Below, piece after piece: positions 1 through 34,527 of a stretch of 34,527 nt of DNA. A program made the translations under genes and the position numbers. The notes under the pieces are model-generated. The model saw only the letters and a list, made by a program, of their open reading frames with translations, was not told the origin of the DNA and ran no database searches. The stretch comes from Bacillota bacterium (GTDB lineage: Bacteria > Bacillota > Sulfobacillia > JAJZYS01 > JAJYTV01): positions 1-34,527 of the forward strand of contig JAJZAT010000032.1 of the NCBI GenBank assembly GCA_021799275.1, in the 5' to 3' direction. Numbering within the stretch: the stretch's first letter is position 1; the number at the start of each line of letters is the position of its first letter.

Positions 1-448
1 CGTCGTTCATCGCCTGGTAGGTCTCGTCGCTCAGGGAGTCGATGCTGATGGTGATGCGCCGCAGGCCAGCGCCCTTCAGGGCCTCGGCCTTCCTCGCCGT
101 CAGCAGCGAGCCGTTCGTCGTCACGGCGATGTCCTCGATGCCGGGTACCGCCACGAGCGCGGCGATCAGATCCTCGATGTGCGGGCGCAGCAGCGGTTCG
201 CCACCCGTGAGGCGGAGCTTGCCGACGCCGAGCCGAGCGAAGAGGCGGACGAGGCGTTCGATCTCCTCGAACGTCAGGAGACCGGCATGGTCGACAAAGC
301 GGTACCGCGTGCCGAATACGGCTTTCGGCATGCAATAGACGCAGCGGAAATTGCAGTGGTCCGTCAGGGAAATGCGCAGATCTCTGAGGGGCCGCCCGAG
401 CATATCCGAAACTTGCGGCGCTTTAGGCCGCAGGTCATGATCCGACAA
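1..448 (-). CDS. moaA: GTP 3',8-cyclase MoaA, N-terminal part (cut by window edge)
   Basis: Radical SAM enzyme that converts GTP to (8S)-3',8-cyclo-GTP, the first step of molybdenum cofactor synthesis in the cytoplasm. The visible 149 codons hold the N-terminal SAM-binding half. They show CNFRCVYC, which is the CxxxCxxC [4Fe-4S] motif, then KLRLTGGEPLLR and the VTTNGSLL strand typical of MoaA. The C-terminal half with the second cluster lies beyond position 1. The TTG start at 448 has AGGAG at 457-461 with an 8-nt spacer. An in-frame GTG at 457 and an ATG at 403 are alternatives. It lies downstream of the MoaD-MoaE fusion on the same strand with a 100-nt gap, so the two are probably one transcript. 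Family assignment is firm; the start is less so. Confidence 0.93.
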   Translation of the reverse strand, partial: MSDHDLRPKAPQVSDMLGRPLRDLRISLTDHCNFRCVYCMPKAVFGTRYRFVDHAGLLTFEEIERLVRLFARLGVGKLRLTGGEPLLRPHIEDLIAALVAVPGIEDIAVTTNGSLLTARKAEALKGAGLRRITISIDSLSDETYQAMND

Positions 449-548
449 GGCGTTCACTCCTGACGGCACCATACCGCTTTTGCGCGCGGACGGCCAGTGC
501 AAGATGCCCGGCCGGCCGTCCTTCGTCAGGATAGGAATCCATATGATG

Positions 549-1214
549 TCAGACCGACCCGCCGTTGCCCGGCGAGACCTCGCCGTGCCATGCCTCGAGT
601 CCATCCGGGGAAATCTCACGCTTCCAGACGGGCACGCGCAGCTTGATCTCCTCGATCACCTCGCGGCAGGCGGCGAACGCTTCGGCCCGATGCGCCGAGG
701 CGGCCACGATGCCGACCGATACCTCCTCGAGCTGCAGGGTGCCTGTGCGGTGGTAGACACTCACGCGGCAGCCGTGGCGGCGCTCGGCCGCATCGACGAT
801 CTGCGCGAGTTCGCGCTCGGCCATCGCGTTGTAGGCCTCATAGTGGAGGGCGGCCGTGGGCTTGCCCTCGAACTCGTTGCGCACCGTGCCGAGAAAGACC
901 GAGATGGCGCCCTTGTCGGGGCCCGACACGGCCGCGATCAGGCCGGCGACGTCGACGGGCTCCGGCCCGACCAGCGGCAGGCCGCCCGAGACCGGCGGAA
1001 TGACCGCCACCTCGTCGCCGTCCTGAAGTTCATCCCGCGGGTTCGCGTACCCGGCGTTGCGGGCAAGCTGGAACTGTGGCACGGCGTCGCCCAGACGGGT
1101 GGCGAGCTCAGCGCGCAGCGCCTCGACGGTGGTGCCGTCCGCCAAGTCGACGTATTCCTCAGCCTTGCCGCGCACCGTGCGCGCGTAGGCGAAATAGAGC
1201 AGCTTGATCCGCAA
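549..1214 (-). CDS. moaX: MoaD-MoaE fusion (MoaX-like molybdopterin synthase)
   Basis: Molybdopterin synthase inserts the two dithiolene sulfurs into cyclic pyranopterin monophosphate. This 221-aa protein carries both subunits in one chain. Residues 1-78 are MoaD, a ubiquitin-like sulfur carrier ending in VSGG (Gly77-Gly78). From about residue 80 onward it is MoaE, with FLGTVR, YEAY (125-128), HRTGTL (155-160), the AHRAEAF helix and the catalytic lysine region IKLRVPVWKRE (Lys191, Lys198). MoaD works through a free C-terminal GG thiocarboxylate, so an internal GG implies processing. The mycobacterial fusion MoaX is known to be cleaved after this motif. The TTG start at 1214 has GGAGG six bases upstream. 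Its neighbour moaA supports the pathway. Confidence 0.93.
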   Translation of the reverse strand: MRIKLLYFAYARTVRGKAEEYVDLADGTTVEALRAELATRLGDAVPQFQLARNAGYANPRDELQDGDEVAVIPPVSGGLPLVGPEPVDVAGLIAAVSGPDKGAISVFLGTVRNEFEGKPTAALHYEAYNAMAERELAQIVDAAERRHGCRVSVYHRTGTLQLEEVSVGIVAASAHRAEAFAACREVIEEIKLRVPVWKREISPDGLEAWHGEVSPGNGGSV

Positions 1215-1272
1215 GTCCTACCTCCACGCAGGCTAGTGTCTGCCAACAGCATAGCGGCCGCTGTGCTCCACG

Positions 1273-2001
1273 TCACGCGCTCGCGGGACCAAGCACGTAG
1301 ACGTTCAGCGTCTTGATGCCGAATTTGGCGGTCTGCTGCGCGCTGCGATCGAAATAGAGGTCGATGCGGTCGCCCACGATGGCGGATCCCGTGTCGGCCG
1401 CGAGCGCCGGTCCGTACCCGTCCACATAGAGGCGCGTGCCGAGCGGGATGACGCTCGGGTCCACGGCGACCATGCCGCGCACGAGGGGCATGCCGTTCCA
1501 TGCCGCCGTGGCGCCCCAGGGCCCGTTCTGGGCGTAGCTGCCGTTGTAGGCGGTGGCCACGAGGCGTAGGCTCCGCATGTAGCGGTAGGTGACGCCGGCG
1601 CGGACGAGATAGCGCACGGGCACGGTGCCCACGGCCACCTTTGCGGGTACGGGCCGTTGCCTCAGTGTCCGGCTCTCCGGCAGGCGGCGAAGCAGTCGGT
1701 CCCGGCCCACGCGCGCCGGGGTGCTCCTCACGAGAATCCCCTCCCGCCCTGCGGCGAGGACCCGCCGCTGGTCGCGGTAGAGGGTGGACTGCTGCTGGAC
1801 TGTTTGGCCGGCTTTCAGCCGTTGGTACCGCCGCGCCGCGACGACAATTCCCTCTCGCATGGGTTTGGCGGGCCCCGAGGCGGCGAGACGGAGTTGACGC
1901 CACGCAGCCTCCTGCGCTGTCGCGGGCGGTGCGCCGAGGAGGCTTGGCAGGGCCAGGAGGGCGATCGCCGGGACGAGCCAGAGCCTTGAGCGGATAATCA
2001 T
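1273..2001 (-). CDS. secreted G5 and 3D domain protein
   Basis: Predicted exported cell-wall protein of 242 aa. It begins with a signal peptide: a charged MIIRSR start, a hydrophobic stretch of about 18 residues, then an ATAQ cleavage-like site. The middle part resembles a G5 domain ending in VAVGT. The C-terminal 3D domain has the conserved aspartates in ATAYNG, VAVDPSVIPLGT, ADTG and DRIDLYF. The 3D domain is related to the MltA lytic transglycosylase fold and occurs in Bacillota proteins such as YabE, where it is thought to act on peptidoglycan. There is no Rpf or DUF348 part, so it is shorter than YabE. The reading frame is open to a GTG at 2073, but the signal peptide favours the ATG at 2001, which lacks a clear RBS. 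Confidence 0.85.
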   Translation of the reverse strand: MIIRSRLWLVPAIALLALPSLLGAPPATAQEAAWRQLRLAASGPAKPMREGIVVAARRYQRLKAGQTVQQQSTLYRDQRRVLAAGREGILVRSTPARVGRDRLLRRLPESRTLRQRPVPAKVAVGTVPVRYLVRAGVTYRYMRSLRLVATAYNGSYAQNGPWGATAAWNGMPLVRGMVAVDPSVIPLGTRLYVDGYGPALAADTGSAIVGDRIDLYFDRSAQQTAKFGIKTLNVYVLGPASA

Positions 2002-2124
2002 GACGGACGCTTGTATCTCGTAGGACCTGAAAAAGGCACGGGGAGCACCACCTCTCGCAGCGCTAGTCTTCACCGGCCAGCGGGCAGGAATGCCGGGGTG
2101 CGGTCAAGGAACGGCGTCGCTGGC

Positions 2125-2153
2125 TTGGTTTCCTTGGCGCGGGCAATTATAGT
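2125..2153 (+). promoter_or_regulatory. sigma-A-type promoter of the glycolipid-selenium operon
   Basis: A TTGGTT hexamer (2125-2130) and TATAGT (2148-2153) are separated by exactly 17 bases. They lie in the divergent intergenic region and point at the glycosyltransferase gene. Transcription from about 2160 would exclude any start codon upstream of that point. Confidence 0.6.
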
Positions 2154-2172
2154 ATCCTTGGCCAGGCCAGAC

Positions 2173-3384
2173 ATGACCCCATGCCCAGGCGGGTGCTTTC
2201 CGCCGCAGGCTGCAACCGGTGAACGCCGTTTGGAGGTGGACGCCGCGCGCCCGTCCCAAGAATCCGCCGATGGCGTGCTGCTGCTCTCCGCGATGTACGG
2301 GGAGGGGCATCGCCGTGCCGCCCAGGCCGTTGGCCTGGCGCTCGACGCGCTTCACCCGCCGCTTCTCCATTGGGAAGAGGACTATTTCGATTTTGTGGAC
2401 CGGCGCCTCAACCGCCTGATCGCCCGCACATACGTTCTCAGCGTCCGGCACGCCCCCATCGCGTGGCGCGCCTTCTATCGCGGTACGTCGCAGATCTCGC
2501 CCGACTCTCCGCTGCAGCGTTTCCTGAACAGTCTCGGGCGCCATCACCTGCTCGAGCACCTGCAAACGCGCCAGCCGCGCGTCGTGCTCAATACCTTTCC
2601 GACGCCGGCGGGTGTCGTTTCCACCCTCAAGGAACGCGGACGCCTGGACGTGCCTAACCTCGTCGTCGTGACCGACTACACCGTCCACTCGCAGTGGCTG
2701 CACCAGCACGTGGACCGCTACTACGTCGGGTCGGAGGCGGTGCGGGAGGGACTCCTGAGGCGTGGGCTGCCGGAGGAGAGCGTCCTCGTCACGGGCATCC
2801 CCGTTCACCCGAGGTTCGTCCAGCCACCGACGCGCGAGCAAGCCCTGTGCCACTTGGGCATCGACGACCGACCGACGGTGCTGGCCATGGCCGGCGCCTA
2901 CGGCATGATCGGAGGCTTCCCGCGCATTGTCGAGGAGTTGATGGCGGAGAACCTCGACTGCCAGATCCTAGCCGTGGCCGGCCGGGACCCGCAGCTGCGC
3001 GAGGCTCTCGGCCAGATCCCCGTCAAGGGGCGGACGAAGCTCGTTGTGTTCGGCTTCGTCCAGGAAATGGAGCACCTCTACGCGGCGTGCGACTTCGTGT
3101 TCGGCAAAGCGGGCGGCCTGACGGTGACCGAGGCCCTGAGCTGCCACCGGCCGATGCTCATCTATCGTCCGATCCCCGGTCAGGAACAGGTCAACGCGGC
3201 CTATATCGAAAGCGCTGGGGCGGGTACCTGGGTGCGCCAGGCGGAGGATCTGCGCCCGGCCTTCCGGCGCATGTGCCAGGAGCAAGGGCTGCGGAAGGGG
3301 CAGGCGGACGCGGCGCGCCGCATCGCACGGCCCAACGCGGCGGCCGACATCGCAAAGGACGTGGCGTATTGGCACGGCCGCTGA
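2173..3384 (+). CDS. UgtP/MGDG-synthase-type diacylglycerol glycosyltransferase (GT28)
   Basis: Transfers a sugar from a nucleotide sugar to diacylglycerol at the inner face of the membrane, giving glycolipid. The protein (403 aa from this start) matches the UgtP/MGD family. It has LLLSAMYGEGHRRAAQAV (diacylglycerol-binding N-domain), VVLNTFPTPAG, VVVTDYTVHSQWLH, GIPVHPRF, then the C-terminal nucleotide-sugar fold with MAGAYGMIGG, KAGGLTVTEAL and PIPGQEQVNA. These are close in order and spacing to B. subtilis UgtP. The start is uncertain: the ATG at 2173 follows the promoter but has no clear RBS, while TTG 2230 or GTG 2236 would give a family-typical N-terminus. The next gene begins inside its last codons, so the two are translationally coupled. 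The acceptor and the sugar cannot be read from sequence. Confidence 0.9.
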   Translation: MTPCPGGCFPPQAATGERRLEVDAARPSQESADGVLLLSAMYGEGHRRAAQAVGLALDALHPPLLHWEEDYFDFVDRRLNRLIARTYVLSVRHAPIAWRAFYRGTSQISPDSPLQRFLNSLGRHHLLEHLQTRQPRVVLNTFPTPAGVVSTLKERGRLDVPNLVVVTDYTVHSQWLHQHVDRYYVGSEAVREGLLRRGLPEESVLVTGIPVHPRFVQPPTREQALCHLGIDDRPTVLAMAGAYGMIGGFPRIVEELMAENLDCQILAVAGRDPQLREALGQIPVKGRTKLVVFGFVQEMEHLYAACDFVFGKAGGLTVTEALSCHRPMLIYRPIPGQEQVNAAYIESAGAGTWVRQAEDLRPAFRRMCQEQGLRKGQADAARRIARPNAAADIAKDVAYWHGR

Positions 3385-4535
3385 AGCTCGGACTCATCGT
3401 CCTCCTGGGCGAGTTCGTGCGCACAGGACTTCTCGTCACGGTCCTGCCGGCGCTCGCGACGGGCAGTTGGCATGTCGGGCTGGAGGCGGCCGCCTGGGCG
3501 ATCTCCATCCACTATTTCGTCGACACCATAGGACGCACGCCGGCTGGCTGGCTCGTCGACCGGTACGGCACGCGCAAGGTGCTGGCCGTCGGCATGGGCA
3601 TCGCCTTCGTGGCGCTCGTGCTGCTGTTCACGCTCGGTGGGCACCATGTGCCGCTTTATCTGCTCACCGGCCTCTACGGGGTGGGCACAGCCCCGCTCTG
3701 GCCGGCCACCGTCACCGAGGCCACCGGCGACAGGCTGCAGAGCGCCGGCAGCGTCATGGGCTACGTCTTCGCGGCCTGGCTCGTCGGGGCAGGGCTTGGG
3801 CCTGTCCTGACGAACCTCGCGATACATGGCAGTTTCGTCTGGGGTTTCCTGCTGCTCGTGGCGGGACAGGGAGCCGTCCTGTTCTGGGCTCCGGCCGTCA
3901 CCGGCATCACCAGGCGCCTGAGGCGGCCGCAGACGCCGTGGCGTGCGCTCGGGCAGGCCCTCTGGCACGTCGGTCCGCTCCTGCCGGGCATGTTCGCCCA
4001 GACGCTTACCCTGGGCCTCTTTCTGCCCATCCTGAACCTGTTCGCCCAGCGCGTCCTGCACCTGAACCCGCTCGCCTACGCAGAACTGCTGTTCGGCGCC
4101 GGCGGCGTGGCGGTGGTGCTGATGGTGCCGCTCGGCCGCATCTCGGACCGCGTCGGCGTCAAGGGACCACTGGCCATCGGCTTCACCCTGGCGGCCGTTG
4201 CGGTGCTGCTGCTCGGCGGCGCCCGCAACTTCGACGCCGCGCTCGCCTTCGGCTCGATGGCGGGTCTCGCCTACGCGTTGATCCTGCCAGCCTGGAACTC
4301 CCTTTTGGCGTCCGTGGCGCCGGGCGGGGCGGAAGGGTCGCTGTGGGGCGTCTTCATGAGCGTCGAGGGCCTGGGACTCTCGGTGGGGCCGGTGATTGGC
4401 GCCCACGCCTGGCAGATGTACGGCGTCAAGGGCCCGTTCGCCGCGGCAGGCGTCGTGCTGGTGGTGATGGCGGTCTTCTACATGTCCTACCCCCTGCAGC
4501 GCCTGAGGCGTCCCCCGCTCGGCGCGGCGGATTGA
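3369..4535 (+). CDS. MFS transporter, candidate LtaA-like glycolipid flippase
   Basis: Integral membrane protein of 388 aa with about 12 hydrophobic segments and MFS features: the loop GWLVDRYGTRKV between helices 2 and 3, and its repeat GRISDRVGVKG in the second half. The TTG start at 3369 overlaps the end of the glycosyltransferase gene by 16 bases and has AAAGGA at 3354-3359 with a 9-nt spacer. In Staphylococcus aureus the UgtP homologue YpfP is encoded with LtaA, an MFS protein that flips diglucosyl-diacylglycerol across the membrane for lipoteichoic acid anchoring. The same gene pair and overlap here suggest the same role (inference from context). By sequence alone it could also be a drug or sugar exporter. 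Confidence 0.85.
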   Translation: MARPLKLGLIVLLGEFVRTGLLVTVLPALATGSWHVGLEAAAWAISIHYFVDTIGRTPAGWLVDRYGTRKVLAVGMGIAFVALVLLFTLGGHHVPLYLLTGLYGVGTAPLWPATVTEATGDRLQSAGSVMGYVFAAWLVGAGLGPVLTNLAIHGSFVWGFLLLVAGQGAVLFWAPAVTGITRRLRRPQTPWRALGQALWHVGPLLPGMFAQTLTLGLFLPILNLFAQRVLHLNPLAYAELLFGAGGVAVVLMVPLGRISDRVGVKGPLAIGFTLAAVAVLLLGGARNFDAALAFGSMAGLAYALILPAWNSLLASVAPGGAEGSLWGVFMSVEGLGLSVGPVIGAHAWQMYGVKGPFAAAGVVLVVMAVFYMSYPLQRLRRPPLGAAD

Positions 4536-4554
4536 ACGCAAGGAGGCCTGTGCG

Positions 4555-5829
4555 GTGGTGTGGCTGTGGCTTTTCGTGCTGGTCGTCGCCATCTATTGGA
4601 TCGTGCCGGAGCTCGTGCTGCATTACCTGCACGTCGGGCTGATCGCGTCGCCGCGTGTCGCCGAGGACTATGTTGCCCTGACGTTCGACGACGGGCCGGG
4701 TGCGGCGACGCAAGAGGTCCTCAGCGTCCTGGAGCGCCACAGCGCCAAGGGCACCTTTTTCCTGGTCGGGAGCGAGGCCGCTATGCATCGGGACCTGGCG
4801 GCGGGCATAGCCCAGGCAGGTCACGAGATCGCGAGCCACGGCAAGGTGCACCGCAGTGCATGGCTGCTCGGCCCCTGGGCCACCTTACGTCAGTTGCGCG
4901 ACGGCAAGCGCATGGTGATGGACGCCAGCGGCCAGGAGCCGAAGCTGATGCGCCCGCCCTGGGGCCACATGAACCTTGTCCTGCCCCTCGCCGCGAGCGC
5001 ACAGCGGGAGACCGTCGCGCTTTGGTCGTACGACCCCGGCGACTGGCGCCCGGCGCAGGATCCCGGGAAGCTCGCGCGCCGTATCGTCGAGCACCTGAGA
5101 CCCGGCCAGATCTACCTGCTGCACGACGCAGGCGGAGATGGACGGCTGCATACGGCGAAGGCGCTCGACATCGCGTTGCCGCAGATCAAGGCGCAGGGCT
5201 ATCAGGCGGTCACCCTGTCGGAACTGCTCTCGCACGAGGAGCGTCTGAGCTTCGGCCGGCGGGTGCTGCAGGCGGTCTGGGGCGTCTGGGAGCTCGGGTT
5301 CGAGCGGATCAACCGCATCGAGCGCATCGGGGACGTGCGCAGCGTGCTGCGGATCGGCCGCGTGACCTACCGCGGCCTCCCCGCGACGCTCAAGGACGGA
5401 CGCACCGTCAAGGAAGGGGACGTGGTCGGGGAACTCCACTTCCGCAACCCCCAGCTCGCGGCGCTCGGCGCCATCCGTTCCTTGCCGCTCTTCGAGCGCG
5501 CAATGCGCGAACTCGCGGTTCTCATCCAGGAGAGCCCCCGCTACCGCGATCTCGAGGTGTTCTTCGGCATCTCCGTCGCTTTCCGCGGCGTGCGCCGATT
5601 CGGTTTCGAGGTGAAGGAGCTCGGCTTCACGCCCTGGCGCCGTTTCGTGACCGGCACCTACTTGCGCTGGGTCATGACGGTCTATCACCCGCAAGGACTC
5701 GATCGCCTGCACCACCGGCGCGACCAGCTCGAGCCCAAGGGCATCTTCATCACGCGGGAGACCATCCTGGCCCGCTACGGCGTCGGCGCCGCGCCGGAGC
5801 ACTCGGGACCAGGGACGGAGGAGGAGTAG
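4555..5829 (+). CDS. membrane-anchored NodB-type polysaccharide deacetylase with C-terminal YkoP-like domain
   Basis: Removes acetyl groups from a surface polysaccharide or peptidoglycan, with a metal at the active site. Residues 1-25 form one membrane segment. The NodB domain follows with all its motifs: TFDDGPG (43-49), SHGKVHR (94-100, metal histidines 95 and 99), RPPWGH (133-138), DPGDW (160-164) and LLHD (188-191). After residue 215 there is a second domain of about 200 aa without catalytic motifs that I can name. It looks like the B. subtilis YkoP family (moderate recall). The GTG start has an AAGGAGG eight bases upstream. It lies 19 bases after the MFS gene and 2 bases before selA, so it is in the same operon and fits a cell-envelope module. 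Confidence 0.88.
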   Translation: MVWLWLFVLVVAIYWIVPELVLHYLHVGLIASPRVAEDYVALTFDDGPGAATQEVLSVLERHSAKGTFFLVGSEAAMHRDLAAGIAQAGHEIASHGKVHRSAWLLGPWATLRQLRDGKRMVMDASGQEPKLMRPPWGHMNLVLPLAASAQRETVALWSYDPGDWRPAQDPGKLARRIVEHLRPGQIYLLHDAGGDGRLHTAKALDIALPQIKAQGYQAVTLSELLSHEERLSFGRRVLQAVWGVWELGFERINRIERIGDVRSVLRIGRVTYRGLPATLKDGRTVKEGDVVGELHFRNPQLAALGAIRSLPLFERAMRELAVLIQESPRYRDLEVFFGISVAFRGVRRFGFEVKELGFTPWRRFVTGTYLRWVMTVYHPQGLDRLHHRRDQLEPKGIFITRETILARYGVGAAPEHSGPGTEEE

Positions 5830-5831
5830 CG

Positions 5832-7199
5832 ATGGCGGATTTGCGGATGCGCGACCTGCCGGCGCTGCATCGCCTGCTCGCGGCGGTGGAGGTCGAGGAA
5901 CTCTCCGGCCGGTACCCGCGCACGCGGGTGCGGGAAGCTATGCGCGAGGTGCTCGCGGATCTTCGCCGACACATCGAGCGAGGCGATCAGGTTCCCGCCG
6001 AGGCGATTGCCCCAGGGACGATCGCGGAGGAGACCCGCAGGCGGCTCGACTATCTCGACGACGGCCTGCGGCACGTGATCAACGCCACCGGCGTGGTGCT
6101 GCATACGAACCTCGGGCGCGCCCCGCTCGCTCCGAGCGCAGCCAGGGCGGCCGCAGGAGCCGGGGGAGGATACTCGGACCTCGAGTTCGATCGCGCAAGC
6201 GGACGGCGCGGCAGCCGGCAGGATCATCTAGAGAGCCTCCTATGCCGTCTGACGGGTGCGCCCGCCGCTCTCGTCGTGAACAACAACGCCGCCGCGGTGT
6301 TCCTCGTTCTGCGCACCTTCGCCACGGGCCGCGAGACGGTGATTTCGCGCGGCGAACTCGTGGAGATCGGCGGGTCGTTCCGCATCCCGGACGTGATGCG
6401 CGAGAGCGGCAGCCTGCTGCGCGAGGTGGGCACGACGAACCGGACGCATCTCAGGGACTACGAGCAGGCCATCGGTCAGGATACGGCCGCCTTGCTGCGC
6501 GTGCATCCCTCGAACTTCCGCCAGATCGGCTTCACGGCGAGGGTGGAGGGGGAGGTACTCGCGGGGCTCGCCCACCGTTCCGGGGTGCTCTTTGTTGAAG
6601 ACCTCGGGTCCGGCGCCCTGGTGCCGCTGGGGGACGAGCCGACGGTGGCGGCGGTGCTCGCCTCCGGGGCCGACCTCGTCACGATGAGTGGCGACAAACT
6701 GCTCGGCGGGCCCCAGGCGGGCATCGTCCTGGGCCGCGAGGAACTGGTGGCACAGCTGCGGCGTGCCCCGCTCTACCGGGCCATGCGCCCCGACAAGATG
6801 ACGATCGCCGCGCTTGCGGAGACGCTGAGACTCTATCTCATGGAGGGGCCCGATACGGTGCCCGCGCTGCGCATGCTCAGGGCGACGGAAGATGAGCTGA
6901 AGGCCGCCGCCCGCGCATTGCGCCGCAAGCTGCGCCGGGCCGGCGTGACGTGCGAGCTTGTGGCCCTCGAGGGCCGCGCCGGCGGGGGATCGCTGCCCGA
7001 GACCACCTTGCCGTCCTGGGGCGTCGCCCTCGGCGGCGAGGATCTCGAGGGTCTGCACCGCCGCCTGCGCATCGGGCGTCCGAGCGTGGTCGGACGCATC
7101 GAGGGCGAGCGTCTGCTCCTCGACGTGCGGACCGTGCTGCCGGGAGAGGATGACGAGCTCGCGAGGGCGGTCGCCCGGGCATATGCGCTGAACGCATAG
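5832..7199 (+). CDS. selA: L-seryl-tRNA(Sec) selenium transferase SelA
   Basis: PLP enzyme that converts Ser-tRNA(Sec) to Sec-tRNA(Sec) with selenophosphate. The 455-aa protein is of normal length and shows the SelA hallmarks: INATGVVLHTNLGRAPL, YSDLEFD, VNNNAAAVFL, SRGELVEIGGSFRIPDVM, VGTTNRTHLRDY, and the PLP lysine in MSGDKLLGGPQAG (Lys289). The ATG at 5832 has GAGGAG five bases upstream, formed by the end of the deacetylase gene. selD follows 60 bases downstream, giving two of the four selenocysteine genes. selB and tRNA-Sec are not in this window. Confidence 0.97.
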   Translation: MADLRMRDLPALHRLLAAVEVEELSGRYPRTRVREAMREVLADLRRHIERGDQVPAEAIAPGTIAEETRRRLDYLDDGLRHVINATGVVLHTNLGRAPLAPSAARAAAGAGGGYSDLEFDRASGRRGSRQDHLESLLCRLTGAPAALVVNNNAAAVFLVLRTFATGRETVISRGELVEIGGSFRIPDVMRESGSLLREVGTTNRTHLRDYEQAIGQDTAALLRVHPSNFRQIGFTARVEGEVLAGLAHRSGVLFVEDLGSGALVPLGDEPTVAAVLASGADLVTMSGDKLLGGPQAGIVLGREELVAQLRRAPLYRAMRPDKMTIAALAETLRLYLMEGPDTVPALRMLRATEDELKAAARALRRKLRRAGVTCELVALEGRAGGGSLPETTLPSWGVALGGEDLEGLHRRLRIGRPSVVGRIEGERLLLDVRTVLPGEDDELARAVARAYALNA

Positions 7200-7259
7200 G
7201 ACTTGGTCCGCCGCGCGCCGGTATGCTACGTTCGCGCTGCACCGAAGGGAGTGACGTCC

Positions 7260-8291
7260 ATGCACAAGCGCCTGACGACGCTGTCCTCGGCCTCCGGCTG
7301 AGGCTGCAAGCTGGGTCCGGCGGCGCTGGACCACGCACTGTCGTCCCTCGATCTCTCGTTTTCCGACCCGAGGCTCCTGCTCGGAGCGCGCGACGACGCC
7401 GGTGCCTACCTGATCGCCCCCGATCTCGCGATCCTGCAGACGGTCGACTTCTTCACGCCCGTCGTGGATGACCCCTACACGTTCGGCCAGGTGGCCGCCG
7501 CCAACGCGCTGTCCGACATCTACGCCATGGGCGGCGTGCCGCGTACGGTCTTGAACCTCGTCGCCTTCGACCCTGAACTGCATGGCGAGGACACGCTCGA
7601 GGCAATTCTCGCCGGCGGGCTTTCCAAGGTGCGGGAGTCTGGTGCCGTCCTCCTGGGTGGCCACACGGTCAAGGACCGGGAGCCGAAGTACGGCCTCGCC
7701 GTGACGGGCACCGCGCATCCGGATGCCCTCTGGCGCAAGGATGGGGCCGTGACGGGCGATGTGCTCCTGCTCACGAAACCGATCGGCACAGGCGTGATCG
7801 CCAAGGCGGTCAAGGACGGGGATGCCGACCCCGAAGCCGCGAGGTCAGCCATCGCCGCCATGGCCGAGCTGAATCGCGCGGCCGCGGACGCGGTGCGGGC
7901 GGTGGGTGGAGCGCACGCCGTGACCGACGTCACCGGCTTCGGCCTGCTTGGACACGCGATGGAGATGGCGCACCAGAGCGGCGTGACACTGGAGATCGAC
8001 GCCCTGCAGGTGCCACGCCACGTCACGGCGCTCGAACTGGCGGCGCAGGGCCGCGTGCCGAGCGGAAGCCGCGACAATCTCGCGTTTGTCGGGCCTTACG
8101 TCGAGTTCGCGACCGCCGTGGCACCGGCGATGCGCATGCTGCTCGCAGACGCCGTTACATCGGGCGGGCTGCTTGTCGCGCTGCCCGAGGAACTCGTCGA
8201 ACGCTTCCTTGCCGAGGCGCGGACGCTGACGGAGCCGAAGGTCATCGGCAGGGTGATCGATTTCGAGGGTCCAGCGGTCAAAGTGCGCTAA
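7260..8291 (+). CDS. selD: selenide, water dikinase SelD, itself a selenoprotein (Sec14)
   Basis: Makes selenophosphate from selenide and ATP, the selenium donor for SelA. The gene reads from ATG 7260 (AAGGGAG at 7245-7251, 8-nt spacer) through an in-frame TGA at 7299-7301, giving MHKRLTTLSSASGUGCK. The selenocysteine is at residue 14, where other SelD proteins have the catalytic Cys or Sec of the GCGCK motif, with Lys17 after it. The rest has the family marks QTVDFFTPVVDDPYTFGQVA, NALSDIYAMGG, GGHTVKDREPKYGLAVTG, TKPIGTGVI and VTDVTGFGLLGH. Total length is 343 aa, normal for SelD. An automatic caller would miss the first 14 residues and start near 7464. A hairpin 12 bases after the TGA fits a bacterial SECIS element. 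Confidence 0.95.
7299..7332 (+). promoter_or_regulatory. selD selenocysteine codon and SECIS-like hairpin
   Basis: The in-frame TGA (7299-7301) is followed after 12 bases by a 5-bp stem, ggtcc (7314-7318) with ggacc (7328-7332), closing a 9-base loop. Bacterial SECIS elements that bind SelB have a small upper stem-loop about 11 bases after the UGA, so position and size fit. The stem lies inside conserved coding sequence, so the fold needs support by comparison with other selD genes. Confidence 0.6.
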
Positions 8292-8296
8292 AATGC

Positions 8297-8334
8297 AAAA
8301 AACAGGGCGGGGCATGGAGCCCCGCCCTGTTTTT
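8297..8334. terminator. bidirectional intrinsic terminator after selD
   Basis: A perfect GC-rich stem (aacagggcggggc with gccccgccctgtt, loop atgga) is preceded by a run of A and followed by a run of T. It can therefore stop transcription from selD on the plus strand and from the small membrane-protein gene on the minus strand. Confidence 0.92.
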
Positions 8335-8344
8335 CAGTGAACGA

Positions 8345-8452
8345 CTACTTCTTTGCGCCGCGGCTACGCATAAAGAGCCAGATGATGATGACGACGACCA
8401 CGACCGCCAGAATGATGTAGCGGATGGTATGGTGCTTTGTCCTAGAGATCAC
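8345..8452 (-). CDS. small single-span membrane protein, 35 aa
   Basis: A very short reading frame encoding VISRTKHHTIRY, then about 15 strongly hydrophobic residues (IILAVVVVVIIIWLF), then a basic tail MRSRGAKK and TAG. It fits a one-helix membrane peptide with a positive C-terminus, which would face the cytoplasm. The GTG at 8452 lies 15 bases after GGAGG. An upstream in-frame GTG at 8464 would give 39 aa but sits only 3 bases from that RBS. It ends just before the shared terminator at 8297-8334, as a real gene would. No function can be assigned. Similar tiny proteins often act in regulating membrane complexes (general knowledge). Confidence 0.5.
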   Translation of the reverse strand: MISRTKHHTIRYIILAVVVVVIIIWLFMRSRGAKK

Positions 8453-8464
8453 TAGCGCGGACAC

Positions 8465-8731
8465 CTGCCTCCCCGTCTGACCTGCCGTCTAAGATTCCTA
8501 CCCGATGGTCCGTATTCCTGCTAGGCCGAAAGGCACTTTCTGTTTGGGGCGGCCGTGTTCTCCGCTGCATATCCAAATGGTGTTCGGGGCGCATATGCTC
8601 GCGTGGACTTTGCCGATGGCGCGGATCCGCGTACCGGTGGCCCCGCTTCAGGCGCTTCACAGCGAACAGGTGATCCAAGCGTTCTGATCATCCCCTCATC
8701 GTCCATAGCATGGGCGGGGAGGGGATCGTCC
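8465..8731. other. intergenic region without supported gene
   Basis: This 267-base stretch lies between two divergently read genes, so it should hold promoters for both. I see no convincing -35/-10 pair and no RNA gene. The frame of the downstream protein is open across it from 8555, but signal-anchor position and RBS place the true start at 8732. Confidence 0.4.
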
Positions 8732-9934
8732 TTGCAAGGCCGGCGCATCACAGCTCTGCTGCTGACCGCATTCCTGGTCGCCCAGCTGCTCTGGCGCTGG
8801 CAGTATGGAGCTATCGCACCCGCGAGCTCGCTGGACAGCGGCTGGTCGGAGGTGGCCAGCGGCGCATATGTGGCCTCGGGCGACTTCCTGGTGCCCGAGG
8901 CGCAGGGGCAGGTGCTCCGCCACTCTGGGCAGGGCTGGGTGCAGGCGGGGCCGTCGTGGCACGCCAAGTGGAGCGGGCTCGAGGTGGACGTCTTCGGGCA
9001 GGGCTCGGGACTGATCGCCGTCGCGCGCACCAAGGCCGGCACGAAGATTCTGCCACGATACGGCGGCGGTTTCCTGCTGCGCGACCCGCAGCAGAACCTC
9101 TGGCTTGTGCAGCGCGAGCGCGTCAAGCTGCTGCTGGGCGGCGGACAGGGTCCCGACGGCCGCCAGGCCTTCATGGACCGCGCCGCAAGCCTGCGCCAGC
9201 AGGGTGCGGTGCCGGCAGGCTGGCAGCCTGTCTGGGCTGCGGAACCGCTGCCGGTGGGGGATGCGGTCTGGTACATCTCGAACCGCGACGGGCAGCCCGG
9301 CGTCACGGCGCCGCACGTGTTCCGCCTGCAGGGCAAGGAGGACGGACCATTCACGGCGCTCACGCCGCTCGGCAACCTTCGGCTCCTCACCGTGGACGCC
9401 AAGGCGGTCGTCGCCGCCGACGCCACGGGAACCCTGCTGCGCATCGACCAGGCTTCGGGAACGGTACTGCTGCGGCGGACAGACCTTCTGGTGCTTGCGT
9501 CGGGTGCCGACGGCAGGCTGGCGGTCCTGCACTCCGTGCCGGTCGGCAAGCCAGCACTCGAGGTGACCTCCGACGGTCTCCAGACGATGGCCGGGGTTCA
9601 GTTGGCCAAGAGTGTGCAGCCCATGGGCGACGCGTCGTTCTCGCTGCATGGACACTGGCTGGCCTTCCTGGCCCGCGGCGCCCAGGGGCTCGTGGTGGAG
9701 GTGGCCCGCCTTAACGGCGGTGCCGCCCTGCAGACGCAATCGATCACGCCCCCGGCCGGGACCCAGATCGACCCTTCCCTGCCCGTTTCGGTCTGCAACG
9801 GCGTGCTCTATCTCTCAACGCGCCAGGGCAAGCGCGTAGAGACGTGGTCACGGCCCCTCGGACCCGGCACGCCCCTGGCCTTCGCCGACATCCTGCAGTG
9901 GACTCGGGATCGTGATCGAGCGTGGCACGGGTAA
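8732..9934 (+). CDS. membrane-anchored extracytoplasmic protein of unknown function
   Basis: 400-aa protein that I do not recognise. Residues 1-25 (MQGRRITALLLTAFLVAQLLW) form a signal anchor with a basic start, so the rest should lie outside the membrane. The body is rich in Gly, short strands and turn motifs, such as GSGLIAVARTKAG, PLGNLRLLTVDAKAVVAADATGTLLRID and GRLAVLHSVPVG. They recur about every 40 residues and suggest a beta-propeller (inference). No catalytic motif is visible. The TTG start at 8732 has GGGGAGGGGA at 8717-8726 with a 5-6-base spacer. Its 3' end overlaps the convergent NYN gene by 87 bases. Confidence 0.7.
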   Translation: MQGRRITALLLTAFLVAQLLWRWQYGAIAPASSLDSGWSEVASGAYVASGDFLVPEAQGQVLRHSGQGWVQAGPSWHAKWSGLEVDVFGQGSGLIAVARTKAGTKILPRYGGGFLLRDPQQNLWLVQRERVKLLLGGGQGPDGRQAFMDRAASLRQQGAVPAGWQPVWAAEPLPVGDAVWYISNRDGQPGVTAPHVFRLQGKEDGPFTALTPLGNLRLLTVDAKAVVAADATGTLLRIDQASGTVLLRRTDLLVLASGADGRLAVLHSVPVGKPALEVTSDGLQTMAGVQLAKSVQPMGDASFSLHGHWLAFLARGAQGLVVEVARLNGGAALQTQSITPPAGTQIDPSLPVSVCNGVLYLSTRQGKRVETWSRPLGPGTPLAFADILQWTRDRDRAWHG

Positions 9935-10633
9935 CACGCGGGACGCCGCGGACGGAGCGTCCGCGGGCCGTGCGAGCCCCGTGAGTTCGCTCTGGCTGTC
10001 CGCGAGGCGCGGCGCTATGCCCTCCGCTTCGGGCAGGCGCGTCAGGGTGGCGTCCCGGTCCGGCAGAGGCTTGCCGATCTGCTCGCGCAGGTCTTCTAGG
10101 AAGATGTACCTGTCGACCGCGTTGATGAGGTCGTACGCCGCCATCTCGCGGGAACCGACGCCCAAAACGCGCTTGCCGCGCGAGCGCAGGAGTTCCACCG
10201 CCCGTTCGAAGTCGCCGTCGCCGGTACAGAGAATCGCCACGTCGTAGAGATCGACGGTGTTGAACATGTCGATGACCAGTTCGATGTCGAGGTTGGCCTT
10301 GCGGAACGTCTCGCCGGTCTCCTGGTCCATGATCTCCTTCAGGGCCTTGCGCCGCACGGTGTAACCCATGGCTGTGAGGGCGCGCAAGAACCCTTCGAGG
10401 CTCGTGTCGACCGGGGTCGGCACCGAGGTGAAGTAAAAAGCGTTGTATACCTCATAATCCTTTGTAAGAAAATCGTAGAGCCTGCGATAATCTAGATGCC
10501 ATCCCAATTTTCGCTGCGCATAAAACATGTTTGCGCCGTCTACGAAGACTGCGAGCTTTGCCATGGACGTTGCGGCCGCCGGATTGATCGGGGCCTTGCT
10601 CCCTTCGTCAATTTCTTCCCGGAACTGGTTCAT
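9848..10633 (-). CDS. NYN/LabA-type (PIN-like) nuclease domain protein
   Basis: The NYN domain is a PIN-like RNase fold with acidic residues that bind metal. It is visible as AVFVDGANMFYAQRKLGW, then KANLDIELVIDMF, the ILCTGDGDFERAVELLRSRGKRV block and GVGSREMAAYDLINAVDRYIFL. The key aspartates are in VDGAN, DIELVIDM and GDGDF, as in the LabA/DUF88 group, which is thought to cut RNA. The C-terminal 70 residues are low in complexity and rich in Pro, Ala and Ser. The start is uncertain: ATG 10633, ATG 10564 (just before the domain) and GTG 10690 are in frame, and none has a good RBS. It is divergent from the tRNA operon. Confidence 0.85.
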   Translation of the reverse strand: MNQFREEIDEGSKAPINPAAATSMAKLAVFVDGANMFYAQRKLGWHLDYRRLYDFLTKDYEVYNAFYFTSVPTPVDTSLEGFLRALTAMGYTVRRKALKEIMDQETGETFRKANLDIELVIDMFNTVDLYDVAILCTGDGDFERAVELLRSRGKRVLGVGSREMAAYDLINAVDRYIFLEDLREQIGKPLPDRDATLTRLPEAEGIAPRLADSQSELTGLARPADAPSAASRVLPVPRSITIPSPLQDVGEGQGRAGSEGP

Positions 10634-10754
10634 GGTACGAATCATAGGTGCTGACTTCGGCAACTCCGTGCCGTAAACTACATTATGCACGAAGGTGGCG
10701 AAACTTGCTCATGGCGTTCGCCTGGAACGGCACCGCCTCACCGCAACACGTCGC

Positions 10755-10783
10755 TTTACGCTCCCCGGACCCCATGCTATAAT
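10755..10783 (+). promoter_or_regulatory. promoter of the Val-Asp-Phe tRNA operon
   Basis: TTTACG (10755-10760) and a perfect TATAAT (10778-10783) are separated by 17 bases. They lie 22 bases before the first tRNA, as expected for a strong stable-RNA promoter. Confidence 0.82.
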
Positions 10784-10805
10784 ATGCTGGCGTGCTCGGG
10801 TGGGC

Positions 10806-10880
10806 GGGCGAATAGCTCAGCGGTAGAGCACCTCCCTTACAAGGAGGGGGTCACAGGTTCGAGCCCTGTTTCGCCCACCA
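10806..10880 (+). tRNA. tRNA-Val (anticodon TAC), CCA encoded
   Basis: Cloverleaf with acceptor GGGCGAA pairing TTCGCCC, D-loop AGCTCAGCGGTAGAGC, anticodon arm CCTCC-CTTACAA-GGAGG (anticodon TAC), T-arm CAGGTTCGAGCCCTG and encoded ACCA. First of three tRNAs in one transcript. Confidence 0.97.
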
Positions 10881-10890
10881 GAGAGGTTTC

Positions 10891-10966
10891 GGTGGCGTGG
10901 TGCAGCGGTTAGCATACCTGCCTGTCACGCAGGAGATCACGGGTTCGAACCCCGTCGCCACCGCCA
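10891..10966 (+). tRNA. tRNA-Asp (anticodon GTC), CCA encoded
   Basis: Acceptor GGTGGCG pairs CGCCACC. The anticodon arm CCTGC-CTGTCAC-GCAGG gives GTC. The T-arm is CGGGTTCGAACCCCG, with discriminator G and encoded CCA, as is usual for Asp. Confidence 0.97.
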
Positions 10967-10975
10967 ATTTCACAG

Positions 10976-11051
<76 letters not shown>

Positions 11052-11056
11052 GTTTC

Positions 11057-11104
11057 AAACCCGCTTCCCACAAGGGATCGCGGGTTTGGTCTATTTGGTT
11101 CTTT
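11057..11104 (+). terminator. terminator of the first tRNA operon
   Basis: Stem aaacccgc (11057-11064) with gcgggttt (11080-11087) has inner pairing ttccc/ggga and is followed by a T-rich tail containing CTATTTGGTTCTTT. It lies six bases after tRNA-Phe. Confidence 0.75.
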
Positions 11105-11156
11105 GAAGCAGGTGGGAGCGGGTACTCGCGGGCATGCGAGCTATGGGGAGGAAAAA

Positions 11157-11297
11157 ATGGGAGATGCAAAGCTCGTGCACGCGGTACCGCGCGGTCTGTC
11201 GCATCCGCCGAACGGTCCTCAGCGAGACGTGGTGGGACCTGCCGACGCACGTGTCCGCAAACTGGCATTGTGGAAGTCGATGACCTGGTTGTCGTAG
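11157..11297 (+). CDS. possible 46-aa ORF with strong RBS, uncertain
   Basis: An ATG at 11157 has GGGGAGG (11145-11151) five bases upstream and a frame of 46 codons to TAG. The peptide (MGDAKLVHAVPRGLSHPP onward) resembles nothing I know. The last 79 bases lie antisense to the end of the minus-strand gene. The good RBS is the only argument for it; base use in third positions is not clearly coding. Confidence 0.25.
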   Translation: MGDAKLVHAVPRGLSHPPNGPQRDVVGPADARVRKLALWKSMTWLS

Positions 11298-11722
11298 GCA
11301 AGCTCATAGCACTGGTAGTGGACTACGGCCCGCCAGGAACCTAGAGCCATGGCGGCCGGAATCTCGTCCTGGTCGTAGACCGTCGCCAGCACGGCGGCAC
11401 GCTCGAGTTCGGGGGGCGGCGGCACGTCGGCCTCGGGCCACTCGATGCTCCAGGTCGGCAGAGACGTTTCGGTCTCCGCAGGTCCTGGGCTGCCGACCTT
11501 GGCGAGCAGTTCGCGCTGCTCCGCCTCAAGGTCGCGCCGACGCATGATGAGCTCCCGCTCGTGCCGGAGCTCATCGAGCAGGCTATCGGCCGCGGTTGCC
11601 ACCCTATCCGACACCTGCAGGTGCAGCGCGCGCCGCATCAGATCCTGAGGCGACAACCCGAGTGCCGCGGCGGTCGGCGGCACTCGCTCCTGCGCCCATC
11701 CGGGCAGGTCGACGGCGGGCAT
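11219..11722 (-). CDS. hypothetical protein downstream of dynamin-like GTPase
   Basis: 167-aa soluble protein that I do not recognise. The first half is alpha-helical and charged, with a likely coiled coil at about residues 45-75 (DELRHERELIMRRRDLEAEQRELLAK). A Pro-rich stretch, ADVPPPPELERA, and a short mixed region follow. It starts 2 bases after the GTPase stop codon with AAGGAG about 9 bases upstream, so it is translated from the same mRNA. A helical partner of a dynamin-like protein is a reasonable guess, since bacterial dynamins often come with a second helical protein (inference). Confidence 0.75.
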   Translation of the reverse strand: MPAVDLPGWAQERVPPTAAALGLSPQDLMRRALHLQVSDRVATAADSLLDELRHERELIMRRRDLEAEQRELLAKVGSPGPAETETSLPTWSIEWPEADVPPPPELERAAVLATVYDQDEIPAAMALGSWRAVVHYQCYELAYDNQVIDFHNASLRTRASAGPTTSR

Positions 11723-11724
11723 GT

Positions 11725-13428
11725 CTACGGCTCTCCTTGGCTGTTCCTGGGGCTGCCGCCGGGACCTGCGAGCAAATCTTCGATACGATCGATCTCGCCG
11801 AGCACCGATTCGATCGCGGCGAGACTCTCGCGGGCCTCCGGGTCATCTTCCGACAGGGTGGACGCCGCATGAACGAGGGCATCTTCAAGTCGGCGGAGCA
11901 CCGTTTCGATGCGCTGCCAAAGGTGTTGCCACTCGGATTTCAGGCTCTCGTGGAAGTGGTAGTGCAGTCGCCCGATGTTGCGATCCACGAACCAGTCCAT
12001 GCGCTCCTCGAGGCTGTGCGTTGCCGCCTGCCTGGCCGGATGAGTCGGCAGAACCGCCACGGCAGGCGGAACCGCCAGGGTCGGCAGGAGTCCCGGGTCG
12101 TCCTGCCACTTGAACGAGAAGCCCCTGGACTCCCTGATTTCAAGGGGCAGCTCGATCGTTACCGCTGGCAGTTCGAAGAGGTCTGCCGTGGCCTGGGCGA
12201 AGTGCTTGATCCATGCCTGGATCTGGCCGACAAGCGGTTGCGCGCCACCCGTGAGCAGTTCGGGCGCGATCCGTCTCAGGTCGTCGCGTGACTGCTCCAG
12301 TTGCGTGCGGGCACTCGCCTCGAGCTCCTCGGCGACCCGTAGGTACACTGTGCGCGGGTGTCCCGACGCTTGCAACTGCCTGTCTAGACTGGTGCGCAGT
12401 GCCTCAAGGATTGGGCGCTTGAGCGCCTCGAGCTTTGCGTCGTACGCCTGCGTCACGCCACGGAACGCGCTCTGCCAAGCGCCCCTATACATCTCTAGGG
12501 CCGCGTCGAAGTCCCTGAGCAGTGCCTGCAACGCAGCATGGCGCTGTGCGCGCAGCTCCTGCGGCGTGGTGTACGCCGCACGCTGCAGGTCGAAGTCGAA
12601 TGCGAGGCGGTGCAGGACGCCCTCGATGCGGCGGCCGGCCATCGCCTGTGCCATCGACTCTCCTTCGTTCTGCGCGAGTTCCTTAAGGCGTTGCGCGATC
12701 TCCTCAAGCCCTGCCTGCCTACCTTGCAGCACGCTTGCGGTGAGCACCGGTACCGGCATGCCGAGCGCGTCACCAACCACGTCCGCGATGAACCGGCGCA
12801 CGACATCGAGGTCCGCAGACGGCAGGAGGTCGGACTTGCTCAGGACTACGAGCACCTTGCCGGCATGTTGGCGTGCGTCCTCGAGGAACTGACGCTCGAC
12901 GTCCGTGATCGGTGGATCGGGGGAGACCACGAACAGGGCGACGTCCACCCAGGGGAGATACTCCGTGGCCACGTTGGTGTTGTGCGCCCAGATGGAGCCG
13001 ATCCCGGGCGTGTCGACGAGTTCGATGCCGTTCGCGAGGAGCTCGGCCGGGTAGTTGACGAGGATATCCCTGACACCGCGGATGTTCTTCGGGTTTCCGA
13101 CCTCCGTGGCGTAGAGGGGGATCTCGTCGCGCGACACTTCAACCTCCGAGCCGTCTTGCAGGCGCACCGTCACCCGTAGCGCCTCGCCCCAGCGCACCTG
13201 CGTTACCATGGCGGTAAGCGGCAGGACGCCTGTCGGCAGGATCTCCTCGCCGACCAGGGCATTCAGGAGACTCGTCTTGCCGCGCTTGAACTGCCCGACC
13301 AGGGCTACCGACAAGACCCTGCGCTCGAGTCGCCCCTCGATCTCCTGGAGATCCTCCTGCAAATCGGTGCGGCCAAGCCGGGTGAATAGATCAAGCGCCT
13401 GCGCGATGGCTGCCGCTATCTGCGGCAT
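11725..13428 (-). CDS. bacterial dynamin-like GTPase
   Basis: 567-aa large GTPase of the dynamin family. These proteins bind membranes, oligomerise and remodel or fuse lipid layers. The GTPase motifs are complete: G1 GQFKRGKTS (45-53), G2 threonine in LPLTAMVT, G3 DTPG (139-142) and G4 SKSD (197-200). From about residue 240 on it is a long helical stalk with heptad-like charged segments and no clear transmembrane helix, unlike bacterial dynamins with a membrane paddle of two helices. The ATG has GGAGGTGA nine bases upstream. It follows the last gene of the hydrogenase-like operon by 76 bases on the same strand with no visible promoter or terminator between, so co-transcription is likely. Confidence 0.92.
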   Translation of the reverse strand: MPQIAAAIAQALDLFTRLGRTDLQEDLQEIEGRLERRVLSVALVGQFKRGKTSLLNALVGEEILPTGVLPLTAMVTQVRWGEALRVTVRLQDGSEVEVSRDEIPLYATEVGNPKNIRGVRDILVNYPAELLANGIELVDTPGIGSIWAHNTNVATEYLPWVDVALFVVSPDPPITDVERQFLEDARQHAGKVLVVLSKSDLLPSADLDVVRRFIADVVGDALGMPVPVLTASVLQGRQAGLEEIAQRLKELAQNEGESMAQAMAGRRIEGVLHRLAFDFDLQRAAYTTPQELRAQRHAALQALLRDFDAALEMYRGAWQSAFRGVTQAYDAKLEALKRPILEALRTSLDRQLQASGHPRTVYLRVAEELEASARTQLEQSRDDLRRIAPELLTGGAQPLVGQIQAWIKHFAQATADLFELPAVTIELPLEIRESRGFSFKWQDDPGLLPTLAVPPAVAVLPTHPARQAATHSLEERMDWFVDRNIGRLHYHFHESLKSEWQHLWQRIETVLRRLEDALVHAASTLSEDDPEARESLAAIESVLGEIDRIEDLLAGPGGSPRNSQGEP

Positions 13429-13504
13429 GTCATCCGTTCACCTCCGGGAGAGACTTGTTTGGGCTGTGCGTGCATGCGGGGTGATTCAGCACGATCGCCC
13501 TGGC

Positions 13505-15616
13505 TCACCATACGTGGGCGAGCACTAGGGCGGCGAGCAACACGATGAAGACATAGGTGATGTAGAGGTTGAGCCTCCCATGGTGCAGGCTAGCCAAGGC
13601 GCCTGCGATCCTGCTCGTTACCCACCAGAGCGGTCCGGAGACGACCCGATCGACGATATAGGTTTCCTGCGGTTGGCGTTGGATTCCGACGCGGAACGCG
13701 TTCTCCCGTACTTCGTCATGTTCGACGGTCCTGCGGAAGATGCTGCTGAAGAGGACGCGCACAGGCGCAGCAAAGCCGGTCGCCGTGTACGTGGCTTCAG
13801 GCCACAGCCGGTACCTGCCGCCGTCCCACGGACGCCTCAGGACGGTGGCGCCGCGCGTTCCGAGGACCACTCGCAGGCCATAGGCCGCCGCGAGCAGGAC
13901 GAGGAGCATGAGCATCAGGTAGCTGGGTGACGCAGCGAACGCGACGCCCGTCCCGTCCGGGCCGATCCGGTGCATGAGCACGAGGCCAGGTGCGGGCAGG
14001 ACGCCCTTGCCGACATGCGAGCCAATCGATTGGAACGTGCTGGCGAACGCCGCTGGCAGTCCAGTACCAAAGAACGGTGGCACGAGGGCGCCCTGCGCTC
14101 CCCTCGGACCGAACGACGCGACGATGCGGCTGAGACCCGACACCACGTAGGTCGGGGTGATGCCGAGCAGCAGGCAAAGCGCGGCTAGGATCCCCATGCC
14201 CCAGCGCAGGGCGGCAGGCGCCTCACGTGCCTCCTCTGCCTGCTGCGAGCGACCGAGACCGAGGAAGCTCATGGCGTACGCCCGCACAAACGCGGTGGCG
14301 GCCAGACCCGCGGTCAAGGCGACCAGCACGCCGGCAAAGGCGAACGCCGTCTTCACGCCTACCGGCGCCAGTTCCACGCTGCGTAGCAGACTCTGGATCA
14401 GCAGCCACTCGCTCGCGAAGCCGTTGAACGGCGGGAAAGCAGCGATTGACAGCACCCCTGCCAGGAAGAATCCGGATGTCCATGGCATTCTGCGGACGAG
14501 TCCGCCGAGGCGGTCCATGTGGCGAGATCCCGCCTGCTGGTCTACGGCGCCTGCCCCGAGAAAGAGCAGGGACTTGTAGAGCGAGTGGTTGACGAGGTGG
14601 AAGAGCGCCGCGACGAACGCCATCGCGGCCAACACCGGGAAGTGCATGGCGGTGAAGGTGAAGGCCGCGCCCAGGCCAACGGTGATCAGTCCCATGTTTT
14701 CGATCGAGCTGTGGGCGAGCATGCGCTTGATGTCGCTTTCGGTATTGGCGTAGAGGATGCCGAGGAGGGCGGTCACCGCGCCGATCAGCAGCACGATCAC
14801 GGCGGCCGGCACCAGCAGCGGAGCCAGGAACGACCCCGCACTGCGCAGGATGCCGTAAATGCCGAGGTTTAAGATGACGCCGGAAAGCAGCGCCGAGGCA
14901 TTGGCCGGAGCGGCGGGGTGGGCGCGCGGCAGCCAGCCCATGCCTGGAAAGAGCCCTGCCTTGACGCCGAAGCCGAAGAACGTGAGCAGGAACGCCGCCC
15001 AACGGACGGAAGCCGGAACGGCCCGTGCTGCGTGCGCCAAGGCCGCGAAGCTTGTGCCCCCCGCGTGGACCGACAGGAGCAGGAGGCCGACGATCGCCGC
15101 CATGGTTCCGACCTCGCCCGCGGCGAGCATGGAGAGGGCGGCGCCCTGGGTGCCTTCGCGCCGGTGCTCGTACGCGACGAGGAGGTAGGCGAGGACCGAC
15201 ATGACCTCCCATGCGACGAAGAATGTCACGATGTCCCTGGCCGTGAGCACCAGGACGATCGAGGCCAGGAGCACATGGAAGCCGACGCTGAAGCCGCGCA
15301 GGCTGTACTTGCCGAGATAGCGGGGTAGGTAGCCGGGGGACGCCAAGGCGACCGCGAGGAACACGGCGCCGGTCGTGGCGAGGAACAGCGACGACATCGG
15401 GTCCAGCCCTACCTCGAGGGGCCCAAGGGCCGGTAGCTGCCCGAAGACGTAGATCGCACTTCCGGCGGCGATGCCGAGAAGGCCCGTGACGAGAACCACA
15501 AGCGACGAGATCCCAGCCGTGACGGCGAGCAGTAGGGGTGCGACACGCTCGCGCAGGGCGAGCGCGAGCACGGCGCCAAGCAGCGGCAGGGCGAGACAGA
15601 GAGCTACGGCGTTCAT
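13505..15616 (-). CDS. Ehr/HyfB-like antiporter-type membrane subunit
   Basis: Large membrane subunit (703 aa) of the NuoL/HyfB/MrpA family, which moves H+ or Na+ through the membrane arm. About 14-16 helices. Conserved features are the glutamate in FVAWEVMSVLAYLLV, the lysine in FGFGVKAGLFPGMGWLPRAH and the SDIKRMLAHSSIENMG segment. The usual PLH of the lysine motif is PGM here. Alternative upstream starts exist in frame, but ATG 15616 has GAGGAG eight bases upstream and overlaps the stop of the small subunit as ATGA. It is the last of the six complex genes. HyfB is usually read first in hyf operons, so its place at the end is different. Confidence 0.92.
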   Translation of the reverse strand: MNAVALCLALPLLGAVLALALRERVAPLLLAVTAGISSLVVLVTGLLGIAAGSAIYVFGQLPALGPLEVGLDPMSSLFLATTGAVFLAVALASPGYLPRYLGKYSLRGFSVGFHVLLASIVLVLTARDIVTFFVAWEVMSVLAYLLVAYEHRREGTQGAALSMLAAGEVGTMAAIVGLLLLSVHAGGTSFAALAHAARAVPASVRWAAFLLTFFGFGVKAGLFPGMGWLPRAHPAAPANASALLSGVILNLGIYGILRSAGSFLAPLLVPAAVIVLLIGAVTALLGILYANTESDIKRMLAHSSIENMGLITVGLGAAFTFTAMHFPVLAAMAFVAALFHLVNHSLYKSLLFLGAGAVDQQAGSRHMDRLGGLVRRMPWTSGFFLAGVLSIAAFPPFNGFASEWLLIQSLLRSVELAPVGVKTAFAFAGVLVALTAGLAATAFVRAYAMSFLGLGRSQQAEEAREAPAALRWGMGILAALCLLLGITPTYVVSGLSRIVASFGPRGAQGALVPPFFGTGLPAAFASTFQSIGSHVGKGVLPAPGLVLMHRIGPDGTGVAFAASPSYLMLMLLVLLAAAYGLRVVLGTRGATVLRRPWDGGRYRLWPEATYTATGFAAPVRVLFSSIFRRTVEHDEVRENAFRVGIQRQPQETYIVDRVVSGPLWWVTSRIAGALASLHHGRLNLYITYVFIVLLAALVLAHVW

Positions 15617-16326
15617 GACAGCAACTCCTCGGCGGACATCCGGCCCATAAGGCTCAGCAGGCCGTCCAGGATGGCAAGCGGTGGCGGCGGATTGCCTGGT
15701 ACGACGACGTCCACGGGCAGAACATCCCCTAGGCCGGCGGCGGTCGTGAAGCTTGGGCCGAACGGGACACCGGTGACGGCCGTGGATCCCACGGCCATGA
15801 CCCACTTGGGTTCCGGCATGGCCTCGTAGGTGTCCAGGAGAGCTTGGCGCGTTCCCTGCGTCACGGGCCCGACCACGAGTAGGACGTCCGCGTCGCGCGG
15901 GGTGGGCGTAAAGAAGATGCCGAGGCGATGCACCGCGTAGTACGGGCTGGTGAGCTGCTTCAATTCACGCAGCGTTTCGCCGCCATCGCCGGCGTCGACG
16001 ACGCGCACGTGCAGCGAATGGCGAAACGCCCGGCCTGGCAGGTCGGCGGGGGAGAGGTGCAGGGCCGCCTGGCCCGTGTCGGCCCACTCCATCTTGGCGT
16101 CGCCACGGCGGCAGCGCTGACAATCGATGCAGCGGCCAAGATCAACTGCTACCTGGTCACCGCGCGCCTCAAGCGCCCCCGTCGGACAGACTCCGACCGC
16201 CGCCGGCCCCGCCTCGGATGTCGGGGTGGCGACGGGACGAGCTGGCCGCGCGCCGGGTTCTGCCGGCCGGGATCGTGGGTAAGGAGTCGTCAGGATGCCT
16301 CGCGTGAGGCCCTTGGTCGTCCACAT
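15613..16326 (-). CDS. Ehr/HyfI-like small subunit without N2 cysteines, fused to a ferredoxin-like segment
   Basis: NuoB/HyfI-family protein of 237 aa. The fold is clear (LKQLTSPYYAVHRLGI, DADVLLVVGPVT, LLDTYEAMPEPKWVMAVG, VLPVDVVVPG), but all four cysteines that bind the proximal cluster are replaced, by Gly115, Thr118, Thr182 and Asn212. The only cysteines in the protein are Cys47, 66, 69 and 72, in an N-terminal segment VCPTGA...CIDCQRC. In a ferredoxin fold, the last Cys of one motif and three of the next bind one [4Fe-4S] cluster, so exactly one cluster site is kept. ATG 16326 has AAGGAG six to eight bases upstream. The first 40 residues are Pro-rich and probably a linker. Confidence 0.88.
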   Translation of the reverse strand: MWTTKGLTRGILTTPYPRSRPAEPGARPARPVATPTSEAGPAAVGVCPTGALEARGDQVAVDLGRCIDCQRCRRGDAKMEWADTGQAALHLSPADLPGRAFRHSLHVRVVDAGDGGETLRELKQLTSPYYAVHRLGIFFTPTPRDADVLLVVGPVTQGTRQALLDTYEAMPEPKWVMAVGSTAVTGVPFGPSFTTAAGLGDVLPVDVVVPGNPPPPLAILDGLLSLMGRMSAEELLS

Positions 16327-16341
16327 TGGCGGCTCTCCTTC

Positions 16342-17922
16342 CTACCGGTCCGACTCGGCGACACTGAGACCGAAGCTCGCCAGAATGATAGGGAAGTCCT
16401 GGAATGCGGCGCCTTCGACCACGGTCGCGAGAGCAGGCCAGTTGGTGAACGAGGGCGGCATGATGCGCCAGCGCAGGACCTTGCCCGTTGGCGAGAGACG
16501 GAGCCAGTGAAAGGCCGCTCCGAGCGGCGCCTCGCTCCAGCCGAGTGCGGCATCCGCTCGCGGTCGCCACGGTGCGAGCACTGGACCAGCCGGCAGGGAG
16601 CTCAGCGCCTGCTCCATCAGGTGCTGGGATTCGACGGCCTCTCCGGCGAGCACCCGAAACCGCGCGAAGGCGTCGCCCTCATCGGCCAAAGCGATGCGCA
16701 CCTCGCAGTCTCGGTACGCTCCATAGGGATGGATCACGCGCAGGTCCTTGCTGAGCCCAGAAGCCCGCCCGACTGGCCCAACCACCCCGTGATGCAACGC
16801 CTTTGGGACCTGCAGGGTGCCGACCTGTTCCACACGGTCGAGGAAGCCGTTGTCGTAGGCGAGCTGGTCCACGATGCGCGAGAGCCTGGCGGTGGCCTCG
16901 CGGCTGGTCTTAACGATATCAGCCGTTTCGGCGTCTCCGATGTCCAACGTGAGGCCGCCCGGACGGACGAGGCCGAACAGGTAGCGGTGGCCCGCAACCC
17001 TTCCGCTGAGCCGCAGAAGGTCCTCGACCAGCGAGGAGAGCATGGCCGTCGGCACTTGGAGCCCGGTGGACTCGACGAGTTCCTCGATGGTGCAGAGGTG
17101 CGAGCGCAGCCTCTCGAGCTCCGCGAAGACGAGGCGCAGCGCGGCGGCCCTGGGCGGCGGCGTCACCATCGCAATCGCCTCCGCCGCCTGGGCAAAGGCG
17201 GCGGCGTGGCCTACAGCGGACGTGCCGTTCAGGCGCTCCGCGAGCAGCAATACGTCTTCGACGTCCTGCCCTTCCGCGATCTTCTCGAGTCCACGGTACT
17301 TGTAAAAGAGGCGCGGCGTCGCATAGAGGATCTGCTCCCCTTCGGACTCAAGGCGGAACTGCGCACTCTCGGAGATGCCTGAATAGATCGGACCGATGGA
17401 CATGGTGAACGCACCAGGTGCCTTGACGAAGCGCTGAGGCCGCCAGACGCGGCCCGATCGCGGCGGTTTGGGCTCGTCCCTGTCGTAGTCTGGACGCATT
17501 GGGGCAACGCCTTCGGGCCAATCCTCGTTGTGAAGCGCGAAGTCACCGAGCAGCGGGTGGCCTTCGAAGGGGATTTCGAAGAGATCCTCGATCTCACGCT
17601 CGTGCCAGTCGGCGGAGAACACGTACGGGCTGATCGAGGGAAGCGCATCCCCTGGTTTCCCGTGCACGAACACGTGGACGAAGCCGGGGCAGGAGGAGCA
17701 GTAGAAGGCGTAGCGGCCGAGCCAGCCTGCATCTTCCCACTCGGTGACAATGCCGGCGAGGGCATAGCCGTTGCGGACAACGGTATCCACGACGCTAGGC
17801 AGCCGCTCTAAGGATGTCTCTACCTCCGCCTGGTCGCCGCCGCGCCGGACGGAGTCCCGGGGCAGAATCTCGGACAGCGCGGCCAGAACCGCGGCGTTGG
17901 GCGCGATCTGCAGGTTGGACAT
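16342..17922 (-). CDS. Ehr/HyfG-like large subunit without Ni-Fe ligands (NuoC-NuoD fusion)
   Basis: 526-aa protein with a NuoC-like N-domain (WHEREIEDLFEIPFEGHPLL, 106-125; PMRPDYDRDEP) fused to a NuoD/hydrogenase large-subunit domain, as in HycE and HyfG. Group 4 hydrogenases hold nickel with two CxxC pairs. Here the first is NGTS (Asn232, Ser235, in AERLNGTSAVGH) and the second is SVAE (Ser520, Glu523, just before the C-terminal SDR). No Ni-Fe site can form. The protein ends three residues after that motif, so there is no processed C-terminal peptide either. ATG 17922 follows GGAGGTGA. The small subunit begins 15 bases downstream. Assignment to the Ehr group (energy-converting hydrogenase related) rests on these substitutions. 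Confidence 0.92.
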   Translation of the reverse strand: MSNLQIAPNAAVLAALSEILPRDSVRRGGDQAEVETSLERLPSVVDTVVRNGYALAGIVTEWEDAGWLGRYAFYCSSCPGFVHVFVHGKPGDALPSISPYVFSADWHEREIEDLFEIPFEGHPLLGDFALHNEDWPEGVAPMRPDYDRDEPKPPRSGRVWRPQRFVKAPGAFTMSIGPIYSGISESAQFRLESEGEQILYATPRLFYKYRGLEKIAEGQDVEDVLLLAERLNGTSAVGHAAAFAQAAEAIAMVTPPPRAAALRLVFAELERLRSHLCTIEELVESTGLQVPTAMLSSLVEDLLRLSGRVAGHRYLFGLVRPGGLTLDIGDAETADIVKTSREATARLSRIVDQLAYDNGFLDRVEQVGTLQVPKALHHGVVGPVGRASGLSKDLRVIHPYGAYRDCEVRIALADEGDAFARFRVLAGEAVESQHLMEQALSSLPAGPVLAPWRPRADAALGWSEAPLGAAFHWLRLSPTGKVLRWRIMPPSFTNWPALATVVEGAAFQDFPIILASFGLSVAESDR

Positions 17923-17940
17923 GGGAGCGTCACCTCCTGC

Positions 17941-19383
17941 TTAGCGGGATACGGCGAGTGAGGCCAGAGTGAGTAGGCGATGCAGCAACGGTGGGGTGTA
18001 GAGCCCAAGGACCAGTACGGGCAGAAGGCTGAGCGAGATCGCCCCGACGACGCTGGCCGGCAGACGGCGATGTGTCTGCTCCGCTGGAGCTTCCCCGAAC
18101 ACCATCCGGCCCACCTGCAGCATCACACCGATGAACGCGATGGCGATGAAGAGGGCGAGCAGGGCTACGATCCAGCCGTATCCCGCGAGCAGGCCGCTGC
18201 GGAAGATGGAGAACTCGCTGAGGAAGACGGCGAACGGCGGCACGCCAGCGATGGCTAAGGCTGCCGCCAACAGCGCGGCGCCGGAGAAAGGCGATGTGCG
18301 CAAGAGGCCCCGCACGTCGGCGATGTTGCGCGTCCGGTAGATGAGCAGCACCGCGCCCGCGGCGTAGAACGCCAGAGATTTGGCGAGACCGTGCGTGACG
18401 ATCTGGTAGAGGCCCGCGTACGAGCCCGCCTGACCGAAGCCGATGGCCGTGACGATGATGCCCATATGTTCAACGGTGGAGTAGGCCAGCATGCGCTTGA
18501 AGTCGTGCACCTGCAGGAGCAGGAATGCCGCCGCCCCCACCGACATGAGGCCGAAAGCGATCAGCCAGTCGTGCACGGGGAAATGCGGGATCACGTTCCA
18601 TACCGGCATCAGGCGCAGGATCACGTAGAGCACGGTGCTCACCTCGACGCCCGAAAGAAGGGCGCAGACGGGCGAAGGTGCCTGCGAGTGGGCGTCCGGC
18701 AGCCAGGTATGAAGCGGGAAGAGCCCCACCTTGGTGCCGAACCCGACCAGCACCAGCACGAAGGCGAGTCGCAGCAGGTCGGGTGACATCCGCGCCGCGG
18801 TGCCGGTGAGTGAGGCCCACGTCTCAGGCGCTCCCGGCGACACGCCCTGCAGGGCGTGGAGCAGGAGCAGAATGCCGAGGACGGCCACCGTTGCTCCCAT
18901 GATGGTCAGGATGGCGTACTTCCACGCTGCCTCGAGCCCTTCGGCGGTACGGTTGAAGCTGACAAGGAAGACCGAGAGCAGGGTTGTGAGCTCGACGGCC
19001 ACCCAGGTCAGCGCCGGCTGCAACAGAATCGGTACGAGAAAGAGCGACGTGACGAAAAGGTTGAGGTCGAAGTAGTACCTGCGTTCGCGCGTCTCGTCGC
19101 CTTCGGCCTCGCGAGCGATGTAGCCCCAGGAGTAGAGGGCGGCCGTGACGGCGAGGACGGCCTGCAGAAGGATCAGGAGGGCGGAGAGCGCGTCGGCGCC
19201 TATCCATTGCCTCAGCGGCGTCACGTTCCCGGACATCCCCACCTGCTGTGCGGTCCAAAGAGCGATCGCAAGTGCCGCGAGAGCCGCGACGAGCGTTGCG
19301 ACGCGTGCGAAGACGGGTTTGGCGGGAATCAGGGAGACGAGCGCCGCGACAAGCGGGAGGAGGGGAAGCAGCACGAGCATCAT
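17941..19383 (-). CDS. Ehr/HyfF-like antiporter-type membrane subunit
   Basis: 480-aa membrane protein of the NuoN/NuoM/HyfF family, with about 14 helices. The ion-path residues are present: glutamate in WVAVELTTLLSVFLVS, lysine in LVGFGTKVGLFPLHTWLPDAHSQAPSPV, and DFKRMLAYSTVEHMG. This is the second antiporter-like subunit of the complex, so two half-channels of this type are predicted. Its ATG overlaps the stop of the HyfE-like gene (ATGATGA), and the large-subunit gene starts 18 bases after it. Confidence 0.93.
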   Translation of the reverse strand: MMLVLLPLLPLVAALVSLIPAKPVFARVATLVAALAALAIALWTAQQVGMSGNVTPLRQWIGADALSALLILLQAVLAVTAALYSWGYIAREAEGDETRERRYYFDLNLFVTSLFLVPILLQPALTWVAVELTTLLSVFLVSFNRTAEGLEAAWKYAILTIMGATVAVLGILLLLHALQGVSPGAPETWASLTGTAARMSPDLLRLAFVLVLVGFGTKVGLFPLHTWLPDAHSQAPSPVCALLSGVEVSTVLYVILRLMPVWNVIPHFPVHDWLIAFGLMSVGAAAFLLLQVHDFKRMLAYSTVEHMGIIVTAIGFGQAGSYAGLYQIVTHGLAKSLAFYAAGAVLLIYRTRNIADVRGLLRTSPFSGAALLAAALAIAGVPPFAVFLSEFSIFRSGLLAGYGWIVALLALFIAIAFIGVMLQVGRMVFGEAPAEQTHRRLPASVVGAISLSLLPVLVLGLYTPPLLHRLLTLASLAVSR

Positions 19384-20051
19384 CGGGATCCCTCCTCGCG
19401 CAATCCGCTCAGCCGGCTGACGTGCGTCGTGCCGATGCGTTCGGAGATGGTCCGGGTCAGCAGGACGACAATGATGGTGACCACGATGCCTTCAAGGGCG
19501 GCGACGATCTCCCAGAGCGCGGAGGTGGTGGCGATGGCGATTCCGGCGAAGAACGCGGCATTGTCGAGCATGAGCAGGCTGAGAAACTGTGGCAGGGCCT
19601 CTCGCCGCACAGCGAGCGCGTAGACCGAGATCAGAAGGCCGGCAAGTCCCACAGGCAGGTTCACGGCGACGAAGCTTGGCATGCGCTCCGCCAGGGGCTG
19701 CGATACGAAGTAGGCAACCAGGCTGGCGCCAATCGCGATCATGAGCGACGTCGGCACGCTGACGGCCAGCTCCACCTCGCGCCGCGACTGAAAGCTGGCG
19801 CCGAGCGATCGTCTGAGCATCCAGGGAATGATGAAGGCCTTCGCCACAATGGTGATGACAGCTACGAGCAGAAGGTCGAGGGAATGCAGCGCGTAGGCCT
19901 GGAGCAGGGCGGAGGCGCTCAGCAGCAGGGCCTGACGCACGAACAGGCTGAGCGAAGCGGCGGTCTGCCTGGACGCCAGGAAGAGGAAGACCGTCATCAG
20001 GAAGAGCGCGGCGGAGAGTGCGTTGAGCCCGTACACCAGTGAAATTTGCAA
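19380..20051 (-). CDS. Ehr/HyfE-like membrane subunit (NuoK-related)
   Basis: 223-aa membrane protein with about seven hydrophobic segments, similar to HyfE. HyfE has a NuoK-like core plus extra helices and sits between the antiporter subunits and the core. Recognisable parts are SLDLLLVAVITIVAKAFIIPWMLRR and the late LSLLMLDNAAFFAGIAIA. The frame is open far upstream, but TTG 20051 with GAGGAGGT five to six bases before it is the convincing start. It is 11 bases after the HyfC-like gene and overlaps the HyfF-like gene by 4 bases. Confidence 0.88.
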   Translation of the reverse strand: MQISLVYGLNALSAALFLMTVFLFLASRQTAASLSLFVRQALLLSASALLQAYALHSLDLLLVAVITIVAKAFIIPWMLRRSLGASFQSRREVELAVSVPTSLMIAIGASLVAYFVSQPLAERMPSFVAVNLPVGLAGLLISVYALAVRREALPQFLSLLMLDNAAFFAGIAIATTSALWEIVAALEGIVVTIIVVLLTRTISERIGTTHVSRLSGLREEGSR

Positions 20052-20062
20052 GGCGGACCTCC

Positions 20063-21013
20063 TCACATGCGGAAGATCGCCGCGACCATAGCGACCACGG
20101 ACGTGACGAAGGTCGCCCCAAGGAATTCCGAGATGCGGAAGAGGCGAAGTTTGGCGAGCGACGTCTCGATAGCGGCGATCAGCACCGCGAAAATCAGGAG
20201 CTTGAGCGCCACGAGCGGGATGGCGGCTGCCACCGCTACCAAGGTAGGAGTTGCGGCCAGACCCCACGGAGAGACCAGTACATTCAGGAAGACGAGCGAG
20301 AGCACCATGAGCTTCATCTGGCCGGCCCACTTGATCATTGCGAGCGACGGTCCCGAGTACTCGAGGTTCTTGGACTCGTCGATCATGGCGAGTTCAAAGT
20401 GGCCGCCAGGATTATCCACAGGCAGCCGGCCGTTCTCGGCCAGCACGATCATGACAAAGGCCGCGGCCAAGAGGACGTGGCTCGGCGCGAAGAACGCGGC
20501 CAGGGACTGGACCCACTGCTGCTGCACGACGTATGGGATGGTGGAGTTCGCCACGAACGAGACGGTGAAGAAGATAATGATGAAGATAGGTTCCACCAGG
20601 AGGCTCACCATGCGCGTCCGGCTGGCGCCGACGGCTCCATAGGGATTTGCTGCGTCCACGGCGGCCAGGGCCGTGAAGAAGCCGCCCAGGCCCAAAATGA
20701 AGCCGGCTCCCACCATGTCGCCCGCGAAGGCGAAGAATAGCGGAAACGAGGTGAGCGCGGGAATGAGCATCGTTACGATGATAGGTACCACGAAGCTGAT
20801 GTAGGGGGCGAAGTGGAAGATCCAGGAGGCCTCCGTCGACACGACCTGGGTCTTGCTAAAGAGCTTCCTCAGGTCGTAATAGGGCTGCAAGGGGCTTGTG
20901 GCGACCTTGCCTTGGATGGTCTCCTCGAGCCAGGCGAGCGTGCCCTTGTACAGCGGGGCCAGGAGGACCACAGTCAGGACTTGGACCAAATTCAGCAGCA
21001 GAAATAGCGTCAA
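20063..21013 (-). CDS. Ehr/HyfC-like membrane subunit (NuoH-related)
   Basis: 316-aa membrane subunit of the NuoH/HyfC/HycD family, which connects the peripheral arm to the membrane arm. It has about eight helices and the signature loop AENGRLPVDNPGGHFELAMIDESKNLEYSGPSLA, plus PYYDLRKLFSK near the N-terminus. TTG 21013 has GGAGGTGA seven bases upstream and is preferred to the longer frame from 21076. First gene of the operon. A TATAAT sits at 21048-21053 on this strand, but no good -35 is visible 16-18 bases before it. Confidence 0.92.
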   Translation of the reverse strand: MTLFLLLNLVQVLTVVLLAPLYKGTLAWLEETIQGKVATSPLQPYYDLRKLFSKTQVVSTEASWIFHFAPYISFVVPIIVTMLIPALTSFPLFFAFAGDMVGAGFILGLGGFFTALAAVDAANPYGAVGASRTRMVSLLVEPIFIIIFFTVSFVANSTIPYVVQQQWVQSLAAFFAPSHVLLAAAFVMIVLAENGRLPVDNPGGHFELAMIDESKNLEYSGPSLAMIKWAGQMKLMVLSLVFLNVLVSPWGLAATPTLVAVAAAIPLVALKLLIFAVLIAAIETSLAKLRLFRISEFLGATFVTSVVAMVAAIFRM

Positions 21014-21240
21014 CGCGTCACCTCCTGCCGCAGGTGGACCGTCAGGCATTATATGGCAGACAGCAAACAAGCCCACTCACGCCATCAGGCTCGCACCTAG
21101 GCACAAGATCTCCTGTACCCAGGAGTCGTCAGCCCGAATGGGCGCTAGTGGACTCCATCACTCGCAGCAACTTCCCTAAAGAGAGCCAGGGAAGGGCGCT
21201 ACCTAACGCGATTCTATCGACGGGTTGGCGGCGCTGTCAA
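21014..21240 (-). other. leader region of the hydrogenase-like operon with three hairpins
   Basis: Upstream of the first complex gene, the sequence contains three short perfect hairpins: 21171-21177 with 21188-21194 (7 bp), 21132-21135 with 21140-21143 (4 bp), and 21110-21115 with 21120-21125 (6 bp, 4-base loop). A TATAAT lies at 21048-21053. I do not recognise a known riboswitch or T-box. If transcription begins at that TATAAT the hairpins are outside the mRNA, and they could belong to an operator or to an upstream transcript. Confidence 0.3.
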
Positions 21241-21675
21241 CGATGGATCAGTTTGGGGGAGTGTCAAGCGGGTGTGGGTCGAAGGTGAGGGTACAGCGTC
21301 TCTAGGCTGTGGAGATCCGGGCCTGCCGATGCGGCGGATGAAATCGGACATGCCTTGGGAGGCGTTGCCTCCCATTTCGCCAGCGGGCATGGGGGCTGCG
21401 ATCACACCGGATGGCAGAAGTGTCGACAAGGTCTCCTGCGTGAGAAGATTGGCCTTTGGCAGCGGATCTAATCCCCGCCCGTGCTGCAAACCTTCCTTCT
21501 TTCGGTTTGGCGGGAGCGTCGCCATACGCGGGCATGGAAGGCACTTGCACCAACACAAGTACGCTTCCATCGCCGCACAACGTTCTCGCTCGTTCGGGAA
21601 AACCTTCAGGTCCCGTTCCACGTTGCTGATCTCCACTGCTTGGAGCCCAAGGACCGATGCTATAGACTGACCCAC
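21214..21675 (-). CDS. uncertain 153-aa hypothetical ORF
   Basis: A GTG at 21675 has GAGGAA about seven bases upstream and opens a 153-codon frame. It includes a Cys-rich patch CWCKCLPCP at about residue 41 and a Pro/Thr-rich tail. I recognise no domain, no signal peptide and no membrane segment. It could be a small real protein, or a decayed gene in the 800-base space between the complex operon and the tRNA operon. The stretch 21241-21780 holds nothing else that I can support. Confidence 0.25.
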   Translation of the reverse strand: MGQSIASVLGLQAVEISNVERDLKVFPNERERCAAMEAYLCWCKCLPCPRMATLPPNRKKEGLQHGRGLDPLPKANLLTQETLSTLLPSGVIAAPMPAGEMGGNASQGMSDFIRRIGRPGSPQPRDAVPSPSTHTRLTLPQTDPSLTAPPTRR

Positions 21676-21784
21676 GAGGGCATTCCTCTTCTCGCCTGAC
21701 TAGGCATCGCCGAAGTTGGATGTTCTCGCCTCGTTTTCCTTTCCAGCCCCCCTTCCACAGGTTTCGGCCTAGAGCCAACGCTTC

Positions 21785-21813
21785 TTGACGGCACTCTAGA
21801 GAACAGGTAGTAT
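21785..21813 (+). promoter_or_regulatory. promoter of the Gly-Cys-Val tRNA operon
   Basis: TTGACG (21785-21790) is followed after 17 bases by TAGTAT (21808-21813), with TATAAA overlapping at 21811. It lies about 70 bases before the first tRNA and points at it. Confidence 0.7.
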
Positions 21814-21882
21814 AAACGCCGCACGTGGGCCCGACGTTCCTCTGTGTGGGGGGTACGCTTCCCGCCTGCGGTATTCGTTTGT

Positions 21883-21957
21883 GCGGAAGTGGCTCAGTGG
21901 TAGAGCGTCGCCTTGCCAAGGCGAAGGTCGCGGGTTCGAATCCCGTCTTCCGCTCCA
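21883..21957 (+). tRNA. tRNA-Gly (anticodon GCC), CCA encoded
   Basis: Acceptor GCGGAAG pairs CTTCCGC. The anticodon arm TCGCC-TTGCCAA-GGCGA gives GCC. T-arm CGGGTTCGAATCCCG, discriminator T and encoded CCA are present. Confidence 0.97.
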
Positions 21958-21962
21958 ATTTC

Positions 21963-22036
21963 GGCGACGTAGCCAAGTGGTAAGGCAGAGGACTGCAAAT
22001 CCTTCACCCCCGGTTCGAATCCGGGCGTCGCCTCCA
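21963..22036 (+). tRNA. tRNA-Cys (anticodon GCA), CCA encoded
   Basis: Acceptor GGCGACG pairs CGTCGCC. The anticodon loop CTGCAAA gives GCA. T-arm CCGGTTCGAATCCGG, discriminator T (U73, an identity base of tRNA-Cys) and encoded CCA are present. Confidence 0.97.
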
Positions 22037-22043
22037 CTGGTCC

Positions 22044-22120
22044 GGGCGGTTAGCTCAGCTGGTTAGAGCGCGTGCTTGACATGCACGAGGTCGGGGGTTC
22101 GAGTCCCTCATCGCCCACCA
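22044..22120 (+). tRNA. tRNA-Val (anticodon GAC), CCA encoded
   Basis: Acceptor GGGCGGT pairs ATCGCCC with one G-T pair. The anticodon arm CGTGC-TTGACAT-GCACG gives GAC. T-arm GGGGGTTCGAGTCCCTC and encoded ACCA are present. With the TAC tRNA at 10806 this gives two valine tRNAs in the window. Confidence 0.96.
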
Positions 22121-22128
22121 ATTTTTTG

Positions 22129-22156
22129 ACCCGCACCGGTCATGGGTGCGGGTTTT
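22129..22156 (+). terminator. terminator of the second tRNA operon
   Basis: A 9-bp stem acccgcacc (22129-22137) with ggtgcgggt (22145-22153), 7-base loop, is followed by TTTT. It begins 9 bases after the last tRNA. Confidence 0.9.
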
Positions 22157-22306
22157 GATGTTGCTTTCGCCGCGCATAAGCCGGGATTCGCTGGGGCGAG
22201 CGGCGAGCAGCCTACGCACCTGTCCCTCACCACCCGCGCGTAGCGGGCAGGGAGGGGAGCGTCGCGCACGAATTTCCTTTTGAGAGGCTACTCGGGAGGG
22301 CTCTTC

Positions 22307-24238
22307 TTGGCGCAGCACACGGCTTCGTACGGCTCGTGGCGTTCTCCGATCACCTCGAATCTCATCGTACGGTCGGGGATTGGCCTAAGTGAGACAAGAC
22401 TTGGGCGGGAAGGCGGGTGCTGGCTCGAGACACGCCCCGCCGAGGGGGGGCGCAGTGTGGTCGTGCGCCTAAAGGACGGCAGGCCGGAAGACTGGCTGCC
22501 CCAGGGCTGGAATGCGCGCACCATGGTGCACGAGTACGGCGGGGGTTCCTATCTCGCCTTGCCGGGACAACTCTTGTTCGCCAACTTCGAGGATCAGCGG
22601 ATATATCGCCTTGACAACCAGGCGGAACCACGGGTGGTCACGGCCGAGGGGCCGGTCCGTTACGCCGATTTCGAACCGGACCTGGGACGGGGTCGGCTGC
22701 TGTGCGTGCGGGAAGATCACCGCGTGGCGGGACGCCAGGCCGTGAACAGCCTGGTCGCGGTCGACCTGGAGGGCGATACCTACGGCACGGTGCTCGCGCA
22801 AGGCCGCGACTTCTACGCGGCGCCCCGCCTCAGCCCAGACGGCCAAAGGCTCGCATGGCTGTCCTGGAACCATCCCAATATGCCCTGGGACGGCTGCGAA
22901 CTGTACGTGGCGGATGTGGTTGATGGCGGGACGCTCGGGACTCCGCGGCACGTGGCGGGGGGGCCGGAGGAATCCATCTTCCAGCCGACCTGGTCGCCGG
23001 ACGGCGACCTCTACTTCGCGTCCGACCGCACGGAATTCTGGAATCTCTACGCGTTCAGGGACGGAGCCGTCCTGGCGCTCCATCCCATGGCGGCCGAGTT
23101 CGGCAAGCCGCAGTGGCGCTTCGGCATGAGCACCTTCGCCTTCATGTCGCGAAGGCGTCTCCTCTGCATCTACGACCTCGGCGGCGTCTCGCACCTCGCC
23201 GAGTTCGACGAGGAGCGGGGGACGCTCCGTGAGATCCCGCTGCCTTACACCTCGATGGCTTACCTCTCGGTTTCAGGGGACCGTGCGCTCTTCGTGGCGG
23301 GATCGCCGACCCAGTCCGGCAACGTGGTGGAGCTCGACATCCCGTCGGGGAAGCTCTCGGTGCTCCGGCAGTCGAGCCAGGTGCAGGTCGACGAGGGGTA
23401 TCTCTCCAGCCCCGAGACCGTCTCGTTCCCGACCGGTCAGGGCGAGACGGCCCACGCCTTCTACTACCCTCCCCGCAACCGGGACTACGAAGGGCCGGCA
23501 GGAGAGACGCCGCCGCTCATCGTGATGAGCCACGGCGGCCCGACCAGCAGCACGTCCGCGGTCCTGGACCTGCACGTCCAGTACTGGACGAGTCGCGGCC
23601 TCGCCGTCGTCGATGTCAATTACCGCGGTTCGTCGGGTTACGGCCGACCTTACCGCGACCGCCTCAAGGGCAACTGGGGTCTCGTGGACGTGGAGGACTG
23701 CGAGGCGGCGGCGATCCATCTGATCCGCCAGGGCAAGGCCGATCCGGAGCGCATCGCCATCCGCGGCGGCAGCGCGGGCGGCTACACCACGCTCGTCGCG
23801 CTCAGCACCCGCGACACGTTCAAGGCGGGCGCGAGCCTGTTCGGCATTGGCGATCTCGAGGTCTTCACCGGCGACACGCACAAGTTCGAGTCCAGGTATA
23901 TGGACTCGCTGGTCGGCCCCTATCCCGAAAAGCGGGACATCTACCAGGAACGCTCGCCGATCCGGCACCTGGACGGCTTCAACGCGCCCTGCATTTTCTT
24001 CCAGGGCCTCGACGACAAGATCGTGCCGCCGAACCAGGCGGAACTGATGGTCGACGCGCTGCGCAAAAAGGGTGTGCCAGTGGCCTGTCTCGCATATCCG
24101 GGCGAGGGCCACGGGTTCCGCAAGGCGGAGAACATCCGGCGCACGCTCGAGGCGGAACTTTACTTCTATAGCCGCATCTTCCGCTTCGCACTGCCGGAGC
24201 CCGTCGCGCCCGTCAAGGTCGAAAACCTGGATGGCTGA
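22307..24238 (+). CDS. S9-family peptidase (prolyl oligopeptidase/acylaminoacyl peptidase type)
   Basis: 643-aa cytoplasmic serine peptidase with an N-terminal beta-propeller (WSPDGDLYFAS, LSPDGQRLAWLSWN repeats, up to about residue 370) and a C-terminal alpha/beta hydrolase domain. The catalytic triad is Ser489 in GGSAGG, Asp570 in GLDDKIVPP and His602 in GEGHGF. The HGGP motif in MSHGGPTS forms the oxyanion hole. These enzymes cut short peptides or remove N-terminal acyl-amino acids. TTG 22307 has GGGAGGG (22294-22300) six bases before it and gives a family-typical N-terminus, AQHTASYGSWRSPITSNLIV. A longer frame from TTG 22280 has no RBS. No signal peptide. The nucleotidyltransferase gene overlaps its end by 8 bases. 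Confidence 0.93.
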   Translation: MAQHTASYGSWRSPITSNLIVRSGIGLSETRLGREGGCWLETRPAEGGRSVVVRLKDGRPEDWLPQGWNARTMVHEYGGGSYLALPGQLLFANFEDQRIYRLDNQAEPRVVTAEGPVRYADFEPDLGRGRLLCVREDHRVAGRQAVNSLVAVDLEGDTYGTVLAQGRDFYAAPRLSPDGQRLAWLSWNHPNMPWDGCELYVADVVDGGTLGTPRHVAGGPEESIFQPTWSPDGDLYFASDRTEFWNLYAFRDGAVLALHPMAAEFGKPQWRFGMSTFAFMSRRRLLCIYDLGGVSHLAEFDEERGTLREIPLPYTSMAYLSVSGDRALFVAGSPTQSGNVVELDIPSGKLSVLRQSSQVQVDEGYLSSPETVSFPTGQGETAHAFYYPPRNRDYEGPAGETPPLIVMSHGGPTSSTSAVLDLHVQYWTSRGLAVVDVNYRGSSGYGRPYRDRLKGNWGLVDVEDCEAAAIHLIRQGKADPERIAIRGGSAGGYTTLVALSTRDTFKAGASLFGIGDLEVFTGDTHKFESRYMDSLVGPYPEKRDIYQERSPIRHLDGFNAPCIFFQGLDDKIVPPNQAELMVDALRKKGVPVACLAYPGEGHGFRKAENIRRTLEAELYFYSRIFRFALPEPVAPVKVENLDG

Positions 24239-24565
24239 ACGGAGACTCGTGGCCGAGGCGTTCCGGGACCTGCCGCAGCAGGTCGCAGGCTGGCTTCAGG
24301 ACCTGGCGCAGGAGATCGGCGCCTGCTTCGGGCACCACCTCGAAGGCATCTACCTGCATGGTTCGCTCGCCATGACCGGCTTCTGCGCCGCGTCGTCCGA
24401 TGTGGACCTGCTGGTCGCGGTCGAGAGCCGGCCCGCAGCGGGAGAGACAGCGTGCCTGCGCCGCCTGCTGCTTTCAAAGTCCGAGCATCCCTACGACGTG
24501 GAACTCTCGGTCCTCGCGCGTGCCGATCGCTATCCCTGGCGCCACCCGTCACCGTTCTCCTGGCA
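24231..24565 (+). pseudogene. AadA-like nucleotidyltransferase, 5' part, split by IS110 element
   Basis: N-terminal 111 codons of a nucleotidyltransferase related to aminoglycoside adenylyltransferases. The catalytic motif YLHGSLAMTGFCAASSDVDLLVAV is intact: GSxAMTG followed by SDVDLL, where two aspartates bind Mg. The frame then reads PWRHPSPFSWH and enters the inserted element, which gives stop TGA after WHFC. Joining position 24565 to 26102 gives SWHYSESWRDAM and one frame of 275 codons, so the gene was disrupted without loss of bases. The ATG overlaps the end of the peptidase gene. Normal AadA proteins have about 260 aa, so the restored length fits. The native substrate is unknown. Confidence 0.88.
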
Positions 24566-24611
24566 TTTCTGCTGAATGTCATTTCTGCTGAATGTCATTT
24601 CTGCTGAATGT
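24564..24611. repeat. three tandem copies of a 16-bp unit at the IS110 end
   Basis: CATTTCTGCTGAATGT occurs three times without change. The first CA is the junction dinucleotide with the host gene, and every copy begins with that same CA. So the terminal recognition sequence of the element appears to be present in triplicate. Confidence 0.93.
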
Positions 24612-24634
24612 CAAGCCTCAGCGCCTGGCACTTT

Positions 24635-24732
24635 CCTCCTGACCGGCTCCTGAGAGGCGTCTGGGGCAAGGCGTCGCCGAGGCTTGCCCGAGGCAAGCCT
24701 TGCCTATACTAGCGAAGGGGCCGGTCAGGAGG
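24635..24732. repeat. inverted repeat enclosing a hairpin downstream of the IS110 transposase
   Basis: A perfect 13-bp inverted repeat, cctcctgaccggc (24635-24647) with gccggtcaggagg (24720-24732), encloses a second perfect 9-bp hairpin (24680-24688 with 24692-24700, 3-base loop). It lies between the transposase stop and the element end, so it may end the transposase mRNA, hold a structured RNA, or protect the end. Confidence 0.8.
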
Positions 24733-24741
24733 CGTGAGAGC

Positions 24742-25863
24742 CTATCCGGTCTCGGTGGCTCGAGGCTCCGCGACAGCGGCCTGCACCAAGAAGGGGTACT
24801 CTCTGGCCCGGCGTTCCATCTGGCGGAGTTTCACCGGCAGCGTGCGCACCTTGGGCTCGCGAACGCCGCCGGGGATCGGCTTCTTCAGCTGGAGCAGGCC
24901 CCAGATGAGCCCGAGCAGCGTACGCGCCACTGCGACGATCGCGATCTTGTGCCCTGTCTTGTTGTCGCCACGCTTGGCGACGATGCGCTGGTACTTCGCC
25001 GCGAGTAGAGGGGAGTACGCAAGCGCCTTCCAGGACACCCGGATCAGCACCGTCCGTAGCAGGGAACGCCCTTGCTTGGAGATCGAGCCCATGCGCAGTG
25101 TGTTGCCGGAGGCGTGGATGCTGGGCGTGATCCCAGCGTAGGAGTAGAGATTCGCCGCCCGTGGAAAGCGCTCGATGTCTCCGATCTCGGCCATGATCGA
25201 GATGGCTGAGAGGGCGTCGATGCCCGGGATGCCCATCAGGGCCTCGAGCTGCCAGGCGGGAATCACCTGCTTGCCTTGCAGCAGGAGGTCTCCTTCAAGA
25301 GCGGCGGTCTCCTCGTTGAGGTAGGCGATGTGCCGTAGGGCGCTCGCCACGGCGACCTGGCTCGGATGGGAAAGGCGAGAGTCGTTGGAGCTGGCCTGCT
25401 GCAAGACCTCGCCTTTCTTCATGCGCACACCGGCTCGCCGGTAGGTGGCGTAGATGCCGTTCGCCTCCCGGGTCTGAGCGGTGATCAACTTCTCACGCCG
25501 ATGAACGGCAGCCCTCAGCTCGCGCTGTGCCGGCGCCGGCACCCAGACCTCCGGGATCACGTCCGCCTTCAGCAGCAGGGCCAGCTTTTCGCTATCCAGC
25601 TTGTCGGTCTTCATGCGGGACGACGCGATCCACCTTAGGTACAGTGGGTGAGCTACCGCGACCCGCTTGACGTGGGGCAGCAGGACATCGTGGATGTGGA
25701 ACGCGTTGGTGGAGGCCTCCAGCACCACCTCGGCGTCAGGATCCAGGCCCGCGGCCCAGAACTCCAGATTCTCGAGATCTACGCGTACGCGGGACTTCTT
25801 GTCGTCCCGCAGAGTGGTTGCCACCAGGAACGTCGAGTGGGCGTCCACCCCGATGTACGTCAC
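24742..25863 (-). CDS. IS110-family DEDD transposase/recombinase
   Basis: 373-aa site-specific recombinase. The N-terminal RuvC-like DEDD domain shows YIGVDAHS (first Asp), VVLEAS (Glu) and RMKTDKLDSEKLALLLKADVIPEVWVP (Asp-Asp pair). The C-terminal Transposase_20 domain shows LMGIPGIDALSAISIMAEIGDIERFPRAANLYSYAGITPSIHASGNTLRMGSISKQGRSLLR, with the conserved catalytic serine region around SGNT. A coiled-coil linker lies between. GTG 25863 has AGGAG at 25872-25876 with an 8-base spacer; TTG 25866 is possible. Both catalytic domains look complete, so the element may still be active. The end of the protein is basic. Confidence 0.94.
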   Translation of the reverse strand: MTYIGVDAHSTFLVATTLRDDKKSRVRVDLENLEFWAAGLDPDAEVVLEASTNAFHIHDVLLPHVKRVAVAHPLYLRWIASSRMKTDKLDSEKLALLLKADVIPEVWVPAPAQRELRAAVHRREKLITAQTREANGIYATYRRAGVRMKKGEVLQQASSNDSRLSHPSQVAVASALRHIAYLNEETAALEGDLLLQGKQVIPAWQLEALMGIPGIDALSAISIMAEIGDIERFPRAANLYSYAGITPSIHASGNTLRMGSISKQGRSLLRTVLIRVSWKALAYSPLLAAKYQRIVAKRGDNKTGHKIAIVAVARTLLGLIWGLLQLKKPIPGGVREPKVRTLPVKLRQMERRAREYPFLVQAAVAEPRATETG

Positions 25864-25904
25864 CAATCGTGCTCCTTCCTCGGATCCGATTGGGCGTAGG
25901 CTGA

Positions 25905-26012
25905 ACCCGGCATCCATTTCTCCGCGACTTCCGCATGTGGGCTGATGCGCCGGGTCGGGAGAGGCCAAACACTACAACGGGGCTTCACCCATGCCAAGAA
26001 TCGGCCTCTCCC
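25905..26012 (-). ncRNA. candidate IS110 bridge RNA (target loop and donor loop)
   Basis: Two adjacent stem-loops, one base apart, lie upstream of the transposase. The first (in transcription order) has a perfect 10-bp stem, 26003-26012 with 25957-25966, and a 36-base loop. The second has a perfect 7-bp stem, 25949-25955 with 25905-25911, and a 37-base loop. In the first loop, 25970-25979 matches the right host flank 26100-26109 in 9 of 10 bases, and 25992-25999 is complementary to the left flank 24558-24565 in 7 of 8. In the second loop, the RNA segment GGAGAAATG matches the complement of the element end CATTTCTGC in 8 of 9. This is the layout of target-binding and donor-binding loops known from the IS621 bridge RNA. 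Exact RNA ends are unknown. Confidence 0.72.
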
Positions 26013-26101
26013 ACTCCCACGCTGGCCGGGAAACCCTTGCCTCGCCCGAGTATTGGGAGAATCGAAGGCTTCTCAATCCGGCCGTTCCAAGCATGCCAAC
26101 A

Positions 26102-26594
26102 CTACAGCGAGAGCTGGCGAGACGCCATGGCACGCGAAGAGGCAGGCGGCCCGCCGGCCGGGCTGCCGCCGGTCGACGAGGACCTCGCGGCGCATGTCAC
26201 CATGGTGCGGGCGCGAGGCCGCAGTCTCTGCGGACTGCCGATCGAGGCCGCGTTCCCCGAGGTGCCGCCGCGGGACTTCCTCGACGCCGTCTTCACGCCC
26301 GATGTGGACCGACGATGCGAGAGCGTGAGGGCGGAGCCGGTGGACTGCGTCCTCAATCTTTGCCGGATCGGCCTCTACGCGTACGAGGGCTCCCTGGCGT
26401 CGAAGATTGAGGGGGGCCTATGGGCCCTCTCCTGCGATGCACCGGGGGAACACGAGGTCATACGCCGCGCGCTCCACGGCTACCGTACGGGCGAGCCGGT
26501 CTCGTGGACGGACGAAGAGCTCCGTCGCTTCACCCGAACCTGGACGCGCGCGATCGCGCGGCGACTGCGCGGGGGCCCGGAGGCCGCGACGTGA
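26102..26594 (+). pseudogene. AadA-like nucleotidyltransferase, 3' part
   Basis: C-terminal part of the gene split by the IS110 element. It begins in the codon for His of the rebuilt WHYSESWRDAM and runs to TGA at 26594. The conserved helical domain of this family is visible: GLPIEAAFPEVPPRDFLDAV, CVLNLCRIGLYAYEGSLASKIEGGLWAL, ALHGYRTGEPVSWTDEELRRF. In AadA-like enzymes this domain closes over the substrate. No frameshift or stop is present, so the damage is only the insertion. As it stands, this half has no start that would give an active enzyme, although ATG 26127 could be used. Confidence 0.85.
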
Positions 26595-26639
26595 GTCGGT
26601 TGGCGGTTCCCGGACGCCGCAAGGGAGGGAGGTTTCGGC

Positions 26640-27638
26640 TTGCAGCTGCCGCCTGACCTCAGGGCAGCGCTTGAGGACGTACTCGGCGAGACGCGCGCCT
26701 CCCACCTCAAGGTGAGCGCGGCGGACATCTCGCGGCGCTATCGCACGCCTAAACAGCCGAACCTGCCGGCGCTGCGATCAGCGGAGGATGTCGTCGCGTA
26801 CGTGGCCGTTCGGCTGCCGGCGACGTACGCGGCGGTGCGCCATGGCCTGCGTCAGACGCTTGCGGCCGTGCCGGACGGCGTTCCCGCGACGCAGCTCGAC
26901 GTCGGAGCGGGACCCGGTACGGCTGCGTGGGCCGCGGTCGCCACCTGGCCCGGCCTTGGGGCGATCACGCTCGTGGAGCGCGACCCTGAGGTGATCAGCA
27001 TCGGCCGGCGCCTGGCGGCCCGCGCATCGGCAGGGCCGCTGCGGGAGGCGCGCTGGCTGCGCGAGGATCTGAGGCGGCTGTCGCCACCTGCGCGCCACGC
27101 TCTCGTCACCGCCGCCTACGTTCTCGGGGAACTGGACCTCGATGTGCAAGACCGTCTGGTCGCACGACTCTGGCAGGCGAGCCGCGGGCTGCTCGTCCTC
27201 GTCGAGCCAGGTACGCCAGCGGGCTTTGCCCGGATCCGCAGGGCCCGGGCACAGCTGCTCGGCCTGGGCGCCCAGGTGGCGGCTCCTTGTCCGCACGACG
27301 AGGAGTGCCCCATGGCGGATGGCGACTGGTGCCACTTCGCGCAGCGCCTAGAGCGGTCCGCGCTGCACCGGCGCAGCAAAGACGCCGAACTCGGCCATGA
27401 GGACGAGAAATTCTCCTACGTCGCCGCGTCGCGATGGCCTGTCCGGCGGGCCGAGGGCCGCGTCCTCCGCCACCCCCAGGTGCGCCAGGGTCATGTCCGC
27501 CTGGAGGTCTGCGGGCCGCACGGGCTGCGCAGCGAGGTCGTCGCGCGCAGCGACGGCCGCCGCTACCGCCTGGCGAAGGATCTCGCGTGGGGTGAAGCGA
27601 TGCCGTCCCCTGGCAGCGAAGAAGAGGAACCTAACTGA
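26640..27638 (+). CDS. Rsm22-family methyltransferase (small ribosomal subunit associated)
   Basis: 332-aa SAM-dependent methyltransferase of the Rsm22 family, which is linked to assembly of the small ribosomal subunit in mitochondria and is found in many bacteria. The SAM motif is LDVGAGPGTAAWA at about residue 100, followed by LVERDPEVISIGRRL. The second half holds the family signature PCPHDEECPMADGDWCHFAQRLERSALHRRSKDAELGHEDEKFSYVA, with a conserved cysteine set that is thought to hold a metal or Fe-S cluster. TTG 26640 has GGAGG with a 7-base spacer. It lies 45 bases after the nucleotidyltransferase and overlaps the convergent acetyltransferase by 8 bases. Confidence 0.9.
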   Translation: MQLPPDLRAALEDVLGETRASHLKVSAADISRRYRTPKQPNLPALRSAEDVVAYVAVRLPATYAAVRHGLRQTLAAVPDGVPATQLDVGAGPGTAAWAAVATWPGLGAITLVERDPEVISIGRRLAARASAGPLREARWLREDLRRLSPPARHALVTAAYVLGELDLDVQDRLVARLWQASRGLLVLVEPGTPAGFARIRRARAQLLGLGAQVAAPCPHDEECPMADGDWCHFAQRLERSALHRRSKDAELGHEDEKFSYVAASRWPVRRAEGRVLRHPQVRQGHVRLEVCGPHGLRSEVVARSDGRRYRLAKDLAWGEAMPSPGSEEEEPN

Positions 27639-28041
27639 GCCAGCGCTCCATGCCAGGCGCGTCGTCTGGACGAGGCGAGAAGCCCAGCTTCTCGTAAAAA
27701 CCGCGCTTGCCCTTGGCGCAGGTGAGCTGCAGCCATGCGATGCCGCGACTGCGCGCGTGCTCGACGAGGCGCTGCATGACCTGACGGCCAAGCCCGTGTC
27801 CCTGGTGGTCCGGCAGCACGATCATGTCGCAGAGGAAGCACTGGTAGACGCCGTCCGAGACGAGCCGGCCGAAGGCCACGAGTTCCGCGCCGTCGTAGAC
27901 GCTGAGCGTGTAGTAGCTGCTCGCGATGGCCGCCGCCAGCTGCTGCGGGGTGAAGCGACGCCGCTCGTTCCAGCCCGTGGAGGTGTAGAGACGGAAGAAC
28001 GCCAGGGTCTCCGGGAGGTCTTCGCGCCACGTGTAGTCCAT
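27631..28041 (-). CDS. GNAT-family N-acetyltransferase
   Basis: 136-aa acetyltransferase that uses acetyl-CoA. The core motif A is CDMIVLPDHQGHGLGRQVMQRLVEHARSRG, with the QGxGLG pyrophosphate-binding loop, followed by LTCAKGKRGFYEKLGF, the usual late motif with Tyr. The substrate cannot be told. ATG 28041 has AGAAGG seven bases upstream. It sits downstream of the methyltransferase gene on the same strand with a 34-base gap and may share its mRNA. Confidence 0.93.
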   Translation of the reverse strand: MDYTWREDLPETLAFFRLYTSTGWNERRRFTPQQLAAAIASSYYTLSVYDGAELVAFGRLVSDGVYQCFLCDMIVLPDHQGHGLGRQVMQRLVEHARSRGIAWLQLTCAKGKRGFYEKLGFSPRPDDAPGMERWLS

Positions 28042-28075
28042 GGCGAAGCCTTCTCGCCGCCGCCCCGCGTTCCTC

Positions 28076-28849
28076 CTACGCCGCGGTCAAGGCGACGACG
28101 CGGCGCCGCTCGAAGCGCAGGCGCCCTTCGCGCTCGTGGAAGCCGTTCATCGCCACGGCGGCGGGCGGTGCCTGCCGGAGCAGGGTCCAGATCTCCTCGC
28201 GGCGGCGTGTGTCGACGCCCGCGACGTCGAGGTAGTCGAGGACGTCGCGCTCCTCCATGTCGAGTTCGAGGTGTCGGACGTGCAGGCCCGCGTCCTCGAA
28301 CGCCTGCTGCCACTCCGACAGCTTGAGCGCGTGGACGTGGCTCGGGTCCCGCAGCTTCTCAAAAGCCTCCATCAGCTCGGCTCCGCTCTGAGACTCCGGG
28401 GTCGTCTGGTCGACGAGGCCGAAGAGGCCGCCCGGCACCAGCACCCGCGTCACCTGCTGCAGGAAGCGCGGGATGTCCGCGAAGTGGTGCGGCGCGCGGC
28501 GGCAGCTCACGAGATCGAACGACTGCGCCGCGAAGGGCAGATCCAAGGCGTCGCCCCTGACGAAGCGCACGTTCTCGACGCCCCGCAAGCGGGCGAGACG
28601 CTCCGCCTCGACGAGCATCTCCTGCGTCAGGTCGAGTCCGACCACCTCCCGGACATGTGACGCCATGGCAAACGCGGTATGTCCGGTCCCGGTGGCGATA
28701 TCGAGGAGCCTCAGGTGCGGGTCGTGCGGCAGGAGTTCGGCAAGACGCTGAAGGTCCTTTCCCTCCGCGTGGCTGGGGCTGACGGCGTAGCTGTGTGCCT
28801 GGCGGCCGAACTGGCGCTGCACCAGGCGAGCGAGATCTTCGTCCGACGT
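28076..28849 (-). CDS. class I SAM-dependent methyltransferase (UbiE-like)
   Basis: Methyltransferase of about 257 aa with the class I motifs LLDIATGTGHTAFAMA (motif I), VVGLDLTQEMLVEAERLA, VRFVRGDALDLPFAAQSFDLVSCRRAPHHF (motifs II-III) and LVPGGLFGLVDQTTPES. It resembles UbiE/Coq5-type enzymes and small-molecule methyltransferases; the substrate is unknown. The start is a problem: homology-like sequence begins at SDEDLARLVQRQFGRQA, and the codon in front of it with AAGGGGG eight bases upstream is ACG (28847-28849). An in-frame GTG at 28822 is the first standard start after that. The frame stays open up to 29134, but that would overlap the divergent hydrolase gene. Confidence 0.85.
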   Translation of the reverse strand, partial: TSDEDLARLVQRQFGRQAHSYAVSPSHAEGKDLQRLAELLPHDPHLRLLDIATGTGHTAFAMASHVREVVGLDLTQEMLVEAERLARLRGVENVRFVRGDALDLPFAAQSFDLVSCRRAPHHFADIPRFLQQVTRVLVPGGLFGLVDQTTPESQSGAELMEAFEKLRDPSHVHALKLSEWQQAFEDAGLHVRHLELDMEERDVLDYLDVAGVDTRRREEIWTLLRQAPPAAVAMNGFHEREGRLRFERRRVVALTAA

Positions 28850-29011
28850 GGCGGCGACCCCCTTGCAGGCGGCTGGAAGTCCACTGAGCGCGAGCCTGCT
28901 TCCAGCATAGCCGTTTCGCCACCTTGTCGCGGCGTCCCGATGTCGTGCGCTGCCGGGGCAGGCAGGTCCGTCGGCGCAGGATACCGGCGTTTGGCCGCGA
29001 AGAGGCTGGAC

Positions 29012-29968
29012 ATGAGGGACTTCATGTCGGCAGGGGCCCTGGAGCAGACGACCAGGGCGCTGCTGCCAGACGGCCGACACCTTTGCTACGCCTGTCATGG
29101 CCCTGCGGACGGTGAGCCCGTTTTCCTGTTCCACGGCGAGCCGGGCTCACGGCTCTTCATGCCTGGGGCCGAGGCGGCCGTGCGACAGCATGTCCGGCTG
29201 ATCACCGTGGACCGCCCGGGCTACGGCCGCTCAGACCTTCAGCCAGGCAGGACGCTCCTGGACTGGGCGGGCGACATCGCCTTCCTGGCCGATCATCTCG
29301 AGATCGAGCGCTTCTCCGTCCTGGGCGTCTCGGGTGGTGGGCCGCATGCCCTGGCCTGTGCCTACCGCATCCCGGATCGCCTGCGCGGCGTCGCCGTCGC
29401 CAGCAGCCCCTGCCCGTTCGATTACCGCCGGGCGACGGACAATTTCGCACCGGGCCGGCTGGAAGAGTTCACGCTCGCGCGCGAGGCGCCCGCCATGCTC
29501 CGTCCGACCGTCCACCGCGCCGTGCAGCGTATCCTGACGGAGCCCGAGACCTACTTCGCGGAGCTCGGCGAGCGGTTGGACGCGAGCGACGGCCGCCTGT
29601 TGGCGACGCCCGAGGTGCGCTCGATGTATCGCAGCGACCTTGCGGAGGCCGTGCAGGCCGGCGGCGAGGGGTGGTTGATGGAAGCGCATCTCCTGGCATC
29701 GCCCTGGCCGTTCGATCTCGGCGACATCCGCGTGCCGGTGCGGATCTGGCACGGCGAGCGCGACCGCATCGCGCCGCCGCGCATGGCGCGCCTGCTCTGG
29801 CGCGCACTGCCCGTCAGCGAGCTGCGCCTCGCGCCTGGCGAGGGACACCTCTTCTTCTTCCGGCACATCGACGAGATCCTGCAAAGCTTGGTCTCTGCGG
29901 ACGGGGAGGGGGCACCGCCCGCGCGCGGGTGGCGGCTGCTTCGCCGCGAGACCTTGCCGCTGGTGTAG
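29012..29968 (+). CDS. alpha/beta-fold hydrolase
   Basis: 318-aa hydrolase with the full triad: Ser107 in GVSGGG, Asp251 in HGERDRIAPP and His279 in GEGHLFF. The oxyanion-hole motif HGEPGSRLF is also present. DRPGYGRSDLQPGRTLLDWAGDIAFLADHL is the usual strand 4-helix region. The substrate is not readable. ATG 29012 has AAGAGG six bases upstream; ATG 29024 is an alternative. The reading frame is open further upstream, but that part is antisense to the methyltransferase. It is followed by a long hairpin between two convergent genes. Confidence 0.9.
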   Translation: MRDFMSAGALEQTTRALLPDGRHLCYACHGPADGEPVFLFHGEPGSRLFMPGAEAAVRQHVRLITVDRPGYGRSDLQPGRTLLDWAGDIAFLADHLEIERFSVLGVSGGGPHALACAYRIPDRLRGVAVASSPCPFDYRRATDNFAPGRLEEFTLAREAPAMLRPTVHRAVQRILTEPETYFAELGERLDASDGRLLATPEVRSMYRSDLAEAVQAGGEGWLMEAHLLASPWPFDLGDIRVPVRIWHGERDRIAPPRMARLLWRALPVSELRLAPGEGHLFFFRHIDEILQSLVSADGEGAPPARGWRLLRRETLPLV

Positions 29969-29976
29969 GGTGAAGG

Positions 29977-30014
29977 CATGGAGGGCTGCCGGCTCGGGCC
30001 GGCAGCCCTCCATG
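29977..30014. terminator. bidirectional 17-bp hairpin between convergent genes
   Basis: A perfect 17-bp stem (29977-29993 with 29998-30014) closes a TCGG tetraloop. It lies 8 bases after the hydrolase stop and 9 bases after the end of the minus-strand peptidase gene. No T run follows on either strand, so it may stop transcription weakly or mainly protect mRNA ends. Confidence 0.75.
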
Positions 30015-30023
30015 GTCATGGCG

Positions 30024-30971
30024 CTAGGGCCGGGTGACGGCGCGCCGGATCGCCAGCGCCACAGCGTGCGCCGCGATGGCGCCGACGCGCGACGGGTCCG
30101 CGGGCCGCTCACCCGTGGCCGCGGCGATCACCGTATCGCCGTCGTAGAGCGTATGCGACGGCTCCACGGCCCGACTGAGGCCGTCCTGGGCCATCGCGGC
30201 GACACGCAGCAGCTGCGGCTTGTCGAGGCGGGCATTCGTGACGAGGCAGACGATCGTCGTCGCCTCGCCGGGCGAGGGAGGCGGACCGCCGGAGGCCAGG
30301 AGCGGCAGAGACGGGATAGGACTGCCGCCTGGGGACCTCGGTCCCGCAAGGATGGCGCCGCTCTCCGCCACGATGGAGCCGAGCGCGTTCACGACGGCCA
30401 GCGCGCCGACCCTCATGCCGTCCGCGGTGACGAGGGTGACGGCGGCCTGACCGCCCGCCATCGCGGCCTCGGGCCCGAGAAGCTTGCCGACGCTGGCGCC
30501 GCTGCCGGCACCAGCGCTGCCGCGCGGCACTTGGGCGTCCAGCCGCAGTGCCCGTTCCGTGGCCGTCCGGCCGTCTTCCTCGTCCGGCCAGCGCCCCTCG
30601 GCGGCGGCACGGTCGAAGATCGCGGCCGCGGGCACGATGGGGATGCGGGCACCGCCGAAGGCAAGGCCCCGTCCCGCGTCGCGCAGAGCCCGCATCACGC
30701 CGTCGGCCGTCGCGAGGCCGAAAGCGCTGCCGCCGGCGAGACACACGGCGTGCGGGCCGGCGATCAGGTTCTCGGGGCGCAGGCAGTCGGTCTCGCGCGT
30801 GGCCGGGGCGCCACCGCGCACGTCTGCGGAGCCGGTGCAGCCTTCCGGAAGCACGACGACCGTGACGCCCGTGCCGTCCTCGGCTCGGCCGACGCACCCG
30901 ACACCAACGCCCGCGAGCTCGAGGCGATCCCAGATGGCGACGAGGCCGCTTGCGTCCGGCATGTCAGACAC
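30024..30971 (-). CDS. P1/DmpA-family (S58) peptidase
   Basis: 315-aa member of the self-cleaving S58 family (DmpA aminopeptidases, beta-aminopeptidases). The family marks are GVTVVVLPEGCTGSADVRGGAPATRETDCL, LAGGSAFGLATADGV, the GAGSGASVGK segment and MRVGALAVVNALGSIV. In DmpA the precursor cuts itself before a serine or threonine that then acts as nucleophile. I cannot fix this residue with certainty here. GTG 30971 and ATG 30962 are both possible starts, and the GTG overlaps the end of the upstream VIT gene by 8 bases, so the two are coupled. There is no signal peptide, so it is cytoplasmic. Confidence 0.88.
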   Translation of the reverse strand: MSDMPDASGLVAIWDRLELAGVGVGCVGRAEDGTGVTVVVLPEGCTGSADVRGGAPATRETDCLRPENLIAGPHAVCLAGGSAFGLATADGVMRALRDAGRGLAFGGARIPIVPAAAIFDRAAAEGRWPDEEDGRTATERALRLDAQVPRGSAGAGSGASVGKLLGPEAAMAGGQAAVTLVTADGMRVGALAVVNALGSIVAESGAILAGPRSPGGSPIPSLPLLASGGPPPSPGEATTIVCLVTNARLDKPQLLRVAAMAQDGLSRAVEPSHTLYDGDTVIAAATGERPADPSRVGAIAAHAVALAIRRAVTRP

Positions 30972-32103
30972 CGGCCAAGAGGAGTCCCAGGCCGTACGTG
31001 ATCGCGCCTTCGATGGCGCCGACGATCGTCATCTCCATGCCGCTCGAGAACCAGTTGCGGGCGGTCACCTTGGTCTTGAGGGCGCCGACGATGAAGTGGG
31101 CTACGAGCGAGATGATGGCCGCCACGATGATCGCGGCCGTGCCCTGCATGAAGAAGAAAGGGATGACCGGCACGATCGCGCCGATGGCCGTCGCCAGGGA
31201 TGAACTGGCCGCCGAGACGATCGGGTTCGGTGCGCTGTCCTCGGTGAGGCCGAGCTCTTCCTGCACAAGGGTCTTCAACATGGCGTCGGGATTGCTGGAA
31301 AGGCGGTCGACAAGCTCGTGCGCCTCTTCCTCCGAGAGCCCCTTCAGCTGGTAGAAGAGCGCCAGTTCCTCCCGCTCCTCAGCCGGGGACTCCTGGAGCT
31401 CGCGCTTCTCGCGCGCGATCTCGGCCTGGTGCACCTCGCCTTCCGCCTTTGCGGCGAGGTAGGCGCCACTGCCCATGGAGAGCGCCGACGCCAGCATGCC
31501 GGCGAGACCGGATACCGCGATCAGGTGGCTTGCGCCATGGGTATAGCCCGCGACGCCAGCGACGATGCCGAAGATGGCGCCGAGCCCGTCGTTGGCGCCG
31601 TAGATGGCGTCGCCGATCCAGCCGCTCGAACTGGTGACGTGCCAGTGCTCGCGTCCAAGGATGCGACCCAGCACATCGCTCGGGCTGTGCTGGTGGACGA
31701 GAGCCGAAAGGCTCTCGGCGTGCCCCGCTTCTTCCTGCGCCATCATGGCGACAGACTTGCGCACATCTCCTGCGGGCAGCCAGCCCAGGAGGTCGCGATA
31801 CTTGCCGACGTCCTGCTGCTCGTCCGCCTCGAGACGCTTGAGCCAGGCCTCCCGCGACATGCTGCGGTGGCTGCGCTTGAGCTTGCTCTCGACCGCGGTC
31901 TTGTCCGGGATGGCGATGCCGAGCTCCTGCATGTGCTGCTCCCATAGGGCAGCGTGGTGTTCCTCCGCCTCCGCGAGGCGGATCAGGATCGAACGGCGAT
32001 GCTCGTCCGGTTCGCCGGCGGCCAGTTCCCGGTAGGTATAGGCTCCTTCCACTTCGTCGTGCCAGTTGCGCAACATCGCTTCGGTGACGCGCTCATCGGC
32101 CAA
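30964..32103 (-). CDS. ferritin-like domain fused to VIT1/CCC1-type membrane transporter (MbfA-like)
   Basis: 379-aa metal transporter. Residues 1-130 form a rubrerythrin/ferritin-like four-helix domain with diiron-type glutamates and histidines (WHDEVEGAYTYRELA, RLAEAEEHHAALWEQHM, MAQEEAGHAESL). The second part is a VIT1-like domain with five hydrophobic segments, including SGWIGDAIYGANDGLGAIFGIVAGVAG, SALSMGSGAYLAAKAE and the cytoplasmic metal-binding stretch EEAHELVDRL. The related MbfA exports iron. TTG 32103 has GAGGAGGT seven bases upstream and is preferred to ATG 32124, which has no RBS and itself contains that site. It is co-transcribed with the P1 peptidase. Confidence 0.92.
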   Translation of the reverse strand: MADERVTEAMLRNWHDEVEGAYTYRELAAGEPDEHRRSILIRLAEAEEHHAALWEQHMQELGIAIPDKTAVESKLKRSHRSMSREAWLKRLEADEQQDVGKYRDLLGWLPAGDVRKSVAMMAQEEAGHAESLSALVHQHSPSDVLGRILGREHWHVTSSSGWIGDAIYGANDGLGAIFGIVAGVAGYTHGASHLIAVSGLAGMLASALSMGSGAYLAAKAEGEVHQAEIAREKRELQESPAEEREELALFYQLKGLSEEEAHELVDRLSSNPDAMLKTLVQEELGLTEDSAPNPIVSAASSSLATAIGAIVPVIPFFFMQGTAAIIVAAIISLVAHFIVGALKTKVTARNWFSSGMEMTIVGAIEGAITYGLGLLLAGV

Positions 32104-32440
32104 CGACCGCACCTCCTCGTTCATGGCCGGACCGCAAAACAGCGGCTCGCCCGTTCGCCCAATTCAGCGAATGGTCTTTGGCCTCCTGCCGGGCCGCAGG
32201 CACACCGCCTATGGTGCTCCAACGACGCCGGCCCTGTACGTCGGCAGCGATGCGCAGGGCGAAGGCGCAGGGACGAGTGGGCGGGCGGACGCCAATGGCG
32301 GGCGATTGGTCGACCCTATTGCCGTCGCGTCGCCCCATATGCAAATGACGAGAGGGAGACGCTATAGGCGGACCGTCAGTTTTGTCGGGCGCTGCCAAAC
32401 GAAGCATTCGACGGATTGGCAAAGGCGGCAGGAGTGCGTT
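32104..32440. other. intergenic region between divergent genes
   Basis: A stretch of about 340 bases between the ferritin-VIT gene and ytxC. It should hold the promoter of the ferritin-VIT operon. I see no Fur-like 19-bp palindrome, no good -35/-10 pair and no RNA gene. Confidence 0.4.
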
Positions 32441-32469
32441 GTATGCACCTGCGGCCGCGCTCATATACT
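32441..32469 (+). promoter_or_regulatory. possible sporulation (sigma-E-type) promoter of ytxC
   Basis: CATATACT (32462-32469) matches seven of eight bases of the sigma-E -10 consensus CATACANT. It is preceded after exactly 14 bases by GTATGCA (32441-32447), a poor match for the -35. The site is 33 bases before the start codon. Confidence 0.35.
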
Positions 32470-32502
32470 GTGGGCGACCTTCGGTTGGGGAGCGTGGTGA
32501 CG

Positions 32503-33348
32503 ATGGATGTCCTCTCGATCGAAGCCTCGCGGCACACCGATGAACTCGTCGAGCTGCTGCGCAAGCACCTCGAGCGGTTTGAGGGACGCACGCAGGTGTC
32601 GATTCGCGAGGAGCGTCAGCGTGCGGCGTTGCGGCTGGGCCTGCACTGGCCCGACCGCGAGGCGGACGAGGAGGTCGGCCGCGAGGTGGCGCACGCGCTC
32701 GCGCAACATATCGTCGCCAACCTCGAGCCGGAACTCCTGAGCCAGTTGATCCGTCGCCACTACGGCCAGTTCGACCCGGTCGAGCGCGAGGAGATCCTCG
32801 ATAGCGCCAGGGCCGATGCGCCGAGACGCGGACTGACCTCCCGCCTCGCCATGCGCATCGGCGACTACCTCAGCCAGCACCGCGCCGTCAATCTGGACGG
32901 CTTCGTGACGTTCAGGTTGAAGGATTATGTCCTGGATCTCGAGCGCGACGTCGACGCCGCGGTCGACGAGTTCCTGATCGACCGCGAGTACCGGGAGTTC
33001 GTACGCCTGCTCCGCTACTTCGTCGAGGTGCAGACGCCCAAGGTGCCTGAGGTGCACGTGATGGTGCAAGCCGACGGCCGGTTCGAACTGCGGGACGAGC
33101 ACATGCAGTCACTGCCCGACGAGGTGACGGTCGACTTCAGACTCGAAAGCCAGGCGGCCGAGATCAATCTCGAGGACGTGCTCGTATCGTCCCTCATCAC
33201 CCTGGCGCCCGCGGAGGTCACCGTGCACGGCGACGACGCGGCGCAGGAACTTCCGTCCGTACGCACCGCGAAGCAGGTTTTCGGTTCGCGCCTCCACTAC
33301 TGCAGCGGCTGTCGGGCATGCGAGGAGCTGCGCCGGGCGGGCGTCTAG
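32503..33348 (+). CDS. ytxC: sporulation protein of the YtxC family
   Basis: 281-aa soluble protein of the YtxC family, found only in endospore formers; its molecular role is not known. The family core is VTFRLKDYVLDLERDVDAAVDEFLIDREYREFVRLLRYFVEVQTPKVPEVHV, plus the C-terminal LHYCSGCRACEEL with a CxxCxxC set. The N-terminal part is a helical region rich in Glu and Arg. ATG 32503 has GGGGAG ten bases upstream; in-frame GTG codons at 32494 and 32497 are too close to that site. It is the best single sign in the window that the organism sporulates. Confidence 0.88.
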   Translation: MDVLSIEASRHTDELVELLRKHLERFEGRTQVSIREERQRAALRLGLHWPDREADEEVGREVAHALAQHIVANLEPELLSQLIRRHYGQFDPVEREEILDSARADAPRRGLTSRLAMRIGDYLSQHRAVNLDGFVTFRLKDYVLDLERDVDAAVDEFLIDREYREFVRLLRYFVEVQTPKVPEVHVMVQADGRFELRDEHMQSLPDEVTVDFRLESQAAEINLEDVLVSSLITLAPAEVTVHGDDAAQELPSVRTAKQVFGSRLHYCSGCRACEELRRAGV

Positions 33349-33379
33349 GCAGGCGGGCAGTTGGTGTCAGGTACCTTCG

Positions 33380-33547
33380 GAGGTGCACCCTGCGCAACGC
33401 CGCAGGCAGATTCGACTTGTGCAGGATGACGCGGTCGAAGTCGGCAGGGTCCGCGAAACCCAGGTAAGTGTGGTAGATGCGCGCGTAGCAGTAGAGGCAG
33501 GCGTGTCGGCAGCCGCGATACGGGTTGAGGCTCCAGGCGAACGGCAT
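33380..33547 (-). pseudogene. fragment of a radical SAM protein (Rv2578c/SplB-like group)
   Basis: About 55 codons (MPFAWSLNPYRGCRHACLYCYARIYHTYLGFADPADFDR, then VILHKSNLPAALRR) carry the NPYRGCxHxCxYCYAR radical SAM signature. Full members have about 300 aa. Here the similarity stops at about 33380, where the sequence runs toward the end of ytxC. Upstream it is cut by the IS605-type end at 33567-33592. The three cluster cysteines are intact, but the rest of the barrel is missing, so it cannot work. Confidence 0.8.
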
Positions 33548-33566
33548 GCCGTTCCGTCGGACCTAC

Positions 33567-33592
33567 CCAAAGCTATGCAAAGGTAGCTTTGG
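33567..33592 (-). repeat. terminal hairpin of an IS200/IS605-type element
   Basis: A perfect 9-bp stem ccaaagcta (33567-33575) with tagctttgg (33584-33592), 8-base loop, lies just downstream of the tnpB remnant. IS200/IS605 elements have such subterminal hairpins instead of inverted repeats. It also corresponds to the place where TnpB-associated guide RNA (omega RNA) ends. Confidence 0.65.
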
Positions 33593-33738
33593 CGCCGACT
33601 TCCTGCCGGTTGCACAGCAGCGGGATGCCTGCTGCCAGAGCCTTCCCCTCCACAGGCAGACGCCGTGGAACTCACGGCGTATTGGGCCAGGTTGATGGCT
33701 GCGTTGAGGTCACGATCGTGCATGCTGCGGTAATCCAT
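33593..33738 (-). pseudogene. tnpB: 3' remnant of an IS605-type tnpB
   Basis: The last codons of a TnpB/OrfB protein. HDRDLNAAINLAQYAV is the C-terminal RuvC III motif with its catalytic Asp, followed by SSTASACGGEGSG, a tail seen in many TnpB proteins. A stop lies directly upstream, and the zinc-finger CxxC part before HDRD is missing, so at least 300 codons are lost. The right end with its hairpin follows at 33567-33592. It is a dead copy. Confidence 0.75.
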
Positions 33739-33770
33739 GCCCTAAAAGATAGAACAAAAGTTCTGGAACG

Positions 33771-33812
33771 CAAAGAAGAAACCCTGGCGCTTGGGACAGG
33801 CGGGCGCCAGGG
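33771..33812 (-). terminator. terminator of the cupin gene
   Basis: On the minus strand a 9-bp stem (33804-33812 with 33782-33790) is followed by TTTCTTCTTT. It begins 25 bases after the cupin stop codon. Confidence 0.88.
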
Positions 33813-33837
33813 CGCCTCGCCATCCAGCCTCCTGCCG

Positions 33838-34335
33838 CTACTCCTCGCCCTCGAAGTAGTCCGCCTCCTGCATGCGGAAGATGGCGCCGGCCGCCGACCA
33901 CTTGTCGGAGTCGGGGTAGTAGCAGTGCTCGTCGACGGGATTGTCGGCGATCACGTAATAGATCAGGTCCTCCTTGCCCGTGTTGGCCACGGTATGGATC
34001 CAGCCAGGCGGCTGCACGATGTGATCGCCGGGCTCCATGGGGATCGACGACTTGCCGTTCTCCTGCAGCATCTCGCCATGGCCCGCAACGACGATGTAGT
34101 ACTCCCACTGCTCGCTGTGGTAGTGGCGGGGGCAGTTCCACTTGCCGGGACTCAGCTTGACGAGCTCCACTTCGAACGGCCGGCGCCGTACTGGCGCATG
34201 CCTGTCCGGCACGCGCGCGGCCGCGGAGAGCTCGAAAGAGAGACTCTTGTTGTGCGACTCGAACTTGCCTTTCGGCGACAGGTCCACGGACCAGTCGATC
34301 TCCGATTCGTTGAGGCGCGCTTTCTCGCCGGCCAT
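33838..34335 (-). CDS. cupin-domain protein
   Basis: 165-aa single-cupin protein. The metal-binding motif 1 is HYHSEQWEYYIVVAGHGEM (two His and a Glu) and motif 2 is PGDHIVQPPGWIHTVAN (His). The loop DEHCYYPDSDKW follows. Similar proteins are sugar isomerases, dioxygenases or binding proteins; no specific reaction can be told. The reading frame stays open to 34491, but ATG 34335 with GGGGGAG five bases upstream is the clear start. A terminator follows. Confidence 0.88.
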   Translation of the reverse strand: MAGEKARLNESEIDWSVDLSPKGKFESHNKSLSFELSAAARVPDRHAPVRRRPFEVELVKLSPGKWNCPRHYHSEQWEYYIVVAGHGEMLQENGKSSIPMEPGDHIVQPPGWIHTVANTGKEDLIYYVIADNPVDEHCYYPDSDKWSAAGAIFRMQEADYFEGEE

Positions 34336-34393
34336 GCTAGCTCCCCCTTCGCTGGCGCAGTAGGGATCTCTTCGCCCAGCGGACGTCGGCGTC

Positions 34394-34449
34394 CTCCGCG
34401 CGCGGAGCCAGCCCTGACGCATGATTTGAGAAGGCCGCGTCAGGGTTGG
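34394..34449. promoter_or_regulatory. palindromes upstream of the cupin gene
   Basis: A perfect 14-bp palindrome ctccgcgcgcggag (34394-34407) is directly followed by an inverted repeat of 13 bp with one mismatch (34408-34420 with 34437-34449, 16-base spacer). They may be an operator for the cupin gene or the terminator of a gene beyond the window. No T run follows. Confidence 0.4.
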
Positions 34450-34527
34450 GATGCGGGCACTGGTGGAGAAGATTTCATCGCACAAAGGCACTGGACATCC
34501 ACTTGCGGGTCTGCGATGATACCGATG

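Follow-up and report, generated by a model that had tools for sequence, protein, structure and literature searches.

Ehr complexes (2013 source cited in PMC6349859) lack Ni, descend from the group-4 membrane hydrogenases and share the architecture of formate hydrogenlyase (FHL); their function is reported as unknown, leaving their role an open question (PMC12342949; PMC10284858) within a superfamily, that of complex I, in which the coupling of redox chemistry to ion movement is still debated. FHL-1 of Escherichia coli (HycB-G and FdhF; structure 7z0s) has a NiFe site, the proximal cluster G1, two HycF clusters and a formate dehydrogenase (FDH) arm, and the clusters of its relay lie less than 14 Å from one another (PMC9474812). 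In MBS of Pyrococcus furiosus (formerly Mbx), a sulfane-sulfur reductase, three of the four usual cysteines bind the proximal cluster, the Fe-S cluster itself is the catalytic site, and two whole complexes join as a dimer (PMC7684303). In this article, we describe an Ehr-type operon in which the ligands of the proximal, N2-type cluster have gone as well as those of the Ni-Fe site. It amounts to a natural experiment on whether pumps of this kind can operate when no electrons arrive at the normal site.

An Ehr-type operon with a complete membrane arm

The operon occupies positions 21076-13505 on the minus strand of the window (the whole 34,527-nucleotide stretch of DNA that was analysed), and its six genes encode an Ehr-type, Hyf/formate-hydrogenlyase-like complex by Pfam, NCBIfam and synteny. 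The first gene of the cluster encodes a HyfC/NuoH-like membrane subunit of 337 aa (20063..21076, start codon approximate; PF00146, Pfam E 9.6e-29) and is followed by a HyfE-like membrane subunit (19380..20045; NCBIfam PRK11492, E 1.6e-12, residues 103-311), whose 5' end is also approximate because the reading frame is open from 20330 and similarity to Hyf membrane subunits begins only near residue 103. Next come a HyfF-like antiporter subunit of 480 aa (17941..19383; NCBIfam hydrogenase 4 subunit F, E 5.7e-104), a HycE-like large subunit of 526 aa in which a NuoC-like and a NuoD/HycE-like part are fused (16342..17922; PF00329 and PF00346), a HycG-like small subunit of 237 aa that joins a half-ferredoxin (NuoI/HycF-like) N-terminus to a NuoB/HycG-like domain (15613..16326; PF01058, residues 123-225), and a HyfB-like antiporter subunit of 703 aa (13505..15616; NCBIfam hydrogenase 4 subunit B, E 2.1e-155), the ATG of which overlaps the stop codon of the small subunit. 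Identity and synteny support all six assignments and the gene order is syntenic in relatives, so that an earlier, sequence-only reading of this locus was right to call it a full operon.

The predicted folds also agree with that reading, which held that they had been kept. By sequence and predicted fold, the best solved relative of the large subunit is HycE of FHL-1 (7z0s), with which it shares the fused NuoC-NuoD type of architecture; FHL-1 is also closest for the small subunit, here by sequence. The AlphaFold model of the small subunit (mean pLDDT 86) resembles NuoB/HycG in its C-terminal half. In the membrane arm, nearly all conserved charged residues are retained, including Glu131, Lys218, Lys296 and Lys335 of the HyfF-like subunit, and the lysines and glutamates claimed for the antiporter-like subunits are present and conserved in both. 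The complex thus has the transmembrane Glu/Lys residues of the antiporter subunits and the NuoH-like charged chain that mark the complex I superfamily, and it shares with the Q-module of complex I (NuoB/NuoD/NuoH) the NuoB, NuoC, NuoD and NuoH folds as well as the charged residues of the membrane arm. The only membrane genes are HyfB, HyfC, HyfE and HyfF, and the Mrp-like distal module of small subunits found in MBS is missing, no small Mrp-type subunit genes being recognised in the operon. The antiporter subunits are nevertheless homologous by NCBIfam to those of Mrp-type cation/proton antiporters, which suggest a working mode, but from which the complex differs in lacking these small genes and in retaining a peripheral arm.

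Two emptied sites and one retained cluster site

In the large subunit, alignment to group-4 hydrogenases, including HycE, places NGTS (residues 232-235; 17218..17229, minus strand) at the first Ni-Fe CxxC position and SVAE (residues 520-523; 16354..16365, minus strand) at the second, exactly as had been proposed, and the four Ni-Fe ligand cysteines that define a group 4 [NiFe] hydrogenase are therefore absent. The CxxC motifs are missing throughout the multi-phylum family and not just in this genus; by sequence, the loss of the Ni ligands is old and family-wide. The position of the quinone-site tyrosine of NuoD is occupied by Gly233. Together with the subunit identities, the ligand positions bear out the view of the complex as an Ehr-type, Ni-less relative of group 4 with a complete membrane arm.

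The small subunit is where this complex departs from other Ehr complexes, with which it shares a group-4-like subunit set, antiporter-like membrane subunits and the absence of Ni-Fe ligands. Gly115 and Thr118 replace the proximal-cluster CxxC, with a new Glu117 between them (15973..15984), Thr182 replaces the third cysteine (15781..15783) and Asn212 the fourth (15691..15693; all minus strand), so the earlier assignment of these four residues is confirmed to the exact number. The only cysteines of the subunit are residues 47, 66, 69 and 72. Complex I and Fpo-like enzymes have an N2 cluster with consecutive cysteines and a quinone-site Tyr/His, whereas here N2, the consecutive-cysteine motif and the NADH module are all lacking; likewise MBS, although Ni-less, of the same superfamily and altered in its proximal-cluster coordination, retains a cluster with one open iron on three cysteines as its catalytic site, whereas here all four ligands are gone.

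One could suppose that the proximal site still holds a cluster or other cofactor through non-cysteine ligands (for example Glu117, Thr118 and Asn/Asp212) or through residues of the large subunit. In favour of this, position 117, an invariant Ala in the rest of the family, has become Glu throughout the genus, position 212 is always N or D there, and three-cysteine versions exist in other clades. However, the genus has T, A or G at position 182, which is therefore not a ligand, and the alignments reveal no gained Cys or conserved His near the site. We know of no precedent for a four-iron cluster without any cysteine, and we consider the idea improbable.

What has been kept, and went unreported in the earlier reading, is a single [4Fe-4S] ligand set in the domain at the N-terminus of the small subunit that corresponds to half a NuoI/HycF-like ferredoxin, namely Cys47 together with Cys66-x2-Cys69-x2-Cys72 (16111..16188, minus strand), which is invariant in 81/81 sequences of one set and in the other family sequences examined. 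Its cysteine pattern suggests that it is the equivalent of the last NuoI/HycF cluster; of the NiFe site, proximal cluster, two HycF clusters and FDH arm of FHL-1, the complex thus keeps only one HycF-like cluster site. The sequence-only reading spoke of a redox-driven pump without its normal redox centres, and this holds for the Ni-Fe and proximal ligands but not for the complex as a whole: with this set in its fused half-ferredoxin domain, it is not devoid of redox centres.

Distribution and selection

All four proximal cysteines are missing in 5/5 operon-bearing species of the genus, the other four having G, T, A or G, and N or D at the respective positions. Since these are separate assemblies, a sequencing or frame error is ruled out, as is misalignment, either of which would have undone the earlier claim. 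By contrast, 13/13 aligned syntenic relatives of the same class keep all four cysteines. In trees built only from sequences gathered in this analysis, the sister group consists of two proteobacterial MAG operons that also have all four (UFBoot 100; local support 0.84 in another tree), which places the loss on a single stem branch. A separate multi-phylum clade has lost only Cys212, replaced by N, D, A, S, T or H, and it is these CCC[N/D/A/S/T/H] relatives in other phyla, rather than the complex in the window, that form the closer parallel to MBS. As far as the sequences indicate, complete loss of the proximal-cluster ligands occurs only in this genus, which is uncultured and known for this state from MAGs, and the earlier reading rightly singled it out; no described N2-less small subunit was found in the literature searched, a search whose scope did not include Marreiros 2013.

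The whole complex is under purifying selection in the genus, with within-genus dN/dS of 0.18-0.24 for the small subunit, 0.12-0.20 for the large subunit and 0.09-0.32 for the membrane subunits. Two successive catalytic-site losses could mean that function has been lost in the genus and that the genes are eroding, but we give this very little credence: the reading frames are open in species with full coverage, dN/dS is well under 1 for every subunit, dS reaches 0.9 within the genus without gene breakage, and the changes are not spread at random but fall mainly at cluster positions. Over the six subunits, 15/412 family-invariant positions are changed in the genus; HyfB has 0/57, most of those in the large subunit are still conserved, and in the small subunit the changed ones are C115, A117 and C182 only, all in the cluster motifs. 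Decay is thus contradicted by both dN/dS and the invariant-site test, and we reject it.

The search for a partner

A second catalytic pair using these membrane subunits would also have undone the earlier claim, but searches of the genome for PF00374 and HypD uncovered no membrane hydrogenase that might do so. They turned up a single true NiFe pair, which is soluble and group 3b-like; it has a small subunit of its own, and genes for a membrane hydrogenase are absent from its surroundings. On these searches, we reject a membrane hydrogenase elsewhere that borrows the genes of the operon. The genome has a second Ehr operon (Ehr-1; contig 54, L008), likewise Ni-less and with equal gene types, which differs in keeping all four proximal cysteines and lacking the half-ferredoxin N-terminus. 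The small subunit in the window could then be a scaffold only, with an N2-bearing subunit borrowed (for example from Ehr-1) or with the two complexes assembled together, much as MBS forms a dimer of whole complexes (PMC7684303). This seems distinctly improbable to us, since the small subunit in the window is itself under purifying selection and Ehr-1 encodes large, small and membrane subunits of its own, just 31-45% identical to those of the window operon.

When the flanking genes of the collected relatives were clustered, no recurring FDH, NADH or F420 module emerged, and we reject a dehydrogenase encoded beside the operon as its dedicated partner. Two FDH alpha genes with an in-frame TGA lie elsewhere in the genome, and a dehydrogenase partner acting in trans is possible. 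MrpE (Mrp antiporter subunit E) was not found in the genome, which favours an Mrp-like role for the complex, although other antiporters may still be encoded.

What the complex may do

Electrons would enter at the remaining ferredoxin-type cluster, but the route from there to the old active-site chamber appears to be cut because all four proximal-cluster ligands are lost; with relay distances of less than 14 Å in FHL, removal of the proximal cluster would break the chain, and transfer to the chamber should have no useful rate, the distance in this complex being estimated from relatives. Without a proximal cluster, the earlier description of the complex as a redox-driven pump becomes doubtful. 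Judged on its sequences, the complex is most likely a redox-gated or redox-uncoupled ion translocator. The best explanation as a whole, to which we would give nearly even chances, combines an Mrp-like proton/cation translocator in the membrane arm, a peripheral arm that has lost its chamber redox chemistry, and a single remaining cluster through which redox input gates or regulates transport. In the emptied site, the charge of Glu117 may imitate that of a reduced cluster. A joint reading, in which this fixed negative charge replaces the cluster here and the three-cysteine clusters of the partial-loss relatives are possibly catalytic, is plausible, if more to be doubted than believed. Strict conservation of the ferredoxin site would fit electron transfer to some other acceptor equally well, and the conserved charged residues are expected in a redox-driven pump too.

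Indeed, the complex may still be a redox enzyme whose half-ferredoxin cluster is terminal, reduces a substrate directly and drives the pump, for which the N-terminal domain would need to be shifted towards the chamber or the substrate bound near it. The invariance of the four ferredoxin-site cysteines and the MBS precedent of an Fe-S cluster as catalytic site (PMC7684303) speak for it. However, the ferredoxin cluster has its full four cysteines and therefore no open iron as in MBS, domain order and length are unchanged, and the conservation of most family-invariant large-subunit residues argues against a site elsewhere; we regard direct reduction as unlikely, though a serious contender.

Evolution has provided a comparative series, with the terminal cluster gone here and close relatives that have four or three ligands. 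Should the N2-less complex move ions, such a pump can run or be gated without chamber redox chemistry; should it move none, the remaining [4Fe-4S] site must have an unforeseen function. Likewise, a three-cysteine, MBS-like proximal cluster in a broad multi-phylum Ehr clade makes reduction of sulfur or other small substrates testable there.

Neighbouring genes

Co-directional with the operon and 76 bp downstream lies a gene for a dynamin-like GTPase (11725..13428, minus strand; PF00350, E 1.2e-27), followed on its 3' side by a 167-aa ORF (11219..11722, minus strand) that is conserved in the genus and has no family match. The GTPase is kept across the genus and the gene order is identical in loci L042 and L044; a functional tie to the complex is uncertain. 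Dynamin-like genes also lie near the operon in four other genomes.

Conserved operon, missing ligands

The six genes of the Ehr-type complex lie tightly packed on the minus strand (21076-13505) in the order HyfC (NuoH-like), HyfE, HyfF (antiporter), large subunit, small subunit and HyfB (antiporter). By sequence profile and predicted fold, the large subunit is a HycE-like NuoC-NuoD fusion whose closest solved relative is the E. coli formate hydrogenlyase (FHL) subunit HycE, and the C-terminal half of the small subunit matches HycG/NuoB; the 80 residues at its N-terminus form a truncated ferredoxin domain fused ahead of it. The sequence-only reading had placed NGTS and SVAE at the Ni-ligand motifs of the large subunit, and Gly, Thr, Thr and Asn at the four N2-type (proximal) positions of the small subunit; both assignments stand, the former at residues 232-235 and 520-523 and the latter at exactly the numbered positions 115, 118, 182 and 212, and its further claim of retained lysines and glutamates in the antiporters holds as well, with nearly all of these, and of the NuoH-like subunit's charged residues, conserved. 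The small subunit's only cysteines are those of the ferredoxin domain, where a CP...CxxCxxC motif provides one full [4Fe-4S] ligand set (Cys47, 66, 69 and 72) and the other set that a two-cluster ferredoxin would normally carry is absent. In ferredoxins the first CP cysteine pairs with the second CxxCxxC, and by this rule I take the site to be a candidate for the NuoI/HycF cluster adjoining N2.

Among 154 genomes of the class Sulfobacillia, from which matching regions were fetched for gene-order comparison, full-length relatives occur in four further species of the genus (76-88% identity) and about 14 further class species (~47-54%), with identical six-gene order in the fetched regions; the search met no match to the operon in G050, a sixth genome of the genus that is 80% complete. 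All four proximal cysteines are absent in 5/5 operon-bearing species of the genus and present in every full-length class relative of the same Ehr family outside it. The names of the sister MAGs suggest mine-water Bacillota. Two small subunits of the same class that are of the type of Ehr-1, the second Ehr operon of the window genome, carry CGGP in place of CxxC (L038, L039), so that branch has ligand losses too.

With dS reaching 0.9 within the genus, Nei-Gojobori dN/dS ranges from 0.18 to 0.24 in the small subunit, from 0.12 to 0.20 in the large one and from 0.09 to 0.32 among the membrane subunits. Out of 412 positions that are 95% invariant among 63-86 other family members, 15 are altered throughout the genus (HyfC 4/114, HyfE 1/27, HyfF 3/72, large 4/88, small 3/54, HyfB 0/57), an overall fraction that control clades roughly match or exceed. 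In the small subunit the changes are C115G, A117E and C182(T/A/G); others include P175S of the large subunit and G59A of HyfC (R49W nearby), which, judging from homologues, probably sit in loops bordering the active-site chamber. Because dN/dS is low, altered invariant positions are few and charged residues are nearly all kept, the change is narrow, removing the proximal cluster and retaining the remainder of the complex.

Partial losses across the family

Scanning 84,980 species genomes yielded the 80 best loci of the Ehr family, which by record titles span Acidobacteriota, several proteobacterial classes, Planctomycetota and others. The four ferredoxin cysteines are conserved in all of them, more distantly related members of the phylum whose ferredoxin domain is fuller have all eight aligned cysteines, and Ni-ligand loss is common to the whole family. 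The proximal set is complete in 30/81 sequences, Cys212 is the sole loss in 41 (24 N, 10 D, 3 A, 2 S, 1 T, 1 H), Cys118 is Val in five, mostly Planctomycetota, and the five devoid of any proximal cysteine belong to the window genus only; since the scan patterns permitted C/N/D at 212 and C/G at 115, other replacements may be under-sampled in these counts. The Cys212-only losses are multi-phylum (L079, L083-L089, L092, L094, L095, L099-L102, L105-L109, L111, L112, L115-L118, L120, L125, L126, L130, L132-L134, L136, L140-L142, L145, L149-L151), and the Planctomycetota-type loci (L080, L090, L097, L104, L144) have Val at the second CxxC cysteine (SGSCDAVIQE) with the other three present.

In a maximum-likelihood tree built from both the large and the small subunits, the genus is sister to two proteobacterial MAG operons, both with all four proximal cysteines (bootstrap 100; same pairing in FastTree, local support 0.84), and this group joins the remaining class members. 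Parsimony on that tree requires one change at Cys115, one at Cys182, two at Cys118 and four at Cys212, which makes a single event on the genus stem, separate from the Cys212 losses elsewhere, the best reading of the complete loss.

What the complex might do

In the papers examined, Ehr complexes are characterised solely by their missing Ni-Fe ligands, and several of these papers call their function unknown (PMC6349859, PMC10284858, PMC12342949, PMC7304191); searches of the literature outside subscription papers turned up no Ehr or complex I relative described as devoid of all proximal ligands. MBS is the Ni-less P. furiosus superfamily member in which one proximal cysteine does not bind and polysulfide is reduced at the open iron (PMC7684303). 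Resembling this three-cysteine catalytic cluster in its ligand loss, the multi-phylum Cys212-less set is a candidate for MBS-like chemistry, whereas the window genus, with no proximal ligand left where MBS lost binding by just one, is not. In the FHL relay, clusters lie less than 14 Å apart, and a transfer rate of ~10^2 s^-1 is predicted for 17 Å (PMC9474812); with the proximal cluster gone, an electron leaving the remaining cluster would have to cover the sum of two hops to reach the chamber, presumably well beyond 17 Å. I lean, at slightly under even chances, towards a redox-gated or uncoupled translocator. That the complex is instead a redox enzyme using an unrecognised acceptor or an unrecognised cofactor is, for these two rivals jointly, a lesser but serious prospect. 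Among the genes flanking the operon in relatives, no family of dehydrogenases is recurrent. The window genome has two formate dehydrogenase alpha genes elsewhere (L191, contig 40; L192, contig 58), each with one in-frame TGA that suggests selenocysteine use.

Complementation in trans, by assembly with components encoded elsewhere, seems improbable. The window genome also has Ehr-1 (contig 54, L008), whose small subunit retains all four proximal cysteines and lacks a ferredoxin N-terminus. Complex I genes lie on contigs 22, 43 and 8, and the genome encodes HypD together with a NiFe hydrogenase, soluble and group 3b-like, that has a small subunit of its own; no MrpE match was found there.

Neighbouring genes

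A dynamin-like GTPase recurs near the operon in six loci, immediately downstream in the genus (window 11219-13428) and nearby in genomes of other phyla (L059, L101, L102, L124), and beyond the GTPase pair a predicted RNase with an NYN domain lies on the same minus strand (9848-10690). Ehr operons of both types repeatedly adjoin genes for MutS-like ATPases and, judged by eye, HEAT-like repeat proteins (L008 12389-15423 and 16970-17956; L123; L088, L108, L112). Locus L060 (contig 62 of genome G041) contains two different operons of Ehr/hydrogenase type that face each other, and one large subunit, carrying the Ni-Fe ligand motifs CGSC and CYAC, looks like a true hydrogenase beside its Ni-less paralogue.

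Follow-up and report, generated by a model that had tools for sequence, protein, structure and literature searches.

The element and its interrupted target gene

The DNA analysed here, a stretch of 34,527 nucleotides (the window), carries an insertion element with two hairpins upstream of its transposase gene, which a sequence-only reading had taken for a bridge RNA that faces its insertion flanks in an orientation opposite to that of IS621. Two questions arise from this locus: do the hairpins correspond to a bridge RNA (seekRNA), and, if so, in which order do its guides read the two flanks of the target? As argued below, we conclude with a probability of about 0.92 that the feature is a bridge RNA/seekRNA of the IS110 superfamily that has the guide order of the IS1111 group, and whose gene is located upstream of the transposase gene. 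The element consists of the following parts:

24566..26101, minus strand: whole insertion element of the IS110 superfamily, 1536 bp counting one copy of the core
24564-24565 and 26100-26101: CA cores bounding the element
24742..25863, minus strand: transposase/recombinase of the IS110 superfamily, 373 aa (NCBIfam NF033542 and Pfam PF02371)
25864..26099, minus strand: left end, 5' non-coding, encoding the bridge RNA; this non-coding upstream region is kept in relatives
24564..24611, no strand assigned: right terminus, three tandem 16-bp copies, each with the core CA at its start

The transposase matches NF033542 with 190 bits (cut-off 140), and the DEDD RuvC residues and C-terminal SG of its Transposase_20 domain, which characterise the IS110 superfamily, align to residues D11, E60, D102, D105 and S241 of IS621. 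The ends of the element are supported by the clean empty site that results when the flanks are joined over one common CA, across which the interrupted frame stays open. Moreover, the left-end motif (TG followed by TTGGCATG) and the right end are both conserved among relatives, and, as is typical of insertions of this superfamily, the element in the window shows no target duplication beyond the shared core. The gene that it splits is aminoglycoside-adenylyltransferase-like (parts 24231-24563 and 26102-26594): its N-terminal part resembles Polbeta, a weak match under the Pfam cut-off, and its C-terminal part resembles AadA_C.

The non-coding region upstream of the transposase gene is 236 nt long, and such a long upstream region is a feature of the IS110 group. 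The right end, which is short in most relatives, is also long in the window element (about 176 nt). It contains a long inverted repeat, CCTCCTGACCGGC / GCCGGTCAGGAGG (24635-24732 in the window), whose arms differ in the close relatives L003 and L006 by a matching insertion that preserves pairing; relatives with short right ends do not have this repeat. The right terminus, present in three copies in the window element, is single in L006. Tandem copies of element ends, with units bounded by the core dinucleotide, were also observed elsewhere, namely as two 42-bp units in the right end of L041 and as a left-end duplication in an IS621 copy (L048, about 1590-1760). Such copies may be the footprint of repeated recombination at core-like sites.

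Anatomy of the bridge RNA

The two hairpins that had been described side by side on the minus strand are indeed present upstream of the transposase gene (26012 to 25957 and 25955 to 25905), and the four loop segments picked out in them read as they had been given and are the guides:

25957..26012, minus strand: target-binding hairpin, 10-bp stem and 36-nt loop
25905..25955, minus strand: donor-binding hairpin, a segment conserved in relatives
25992..26000, minus strand: 5' target guide with core, TTCTTGGCA, complementary to the transposase-sense strand of the right-end flank
25970..25979, minus strand: 3' target guide with core, CGTTGTAGTG, same sense as the left-end flank
25936..25942, minus strand: 5' donor guide, GCCCACA, which by direct reading complements the left terminus at all positions but one
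25915..25923, minus strand: 3' donor guide, GGAGAAATG, same sense as the right terminus GCAGAAATG
24557..24563, plus strand: target flank adjoining the right end, CTCCTGG
26102..26109, plus strand: target flank adjoining the left end, CTACAGCG

Thus, the guides of one loop match the flanks of the target and those of the other match the ends of the element, which is what defines a bridge RNA or seekRNA. Counted outward from the core, the 5' target guide shows five matches and two U/C wobbles over 7 positions, and the 3' target guide seven matches and one wobble over 8 positions. When joined, the guides predict TCTTGGCACTACAACG as the empty site, and the flanks read TCCTGGCACTACAGCG, so that 14 of 16 positions are identical; the probability that a single site named in advance would reach 14/16 or more by chance is 2.6e-7. 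Both differences between the predicted and the actual empty site are of the G-U type, as had been suggested for several of the mismatches. A short target composed of the two half-sites would read TCCTGGCA-CTACAGCG.

Compared with shuffled sequence, the target hairpin is much more stable, with a z score of -4.3; both hairpins together with their surroundings (132 nt) have a z score of -2.6, and the donor hairpin alone does not fold significantly (z -0.9). An Rfam search of the window returned tRNAs only and no bridge RNA family.

Guides and flanks change together among relatives

About 21 relatives carry the same RNA with different guides. The source genome itself contains one full copy and an RNA-bearing remnant without the gene. 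In this remnant (L002, 1256-1495) the donor loop is kept, the target loop is altered, a case of natural reprogramming, and the transposase gene has been lost. A second locus, in a closely related genome (L003/L006), carries a near-identical transposase; the element there is 5'-truncated and has lost its RNA, and its right-end flank, GTTGGCA, is close to the 5' guide TCTTGGCA. The nearest relatives with intact RNA have transposases that are only 37-41% identical to that in the window, and the more distant relatives (about 30-41% identity) belong to the same class and phylum. No relative was found in viral contigs scanned with the transposase.

The upstream regions of the relatives align as one RNA, which consists of a variable guide, a conserved TGGGC...GCCC hairpin, a second variable guide, TG, a closing stem and the donor loop. 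RNAalifold finds the target stem with its inner hairpin as well as the inner hairpin of the donor loop, and for 11 of the 18 predicted pairs at least one sequence has changes on both sides that preserve pairing. Hence the stems, whose lack of conservation would have spoken against the proposal, are conserved.

We compiled a guide table of 22 elements including that in the window, three of which have no usable right flank and two no usable left flank. L021, L030 and L040, in which no RNA was recognised upstream, were left out, as were L027 and L041, whose RNAs duplicate those of L022 and L036, respectively. Own guide-flank pairs were then compared with swapped pairs by permutation, using 15 non-redundant elements per test. 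Across the clade, the 3' guide resembles, in the same sense, the flank at the left end, and the 5' guide complements that at the right end. Own pairs agree at 5.2-5.3 of 8 positions and swapped pairs at 3.0-3.2; p is about 1e-5 for either side, and this value also holds without the window element. The IS621-type assignment gave no signal on the same elements (p 0.86-0.87). We placed element ends and guide limits by eye, following conserved motifs and allowing a shift of one base. This is a weakness; however, the opposite assignment fails completely on the same table. The donor 3' guide likewise co-varies with the right terminus (p=0.00002, 18 elements), and the match of the donor 5' guide is weaker across relatives. 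Guides fit their flanks poorly in L010 and L034. In summary, the guides match flanks and ends and change together with them in other elements, and this bears out the proposed identity of the RNA.

Some of the relatives occupy particular sites. L035, L036 and L041 are inserted beside a gene for a group II intron-type reverse transcriptase, at a site that their guides match and that is apparently the 3' end of group II introns. L009 has landed in another element of its own lineage, within the left end, and both its guides match this site.

The guide order is that of the IS1111 group

The order of the guides can be compared with that of two reference systems. In an E. coli record of IS621, the 5' guide ATCGGGC-CT corresponds to the left-end flank ATCAGGC-CT, and the 3' guide complements the right flank. 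As an IS1111 reference we used IS4321, whose RNA lies downstream of the transposase gene and whose hairpin and guides were picked by eye. Its loop reads AAAACGGAA...TATATTTT; in it, the 5' guide complements the right flank and the 3' guide resembles the left one. It has been reported that the guide order of IS1111 seekRNAs is the reverse of that of the one IS110 member tested (Siddiquee et al. 2024, PMC11187229). In the IS110-group order, that of IS621 and ISEc21, the match to the bottom strand lies 5' of the match to the top strand; the window element does not have this order but that of the IS1111 group, in which the complement of the top strand lies 5' of the bottom-strand match. Since the order in the window agrees with both IS4321 and the account of Siddiquee et al., it is the IS1111 order. 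The reversal noticed in the sequence-only reading is therefore real with respect to an actual IS621 record; it is not new in itself, because it has been published for IS1111 seekRNAs and is seen in IS4321. Neither is it a quirk of a single copy, an explanation that we rejected: the reversed order is clade-wide, being common to about 20 relatives and to the group of ISAtu7 and ISMch4.

In other respects the element resembles IS621 (Durrant et al. 2024, PMC11208160). Both have an RNA that lies upstream of the recombinase gene and runs in its direction, a target loop followed by a donor loop, guides that each include the core, a circle-junction promoter, and DEDD and serine residues in the recombinase. 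They differ in that the left-end flank is read by the 5' guide in IS621 and by the 3' guide here, the right side being swapped too. ISEc21, of the IS110 group, shares the upstream seekRNA, but its published guide order is opposite and its transposase is distant in the tree. IS4321 and the IS1111 seekRNAs (PMC11187229) share with the window element the guide order and the loop layout (guide, small hairpin, guide), whereas their RNA is downstream of the transposase gene and their transposases are about 24% identical to that in the window. The 7/3 subterminal inverted repeats of the IS1111 group are found in relatives but not in the window element. Finally, ISAtu7 and ISMch4, named elements of plasmids, have an upstream RNA, the same guide order and a related transposase (about 32-34% identical), but their RNA is shorter and their cores and ends are different.

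Two further traits of the IS1111 group are a downstream non-coding region and subterminal repeats of about 11-13 bp with outer spacings of 7 bp and 3 bp. In the window element the RNA is upstream of the transposase gene, and only a 4-bp repeat, TGCT, is present at this spacing. Long subterminal inverted repeats with the IS1111 7/3 spacing do occur in the relatives L037 (TGTTGGC-ATGATAAAACCGCAACC... and ...GGTTGCGGTTTTTCAT-AGG-TG) and L014, yet their RNA is upstream. In the transposase tree, the window element falls into a lineage of 23 members (94/90), ISAtu7 and ISMch4 among them; IS621, ISEc21 and four IS1111 references (100/100) lie outside this lineage, and the deeper order is unsure because branches are long. 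ISAtu7 and four relatives also follow the IS1111 order of guides (exact permutation p 0.017 and 0.042), and the empty site of ISAtu7 is present in another Ti plasmid, pTiCG920. The unusual property of these elements is thus that the IS1111 guide order, with 7/3 repeats in relatives, goes together with an RNA located upstream as in the IS110 group. It follows that guide order and RNA position are separable.

We also briefly inspected an IS110 element of Enterococcus faecium (L061, 180-240; L051, 240-660), which targets TTTCCTCCT, a motif like a ribosome-binding site, and found no clear guide order in it. In one copy the left flank equals a segment of the element's non-coding region, as though the insertion had taken place in the guide region of the element itself.

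A putative promoter at the circle junction and a proposed model for recombination

Three boxes at the two ends of the element may take part in its expression:

24609..24614, minus strand: -35 box TTGACA, right end, used only in the circle junction
24577-24582, minus strand: alternative -35 box ATGACA for the outermost copy of the terminus
26090..26095, minus strand: -10 box CATGCT, left end, separated from the -35 box by 17 bp once the circle has formed

Nearly every circle examined has such a junction promoter (TTGACA or a close -35 box, followed by a -10 box); the spacing is 17 bp in almost all cases, and the promoter is directed along the transposase strand. Promoters of this kind have been published for IS621 (Durrant et al. 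2024, PMC11208160); for ISEc11 and ISEc21 they have been stated to exist (Siddiquee et al. 2024, PMC11187229).

On the basis of these features we envisage the following process. Excision would yield a circle in which the junction of the two ends restores a promoter, with the -35 box from the right end and the -10 box from the left end. This promoter, which is conserved in sequence, would read the RNA and then the transposase gene. The RNA would presumably form a ribonucleoprotein, in which the first loop would engage the two target strands separately, its 3' guide pairing with one of them at the flank next to the left end and its 5' guide with the other at the flank next to the right end. Both pairings would include the core CA/TG, where they overlap. 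In the same manner, the second loop would pair with the joined ends of the element itself, and the DEDD/serine recombinase, by analogy with IS621, would exchange strands at the core.

Alternative explanations

It could be argued that the matches are due to chance, or are remnants of target sequence rather than guides, as the segments are short, contain several mismatches and match poorly in L010 and L034. This explanation is hardly credible given 14/16 identical positions at a single insertion site (2.6e-7), and it is refuted by the permutation of own and swapped pairs, which gives p about 1e-5 on both sides with the window element omitted too; the donor guide, moreover, co-varies as well. We also consider it very improbable that the RNA belongs to the ordinary bridge RNAs of the IS110 group, with guides ordered as in IS621, and that its orientation was misjudged in the sequence-only reading. 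Although its location upstream of the transposase gene is like that in IS621 and ISEc21, the corresponding assignment gives p 0.86-0.87, while the real IS621 record, read in the same way, does show the IS621 order. In addition, the ends would have to be misassigned in all relatives, against which the empty site of ISAtu7 argues. Likewise very improbable is a functional RNA transcribed from the opposite strand, antisense to the transposase gene. A DNA hairpin exists on both strands, and the wobbles between guides and flanks (11 versus 7) do not clearly favour either of them. However, the stem pairs are rich in G-U and nearly without A-C on the transposase strand, so that these G-U pairs would become mismatches on the other strand, and the circle-junction promoter points along the transposase strand.

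The alternative that deserves most consideration is that the element is a member of the IS1111 group with a displaced non-coding region. This is a matter of filing, with the same mechanism as in the explanation that we prefer, and we regard it as possible though not the likelier classification. The guide order, the loop layout and the 7/3 subterminal repeats of relatives are all IS1111-like, and a few IS1111 members are known to have upstream regions (Siddiquee et al. 2024, PMC11187229). On the other hand, the transposase falls in the separate 23-member lineage outside the four IS1111 references, in a tree of unsure deeper order, and the window element has only the 4-bp relic of the repeats.

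Implications

We therefore favour a bridge RNA with IS1111 guide order encoded upstream of the transposase gene, and it is this combination that may be new. No description of the reversed order together with an upstream RNA was found in the main texts of the journal articles searched, and Extended Data Fig. 10c of Durrant et al. might hold a case. It seems to us somewhat more probable than not that a large, mostly untested lineage joins the IS1111-type order to an upstream RNA, and that the order follows the lineage of the recombinase and its RNA and not the position of the RNA. If true, this would constitute a third layout beside the IS621 type and the IS1111 type. Work is under way to turn bridge RNAs into programmable DNA-insertion tools; these need the correct guide-to-flank rule for target prediction, and applying the IS621 rule to the upstream-RNA elements of this lineage would misassign left and right, so that an insert would be placed backwards or the target missed. 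Moreover, RNA position and guide order, which are linked in the published comparison of the IS110 and IS1111 groups, would be uncoupled in this lineage, and this would bear on the question of how the RNA moved between the ends of these elements.
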